This document shows, in pieces, positions 1 to 22,365 of a DNA stretch of 22,365 bases. Positions within the stretch are counted from its first letter, which is position 1. Every line of letters begins with the position of its first letter. Location of the stretch: the IMG/VR virus record IMGVR_UViG_3300037481_000061, positions 1-22,365 of that record. One strand, given 5' to 3'. The translations under genes were made by a program, and so were the position numbers. Under the pieces are notes generated by a model. The model was not told where the DNA came from. It searched no databases and saw only the letters and a program-made list of their open reading frames with translations. The DNA is from a virus.

Positions 1-625
1 GATCCTTGTCGATCTCCAGCAGCCTGTCAACTTGCTCGGTCGTGGCGCTGTTGAAGAACATGCTCGTGCCGATCTGCGACCGCTCGTAGGTCAGCCGTCC
101 GCGCGAGAACCCCTTGACCATGTCCTCCAGCGTTGATAGCTGGTCGATCTGGTCGTGTGCCAACTTCGCGAACTCTGGGTCGGTCATCTTCCACGCGAGC
201 ACCGGGTTCGCGTCGGCGAGCTGCCGGTCCTGAAACGCCTTCAGCTGGAACATCTTGCGGATGCTTTCGACATCCGAGTTCTCGTCGAGCGTGACGCCAA
301 GAACCTGCGACAGCGTGCGTAGCTCGGCAACGAACTCAGGCTTGCTCTTGAGAGCGTCCTTGTAGTTCGCGACCATCAGCATGTCGCTCGTCTGCCGCAT
401 CTCGATCGCATACTGCGAGTATTCAGGCTCCGGTTCCTGTTCCTGCTCGACAGCTACCGGAGGCGCAGGAGGAAGCGAGGCTGGAGCCTGGACCGGCTGC
501 GGTTCCGGTTCCTGCTCGACGGCTACCGGAGGCGCAGGAGGAAGCGAGGCTGGAGCCTGGACCGGCTGCGGTTCCTGAACAGGAGAGAAGCCCTCTGGGC
601 GCTCGTTGGTCTCTGGGATGATCAC
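1..625 (-). CDS. Internal virion / ejection protein, gp16-like position (partial, N-terminal 208 residues)
   Basis: The gene starts with GTG at 625-623, which overlaps the TGA of the upstream gene as GTGA, with a GGAG Shine-Dalgarno-like element about 8 nt ahead. It runs off the left edge, so only about 208 residues are visible. Residues ~1-65 are a Pro/Ala/Glu/Gln-rich low-complexity segment containing a 23-residue tandem duplication. From ~66 onward the sequence is helical and charged (EYSQYAIEMRQ, ENSDVESIRKMFQLK, SRGRLTYERSQIGTS). No lysozyme or transglycosylase motif is visible in this part. Its position, last after the gp14- and gp15-like genes, is that of the large T7 gp16-type protein ejected with the DNA; that role is inferred from gene order only. 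It could also be a different long helical virion protein. Confidence 0.6.
   Translation of the reverse strand, partial: MIIPETNERPEGFSPVQEPQPVQAPASLPPAPPVAVEQEPEPQPVQAPASLPPAPPVAVEQEQEPEPEYSQYAIEMRQTSDMLMVANYKDALKSKPEFVAELRTLSQVLGVTLDENSDVESIRKMFQLKAFQDRQLADANPVLAWKMTDPEFAKLAHDQIDQLSTLEDMVKGFSRGRLTYERSQIGTSMFFNSATTEQVDRLLEIDKD
431..575. repeat. Tandem duplication, 69-bp period, about two copies, in frame
   Basis: A 69-bp unit is repeated head to tail (compare 470-500 with 539-569, and 432-460 with 501-529). The two copies differ at only a few positions. The period is a multiple of three and encodes 23 residues centred on PVQAPASLPPAPPVAVEQE in the N-terminal linker of the gp16-like protein. 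Near identity at the DNA level suggests a recent duplication. Confidence 0.9.
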
Positions 626-3360
626 TTAGCCTTCTCCGCTTTGACTCGCTCGATCAGGTCTTGCATCTGCTTCTCGTTCGACTTGAGCTTCTCGAACTTG
701 TTCTGGAGTCGAGTCGCCTCGCGAATCGAATCTGGCGTCAGCGGGCGGGACAGGATCTCGCCAGCAGTCCTAGACAGGTTCGACATCTCCTTGCGGCGGG
801 GCTCGCTTGCCTCAAGCAGTGCGGCAGTGTCCGCCTCGCTCATCGCCTCTTCAGGTCCATACACATCAGTGTCGAGGCTCATCTCGGTCTCTTCGAGAGG
901 GCCATAGACAGTCCGAGCCGATTGGATCTTCACATCGAGAAGCTCCAGGTCTAGACGCTGCCGAACAAGGGCAGTGACAGCAGGGTGGCGGTTGCCGAAC
1001 TGCTTGGTCAGGACATCCGCCTCCTCGTTGAGCCTCCTGATCGTCTCCTTGCGCTCGCCGGTTGATGCGATGAGTCTGTCCAGGTGGGCGCGCTCGATTG
1101 TTGCGTCGGTCATCTCCTTCCACCTCTTGTCAAGCTCGGCGTCAGCAGCAGCGCGGACTGGGTGCTCAACCAAGAAGTGCTGGATCTGGACTGTCGGCAC
1201 CTTGTACTTGCGGTAGATCTCGCGGCGCAATTCGCCGAATGCGTCGTTGCGCTTCTTGGCTTCCTTGGCAAGGAGCGAGACCTCCCCGAAGTTGTACGCT
1301 GCTGTCGGGAACGGTGTCGGGCGATCGAATGGAACGGCAGGATTCGGCCCATAGCGGAGGCTAGCGACTGCTTGCGATGCGCTGCTGTCCTTCTTTGCAC
1401 CTGGGGCTCGGTCGTGGATCCACCGGCTGATGATGTTGTTCTGAGTCGGTCGCAATTCCTTGGGGATGTCGTATTCGTTGACCTTTTTACCCTTGGCGCG
1501 CTCGTCCTTGAGCCACTTCTGACCGTCGCTGATGGCTTGCCTAGTGTATTCGGCCTCCTGGTCCTTGTCCAAATCGCTAAGGCTGACTGGGCCAGTAGGA
1601 GTTTCGATGTAGAGAAGTGCTCTCTCTTCCTTGGTCACTGCGTTGATGTTGACATCGGAATTGGACGAGAACGTGTTGCGCTTCTTCGCGACATCAAGCT
1701 CCATGTCCGCGATCATGTCATCGAGGTCATCGTCGGTTGCTTTCTTGCCGCTGTTGCCAGCCTCGAACGCTTCGACCTTGGCTTGCAGCTTGGTCCTGAA
1801 CTCCAAGAACATCTGGGCAGTGGCGAACTCCTCCATCTTCGCCTTGTCGTTGTAGTCGAACTTGTCTTCGAGCCTGTGCTTGTAGACGTTGGCGAACCCG
1901 ATGCGGAGCTTCTCGTCGCGGCTGATGAGTTCCAGCCCCGCCTTGGTCCCAGCCCCGCCGCCGCTCGTCGCACTCTCGTGGCGAGTGAGCAAGTCCTTCA
2001 AGTTCGACTCGTCGAGCAGCGAGTAGAACTCGTTGACGATCTCCTGCCTGGAGTATGCGCTCAACTCCTCGGCAGTCATGCTCTGCGCGCGGACCACTGC
2101 CTGCGGGTTGTTGGCGTCACGCTTCCCTGAGAACGAGATGATCTCTGGCAAGCCGCCGTTCGCGACAGCCTTCTCATACTCCTCTGGTAGAGCCCTCTTG
2201 AAATCGTCGATGCTCGCCATCGCGTTGGCGTTGAAGAACCGCTGCGCTGCGGTCACTCCTTCAGCCTTCATGGCGCTGTTGAGTTCCTTGCTCGCCTTCT
2301 CCGACTTGCCGATCTCTTCCATCACGGCGCGGTATGCGTCGGCATCGATCTGACCAGAAGCGAACGCAGCCCTGGTGGCACCGACGCGGGCAGACATGGA
2401 GACACCGGCAACGTCCCACTCGACCACTTGCTTCAGCGCGACATCGGCAACGCGGCGCTCGCGGATCTTGCCCTGCATCTTCGCTGCCGCCTCTGGGTCG
2501 AACTCGCCGTGAGCCAGCGACCCGGCGAGGTGCTCCTCGGCATCGTCGAACTTGCCCTGCGCAGAGAGCGCCTCGACCACGCCCTCGTTGATGCGGCTGC
2601 GAACGCCTGAGACGATGGCTTTGAAGACATCGCTGTCAGGGGGAATGCCCTGCCTGTAGGCTTCCTCTTCGGCGTCAGCTACCGCTGCGTTCGCGAACTG
2701 CTCGCCGCTGACTGGCGGGGCGGGCGGGCCGATCTTGCCGGGGACCTGTTGGGCTGGCTCATTGCTTCCAGCAGGCGCGGGCGCAGGCGCGGGCGGGCCG
2801 ATCTGGTTGGGGTCCTGCGAAGCGGTCGCGTCGTAGGACGCCACCCAAGACTTGATTGCATCTGCCTCAGAAAGCCCCTGGTGGGTCCTGTTCGCCTCCG
2901 ACTGGAACGCATCGCTCTGGACGCGGGCGTGCTCGTCGATGTCGATCTGGACAGAAGCCAGGAGCCCCCCAGCCGCAGCCTCGAACGCATCGCGAGCGGC
3001 ATCGTCTGTCATGCCCTTGTAGATGCGGTCGTATTCGCCAGTGACACGCTTCATCGCCGCTTCCTTGCCCTTCAGGGCATCGGCGTTCTTGAGCCCCTTG
3101 AAGGCTCCGAACTCGGCGGCAGCGGCAACGCGCAGGCTGTTGTAGGAGGTCTTGGCGAACGCAGTGGAGAGCTTGTCCTTCTCGTGCTGCTCCCGCTTCG
3201 CGATCTGCGCGCCGAGACCCATGATGTCCTGCCCCTGCTGCTGCAACGCGGCACCTGGGTCGCCTGGGACCGGGACAGTGCGAGGTGCGCCGAACTGCTG
3301 CGGCGAACCGGTGGCGAGGTTGACAGTCGGGACGCCGCCGAAGGTTGGGACTCTTGGCAT
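622..3360 (-). CDS. Internal virion protein, gp15-like position (912 aa)
   Basis: A 912-residue protein dominated by charged, Ala-rich predicted helix (for example AQIAKREQHEKDKLSTAFAK near residue 50 and long Lys/Glu stretches at the C-terminus), consistent with a coiled-coil ejection protein. Residues ~187-220 form a Pro/Ala linker in which the string IGPPAP occurs twice. No signal peptide or membrane segment is evident. The ATG follows the TGA of the gp14-like gene by one base, with GGGAG upstream; its own TGA overlaps the GTG of the next gene. Order (tube A, tube B, gp14-like, this gene, gp16-like) matches the T7 arrangement, where gp15 forms part of the periplasmic DNA-ejection conduit. 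The assignment rests on order, length and composition, because no diagnostic motif was recognised. Confidence 0.65.
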   Translation of the reverse strand: MPRVPTFGGVPTVNLATGSPQQFGAPRTVPVPGDPGAALQQQGQDIMGLGAQIAKREQHEKDKLSTAFAKTSYNSLRVAAAAEFGAFKGLKNADALKGKEAAMKRVTGEYDRIYKGMTDDAARDAFEAAAGGLLASVQIDIDEHARVQSDAFQSEANRTHQGLSEADAIKSWVASYDATASQDPNQIGPPAPAPAPAGSNEPAQQVPGKIGPPAPPVSGEQFANAAVADAEEEAYRQGIPPDSDVFKAIVSGVRSRINEGVVEALSAQGKFDDAEEHLAGSLAHGEFDPEAAAKMQGKIRERRVADVALKQVVEWDVAGVSMSARVGATRAAFASGQIDADAYRAVMEEIGKSEKASKELNSAMKAEGVTAAQRFFNANAMASIDDFKRALPEEYEKAVANGGLPEIISFSGKRDANNPQAVVRAQSMTAEELSAYSRQEIVNEFYSLLDESNLKDLLTRHESATSGGGAGTKAGLELISRDEKLRIGFANVYKHRLEDKFDYNDKAKMEEFATAQMFLEFRTKLQAKVEAFEAGNSGKKATDDDLDDMIADMELDVAKKRNTFSSNSDVNINAVTKEERALLYIETPTGPVSLSDLDKDQEAEYTRQAISDGQKWLKDERAKGKKVNEYDIPKELRPTQNNIISRWIHDRAPGAKKDSSASQAVASLRYGPNPAVPFDRPTPFPTAAYNFGEVSLLAKEAKKRNDAFGELRREIYRKYKVPTVQIQHFLVEHPVRAAADAELDKRWKEMTDATIERAHLDRLIASTGERKETIRRLNEEADVLTKQFGNRHPAVTALVRQRLDLELLDVKIQSARTVYGPLEETEMSLDTDVYGPEEAMSEADTAALLEASEPRRKEMSNLSRTAGEILSRPLTPDSIREATRLQNKFEKLKSNEKQMQDLIERVKAEKAK

Positions 3361-3361
3361 A

Positions 3362-3889
3362 TCAGAAGGCTCCCGATCCTGCTGCCGAGTTCGCGCTGCT
3401 CAGAAGCGACTGCTGAACAGCAGCGATTGGGTCGATGGTCTTGGCATACCGGCGCAGCACGCTGGCGTTCTGCCGAGCGAAGTTCGCCTCGTTCTTCGCG
3501 GCGACACGGGCAAGGCGGGCTTGGCCTGCTGCGCGCACACGGTTCACGTTGAGCGTCATCATGTCGAGGTCGCGGACGTAGTCCTGGCTGGCTAGCGTTT
3601 CCGCAGCACTGGCACCTCGGATGCCGCGAGCAGATTGGCTCGCCTCCGTAGCACCCCTGGCCTGCGCGTATCGCATCCCGGTCTGCCCGATCTCGCGAGC
3701 GCCAGACTGGTAGATCGAAGTTGCCTGCTGCTCCAGCAGACGGGCGTTCATGTCCGACATCGACGCCTGGAACTCGTAGTCCGCAGCCGCCGACTTGGCT
3801 TGGTACTGCTGCGTCTTGGCGCTGTAGAACGCGCCGATCGCGCTTTGCGTCGCCCCGACAGCCATCAAGGCAATTGCTGCTGGTCCCAT
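3362..3889 (-). CDS. Internal virion protein, gp14-like (175 aa)
   Basis: I chose the ATG at 3889 because it lies just downstream of GGAGG, rather than an in-frame ATG 12 nt earlier. The N-terminus (GPAAIALMAVGATQSAIGAF) is hydrophobic and glycine-rich, long enough to insert in a membrane. The rest is an Ala/Gln/Arg-rich amphipathic helix (AKTQQYQAKSAAADYEFQAS; later a QARGATEASQSARGIRGASA stretch). This is the usual appearance of T7 gp14-type proteins, which are ejected and form a pore in the outer membrane; that function is family knowledge, not visible here. It lies directly after tail tube B and before the gp15-like gene. The Shine-Dalgarno lies inside the last codons of the upstream gene, implying coupled translation. 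Confidence 0.7.
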   Translation of the reverse strand: MGPAAIALMAVGATQSAIGAFYSAKTQQYQAKSAAADYEFQASMSDMNARLLEQQATSIYQSGAREIGQTGMRYAQARGATEASQSARGIRGASAAETLASQDYVRDLDMMTLNVNRVRAAGQARLARVAAKNEANFARQNASVLRRYAKTIDPIAAVQQSLLSSANSAAGSGAF

Positions 3890-3890
3890 G

Positions 3891-6590
3891 TTACCCTCCA
3901 ATCTCCACTTCAGTTGTTACCCCGGTCACCATCAGTGGCAGTGGCTTGTCCTGCTTCACCATGATGCTCCCGTCTGTGTGCCAGTAAGGCTTCGTCATAA
4001 CGGAGGTTTCCTCAGACGCAAGGGCGGATGTTGTCGCATATGGCAGACCTAGCACCAGCTTGTCACTGGTAGGCCCGACCTTCCACCCTGCGCTGCGCAC
4101 GACGCGGAGCCATACGTTGTTGACGTTCTTTGGCCTGCCTTGGCCGTAACCTGAAGCGTCTCGCCTGGGAGTGTCGATAGCCATCGGCAACGTGACGAGG
4201 TATGCCTCGTAGGGAATACCGCACGAGATGACCTTGCCGATCGTGACAGCCTCGTCCAGCGTGACCACGCCTGAGCCGTTGGCAGCGCGGTTGACTTGCA
4301 CCTCGCCATCCACGAGCAGCGACACGGTTGTGCTCGGAAGGTGCGCTACGGTGACGGTCGTTACAGTGCCGCCAGTGGTCGCCTGATCCCCGCAATCGAC
4401 GAAGTAGGCATCCTCATCGTTGTCGAAGTTGAACGTCCCCAGACGCTCCACGAACTTCTTGGTCGAGCCGTTGATGGTGCGCTGGGCGATGACGTAGACG
4501 CGGTCCTCGTCACCTTCAGGGATCACGCACACCGACTTGACGCCGTCCCCGAACGTGTGCTGGTGCCAGCCGCCGATGTTCTGCTCTGGCACGTAGGTCA
4601 GGCCAAGCAACACGCCGTCGCTGCGGACAGCCCACAGGATCGGCACAGGAGCCTTCTGGTAGGCAATCTGCTTGATGGTGTAGCCGTCGAACAGGTCGTT
4701 CGCGAAGATGCTCAGGTCGCCAGTGACGTAGCCCTGCGACTGCCAGTTGAACCCAAGCTCTCGCATGTGCCCGCCACGGTTGGCGCAGAACAGCAGCGAG
4801 TTGTTCACGACGATCGGCTGCACGTTACTCGCACCGACGAAGCTCTGCGGGCGGACGCTGACGCTCGACGGCGTGATCGCGTCCGAGTTGACGGCAGACA
4901 CGCGCCACTCCGACTCGTTGGTCAGCAGCAACAGTTCACCTAGCGGGACGATGTGGCGGATAGTGGCGTTTTCGCGGGCGACAACGTCGAACTTGATGCG
5001 GTCAGTGTCCTGACTCGGCAGCGAGTATGACAGGTCAGACTCAGTGTTTGACCGTGTCATCCAAATGGTCTGGGCGTCGTTATTAGTGCCAGCAAAGCAT
5101 CGACGCTGCTCGAAGTAGGAGACGGCACCTGGGTAGTCATCCACCGCAGCGAATTCGCCAGCATCTCGGATCGGAGGCGTCCGCCCCATGTCTGGAGCGA
5201 TGTTGTCATCGACGAAGCTCGTGGTCTCGGTCTGGCCGATGTAGCCGAACAGTCCGCTCTGCTTCTTGTAGACGTAGTAGCGTTCTGCGCCAGTGACAGC
5301 AGCCCACGATACGGTGTTGTATGCGCCAGTCGAGGTCAAGATGTTGAGTACTGACGCCTCGCTGCTCGGATCAGATTCTTGCAAGTCGCTGGTGGCAGCC
5401 GTGACCTTGTAGTAGTTGGTCGTGTCGGCACTCTGTTCAGCAAACAACATCTTCCCGCTGTTAGCGGTATAGGCATTGGTGTATGCCAAGTCAACAATGC
5501 CGGTGCTGACAGGGGCAAGGCGAACGCTTGTTACGGTTCGGTTGTAGACGATGTAGAAGCCGTTTGGCAGATCGGTCGTGCCAAGGACTCCGTAGACGTA
5601 TACCTGATCGCCATTGGAAAACGGCATTTCAGCTCCAGCAGCTGCGAATCCGTTCAAGGTCAACGTCCCGGTGCCGAGGGCGATAGCACTGATCACGTAT
5701 TGCTCTGCGAATGTCGCAGTAGCCGTGACGCTACCAGGAGCAGCTAGTAACGCTTCAAACGTCACTGCAACTAGCGTCCAGCCATTCACACCAGTGCGCC
5801 GTAGTTCTCTGGTTTGGTAACCTACATGCGTGATCGTCATCACGTCGTAACTCTGGACGTAGTGGAGGTCGTAGAGGTCGGCTTGAGCATATGGAGACGG
5901 GATCTCAAAGACCGTCCCAGTCATTGCATACCACGGTGGGTTCGACCCTAGTGCGGTGCTGTCGTTTTGAGCAGTGCAGTAGTGGTAGGTTCCAGCATTC
6001 GAGACCACATCGCCGAGGCTGTATCGACGCTTGCCAGTCATCGTGCCTGAGCCGTCAGTGGTGAAATTGATAGGAGTGCCACCTACGGTAGTGGCAATTT
6101 GAAACGTCCCCGCGGCTGGATTTACAACGTAGTAGACTGTGTCGAATACAAGGCCGGTTGGGACAACAGCACCGCCTCCATTGCTGAACAAGAATGGCTC
6201 ACCAGCCGCCAACCCGTGCGCTGCCCAGTTAACTACATCAGTGCCGCTGGTAAACGTGACAGTAGCTGCCGACCTGTAGTCCGTGTACACCGACACCGAA
6301 AGAGGAGCGCCGTCTGTGTGAAACCTGATGTATGTGTTGCCGAACTCCAGCACGAGCGACTGGTCGTTGCCGTACTTGAACGGGAGCAGCACTGCCGTCT
6401 GCGCGCTGTTCTTCTGCTCGGCGGCGAACTGCGACCCAGGGCGGCGACGGGCCGGCCCCTGCGGCAGCGTCACCATGTTGACGACAGTCTTGAGCCCAGT
6501 CTGGTTCTGCGGCAGCTCCAGCCGCGAATACATCTCTGGGCTGATCTGCCCACCGGCAAACGAGCGGTAATACGTGCGCGTCTGCACCAT
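3891..6590 (-). CDS. Tail tubular protein B, gp12-like, multi-module (899 aa)
   Basis: The ATG at 6590 (MVQTRTYYRSFAGGQISPEM) is 2 nt after the TGA of tail tube A; the open frame extends further upstream but would overlap tube A and reads as non-protein-like. The opening, with the 'FAGGQISPEMYSR' and 'NMVTLPQGPARRRPGSQF' stretches, is typical of podoviral tube B proteins. Residues ~110-187 hold a beta module with HGL...F...PTGL...YYV signature. Residues ~290-375 resemble the FCCH-type beta module common in phage proteins (DQVYVYGVLGTTDLPNGFYIV). Residues ~388-468 look like a fibronectin type III domain (TVSWAAVTGAERYYVYKK). From ~490 the conserved tube B core resumes (SYFEQRRCFAGTNNDAQTIW, SEWRV, NRGGHMREL). 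It forms the nozzle end of the short tail. At 899 residues it is longer than T7 gp12 (about 790), explained by the inserted modules. Confidence 0.9.
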   Translation of the reverse strand: MVQTRTYYRSFAGGQISPEMYSRLELPQNQTGLKTVVNMVTLPQGPARRRPGSQFAAEQKNSAQTAVLLPFKYGNDQSLVLEFGNTYIRFHTDGAPLSVSVYTDYRSAATVTFTSGTDVVNWAAHGLAAGEPFLFSNGGGAVVPTGLVFDTVYYVVNPAAGTFQIATTVGGTPINFTTDGSGTMTGKRRYSLGDVVSNAGTYHYCTAQNDSTALGSNPPWYAMTGTVFEIPSPYAQADLYDLHYVQSYDVMTITHVGYQTRELRRTGVNGWTLVAVTFEALLAAPGSVTATATFAEQYVISAIALGTGTLTLNGFAAAGAEMPFSNGDQVYVYGVLGTTDLPNGFYIVYNRTVTSVRLAPVSTGIVDLAYTNAYTANSGKMLFAEQSADTTNYYKVTAATSDLQESDPSSEASVLNILTSTGAYNTVSWAAVTGAERYYVYKKQSGLFGYIGQTETTSFVDDNIAPDMGRTPPIRDAGEFAAVDDYPGAVSYFEQRRCFAGTNNDAQTIWMTRSNTESDLSYSLPSQDTDRIKFDVVARENATIRHIVPLGELLLLTNESEWRVSAVNSDAITPSSVSVRPQSFVGASNVQPIVVNNSLLFCANRGGHMRELGFNWQSQGYVTGDLSIFANDLFDGYTIKQIAYQKAPVPILWAVRSDGVLLGLTYVPEQNIGGWHQHTFGDGVKSVCVIPEGDEDRVYVIAQRTINGSTKKFVERLGTFNFDNDEDAYFVDCGDQATTGGTVTTVTVAHLPSTTVSLLVDGEVQVNRAANGSGVVTLDEAVTIGKVISCGIPYEAYLVTLPMAIDTPRRDASGYGQGRPKNVNNVWLRVVRSAGWKVGPTSDKLVLGLPYATTSALASEETSVMTKPYWHTDGSIMVKQDKPLPLMVTGVTTEVEIGG

Positions 6591-6592
6591 GT

Positions 6593-7582
6593 TCAGCGGT
6601 CCCGCAGGTAGGTGGGAGTCGGATCTTGGATGATGCGCCTGTCGAGCGAGTCGGAGGTCGTGCTCTTGCCCATGTAGTACGCCATCGTCTGCAAGCACCG
6701 CTTGGACTCGTCGGAGCCCTGCTTGCCCTTGATGATTGGCCCGGCCAGGAGCGAGGCGAGGTGCCACGCGAGCGCCAGCACGAACGTGCTCGGGAACATG
6801 CGCGTGAACTGAACGTGCATCGTGTAGCGCAGCACGGCTTCGTCCTGGTCAGTAAACAGGCGCAGCACACCGTCCGTGTCCTGCTCGATCGAATACTCCT
6901 GCGCGTCCTTGTGGTCATCGCTAGCGCCAGTCGGCAGCACGGCGAGCACCTTGAGGAAGTCGTGCGGGATCATGTAGCAGTAGTCCCACGCGTCCCGGTC
7001 ACACTCGTGCGCAGTCAGCGCGACCGTGTTCGTCGCGAACGACCACGAGTGCATCTCCAGCACAGTGCTCAACGCAATCGGGTAGAACTGCGCGCAGAGC
7101 ATCGCTTCAGTAGAAGGGTCTGGCGGGTTCACGCTCTGCACAACCGCTGCGTTGCCAAGGAACGACAGTGCCATGTTGCAGATCTCGACTTGCGTCGGTG
7201 GCATACAGCCGCAGATGTCCTCGACGAACGTGATGTTGCCTTGGATGATCGTGCGCTCGACGAGAACGTCGATGCTGATGATCTCGTAGTAGTAGCTGCC
7301 TACCTCGACATCAGCCTGTAGGCTGCTGAGAGCGAACTCGACTACGCCACCAGTCGCGTCGGTGACCGTGCCGACAACGATCTCTGGGTCCTCGACCGTG
7401 ACTGCCTCGTGGTCGTGACCACCAGCACCACCTGGGGTCGCCCAGATATACATCTCGAAGTTGAGCCCGGTGATATCGACGATCGTCCAGTCCGATCCAC
7501 GGATCGTGAACGTGAACGGCTCGATGTCGCCTTGCTGGATGTAGATGTCTACCGGGGTCGGGCAGAGGTTGAGGTTGCTCAT
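6593..7582 (-). CDS. Tail tubular protein A, gp11-like, with extra N-terminal beta domain (329 aa)
   Basis: The ATG at 7582 overlaps the stop of the oxidase-like gene as ATGA, so I prefer it to an upstream in-frame start. Residues ~130-329 are the gp11-type adaptor: EICNMALSFLGNAAV, then STEAMLCAQFYPIALSTVLE and a helical C-terminus (ALAWHLASLLAGPIIKGKQG). Residues ~1-125 are a separate beta domain beginning PVDIYIQQGDIEPFTFTIRG, resembling N-terminal domains of BppU-type phage upper-baseplate proteins; the joint is the Cys-rich DICGCMPPTQVE. T7 gp11 is about 196 residues, so the extra domain accounts for the added length. The protein sits between portal and tube B in the virion. The added domain may hold a tail fibre or a decoration protein; that is inference. 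Confidence 0.85.
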   Translation of the reverse strand: MSNLNLCPTPVDIYIQQGDIEPFTFTIRGSDWTIVDITGLNFEMYIWATPGGAGGHDHEAVTVEDPEIVVGTVTDATGGVVEFALSSLQADVEVGSYYYEIISIDVLVERTIIQGNITFVEDICGCMPPTQVEICNMALSFLGNAAVVQSVNPPDPSTEAMLCAQFYPIALSTVLEMHSWSFATNTVALTAHECDRDAWDYCYMIPHDFLKVLAVLPTGASDDHKDAQEYSIEQDTDGVLRLFTDQDEAVLRYTMHVQFTRMFPSTFVLALAWHLASLLAGPIIKGKQGSDESKRCLQTMAYYMGKSTTSDSLDRRIIQDPTPTYLRDR

Positions 7583-9615
7583 GTGAACTTCACCCACAGG
7601 GATTCGGCGGGGACGCCTTGGTCAGTCAAGATCCACAAGAGGTGGTAACCCTTCTGCCACGCCTGCTCGTTGGCCGGGGTCGTGAACCGCAAGGTGACGG
7701 AGTCAACTTCAGTGACAGCGAGCGTGCGATGCTTGCTGGAGTTGGAGTAGTGATGCGTCACGCTGCCACACGGCGTCAGCGCAGCCATCGTCAATTTGCG
7801 ATACTGCGGGAGCGCATCGCAGACGATCTGGTATTCGTTCGCGGAGGTGAGAGTGTAGGTGCCGTCAGCATCCGCTGTCACCGCACCAACACCGACTTCG
7901 GTCAGCACGAGGTTGGTCGGGCGCGTTGGCCGATACGTGGACCCGTTTTGCGGCAACAGGTAGTGCGGCTCAAACACCTCGTAGTCGTATCCGCCATCGT
8001 GACGGCGACCTTCGCCGCCACCGCAGAACAACCGACCGTCAGGAAGCAGCACAACCGTCTGGTGGTAGCCACGAATCGACAGCGCGCGGTTCCAGTCGAT
8101 GGCAACCCACTTGTCAGCACCTGGGCGCAGAAGCTCCGCAGCCGTGTGATACTTGAAGTCCTCGTCGATGTGGACGCTGCCATGCACTTGGAACTCGTGC
8201 GGCACAGGCGGCTCGCTATCAGGTTGCCAGTCCATGCCGCCGAGAGCGATGATGCTGCCGTCAGGAAGCACGACGGTGTTCAGCATCTGCCGCACCAACT
8301 TCATGTCGGGCGCTGGTGCCCACTGCTCGGTCCCGCCAGCGGTTGGGTAGATCACTTCCACGCTGTTCGTGTCGAACTCGCGGTCTGTCACTCCATCCCA
8401 ATCCACAAACGGCGGGATCTGAGCGCCACCCATGCGGTAGATGACATCCGCGTGCCCTTGGAAGTTCTGCAACTGAACCGCGCTACCGTAGTAGCGGAAC
8501 TCGTCAAGGTTGCCGGTGATGCCGAGGTCGTGGCCGCGCGCCGTAGACCAGCTGCCTGGACCACCACTGTGGTCGGTCAGCGTTGCACTCTGCGGGACCA
8601 TGCCAGCCATGAACATGTCGCCAGCAGTGAGCGTGAACATGCGCGGGTAGAAGTAGAGCGAGTCCATGAAAGGCTCGTTCGCACCGACGTTCATGGGACC
8701 GTTCCATACGTCGGTCCCTGCGATGTCATCCTTGACGAGACCACTGGTGGTGGTAGTTGGAGCCGCGTCGATGACGTAGGACTCGTAGGTGTTCCACGTA
8801 GAGTTGTTCGCGAACGTCTGGTTCGCAAGCAACAGGTCATCGCTGCCGCCAGTGATGAGCGCATGAACCTTGCTTGTGCGGCCAAGCGTCGGCGTCATGT
8901 CCACGCCTGGGTAATAGCGACCTTCCACGCCGCCCGCGCTGCTCAAGCTCTCTGCTTGAACCCACGCACCCTTCTGCGCCGTGTAGTGCCCGCCGGTCAG
9001 CGTCAGGTCCAGCGTGCCAACGCCAGCGTCGTTCGTCAGATGCACCGTCATCGACAAGCTAGGTGCCCAGATGAACACCTTGTTGTCGGGATACTGGTTG
9101 ATTGCCAAGTCCCAGCGCATCCCGCCAGCGATCAGCAAGTCGCCGTTGGGCGTCCATGCGTGACCGGCGCAGAACAGGTTCGGGATGCGGATGGTGGCAG
9201 GAGTTCCGATGGAACCTTCCACGATGCCGACAGGGAACAGGTGGTTGCTGAAGCGCACTCCAGCAGGCTCATCAGCAGGGTCCACGATCGCCCACGCTTG
9301 GAACGACCATAGGTCGGTCGCGTGAACGGTCGGCGCTACCGCAAGCACGGGCGCGTTGTCCCACACCACGACCTTGCCCTTGTTCGGTCCCTTCGGGATG
9401 AGGGACATGTGGATCGCGTTGAACGTCTCGGGGAACACGTAACCAGGAAGGTAGGTGATCCCTGGGAACGCAACGTCAGCAACCGTCTCCTCGCGATCGT
9501 GGTTGTATGCCTTCGTCCAGGCACCAAACTGAGAAGTCAACCCGCTGATGTTGAGGTCAGCGCGGTTGACTTTGGCTGGGAAGTTCCGCCCGTTGAGTGC
9601 TACGTCGTAGTTCAT
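7579..9615 (-). CDS. Galactose/glyoxal-oxidase-like radical copper oxidase, phage accessory (678 aa)
   Basis: Kelch-type beta-propeller repeats are clear: TPNGDLLIAGG (~155-165), RTSKVHALITGGS (~246), LNTVVLPDGSIIALGGM (~445-461), RGYHQTVVLLPDGRLFCGGG (~515-534). The C-terminal ~565-678 is the immunoglobulin-like DUF1929 domain ending in GYHLLWILTDQGVPAESLWV, as in galactose oxidase. Putative copper and cofactor residues can be placed: Cys149 with Tyr235 (RYYP, the Cys-Tyr cross-link pair), Tyr517-His518 (RGYH) and His621 (SVTH). Known family members oxidise a primary alcohol or aldehyde and release H2O2. There is no signal peptide; it lies between head and tail genes, so it may be a virion protein. 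It begins next to a perfect inverted repeat with a weak ribosome site. Family call is strong; activity is inferred from residue placement by eye. Confidence 0.88.
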   Translation of the reverse strand: MNYDVALNGRNFPAKVNRADLNISGLTSQFGAWTKAYNHDREETVADVAFPGITYLPGYVFPETFNAIHMSLIPKGPNKGKVVVWDNAPVLAVAPTVHATDLWSFQAWAIVDPADEPAGVRFSNHLFPVGIVEGSIGTPATIRIPNLFCAGHAWTPNGDLLIAGGMRWDLAINQYPDNKVFIWAPSLSMTVHLTNDAGVGTLDLTLTGGHYTAQKGAWVQAESLSSAGGVEGRYYPGVDMTPTLGRTSKVHALITGGSDDLLLANQTFANNSTWNTYESYVIDAAPTTTTSGLVKDDIAGTDVWNGPMNVGANEPFMDSLYFYPRMFTLTAGDMFMAGMVPQSATLTDHSGGPGSWSTARGHDLGITGNLDEFRYYGSAVQLQNFQGHADVIYRMGGAQIPPFVDWDGVTDREFDTNSVEVIYPTAGGTEQWAPAPDMKLVRQMLNTVVLPDGSIIALGGMDWQPDSEPPVPHEFQVHGSVHIDEDFKYHTAAELLRPGADKWVAIDWNRALSIRGYHQTVVLLPDGRLFCGGGEGRRHDGGYDYEVFEPHYLLPQNGSTYRPTRPTNLVLTEVGVGAVTADADGTYTLTSANEYQIVCDALPQYRKLTMAALTPCGSVTHHYSNSSKHRTLAVTEVDSVTLRFTTPANEQAWQKGYHLLWILTDQGVPAESLWVKFT

Positions 9616-9655
9616 CGCTTGCTCGCCGTCGCAGCCGACACATGCCGAGCAAGCG
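9616..9655 (-). repeat. 10-bp perfect inverted repeat abutting the oxidase start codon
   Basis: CGCTTGCTCG at 9616-9625 is the exact reverse complement of CGAGCAAGCG at 9646-9655; the 20-nt loop contains a further 4-bp GTCG/CGAC pair. In the minus-strand RNA the 3' arm ends at the base just before the ATG at 9615 and takes in the only weak Shine-Dalgarno-like bases (GGCGAG). No U-run follows, so it is not a classical terminator. It could control translation or RNA stability, or be the edge of an inserted gene. Confidence 0.8.
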
Positions 9656-9657
9656 AC

Positions 9658-9870
9658 TTACTGCGGGTTCTTTCGCGGACGCCCAGGACCACGCTTCACG
9701 GCCACCTGTGGTTGTTCAGGCAAAGGAGCCTGCTCCTCTTCTTCCTCGACAGCGACCTCATCCACCGGCTTGAGCCATCGGCATTGGACACTGCCACGGT
9801 AGTCGAACTCTTCTCCTTCTTGACGAAGGCAGTTATCGACGAAACAGACTTCCTTTGCGAGAACTCTCAT
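9658..9870 (-). CDS. Small virion-cluster protein with basic GRPRK tail (70 aa)
   Basis: The ATG at 9870 follows the stop of the upstream cement gene by one base; the longer open frame would overlap that gene almost entirely. The protein starts MRVLAKEVCFVDNCLRQEGE and continues with W-L-KPVDE, an acidic Glu5 run, a Pro/Gln segment and a C-terminal KRGPGRPRKNPQ. The tail matches the AT-hook type core (GRP flanked by basic residues) that can bind the minor groove of DNA. Small proteins with this 'R..GE.F....W..P.D' layout and a basic end are often found just after cement genes in podoviral head clusters; their role is not established. It may bind DNA in the capsid or be an assembly factor. Confidence 0.7.
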   Translation of the reverse strand: MRVLAKEVCFVDNCLRQEGEEFDYRGSVQCRWLKPVDEVAVEEEEEQAPLPEQPQVAVKRGPGRPRKNPQ

Positions 9871-9871
9871 G

Positions 9872-10435
9872 TCAGATGATCGAGAACCCGCTGCGGTAGG
9901 ACTTGTTCTGGCCGACCTTGGTGCCATCTGGCAGCGTGTAACCGCCAATACCAGGGTGCAGCGTGATGTCGAAGTCGAACGCGCCAGCGGTGACGTTGCC
10001 TGGAGTGACACCGTCGATCCCTGAGACGCACTCGACCCAGCCGTAGACATACTGGAGACCAGTGATGCCGTTGGAAGGGTCAGCCACCGGTTCAGCCGAA
10101 GCAGCGGTCAGCGGGTTGATCACCATGGTGATCTGAGTGCCAGCCGTCAGCGCCGTACCGGTGTAGAGACCGGTCTGAGCAAGTGTCGGTTGCGAGTAAT
10201 GCACGAGGACAGGCGTCTCAGGAGTGGCGTCAGTGCTCAACTTGAGCGACCAACGCACAGCGAGACCAGCGCCAACCGTTGCACTGGTCCTGATCGTGAT
10301 GACGGCATAGAGCGGTTGCCCCATGCCGATATCACGAAGCAGCGACAAGTCGAAGTAGTTGGTGGTCACCGCACTGAGCGGTGACGCAACCAACGTCTGG
10401 TTGTCTGACAGCTTGAGGAATGCGTCGGGAATCAT
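9872..10435 (-). CDS. Bbp16-like capsid cement protein, short copy (187 aa)
   Basis: A beta-rich protein whose opening (FLKLSDNQTLVASPLSAVTT, then NYFDLSLLRDIGMGQPLYAV) parallels the next gene upstream: SD.QTL, TTNY.D, RD...G..LYA. Both follow the major capsid gene, as do Bbp16-type cement or decoration proteins in BPP-1-like podoviruses. GAGG with a short spacer precedes the ATG at 10435 and overlaps the stop of its paralogue. The C-terminus is HPGIGGYTLPDGTKVGQNKS. No inserted module is present in this copy. The paralogy is visible; the cement role is family inference. Confidence 0.75.
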   Translation of the reverse strand: MIPDAFLKLSDNQTLVASPLSAVTTNYFDLSLLRDIGMGQPLYAVITIRTSATVGAGLAVRWSLKLSTDATPETPVLVHYSQPTLAQTGLYTGTALTAGTQITMVINPLTAASAEPVADPSNGITGLQYVYGWVECVSGIDGVTPGNVTAGAFDFDITLHPGIGGYTLPDGTKVGQNKSYRSGFSII

Positions 10436-10443
10436 GTGCCTCC

Positions 10444-11190
10444 TCAGGAGATGGTGACGCCGCTCGGGTAGAACTTCAGCCCGTCCGGTTCGCCTTCCAC
10501 GAGTTCAACGCGGAACTCGACAGCCGCGATGGTCCCAGTGACCACGTAGCGCCCGAACATGTAGCGGAAGTTCGGGAGCGAGACCACCCGCTGAGAGTCG
10601 ATGCTATGAAGCATCGGATGGTTCAGGCGGATCGCAATCTGCGACCCAACCGTGAGCATCGTCGGAGCGAGGTTGCCAGAAGTCCCCAGGATCTGCGGGA
10701 TGACCGTTGCCGTCATGGCCGTTGCGTCAACCGAGATCGTGACATCAGGAGCCCCGGCAAGAGCCAGCGCAGGGGTCGTGGCGAGGCGGAAACCGTTGGC
10801 GGTCAGCGCAGCGCCAGCCGCGACGTAGTATGGGCGGCTTGCCGTCAAGCCCGTGCCGCCAGTGAGCGCCGTGAAGACCACGGGCGTCCCGGCAGGGAGA
10901 CCGTGAGCCGTCCAAGTCACGATCTCGTCATCTGCTTCCATGGTCGGAGCCGTGGAAGCGAGACCGGCGAGCGTCGTGACCGGGAGCGAGACAACTTGAA
11001 GCTCAAGCTGCCCAGCGTTCGTTGCCGTAGCCGCGACCTCGACGGTGAACAGCGCATACAGGTTCTTGCCACGGGCAAGATCGCGAAGCGCGGTGGTCGC
11101 GTCGATGTAGTTGGTGGTGAGAGCCGTCGCCGAGATCGCGCTGCCGAGAGCAGCCGAGTCAAGCACGAGGTTGTTGTCCAGGTAGGTCAT
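10444..11190 (-). CDS. Bbp16-like capsid cement protein with inserted HGL beta module (248 aa)
   Basis: Residues 1-75 (MTYLDNNLVLDSAALGSAIS, then TTNYIDATTALRDLARGKNL) and ~167-248 (MLTVGSQIAIRLNHP, FRYMFGRYVVTGT) form the cement fold shared with the downstream paralogue. Residues ~82-166 are an extra module: VTWTAHGLPAGTPVVF, GLTASRPYYVAAGA, FRLATTPALALAG. The same module type occurs in tail tube B (residues ~110-187). The gene has the strong ribosome site AAGGAGGA upstream of its ATG at 11190 and follows the major capsid gene by 18 nt. It probably coats the capsid at local symmetry axes; the added module would project outward. Function inferred from family and position. Confidence 0.78.
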   Translation of the reverse strand: MTYLDNNLVLDSAALGSAISATALTTNYIDATTALRDLARGKNLYALFTVEVAATATNAGQLELQVVSLPVTTLAGLASTAPTMEADDEIVTWTAHGLPAGTPVVFTALTGGTGLTASRPYYVAAGAALTANGFRLATTPALALAGAPDVTISVDATAMTATVIPQILGTSGNLAPTMLTVGSQIAIRLNHPMLHSIDSQRVVSLPNFRYMFGRYVVTGTIAAVEFRVELVEGEPDGLKFYPSGVTIS

Positions 11191-11195
11191 ATTGA

Positions 11196-11210
11196 GATCC
11201 TCCTTGGATC
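11196..11210 (-). promoter_or_regulatory. Small hairpin presenting the ribosome binding site of the cement gene
   Basis: In the minus-strand RNA GATCC (11210-11206) and GGATC (11200-11196) can pair around loop AAGGA. The Shine-Dalgarno AAGGAGGA is half in the loop and half in the stem. The stem is short, so it could tune rather than block translation between the capsid and cement genes. Confidence 0.4.
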
Positions 11211-12255
11211 AGGCGACCAGGGATTCGGTGTTGAGCAGGCTGTCCACGCAACGGAGCGGGATGCCCATGAACGTGCCCCACGAGATCGGGGTGCCGAACT
11301 GGCTCAGAGCCGTCTGGATCGAGAGGGTCGCCGCCGACTTCTCCAGAGCGAGACGCATGAGCGCCGAGTAGACCGTGCGGTTCATGTAGAACACCGGGCG
11401 ACCCATGCGCAGGTTCGGGACGCGGCAGACAGCCTTCGCCATCGTGTGCAGCATCGTGGTGTAGGCAGTCGGCAACTGCGAACTCGCGAGCGCCGCAGCC
11501 TCGCTGACATCGATGTTCGGGATGCGGACCGCGTATCGCCAGTCCTTGACCACGAGACCAGTCTTCCACTGGTAGCGAGTCACGAGAGCCTGCATACGGT
11601 CGGTGGACGAGGCCGAAGTCGCGGTCACCGTGGAAGGCGTGTAGACCGTCTGCTCGCCGAGATCCTCATGGATCAGGCCAGCCTTGCTGCCCTTCGGGAA
11701 CGGGCAGTAGACCGTCTGGTCACCCCACACGACGAGCCAGATGCTCGTGTTGTCGCTGCCGCTGCCGCCGCCGAGGACGATGTTCTGGCCGTTGCCAGCC
11801 GTGGTCAGCGAGTAGCGAGGAGCCAAGCCGAGAGGCTGCTTCGGGTCAGTGGCGGGGTTGCCGTAGAACAGCGTGCTCGCCATCGTCTGGTTCATGCTTT
11901 CGAGGAACGCGGTGTCCTCCGAGAGCCGGAACTGAGCGGTGTTGCCGTTCAGCATCGCGAGATCCTTGTCGATCTCCGAACGAGCTTCGAGGATGCCGCA
12001 AGCCTCATCGACCTGAGCGGTCGTGCTCTTGCTCGACGGGATGCCTTGGTTCAGCGCGCGCCAGTAGGCAGTCGGCAGGCCAGTGCGGATCACGACACGG
12101 TCGCCGGTCGGCAGATTGCCTTCCTTGAACACGCAGTCGGTGAGGATCTCGTTCGTTTGCGAAAGCAATTCCGCAACGACGGGAACGGTGCCATTCGGAT
12201 CGACACGCTTCGCCCAATCGGCGAGCGTAAGGTTGCTGGAACTCAGGGCTGCCAT
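11209..12255 (-). CDS. Major capsid protein (348 aa)
   Basis: A 348-residue protein directly after the scaffold gene and before the cement genes. It shows the layout of HK97-fold capsid proteins of BPP-1-like podoviruses: N-terminal ALSSSNLTLADWAKRVDPNG, then ELLSQTNEILTDCVFKEGNL, TGLPTAYWRALNQGIPSSKS, a helical spine segment (QVDEACGILEARSEIDKDLA) and a C-terminal P-domain (RMGRPVFYMNRTVYSALMRL; WGTFMGIPLRCVDSLL). LFYGNPATDPKQPLGLAPRY is a conserved capsid-type turn. It forms the icosahedral shell. A weak ribosome site (GAAG) lies upstream. No truncation or inserted domain seen. Confidence comes from sequence layout plus neighbours; no structure was compared. Confidence 0.9.
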   Translation of the reverse strand: MAALSSSNLTLADWAKRVDPNGTVPVVAELLSQTNEILTDCVFKEGNLPTGDRVVIRTGLPTAYWRALNQGIPSSKSTTAQVDEACGILEARSEIDKDLAMLNGNTAQFRLSEDTAFLESMNQTMASTLFYGNPATDPKQPLGLAPRYSLTTAGNGQNIVLGGGSGSDNTSIWLVVWGDQTVYCPFPKGSKAGLIHEDLGEQTVYTPSTVTATSASSTDRMQALVTRYQWKTGLVVKDWRYAVRIPNIDVSEAAALASSQLPTAYTTMLHTMAKAVCRVPNLRMGRPVFYMNRTVYSALMRLALEKSAATLSIQTALSQFGTPISWGTFMGIPLRCVDSLLNTESLVA

Positions 12256-12266
12256 AGTTCAGGGTC

Positions 12267-12920
12267 TCACTTCTTTGAGGGGTAGAGGGTCTCCGCGAGA
12301 TCGTTGAACGACATCGGGGAGTCAGACTTGACCCCCTGCTTCGATGCCGTGACGATGGAGTCCTCACTGATCGCTTTCCCGGCCTTGAAGAAGGCCCTGA
12401 TGATCTCAGGGTGATTCCCCAGGCCAGACTCATCGAGCAGCGCGCGGAGGGCAGGGGTTCCGAACTGGTCGAGAGCCTTCTTGGCTACCGACAGGTTCTC
12501 ATTCAGCTTGTCGCCGCCGAACTCCTTGTCCGACTTACTGGCGTCAAGCCACTGGTCCTGCACTTCCTTCATCTGCTGTTCAGCACGCTCCTTCATTCGA
12601 GGGGCGATCTGCTCCAGCATCTTCTGCGCGGCTTCTTGTGGCAGCTTCAGCTTGTTGGCGATGTCCGTGTACGACTTGAGTACATCCGCATCGAAGTCAA
12701 CACCTTCCGGCGTCTTGACCTCATACGGAGCCGCATCTGCCTGAGCCTTTGCGGTGGAATCTCCCTTCTGCTGATCCGAGGTGGAGTTGGTGTCCCCCTT
12801 CGGATTCTGACCCTCAGCCTTCTGCTGCTGACCCTGTTCCGGCGCTCCGGTGACAGGCTTAGTATCTGCCGCAGTAGCGGTGTTAGTTTGCTCGCTCTGC
12901 GTCAGCATCGACTCTGCCAT
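12267..12920 (-). CDS. Capsid scaffolding protein (217 aa)
   Basis: The ATG at 12920 has AGGAG seven bases upstream, so I prefer it to the longer frame that starts at 12980 inside the preceding gene. Residues ~1-75 are disordered and rich in Gln, Thr, Lys and Ala. The C-terminal two thirds are helical and charged (SYTDIANKLKLPQEAAQKML, RMKERAEQQMKEVQDQWLDA), ending in FNDLAETLYPSKK. This composition, acidic-basic helices and location just before the major capsid gene are typical of scaffold proteins that guide procapsid assembly and then leave. It overlaps the Bbp19-like gene by 38 nt. No protease motif seen. Confidence 0.82.
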   Translation of the reverse strand: MAESMLTQSEQTNTATAADTKPVTGAPEQGQQQKAEGQNPKGDTNSTSDQQKGDSTAKAQADAAPYEVKTPEGVDFDADVLKSYTDIANKLKLPQEAAQKMLEQIAPRMKERAEQQMKEVQDQWLDASKSDKEFGGDKLNENLSVAKKALDQFGTPALRALLDESGLGNHPEIIRAFFKAGKAISEDSIVTASKQGVKSDSPMSFNDLAETLYPSKK

Positions 12921-13224
12921 TCTTGTTCTCCTCGCGCATCGTTGCCTCCAGTTCGGGGCAAGCGATGTGGATTTGTTCAAGCACCTTCAGCCCGAAGTTC
13001 CGATTACCCTCTGCAAACGCCATCTGAATAGCGTTGGGGTTGAACGACGAGCGCCAGATGCCAGACTCGGAGAGCAGCCACCACATGAACGCACGTCCAC
13101 GTTTGCCGCTCATAATCCAGCGCACGAGAGCCGCATCACCTTCAGCATCAAAACGGTCGCGAGCTTGCTTTTGCTCGCGAACGCGAGTTTCGCTTCCAAG
13201 GTCGTGCGGGTCGTATTGGACCAC
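12883..13224 (-). CDS. Bbp19-family phage protein (113 aa)
   Basis: The core RGRAFMWWLLSESGIWRSSF followed by AIQMAFAEGNRNFGLKVLEQ matches the pattern of Bbp19-type proteins (a helical domain with G..VL..LL..., then an 'aEG.R..gL.ll..I' helix). These proteins accompany scaffold and capsid genes in BPP-1-like podoviruses; their role is unknown. The start is GTG at 13224; the nearest purine-rich element is about 15 nt away and lies in a GC-rich hairpin. It is the first gene after the promoter at 13251-13278. Its last 38 nt overlap the scaffold gene. Confidence 0.7.
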   Translation of the reverse strand: MVQYDPHDLGSETRVREQKQARDRFDAEGDAALVRWIMSGKRGRAFMWWLLSESGIWRSSFNPNAIQMAFAEGNRNFGLKVLEQIHIACPELEATMREENKNGRVDADAERAN

Positions 13225-13249
13225 GGGCGGGAAATTACCCCCCTCGTGG
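13221..13249 (-). repeat. GC-rich hairpin covering the GTG start of the Bbp19-like gene
   Basis: CCACG at 13221-13225 pairs with CGTGG at 13245-13249. The inner arms GGCGGG (13226-13231) and CCCCCC (13238-13243) continue the stem with one mismatch and one bulge around an A/T loop. The GTG start (13224-13222) lies in the stem. In RNA starting near 13244 the inner stem would be at the very 5' end. It could limit translation or shield the 5' end. Confidence 0.55.
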
Positions 13250-13250
13250 A

Positions 13251-13278
13251 ATAATATGCGCCCCCTCGATTACGTGAA
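13251..13278 (-). promoter_or_regulatory. Putative sigma70-type promoter for the head genes
   Basis: On the minus strand TTCACG (13278-13273, 4 of 6 match to TTGACA), a 16-bp spacer, then TATTAT (13256-13251, 5 of 6 match to TATAAT). It fills the short gap between the 115-aa gene and the Bbp19-like gene, and the expected start near 13244 is 20 nt before the GTG. Fits separate expression of the head operon. Confidence 0.5.
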
Positions 13279-13617
13279 CTGAGTTTTCAGTTCGCGAATG
13301 TGCTCAAGCATGACGCCAGCATCGGCGGCAACGAGCACCATAGCCTTCGCAACCTCTTCAGCATAAAGCTTGGCAGGTGCTGACCTGTTGTCTTGCAGTA
13401 TCAACTGCATCTTGCGCCACATGATGAAAGGCCAGCCGACAAGATCCTGCGCTTCTTGCTCAATCTCGGCAAACAGCGAAGGTGGAGGCAATTCGTAGCT
13501 TGCATCACCATACTCCTTGTGACCCTTTTTGAGCCGCTTCATTATCAGCTTCGCGGTGTCAGGATCGATGCCAGCCAACTGCATGAACTCTGGCGCGTGC
13601 TCTAGGTGACCGCTCAA
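13270..13617 (-). CDS. Small all-alpha protein, possibly MazG-like (115 aa)
   Basis: The frame has no good ATG near the end of the upstream gene. A TTG at 13617 overlaps its TGA and has GGAGG 8 nt upstream, so I take it as the start; an internal ATG at 13581 lacks a ribosome site. The protein contains LKKGHKEYGDASYELPPPSL then FAEIEQEAQDLVGWPFIMWR, a layout with an EIEQEAQD (ExxE/ExxD) cluster followed by helix, as in all-alpha NTP pyrophosphohydrolases (MazG/dUTPase-like), which use these acids to bind Mg. If true, it would hydrolyse nucleotides during infection. The metal-site motif is incomplete by eye (second ExxD helix not obvious), so the function is tentative. It could equally be a small structural protein. 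Confidence 0.55.
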   Translation of the reverse strand: MSGHLEHAPEFMQLAGIDPDTAKLIMKRLKKGHKEYGDASYELPPPSLFAEIEQEAQDLVGWPFIMWRKMQLILQDNRSAPAKLYAEEVAKAMVLVAADAGVMLEHIRELKTQFT

Positions 13618-15542
13618 CGAATCGCCCTCCACCTCGACTCGCTCGCGTTCTTCGGCGCACCCATGAACGTCACGACACGCTTGGCTTGGATGCCGACAGG
13701 AGTCTTCTCGTCGGCAAGCAAGACACACGCGGCGACCGTCCACGACGCAGCGGCGCTCGACACGTAGACATCGTCGGTCCAGCCTTCGTTGTCGCGGTTC
13801 AGCGCGGTAGGCCAACGCGGCGCATCGGGTGTCCAACGCAGCGCGTAGGCGTGCCAGTAGGCAGTGCCCACTTCCTTCCATCCTTGCTGCACGCAAGCGA
13901 TCGCAAGTGATCGACTCGCTGCCATGTAGCGAGGGTCCTTCGTGACCATCGCAGCGGCCCGGAACCCGCCGAGTTCGATGGCCTTCTGCCACGGTTGCCA
14001 GCCGTAGACCGGCCCGCTGCCGTCGCTCATCTGCCAGCCGTATTTGGCCTCTTCGATCGCAGGTTCTTGGCCCACCGGCCACTTACGAGCGGCAGCGTCG
14101 AGACCATCGCGCAGCGTTGCCTGTGCGTCGGCGAATCCGAGCCACAGTTGGTTGGCTCGCGTCAAGCCCAACCGACCGACAGCGCGAGGCGACGGCGGCG
14201 CGTCGTTCTTCAGATACCAGTCGGTCTGGTCGAGCTGGATGTGATCGGCAACGATCGCTTCCAACGCCGGGTCGCGGGTCAGCGCGAGGGTCGCGTGAAG
14301 CAGGTTGTCGGCTCTATGCTGATCGTCGCTCGTAGTCCAGAGAACCGTCGATGGTGCTGGAATCCAGCCGATCTGGTTGACACCCGGCCAGCCGAGGCGG
14401 TCCTCCGGTCCCCACCCAAGATCGGGCCGCTGGTTGATTGTCTCTGCCTTCGGATGCAAGCGTGCCTGCATCGGCGCACCACCGGGTTCGCGGTTGCCGG
14501 TCGGCCTCTGGGCGAACGACTGGCACTGCCATAGCGCGTCGTGGATCTCCCACGGCTCGTTGGTGACCACGGCGAGGTCGCTGGCCCATCCGAAATCAGG
14601 CTGCTCGCCGGTCGTGCCAGAAGTCTGCATCTGCGCACGAGGGCGAGACTGCGAATATGCCCCCCACTGCGGGTTCAGGTATGCGGCGCGCAACTGCGCG
14701 CGGAACGGCACCATGTCCGCCGTCTGCGCGGGGATCTGGCCGAGGGCCATCCACGAGCCCTGCCAGCCGGTGTAGAGCCCCTGCATGGGCCTTGCTTGCT
14801 CGCGAACCTCGTCGGGCATGGCAAGGATAGCCCCCCTCGTCTCAAAGCGACTGGCGCGGTGCCAGCGCGTTCCTGCGGCCACGAGCGTGAGCGTCCACTT
14901 TGGCCCTGCGCTCCAGCTTGCCAGCGAACCACCGTTGCGCTGCACGAAGTCAGGGTGCAACTTCGCGGCACTCACCATCGACAACTCAGAGAACGTCGCC
15001 ACCTGGGCTTGACCGTCGTTTGACGTGGTCCCGTAGACGGCGTGGGTCACGAACTCGACCACAGGCGAGCCGCTCAAAACGGTGGCCCAGCAATCGACCG
15101 TCACCTTCTTGGTGGGCCAGTGGGCGCGGATTCGCCATACCTGTGCCGCTGCGGAGGCACGGACTAGATCCAGCGTCGGAGGTGCTGGCGCTTCGTCGCC
15201 AAGGAAGAACGACGGTGCGATGGCGAGGAGGTTGCTGCTGATGGCAGGGTGAAACGCAAACGGCTCGGGTGTGCCGTCGGAATCGTTGGCGGTCAGGGAA
15301 ACAGTCTGCCCAGCAGCAAGCGACACCAGCACTCGGATGCCGCGCTCCTCGCGGACGTATGGAGCTTTGATGGTCTCGCTGTCCGTCAGGTAGCCAGCCT
15401 TGCGAGGAAGCAAGTGGGATGTGGGGATACCGACAAACACCCATGCCGTCTGACGTGCAGTCGCGAGGTTCTGGAAGATGATCTGTGACTTCTGCGCGAA
15501 GGCAGCGGCGACGAGAAGGAAGAAGGCTAGAATGGCTTTCAC
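13614..15542 (-). CDS. Exported 642-aa protein with Sec signal peptide, function unknown (possible carbohydrate-active)
   Basis: GTG at 15542 overlaps the previous stop (GTGA) and has AAGGA six bases upstream. Residues 1-16 are a Sec signal peptide: Lys2, a hydrophobic core and AFA before Gln17, a signal peptidase I site. Residues ~17-280 are beta-rich (FQNLATARQTAWVFVGIPTS; PLDLVR...; VTVDCWATVLSGSPVVEFVT). The C-terminal ~400-600 is helical with repeated Trp/Ala helices (NLLHATLALTRDPALEAIVA; AYWHAYALRWTPDAPRWPTA), like an alpha/alpha toroid. This beta-sandwich plus toroid layout occurs in exo-acting polysaccharide lyases and RIFT-type proteins; no catalytic motif was recognised. An exported protein inside a virion gene block is unusual; it could act on the host envelope or capsule from the periplasm. 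Confidence 0.72.
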   Translation of the reverse strand: MKAILAFFLLVAAAFAQKSQIIFQNLATARQTAWVFVGIPTSHLLPRKAGYLTDSETIKAPYVREERGIRVLVSLAAGQTVSLTANDSDGTPEPFAFHPAISSNLLAIAPSFFLGDEAPAPPTLDLVRASAAAQVWRIRAHWPTKKVTVDCWATVLSGSPVVEFVTHAVYGTTSNDGQAQVATFSELSMVSAAKLHPDFVQRNGGSLASWSAGPKWTLTLVAAGTRWHRASRFETRGAILAMPDEVREQARPMQGLYTGWQGSWMALGQIPAQTADMVPFRAQLRAAYLNPQWGAYSQSRPRAQMQTSGTTGEQPDFGWASDLAVVTNEPWEIHDALWQCQSFAQRPTGNREPGGAPMQARLHPKAETINQRPDLGWGPEDRLGWPGVNQIGWIPAPSTVLWTTSDDQHRADNLLHATLALTRDPALEAIVADHIQLDQTDWYLKNDAPPSPRAVGRLGLTRANQLWLGFADAQATLRDGLDAAARKWPVGQEPAIEEAKYGWQMSDGSGPVYGWQPWQKAIELGGFRAAAMVTKDPRYMAASRSLAIACVQQGWKEVGTAYWHAYALRWTPDAPRWPTALNRDNEGWTDDVYVSSAAASWTVAACVLLADEKTPVGIQAKRVVTFMGAPKNASESRWRAIR

Positions 15543-15733
15543 AGTGGATCCTTGAAGAGCTTGTGGTTCTTGAGCGCATCTAGCTCAAAGTCGAACGGGA
15601 AATGCTTGAGTGCAGCCGAAGCGCGGCGGCGCACCTCTCGAGGGACCTTCGGAGTCTTGCTCGGGTCCAGAAGGTCCAGAAGGAAACGCCTCGCGAAATG
15701 CAAGGCGTTCAACCGTTCATGCGGCATCGTCAT
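15539..15733 (-). CDS. BPSL0761-type small protein (64 aa)
   Basis: The sequence begins MTMPHERLNALHFARRFLLD and continues DPSKTPKVPREVRRRASAAL, then KHFPFDF. This matches the short 'TMPxERTRAL...FLxDL..P..TP.VP..VR..A..LLrHyP' pattern of BPSL0761-type proteins, common in phages and beta-/gamma-proteobacteria and of unknown function. It is basic and helical with no membrane segment. The start ATG lies 9 nt after the upstream stop; its stop overlaps the next GTG. It may be an assembly accessory; nothing more can be said. Confidence 0.7.
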   Translation of the reverse strand: MTMPHERLNALHFARRFLLDLLDPSKTPKVPREVRRRASAALKHFPFDFELDALKNHKLFKDPL

Positions 15734-15742
15734 CGCTTCTGA

Positions 15743-16123
15743 CTACTGCCTGTCCTTGATGTGCAGGATGGCAGTGCAGGCCGACGAAGCGGCTCCTCCG
15801 GTGGTGCTTGGGCGGATGTAGAGCGGCATCGAGCCGGTCGTGCCCCACAACAACATGCCTGCGGAAGAGCCAGTGTAGGTCGCGATAACCGCACTGCCAG
15901 CCTTGTTATTGAGCGTGGCCCAGGTCGAGTTGTCGTGGCTACCTTGCCACGTAAGCGTCCCGATGCTGAATGCTGCGGTGATGTTCACCGTGAATGCCAC
16001 ATCCGTCGCTGCGCCGACGAACACGCCGACACCGTTATCTGGGTTGTTCGGAGAGAGAGCCCAGGTGACGAGGCGACCGCCAGTCTGCGAGATGGGCGTG
16101 ATGGTAGGGGTAACTTCTGCCAT
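15743..16123 (-). CDS. Beta-rich virion protein of unknown role (126 aa)
   Basis: Thr/Ser/Gly/Ala-rich, predicted beta-sandwich: AAFSIGTLTWQGSHDNSTWA in the middle, then a YTGSSAGMLLWGTTGSMPLY segment and a terminal ASSACTAILHIKDRQ. Such 'WqgShDgs.Wt' repeats occur in virion decoration and tail-fibre-like proteins. It lies just downstream of the portal gene with an AGGA ribosome site before ATG 16123, so it is probably a structural or decorative head-neck protein. No enzyme motif is seen. Confidence 0.65.
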   Translation of the reverse strand: MAEVTPTITPISQTGGRLVTWALSPNNPDNGVGVFVGAATDVAFTVNITAAFSIGTLTWQGSHDNSTWATLNNKAGSAVIATYTGSSAGMLLWGTTGSMPLYIRPSTTGGAASSACTAILHIKDRQ

Positions 16124-16141
16124 GGTATTCCTGTAGCTGTC

Positions 16142-17854
16142 TTAGGCGTTTGCGGCGGGGGGCGGGGCAGTCGAGTAACCGCTGAACATGGACACCGCGT
16201 CGGTGAGGGCGGACGGCTGCGATGTCTGCGCAGAGGCGAGGTCGTTGATCGACGCAGCCTGCTGCTCCATTGCCGCCGACTGCTCCTTCGCAGCCTGCGC
16301 TTCTGCACGCGCGGCGCGGAGGTCTTGGATCTGCTCGTCCGACATGACGATCTGCGGCGGGATGCTGAGAACGTCGGCGTAGTTGTCGATCAACTCGTCG
16401 GCGTTGAGCTTGTCTACCGATTCTGGCTTCAACTGCCCGATGATGCCGAGGACACCGAGGAACTTGTCCATCGCGTTCGCCGACACCGCTTTCTGCGCCT
16501 GGGCGAGCATCGACACGAAGTCGGGCTTCAGGTCCATGCCTTGGATCTCGCGAGGCGGCGGCGGGATCAGACCGGCGTCCCACATGTAGTTGAACGTCAG
16601 GTCGATCAGCGGCGCGAGCAGTTCGTTGTGCAGACGCTCCAACACCGGGCCGAGCATCAACAACTTCTCCTCGTGACGCTCCGCAACCTCAGTCGCCGTC
16701 ATGCGCGAGTTGACCGGCGCGTTCGCCAGCATCAAGAACAGGTCGGCGTAGAACGACGCGCGGATACCGGCGCGAACGTCCTGAATGTCCGCCAACATGT
16801 AGTTGAGGTCGAGCTTCGTCTCGAACGAAGTGCGGATGCCAGCCTGCGCCGACGCACCATCGACGAACGAGATGCCTCCTGGCAACGTGTCGAGGTCCCG
16901 GTTCTTCATGCTCGTCGGCACCTGGAGCGGCGGACGAGTCATGTAGTCGATGCCTTGCGCCTTGCGCAGCTGCTGGTGCTGCAACTGCTTCACGAACGGC
17001 AGGGCTTCCATGCCAGCACTGTGGCCGTAGATGTCGCCAGCGTTCACCGCCCAGCGCGGCGCGAGCACCGGGAAATACTTGAAGCCAGACTCGCGCAGAT
17101 ACTGACCAGGGTCCGCGCCGATCTCGAAGTAACACGAGCGCCACGGCATGTTCTTGCTGTCGGACTTGGTGTGGTCGCGGTCAGCACGCGGCTCGATCGC
17201 ATGGATGATGGACACCCACCGATCAAGTTCGCCACGGTCATACATCTGCCGCGTGTTGAGCGTGCATTTGTCGTAGCCGAACTCCTTCACCAACTCGGCG
17301 ACCGTCTTGTCGAACTCGCGGTAGCAAGTGTCGATCTGGCCTTTGTAGTTGCTCGCGAGCGCGAACTCACCGACCGGGATCGGGAAGTGGTGAATCACCC
17401 CTTCGTAGTCTGGCAACATGACCGACACCGAAGTGCCGAACGTCGCCAAGTCCTCATACATCGTGTGCAGCGTGCGATACGTGTTCGACCTATGGAACAC
17501 TGCCTGCATCCGCCGCGTTACGTCATCCAGCCACACCTTGACCGGGTAGTAGTAGTTGACATCTGGGTCGGACGTAGAGAGCCGGAACCACTGACGAGCA
17601 GGGCTCGATGCGCCAGCCATCATGCCCGCACCGAGGATCCGCATCGCCAACGTCGCCGTGCTGTCGTAGATCTTGCCGTGCCTCTTCTCGCCACGGTTGC
17701 GGTCCTGCACGAAGAAGCGACCGGCGCGAGGGACGATGTAGTCCGAGATCTCTTGCCAGTGCGACACCCACGAAGCCCGCTCGCTCTTGAGTGCGGACCA
17801 CCTCGTGAGGATCTTGTCGCGGCGAGGACGCTGACCGTTGGCGGGTGATTCCAT
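16142..17854 (-). CDS. Portal / head-to-tail connector protein (570 aa)
   Basis: Conserved features of the T7 gp8-type connector are visible: WVSHWQEISDYIVPRAGRF (~29-47), YDSTATLAMRILGAGMMAG (~63-81) followed by ASSPARQWFRL, MYEDLATFGTSVSVML (~131-146), and FYADLFLMLA with the downstream MTATEVAERHEEKLLMLGPV. The protein is close to the usual 530-560 residues. The C-terminus is Ala/Gln-rich with a predicted coiled coil (LRAARAEAQAAKEQSAAMEQ). It forms the dodecameric ring at the capsid vertex through which DNA is packed and ejected. ATG 17854 overlaps the upstream stop by one base (TAATG). No truncation or inserted domain is seen. Confidence 0.93.
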   Translation of the reverse strand: MESPANGQRPRRDKILTRWSALKSERASWVSHWQEISDYIVPRAGRFFVQDRNRGEKRHGKIYDSTATLAMRILGAGMMAGASSPARQWFRLSTSDPDVNYYYPVKVWLDDVTRRMQAVFHRSNTYRTLHTMYEDLATFGTSVSVMLPDYEGVIHHFPIPVGEFALASNYKGQIDTCYREFDKTVAELVKEFGYDKCTLNTRQMYDRGELDRWVSIIHAIEPRADRDHTKSDSKNMPWRSCYFEIGADPGQYLRESGFKYFPVLAPRWAVNAGDIYGHSAGMEALPFVKQLQHQQLRKAQGIDYMTRPPLQVPTSMKNRDLDTLPGGISFVDGASAQAGIRTSFETKLDLNYMLADIQDVRAGIRASFYADLFLMLANAPVNSRMTATEVAERHEEKLLMLGPVLERLHNELLAPLIDLTFNYMWDAGLIPPPPREIQGMDLKPDFVSMLAQAQKAVSANAMDKFLGVLGIIGQLKPESVDKLNADELIDNYADVLSIPPQIVMSDEQIQDLRAARAEAQAAKEQSAAMEQQAASINDLASAQTSQPSALTDAVSMFSGYSTAPPPAANA

Positions 17855-18180
17855 TACTCTCCCAAGAGGCTAGGGCGTTGCAGCTTCTGCTTGAGCGGGT
17901 CCAAGCCCTTCGAGCCGGTGAGCATCGTTGCTGGTCCTGCGTTGCCTGCGCGCTGGGCACCGGTCAGGAGCTCAAGCATGTCGGGCTGCTTCTGGTTCGC
18001 CTTCGCCAACTCGGCCTCGTTGAGCCGAGCCTGCTTGTTCGCGGCGGAGAGAGCCTTCTCCTGTAGTGCCTTCTGCTCGTTCAACGCCTGCTTCTGGAGC
18101 TTGCGCTGATCGCGGGACTGCTGGACCTGTGCGACGGTAGGACCACCAAAAATAGATGCCCACGAAGAGAACCCACCCAT
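17854..18180 (-). CDS. Small structural protein preceding the portal (108 aa)
   Basis: Starts MGGFSSWASIFGGPTVAQVQ, has a Gln/Lys/Ala-rich coiled-coil segment (residues ~20-65, QALNEQKALQEKALSAANKQ) and ends with ATMLTGSKGLDPLK...SLLGE. Short proteins with a glycine-rich start, a basic helix, an 'iLTGs.GL' motif and a C-terminal LLG are found next to portal genes in many podoviruses; their exact role is unclear (tail or connector assembly is often supposed). ATG 18180 follows the GNAT stop directly. I did not recognise a named family. Confidence 0.65.
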   Translation of the reverse strand: MGGFSSWASIFGGPTVAQVQQSRDQRKLQKQALNEQKALQEKALSAANKQARLNEAELAKANQKQPDMLELLTGAQRAGNAGPATMLTGSKGLDPLKQKLQRPSLLGE

Positions 18181-18630
18181 TCAGACCTCCCTCACCATCG
18201 CTCGCTCCATCGCCCGGTATCCGAGCTTCTGGAACAGCGACTTGTTGTCAGCCTGCGCGCCGTCCGTCATCAGGTCGGTCATGCAGATGAACTTCGCACC
18301 GTTGCGGATGCCCCACGCCTCGAACGACAACAGCAACTTCAAGCCGCTAGGTCCCGTTCGATGCTCTGGGTCAACCCACCACGCCAACTCGGTAGCGACC
18401 TGGACGGAAGGCGAGAACCAAAGCGAAGTCATCGCTCCTGCGCACATCCCGACCAGCTTGCCGTCTAGTTCCGCCGCGAACACCACGCCGCTTTCCAGCA
18501 CGTTGCTCAAGCCGTCGCGTATGTCACTATCCTTCACCGCCATCAACTCAGAGTGCGGAGAAGCCCGAAAGAACCGGCCACCCAAGGCAACCAGTTCGTC
18601 TAGGTCCGACTTTTCGGCTTGTCGGATCAC
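18181..18630 (-). CDS. GNAT-family N-acetyltransferase (149 aa)
   Basis: The fold is readable along the sequence: MIRQAEKSDLDELVALGGRF (beta1-alpha1), VVFAAELDGKLVGMCAGAM (beta2-beta3), ELAWWVDPEHRTGPSGLKLL (beta4 and acetyl-CoA motif A, with RTGPSG at 91-96 in place of the usual Q/RxxGxG/A), and SLFQKLGYRAMERAM (motif B, 131-145). GTG is the start at 18630. GNAT genes recur beside portal or terminase genes in podoviruses; their substrates are unknown, and acetylation of a virion or host protein is a guess. Length is normal for the family. The loop spacing in motif A is slightly altered, so acetyl-CoA binding is likely but unproven. Confidence 0.85.
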   Translation of the reverse strand: MIRQAEKSDLDELVALGGRFFRASPHSELMAVKDSDIRDGLSNVLESGVVFAAELDGKLVGMCAGAMTSLWFSPSVQVATELAWWVDPEHRTGPSGLKLLLSFEAWGIRNGAKFICMTDLMTDGAQADNKSLFQKLGYRAMERAMVREV

Positions 18631-18651
18631 GAGCGGAATCTACCTTCGGAA

Positions 18652-18996
18652 TCACCCATTGTGCGCCCCCACGTAGTATGTCTTGGCGAAGTGCCCCTGC
18701 GCAGTCACCACTATGTCACGCACCTTGTCCACGAGATGGTCGGGGCAGTGCAGGCATTCACCAGAATCCGCAGCAGGCGTCGTGACGCCAGCGTCGAAGT
18801 CGCCCGGAAGATTGTCGCGGTAGTAGGCGAACAACTCGCCAAGACGGTCGAACAAGCAGAACTCCTGGCAAGTCCGCTGCCACATCAGCAAGTCCCAGCT
18901 GTCCAGGTCGGGCGACACGCCCCACGCGACGTTGAACGTCTTGCGCTTCCTGTTCTTGCGGGTGCTGAACCAAGTGAGCGACGGTTGAGGTTTCAC
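18652..18996 (-). CDS. Orphan protein with two cysteine pairs (114 aa)
   Basis: GTG 18996 overlaps the TGA of the terminase large subunit (GTGA). The protein starts basic (STRKNRKRKTFNVAWGVSPD), then WQRTCQEFCLFDRLGELFAY, and later SGECLHCPDHLVDKV. Cys43-x3-Cys47 and Cys81-x2-Cys84, with His83 and His87 near by, could bind a metal ion. No known family was recognised. Tight coupling to terminase suggests a packaging or early assembly role, but this is only positional. Confidence 0.6.
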   Translation of the reverse strand: MKPQPSLTWFSTRKNRKRKTFNVAWGVSPDLDSWDLLMWQRTCQEFCLFDRLGELFAYYRDNLPGDFDAGVTTPAADSGECLHCPDHLVDKVRDIVVTAQGHFAKTYYVGAHNG

Positions 18997-20327
18997 AGGA
19001 GGTCGTATGGGTTGAAGTCCAACTTGCGGTCCTTCACCTTCTTGACGCCATACTCCTCGTAGGCATCGCGGCAGCGAACCGGGGCAGCAAAGGTGAGAGC
19101 GAGCGCATCTGCGATGTCGGGACTCGACTCACCCTTTAGCCTCGACTTGATGTCATCCTTACTCTCCAGAATCCTGCGCCCTGACGGGTCATACCAGAAG
19201 GTCGGCGTAGCCAACTCCTGCTTCAGGTCCATCCGATTCGGGATCGCGCCACCGTTGCGGATCCACTGCGACATCTCCCACCACATCTCCGCGCGACGGT
19301 TCACATACTGGTCCGCCTTCAACGCCTTCGCGCCGAACGGCACCTCGATCACATCGAGGCCCAACTGCCGCAACCGGTCGATGATGCCAGCACCAGCACC
19401 AGAGTCGATGAACACCGCATCCGGTCGCTCGTCCTCGATGCGCGCCGCGACACGCGCCGCCACCTCCATGTTGTCCAGACCGCGCCAGACAATCGGGTCG
19501 AAGGCTTGCAAGCCCCTCCGCATGATCAGCACCGAACGGTCATCGCCAAAGCGCGCAGGGTCCACGCCGAAGATCTTGGGAGCACCCATCACATCCCGCT
19601 CGGTGTAGACACGCTTCGCCGACTGCTCGACATCGGTCAGCGACACCAACTGATCGTCGCCAGCAGCCGAGAAGTCGCAGAGATACTCACGACGCCACGC
19701 CGTGTCCGACATCGTGCCCTTCAGCCGCTCTACTTCGGAGGGGTCGATCGCCTGCGTCTGATGCACGGTGTAAAGCTGACGGCTCCAGCCATTCTTGTTC
19801 TCAGCCTGAAAATACAACTGCGAGAACAGGTTGATGCCCTTCGGCGTCCCGATGAAGTCCGACCACCCTAGCTCGTCCGAAAGGGCTGGCTGGATGATCT
19901 CGTCCCACACCAGTGGCTCTACCTGCGCCACTTCGTCGATCACGACGCCCGACAAGCGGATACCACGCAGGGCATCTGGATTGTCCGCACCGAACAGCCG
20001 GATGATCGACCCGTTCGCGAAGCGCACGAGCAACTCGCCCTCACTCACATCGACGCCGCCCACAAGCCGCAGCGGTTCGAGACGCTGCTTCAGCAGGGAC
20101 CACATGTTGGTCTTCGCCTGCTTCAAGTAGGGCGCGACATACGCGAACTGCCCAAGCTGCTTCGTGTGCATCTGCGCGGCACGAATCAGGTTCATGCTCG
20201 CCAACACCGTCTTCCCCGCTCGACGGTGCAGCACGTAGACGTTGAACCGCTGACGGCTCATGTGGCACTCGTACTGCCACTGACGAGGACGATACCCTAG
20301 ATCAACTGTCTGTGTCTGAGCCGCCAT
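18993..20327 (-). CDS. terL: Terminase large subunit, packaging ATPase/nuclease (444 aa)
   Basis: Walker A is VLHRRAGKT (32-40), with the Arg-rich form typical of phage packaging motors; Walker B is VVIDE (128-132); the coupling motif is GTPKG (160-164). The C-terminal RNase H-like nuclease shows three acidic positions: GVDPARFGDD (Asp256), VFIDSGAGAG (Asp308) and SPDIADALAL (Asp404/Asp407). All key residues are present, so both ATPase and headful or cos cleavage activities should be intact. ATG 20327 lies 26 nt inside the end of the small-subunit gene, indicating coupled translation. At 444 residues it is at the short end of the family. The motor docks on the portal to drive DNA into the procapsid. 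Confidence 0.95.
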   Translation of the reverse strand: MAAQTQTVDLGYRPRQWQYECHMSRQRFNVYVLHRRAGKTVLASMNLIRAAQMHTKQLGQFAYVAPYLKQAKTNMWSLLKQRLEPLRLVGGVDVSEGELLVRFANGSIIRLFGADNPDALRGIRLSGVVIDEVAQVEPLVWDEIIQPALSDELGWSDFIGTPKGINLFSQLYFQAENKNGWSRQLYTVHQTQAIDPSEVERLKGTMSDTAWRREYLCDFSAAGDDQLVSLTDVEQSAKRVYTERDVMGAPKIFGVDPARFGDDRSVLIMRRGLQAFDPIVWRGLDNMEVAARVAARIEDERPDAVFIDSGAGAGIIDRLRQLGLDVIEVPFGAKALKADQYVNRRAEMWWEMSQWIRNGGAIPNRMDLKQELATPTFWYDPSGRRILESKDDIKSRLKGESSPDIADALALTFAAPVRCRDAYEEYGVKKVKDRKLDFNPYDLL

Positions 20328-20811
20328 CCGCTTCCACTTCCTCCTTCACAGGATCCCCGATCTTGATGTCCAGCAACTTCGCTGCCTGGAACTCCAGTTC
20401 CGCCTTCGGATCTGGCACCCCAGTGATGACCTGGAACGTCACCCCGCCCGTGTGCTCTACCTGCTTCTTCGGGCTGTAGCGACTCGACCACACGCCTGCC
20501 AGCCTCATGCAGTGCTCCAGCCGCAACTTCATCCACTGGATCTGACCGGCATCGATCCTGCCGAAGCGGTCAACCTGCGGCGTGGACCGGATCATCGACA
20601 GCGTGCTCTCCACAAGCACATCGACACCCTCCTCCTTCGCTTCCTCATACGCCTCCATCCGCTCGGGCGTGGCCTTGATCGCCTTCCAGGTCTTGCTGCG
20701 CGACGGCTTCCCCTCCTGCTTGCAGTAGCTCGTCAGCGTCTTCCCCTCCCTGATCCAGTCGAGGACATCCTCCAGCACCTCATCCCAGTCATACTTAGGA
20801 ACCCCGACCAT
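20302..20811 (-). CDS. terS: Terminase small subunit (169 aa)
   Basis: Residues ~10-45 look like a helix-turn-helix (LDWIREGKTLTSYCKQEGKP then SRSKTWKAIK), followed by TPERMEAYEEAKEEGVDVLV and RIDAGQIQWMKLRLEHCMRL, a layout seen in short terminase small subunits of podoviruses and related prophages. The C-terminus is acidic (KEEVEADGGSDTDS). It would recognise the packaging site and bring DNA to TerL. It overlaps the HTH gene upstream by 17 nt and TerL downstream by 26 nt. Confidence 0.85.
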   Translation of the reverse strand: MVGVPKYDWDEVLEDVLDWIREGKTLTSYCKQEGKPSRSKTWKAIKATPERMEAYEEAKEEGVDVLVESTLSMIRSTPQVDRFGRIDAGQIQWMKLRLEHCMRLAGVWSSRYSPKKQVEHTGGVTFQVITGVPDPKAELEFQAAKLLDIKIGDPVKEEVEADGGSDTDS

Positions 20812-21046
20812 CTTCCTCCCCCTTCACCTTCTGCTTCTCCCGCCTGCGGAAACTGATCCAGTCGCGAACGGTGGAACGCGGCAGGTTGAACATGACCGCG
20901 AGCTTCGTGTATCCCAACTCCCCTAGCTGATACAGCCCGCGAACCGTGTCCACCAACGAGTCGGGGTATTTCACTGGACCCTGCCCCCTCTCGCTGCGTG
21001 ACTCCCTCGCCTTCCCACCTACTGCGCGTTGCTCAGGTCGCTTCAT
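20795..21046 (-). CDS. Small HTH DNA-binding protein (83 aa)
   Basis: A basic N-terminus (MKRPEQRAVGGKARESRSER) is followed by a homeodomain-like helix-turn-helix at ~30-69: DSLVDTVRGLYQLGELGYTK, then LAVMFNLPRSTVRDWISFRR. The final Arg/Lys-rich residues would contact DNA. It could be a transcription regulator or a second site-recognition subunit for packaging, because it immediately precedes and overlaps terS. ATG 21046 overlaps the end of the 32-aa gene by 14 nt. No ligand domain is present. Confidence 0.7.
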   Translation of the reverse strand: MKRPEQRAVGGKARESRSERGQGPVKYPDSLVDTVRGLYQLGELGYTKLAVMFNLPRSTVRDWISFRRREKQKVKGEEDGRGS

Positions 21047-21131
21047 CGTCCTCGAAATCCCCCATCACCCAGCCGCCAAACGCCATGAGCAGGAACGCCC
21101 CGACTACGACGCAGAACAGGAAGGTGAGCAT
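21033..21131 (-). CDS. Single-pass membrane micro-protein (32 aa)
   Basis: ATG 21131 shares one base with the TGA of the upstream 73-aa gene. The peptide is MLTFLFCVVVGAFLLMAFGG followed by WVMGDFEDDEAT: about 20 hydrophobic residues, then an acidic tail. This is the shape of a small inner-membrane peptide, and its location inside a coupled chain of genes (upstream overlap 1 nt, downstream overlap 14 nt with the HTH gene) supports real translation. It is too short for a normal holin; it might be an accessory lysis or exclusion peptide. No homology call is possible. Confidence 0.55.
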   Translation of the reverse strand: MLTFLFCVVVGAFLLMAFGGWVMGDFEDDEAT

Positions 21132-21352
21132 CAGTTGTTCTCCCAAGGCTTCTCCTTGAGGAGAAGGCACGCCTTGACGATGTACTCGGCTTGCCGCGAC
21201 TCAGTCCAGTTGTCCCCCAAGTCGCGGAGGCACTCGTCGCTGGTCTCGACCAGCAAGACCCCAAGCTGGTATTCGGTCAGCCCAGCAAGAAGCTGGATCG
21301 TCCGCATCAGGACCTTCTCGGCGACGGTAACTTCGTGCTGTTGGTTGCTCAT
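21131..21352 (-). CDS. Orphan helical protein (73 aa)
   Basis: Sequence MSNQQHEVTVAEKVLMRTIQ then LLAGLTEYQLGVLLVETSDE, ending LLLKEKPWENN; predicted helical, acidic, no known motif. A promoter-like element (TTGCGT, 17 bp, TATGCT) lies so close that transcription would start about 2 nt before the ATG, and no Shine-Dalgarno is present, so the mRNA could be leaderless; read-through from the RNA cluster is the alternative. First protein gene of the packaging block. Confidence 0.6.
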   Translation of the reverse strand: MSNQQHEVTVAEKVLMRTIQLLAGLTEYQLGVLLVETSDECLRDLGDNWTESRQAEYIVKACLLLKEKPWENN

Positions 21353-21360
21353 TCGGCGGA

Positions 21361-21389
21361 AGCATACCAGACCGAACGGCTAGACGCAA
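21361..21389 (-). promoter_or_regulatory. Putative promoter giving a near-leaderless mRNA for the 73-aa gene
   Basis: Minus strand: TTGCGT (21389-21384, 3 of 6 to consensus), 17-bp spacer, TATGCT (21366-21361, 4 of 6). The predicted start near 21354 is 2 nt before ATG 21352. The match is modest, but the spacing equals that of the two other promoter candidates at this end. Confidence 0.35.
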
Positions 21390-21393
21390 ATGC

Positions 21394-21487
21394 ACCCGGT
21401 GCCGGGAGTTGAACCCGCCTCGCGTTCTACCCTCCGACAGTCGCAAGACCGCGTCGGGACTACGTGTGCCCACTACACCACGCCGGG
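21394..21487 (-). tRNA. tRNA-like element B, anticodon arm not canonical (94 nt)
   Basis: Reading the minus strand: acceptor CCCGGCG pairs with CACCGGG with one C/A mismatch; TG at positions 8-9; D arm GTGT-AGTGGGC-ACAC (GG in the loop); T arm CGGG-TTCAACT-CCCG (TTCAA loop). Between D and T arms lie 45 nt rather than the usual 23. There I find no 5-bp stem with a 7-nt loop and T33; instead a longer hairpin CCGAC...GTCGG with inner GGTC/GACT. The encoded amino acid cannot be assigned. It may be a decayed, intron-bearing or specialised tRNA. Confidence 0.6.
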
Positions 21488-21492
21488 GGAAA

Positions 21493-21604
21493 GAAGCTGC
21501 ACGGTGTTTCATGGGGTGAACAAAGCCTTCACCGCCCCATTCCCATAGGGCGGCGACACCAACCCGTCTGCGGATCTCCCGCAGCACCATGCCGTGCGAA
21601 CTTC
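21493..21604 (-). ncRNA. Candidate multibranched structured RNA between the tRNA-like elements (112 nt)
   Basis: The closing stem has three stacked parts: GAAG/CTTC (21604-21601 with 21496-21493), GCACGG/CCGTGC (21597-21592 with 21504-21499) and CATGG/CCATG (21591-21587 with 21514-21510). Inside are CTGCGG-5 nt-CCGCAG (21584-21568), CCGCCC/GGGCGG around a 10-nt loop (21553-21532) and a TTCA/TGAA hairpin that could extend to GGTGAA/TTCACC (21533-21515) in an alternative pairing. No protein gene was accepted here. It lies 27 nt after element A and 5 nt before element B. Confidence 0.5.
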
Positions 21605-21631
21605 AAGTGTTTCAAAGAAAGACCAGCAGCA

Positions 21632-21735
21632 CCCTCGATGGCCGGAATCGAACCGCCGTCTTCGGGCTGTCGGCCTTCACGCGTGCCCCGTGTGAAGGCT
21701 TACTGGCCCTGATCCTACCACTAGACGAATCGAAG
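21632..21735 (-). tRNA. tRNA-like element A, anticodon region expanded (104 nt)
   Basis: Reading the minus strand: acceptor CTTCGAT pairs with ATCGAGG over 7 bp with one G-T pair; TC at 8-9; D arm GTCT-AGTGGT-AGGAT region as in tRNA-Glu-like genes; T arm GGCGG-TTCGATT-CCGGC with one mismatch. The 57 nt between the D and T arms contain a GGGC/GCCC base stem and then an 8-bp hairpin GCCTTCAC/GTGAAGGC, not a 7-nt anticodon loop. So the usual anticodon cannot be read. Possible explanations are a small intron, decay, or a tRNA mimic. Confidence 0.62.
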
Positions 21736-21744
21736 GTGACTGCT

Positions 21745-21763
21745 GGCACGGTGTGCCCGTGCC
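21745..21763 (-). repeat. 7-bp hairpin at the expected 5' end of the RNA cluster transcript
   Basis: GGCACGG (21745-21751) pairs with CCGTGCC (21757-21763) around a 5-nt loop. It begins within 2 nt of the start predicted from the promoter at 21768-21796, so the transcript may start with this hairpin, which could protect the 5' end. No U-run follows. Confidence 0.6.
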
Positions 21764-21767
21764 GCTG

Positions 21768-21796
21768 ATCCTACCAAATCCGCAGCGCCGTGTCAA
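21768..21796 (-). promoter_or_regulatory. Strong sigma70-type promoter for the RNA cluster
   Basis: Minus strand: perfect TTGACA (21796-21791), exactly 17 bp, then TAGGAT (21773-21768; 4 of 6). Expected start near 21761. It overlaps the last codons of the 116-aa gene and points at the hairpin and tRNA-like elements. Note that TGGTAGGATCAG here also recurs in the D-arm of element A (about 21706-21717), so the -10 could be a copied D-arm. Confidence 0.65.
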
Positions 21797-22143
21797 GCGA
21801 GGCGCTGATCCATCCGCAGCAGGCGGCGCAGCGTCAAAAGGGCGTGGGAGAACCGGCTGCTCTTCAGAGCCTCAGACATGTTCCCTTCAGCCTCCAAGGA
21901 CTTTTCGAGGGCGCGCAGCAACATCACAGTGTGGTGCTCCAGGTTGAACAGGCACTCCAGCACCTCGCTCACCTCCACGATGTCGAGGACCGCTTGCTTG
22001 CCCTCCATCTCACCCTTGTGCAGATCGACGCGGAACGCAACGTCATCCGAGTAGAGACAAGCCTTGCTCACCTCCCGGTCGAGCGCCGCCGCGTTCTTGT
22101 ATGCCGTCTCCGTCGAACCGTGACCACTGTTGTATATGCTCAT
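21793..22143 (-). CDS. Orphan small protein (116 aa)
   Basis: I prefer ATG 22143 (MSIYNSGHGSTETAYKNAAA) to an in-frame GTG at 22206, because a promoter-like -10 lies inside the longer reading and would make the ATG almost leaderless. The rest reads DREVSKACLYSDDVAFRVDL, then LDIVEVSEVLECLFNLEHHT, and a basic helical end (SSRFSHALLTLRRLLRMDQR). It is helical, with no recognised domain. It precedes the RNA cluster, whose promoter lies in its last codons. Confidence 0.55.
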   Translation of the reverse strand: MSIYNSGHGSTETAYKNAAALDREVSKACLYSDDVAFRVDLHKGEMEGKQAVLDIVEVSEVLECLFNLEHHTVMLLRALEKSLEAEGNMSEALKSSRFSHALLTLRRLLRMDQRLA

Positions 22144-22152
22144 CGTGGGCGC

Positions 22153-22181
22153 ACCATACCGCCTATGCACGGATTCGGCAA
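22153..22181 (-). promoter_or_regulatory. Putative promoter giving a near-leaderless mRNA for the 116-aa gene
   Basis: Minus strand: TTGCCG (22181-22176; 4 of 6), 17-bp spacer, TATGGT (22158-22153; 4 of 6). The expected start near 22146 lies 3 nt before ATG 22143; no Shine-Dalgarno is visible. Confidence 0.4.
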
Positions 22182-22206
22182 GGCGTGCAGAATTGGGCAC
22201 GGGCAC

Positions 22207-22365
22207 ACAGGTAAAGGGACAAAGTCTGTCAAGCCGCGTAGCAAAAAAACTGGGGCGGATTCCTCTTCTCGATGGGACCCATTCATATGGGAAAGGGACA
22301 AAGGGGTCCCTGGGTAAGGGATAAAAGTAAAACTGGGAAAGTGGGGGCGGAGAGGGATAGGTGCC
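22207..22365. other. Non-coding right edge with short repeats
   Basis: I see no convincing gene. AAAGGGACAAAG occurs twice (22213-22224 and 22292-22303). GGGACCC (22274-22280) and GGGTCCC (22304-22310) form a 7-bp inverted repeat enclosing a CCCAT/ATGGG hairpin. There are several purine-rich tracts and an A7 run (22243-22249). On the minus strand a TTGACA lies at 22232-22227 but has no convincing -10. It may be a regulatory or replication-type region that continues beyond the window. Confidence 0.5.

Follow-up and report, generated by a model that had tools for sequence, protein, structure and literature searches.

A copper radical oxidase homologue beside the tail genes of BPP-1-like phages: a candidate exchangeable receptor-binding enzyme

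Copper radical oxidases are usually extracytoplasmic enzymes, for which export by means of a signal peptide is usual but not defining. One of them, GlxA of Streptomyces lividans, is a cell-surface enzyme of hyphal tips and works together with the CslA glucan synthase. To our knowledge, the enzymes described from phage tails act on surface glycans by hydrolysis or beta-elimination, either cutting them or removing ester groups. The SGNH-esterase receptor-binding proteins, such as gp63.1 of phage G7C and those of Klebsiella prophages, modify glycans and do not depolymerise them (PMC13123978). A search of the literature, which most subscription papers lay outside, found no oxidase in a phage particle.

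The window, that is the whole stretch of DNA analysed here, is a virus contig of 22,365 bases whose genes for terminase, portal, protease, major capsid, cement and tail tubular proteins are of the BPP-1/epsilon15 type. Its features relevant to the oxidase homologue, P0001, are as follows.

3891..6767, minus strand: tail tubular protein B (TTPB; phrog_376)
6585..11196, minus strand: segment with decoration proteins, oxidase and TTPA, replaced in contig L121 by an unrelated or diverged segment
6593..7597, minus strand: tail tubular protein A (TTPA) of the T7 gp11 / BPP-1 Bbp14 type (phrog_394 at 135-332)
7214..7582, minus strand: extra N-terminal domain of TTPA (phrog_1084), predicted beta-sandwich, proposed attachment of the oxidase
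7579..9615, minus strand: copper radical oxidase homologue P0001, propeller plus C-terminal E-set, 678 aa
7753..7755, minus strand: His621 codon, predicted copper ligand (GlxA and galactose oxidase profile alignments)
8062..8064, minus strand: His518 codon, predicted copper ligand (same alignments)
8065..8067, minus strand: Tyr517 codon, axial tyrosine (same alignments)
8911..8913, minus strand: Tyr235 codon, thioether tyrosine, aligned to RWYPTLT of GlxA
8914..8916, minus strand: Tyr234 codon, second-shell position (alignment)
9169..9171, minus strand: Cys149 codon, aligned to LFCTGH of GlxA; would form the Cys-Tyr thioether
9658..9870, minus strand: small acidic protein in the position of BPP-1 Bbp15 (about 70 aa)
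9872..10435, minus strand: Bbp16-like cement/decoration protein (PF21190, E=1.9e-8)
10444..11190, minus strand: second Bbp16-like protein (PF21190, E=3e-12)
11209..12255, minus strand: major capsid protein (GP7/Bbp17 family), upstream border of the exchanged segment

In the oxidase-positive podoviruses compared, the gene order runs from the capsid protein through one to three Bbp16-like cement proteins to the oxidase, TTPA and TTPB. In a myovirus contig (L014) the oxidase comes after baseplate gp6-like and Tail_P2_I genes, such that in two phage types its gene is part of the structural module, next to tail genes. A 642-aa protein (13614-15542) was considered as a partner of the oxidase on the grounds of co-occurrence; this partnership is unsupported since L121, which is without the oxidase, retains it at 99% identity.

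The reading frame of P0001 is uninterrupted along its whole length. Its C-terminal part matches the Pfam GO-like_E_set domain (formerly DUF1929; PF09118) at E=9e-9, which passes the cut-off, while the Pfam scores of the propeller part fall under it. The identity of the propeller is nevertheless clear from a phmmer comparison with galactose oxidase (E=9e-14), from profile searches, in which the phage rows alone reached copper radical oxidases at E about 1e-18 to 1e-20 and the phage and bacterial rows together reached GlxA at E=1.7e-63, and from the predicted structure. The AlphaFold2 model, made with 17 related sequences, has a pLDDT of 80 and a pTM of 0.87. When this model was compared with the PDB by Foldseek, the top 27 matches were all copper radical oxidase chains (E 4.5e-27 to 8e-21), with the first match beyond them at only E=5e-9; predicted viral structures gave kelch-type and other weak matches only. 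The TM of the model to galactose oxidase is only about 0.6. The reading as an ordinary kelch propeller, of the kind found in phage D6, is ruled out by these two sets of Foldseek matches together with inspection of the D6 protein. On sequence and modelled fold, P0001 is a copper radical oxidase homologue, and the comparison of its gene with that of contig L010 (dN 0.30, dS 0.92; dN/dS = 0.30/0.92) indicates that it is under purifying selection. The N-terminus is hydrophilic with no signal peptide visible by eye, unlike bacterial relatives such as L019-L023, which have signal-peptide-like stretches there. This absence is to be expected of a virion protein, which would get out by lysis. The initial annotation had read the gene, by eye, as a relative of galactose and glyoxal oxidases over its propeller and DUF1929 domains that has no signal peptide and lies between head-cement and tail-tube genes. 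Its family assignment agrees with the Pfam, phmmer, profile and structural matches, its view of the N-terminus with our own, and its account of the location with the position of the gene between the Bbp16-like cement genes and TTPA.

The same annotation had picked out a complete set of five active-site residues, and this has held up: Cys149, Tyr235, Tyr517, His518 and His621 are found at those positions and are invariant in 8 distinct phage proteins, the other seven of which are 33-64% identical to P0001. We take their counterparts in galactose oxidase to be C228, Y272, Y495, H496 and H581, respectively. In a profile that includes bacterial rows, the motifs LFC-GH, RWYPT, YH and TH align with Cys121, Trp288-Tyr289, the YH pair and the last His of GlxA, and across all 17 rows of the phage and bacterial alignment Cys149 and Tyr235 do not vary. 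Among five phage proteins about 18% of the columns do not vary, and at that rate the invariance of all five preselected residues (p ~2e-4) goes beyond chance. The copper-radical first shell of P0001 therefore looks intact at the level of sequence. In the numbering of GlxA used here, C121 and W288 are taken from PMC4736821, PMC13094651 and the W288A PDB entries. The second-shell position, where a Trp would stack on the cofactor, is occupied by Tyr in P0001 and L010 and by Trp in the remaining phage proteins, so the aromatic is kept and the Trp is not. The corresponding residue is Trp288 in GlxA, where it is critical, and Trp509 in a Fusarium aldehyde oxidase; the second-shell Trp of galactose oxidase comes from another loop, and the layout of P0001 is of the GlxA/aldehyde-oxidase type (PMC13094651). 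With Tyr234 in place of a Trp that is critical in GlxA, the radical chemistry of P0001 could be weakened.

Further evidence for a connection with the tail comes from the gene that follows. The likely start of TTPA is the ATG at 7580-7582, which overlaps the oxidase stop (7579-7581) as ATGA. A tblastn match between TTPA and Bbp14 covers 130-334 only, and the extra domain of about 125 residues is absent from BPP-1 Bbp14, Limnohabitans phage DC33 and phage ctEw122. The linkage of this domain to the oxidase was surveyed in 80 IMG/VR loci picked by similarity to the TTPA core alone. Both were present in 2 loci and neither in 62, with 16 too short and none discordant; those with neither comprised 51 with a plain TTPA (at least 2.5 kb visible upstream) and 11 with other large N-terminal fusions. 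The extra domain was found in every oxidase-positive podovirus and in no oxidase-negative one checked. These counts are not independent because the oxidase-positive podoviruses are related; the sole clearly separate case is L014, in which the gene after the oxidase, beside the baseplate genes, starts with the same extra domain. The domain also matches annotated tail fibre proteins of other phages, at weak E-values. The model of TTPA is poor (pLDDT 55). Its top Foldseek match is a chain of the Carin1 podovirus tail/connector assembly (8ck1_E), and the extra domain appears in it with an Ig-like fold, with TP901-1-type baseplate chains among the matches. Owing to the quality of this model the Ig-like fold is suggestive only, and the proposed docking of the oxidase onto TTPA rests on genetics.

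The oxidase and its adaptor domain belong to a segment that is exchanged between close relatives. Over the 11.2 kb that run from the terminase side as far as the capsid gene, L121 and the window are 99.0% identical, and beyond TTPA they are 86% identical; the borders of the exchange lie 12 bases past the capsid stop and 9 bases past the TTPA stop. L121 has neither the oxidase nor the extra domain; its TTPA carries instead a 519-aa N-terminal extension that by eye looks like a right-handed beta-helix, and for this extension (seen in L035 and L121) Pfam and the PDB gave no identity. In a second pair of contigs, L010 and L011, the oxidase, TTPA and TTPB proteins are 99.6-99.9% identical, against 50% identity in the upstream cement gene and 61-79% in the downstream genes. 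Ten of the 11 large TTPA fusions of the survey are marked by matches to SASA carbohydrate esterases or by GQSN/GESD motifs, and one is beta-helix-like. The esterases are of the SGNH/SASA type, have motifs that look intact (GQSN, QGESD) and are fused at the same point of TTPA. The esterase and beta-helix-like fusions show that candidate surface-glycan enzymes are repeatedly attached at the TTPA N-terminus, a slot that the oxidase in turn appears to fill by way of its adaptor domain. Modular exchange with other candidate glycan-active domains at one site is thus seen both in L121 and in the SASA fusions. Since relatives fill the slot with an esterase or a probable beta-helix, oxidation of surface sugars may be the means by which this virus attacks or grips its host.

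Searches of 50,697 phage records by tblastn, run with several queries at up to E=10, gave no convincing relative. In IMG/VR, patterns for close relatives of P0001 alone gave no match and neither did a further motif pattern (RWYPT...GG); another motif pattern did give matches, and in all 11 contigs besides the window carry an oxidase relative, in BPP-1-like podoviruses and the one myovirus, L014, where the oxidase domain makes up the C-terminal part of a protein of 1208 aa. Three candidates from the motif scan (L003, L004 and L007) were chance matches, and the oxidase L008, which bears a signal peptide and lies on an IMG/VR contig of 107 kb, was set aside as cellular-looking. The closest cellular relatives, which have the same motifs and 23-33% identity, come from Planctomycetota and Acidobacteriota (L015-L027). 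In a phylogenetic tree five phage oxidases form one clade with support of 100/99, and the genomes that carry them span 34-61% G+C.

Three lines of comparative evidence, namely the linked adaptor domain, the exchanged cassette and the esterases at the same site, support a tail-associated glycan enzyme. We therefore favour, with a probability of roughly 0.6, the reading that the oxidase is an exchangeable tail-borne receptor-binding enzyme that would oxidise a host surface glycan. The protein, lacking a signal peptide, would be synthesised in the cytoplasm and would dock onto the connector ring, and so enter the virion, via the extra N-terminal domain of TTPA. After release, oxygen and copper outside the cell would permit copper loading and self-maturation of the Cys149-Tyr235 cofactor. 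It has been shown that apo-GlxA forms its cross-link on addition of copper (PMC4736821), and maturation after lysis would explain why P0001 needs neither a signal peptide nor a copper chaperone. The mature oxidase could then attack alcohol or aldehyde groups of the host surface glycan, with H2O2 as a co-product, and in this way recognise, open or modify the host layer during adsorption. The fuller proposal, of a radical metalloenzyme of the phage tail that serves as a receptor-binding enzyme, inert as an apo-protein until copper and oxygen activate it after lysis, and glycan-oxidising at adsorption, is put forward tentatively, at slightly below even odds.

Propellers commonly serve as binding domains, and P0001 could accordingly be a tail-borne receptor-binding propeller that binds a glycan and has lost catalysis, for which the replacement by Tyr234 of the Trp important in GlxA might be cited. 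The retention of all five first-shell residues in proteins as divergent as those described above, the purifying selection on the gene and the intact appearance of the esterases that fill the same slot make such a loss unlikely. Another possibility is that the enzyme oxidises small alcohols or aldehydes from the environment chiefly for the H2O2, which would act at the host envelope or against competitors. All known active members of the family make H2O2, and the activity profile of GlxA is aldehyde-oxidase-like (PMC13094651). The few to a dozen copies that could be bound to a tail would, however, yield little peroxide per virion, and the presence in the same slot of a glycan esterase fold and of a domain resembling a beta-helix points to glycan; putative peroxide release as the purpose of the enzyme is no better supported than glycan modification, and we regard it as improbable.

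An auxiliary metabolic gene, the product of which acts in the infected cell or is freed when it lyses, without belonging to the particle, would be in keeping with the listing of GAOA/K04618 among the auxiliary genes of a viral metatranscriptome (PMC9611531), the single such listing found. Against this stand the lack of a signal peptide in a member of a usually extracytoplasmic enzyme class, the location within the structural operon in two phage types, the linkage to a tail-protein domain and the exchange together with decoration and tail genes, and such a role seems to us a long shot. The metagenomic origin of the contig, together with the fact that the closest cellular homologues are from Planctomycetota, might raise the suspicion of a cellular or chimeric contig in which the oxidase gene is a contaminant. 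Phage structural genes lie on both sides, the same arrangement recurs in independent contigs and the phage proteins form a single well-supported clade; contamination by a planctomycete gene is refuted by the synteny in L010-L013 and by the tree, and the idea of a contaminant is scarcely credible.

If the reading of a glycan-oxidising tail enzyme is correct, P0001 would represent the first oxidative class beside the hydrolases, lyases and esterases of phage tails. An oxidase in an exchangeable slot would bring redox chemistry to adsorption. It would depend on extracellular copper and oxygen, and a step of phage infection that requires a metal could then be tested. The modular logic would also be unusual, with the enzyme a separate polypeptide that is accompanied by an added domain on the connector protein, where sister phages fuse the enzyme directly.

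Of the known systems, GlxA (PDB 4UNM, 5LXZ) is the best structural match of P0001 (E=4.5e-27). The five residues align and in both proteins the second-shell residue comes immediately before the thioether tyrosine, whereas W288 stands against Tyr234, identity is about 16% and P0001 is encoded in a phage tail operon. Galactose oxidase (AA5_2; PDB 1GOF) has the same propeller, E-set and five residues (E=5e-24, TM 0.58-0.61). P0001 differs from it in having no Pfam match to the N-terminal carbohydrate-binding domain and in lacking the second-shell Trp290, which comes from another loop, and is about 17% identical. The predicted oxidases of Planctomycetota and Acidobacteriota are found on cellular contigs and several have signal-peptide-like N-termini, unlike P0001. 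The SGNH-esterase receptor-binding proteins are close to the role proposed for P0001, in that a SASA/SGNH fusion fills the same TTPA slot in relatives, but they are hydrolytic where P0001 is predicted to be oxidative, and the esterase of the relatives is fused where P0001 is separate with an adaptor domain. A 'galactose oxidase' of Pseudomonas phage D6 (WDS62040) shares kelch-type repeats and the name with the family of P0001; this protein of 311 aa is, by inspection, kelch-only, without an E-set or the conserved catalytic motifs, and was missed by tblastn. The tail region of Bordetella phage BPP-1 (Bbp17-16-15-14-13) has the gene order of the window, with homologous neighbours, but is without the oxidase, and its Bbp14 is without the extra N-terminal domain.

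The oxidase domain of the myovirus contig L014 is preceded by an additional N-terminal region. The peptide with which this region opens, MVNLNFNV, is similar to the one at which podovirus oxidases begin (MVERNVDI), and it may possibly function in virion attachment.

L014:8777-9898, additional N-terminal region, about 370 aa

N-terminal additions are also found on tail tubular protein A. SGNH/SASA carbohydrate esterase-type domains of approximately 550-1170 aa are fused to the N-terminus of this protein in IMG/VR loci L033, L037, L039, L047, L048-L050, L063, L086 and L092. A 519-aa beta-helix-like extension that belongs to no known family is carried in locus L035 and in L121, the close relative of the window that lacks the oxidase.

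L035:3450-5615 and L121:15024-17189, tail tubular protein A genes that include the 519-aa extension

Two further proteins are annotated or recognised as oxidases.

OQ363659 (phage D6):16657-17592, protein annotated 'galactose oxidase'
L008:8823-10367 (IMG/VR contig of 107 kb), copper radical oxidase, GlxA-like and secreted

The phage D6 protein is kelch-only, with neither an E-set domain nor the catalytic motifs, and the L008 sequence is likely to be cellular or a provirus flank. In the cellular relative L016, a paralogue of L015 encoded in the same Planctomycetota MAG, the axial-tyrosine motif reads RHH in place of RYH, by sequence a naturally occurring active-site variant.

Three other genes of the window are of note.

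13614-15542, minus strand, 642-aa protein, after the portal gene
18181-18630, minus strand, acetyltransferase-like protein (phrog_1249), between the terminase and portal genes
3891-6767, minus strand, tail tubular protein B, 958 aa

The 642-aa protein has no match in Pfam, PHROG or the PDB and no counterpart in Bordetella phage BPP-1. It is 90% identical between the window and podovirus contig L010, whereas most other genes are approximately 50-63% identical, and L121 retains it at 99% identity to the window. A signal-peptide-like N-terminus is present in the window and L010 and missing in podovirus contigs L012 and L013. Residues 170-256 of tail tubular protein B match tail fibre or unknown proteins in PHROG, and the protein is longer than that of BPP-1 (approximately 680 aa).
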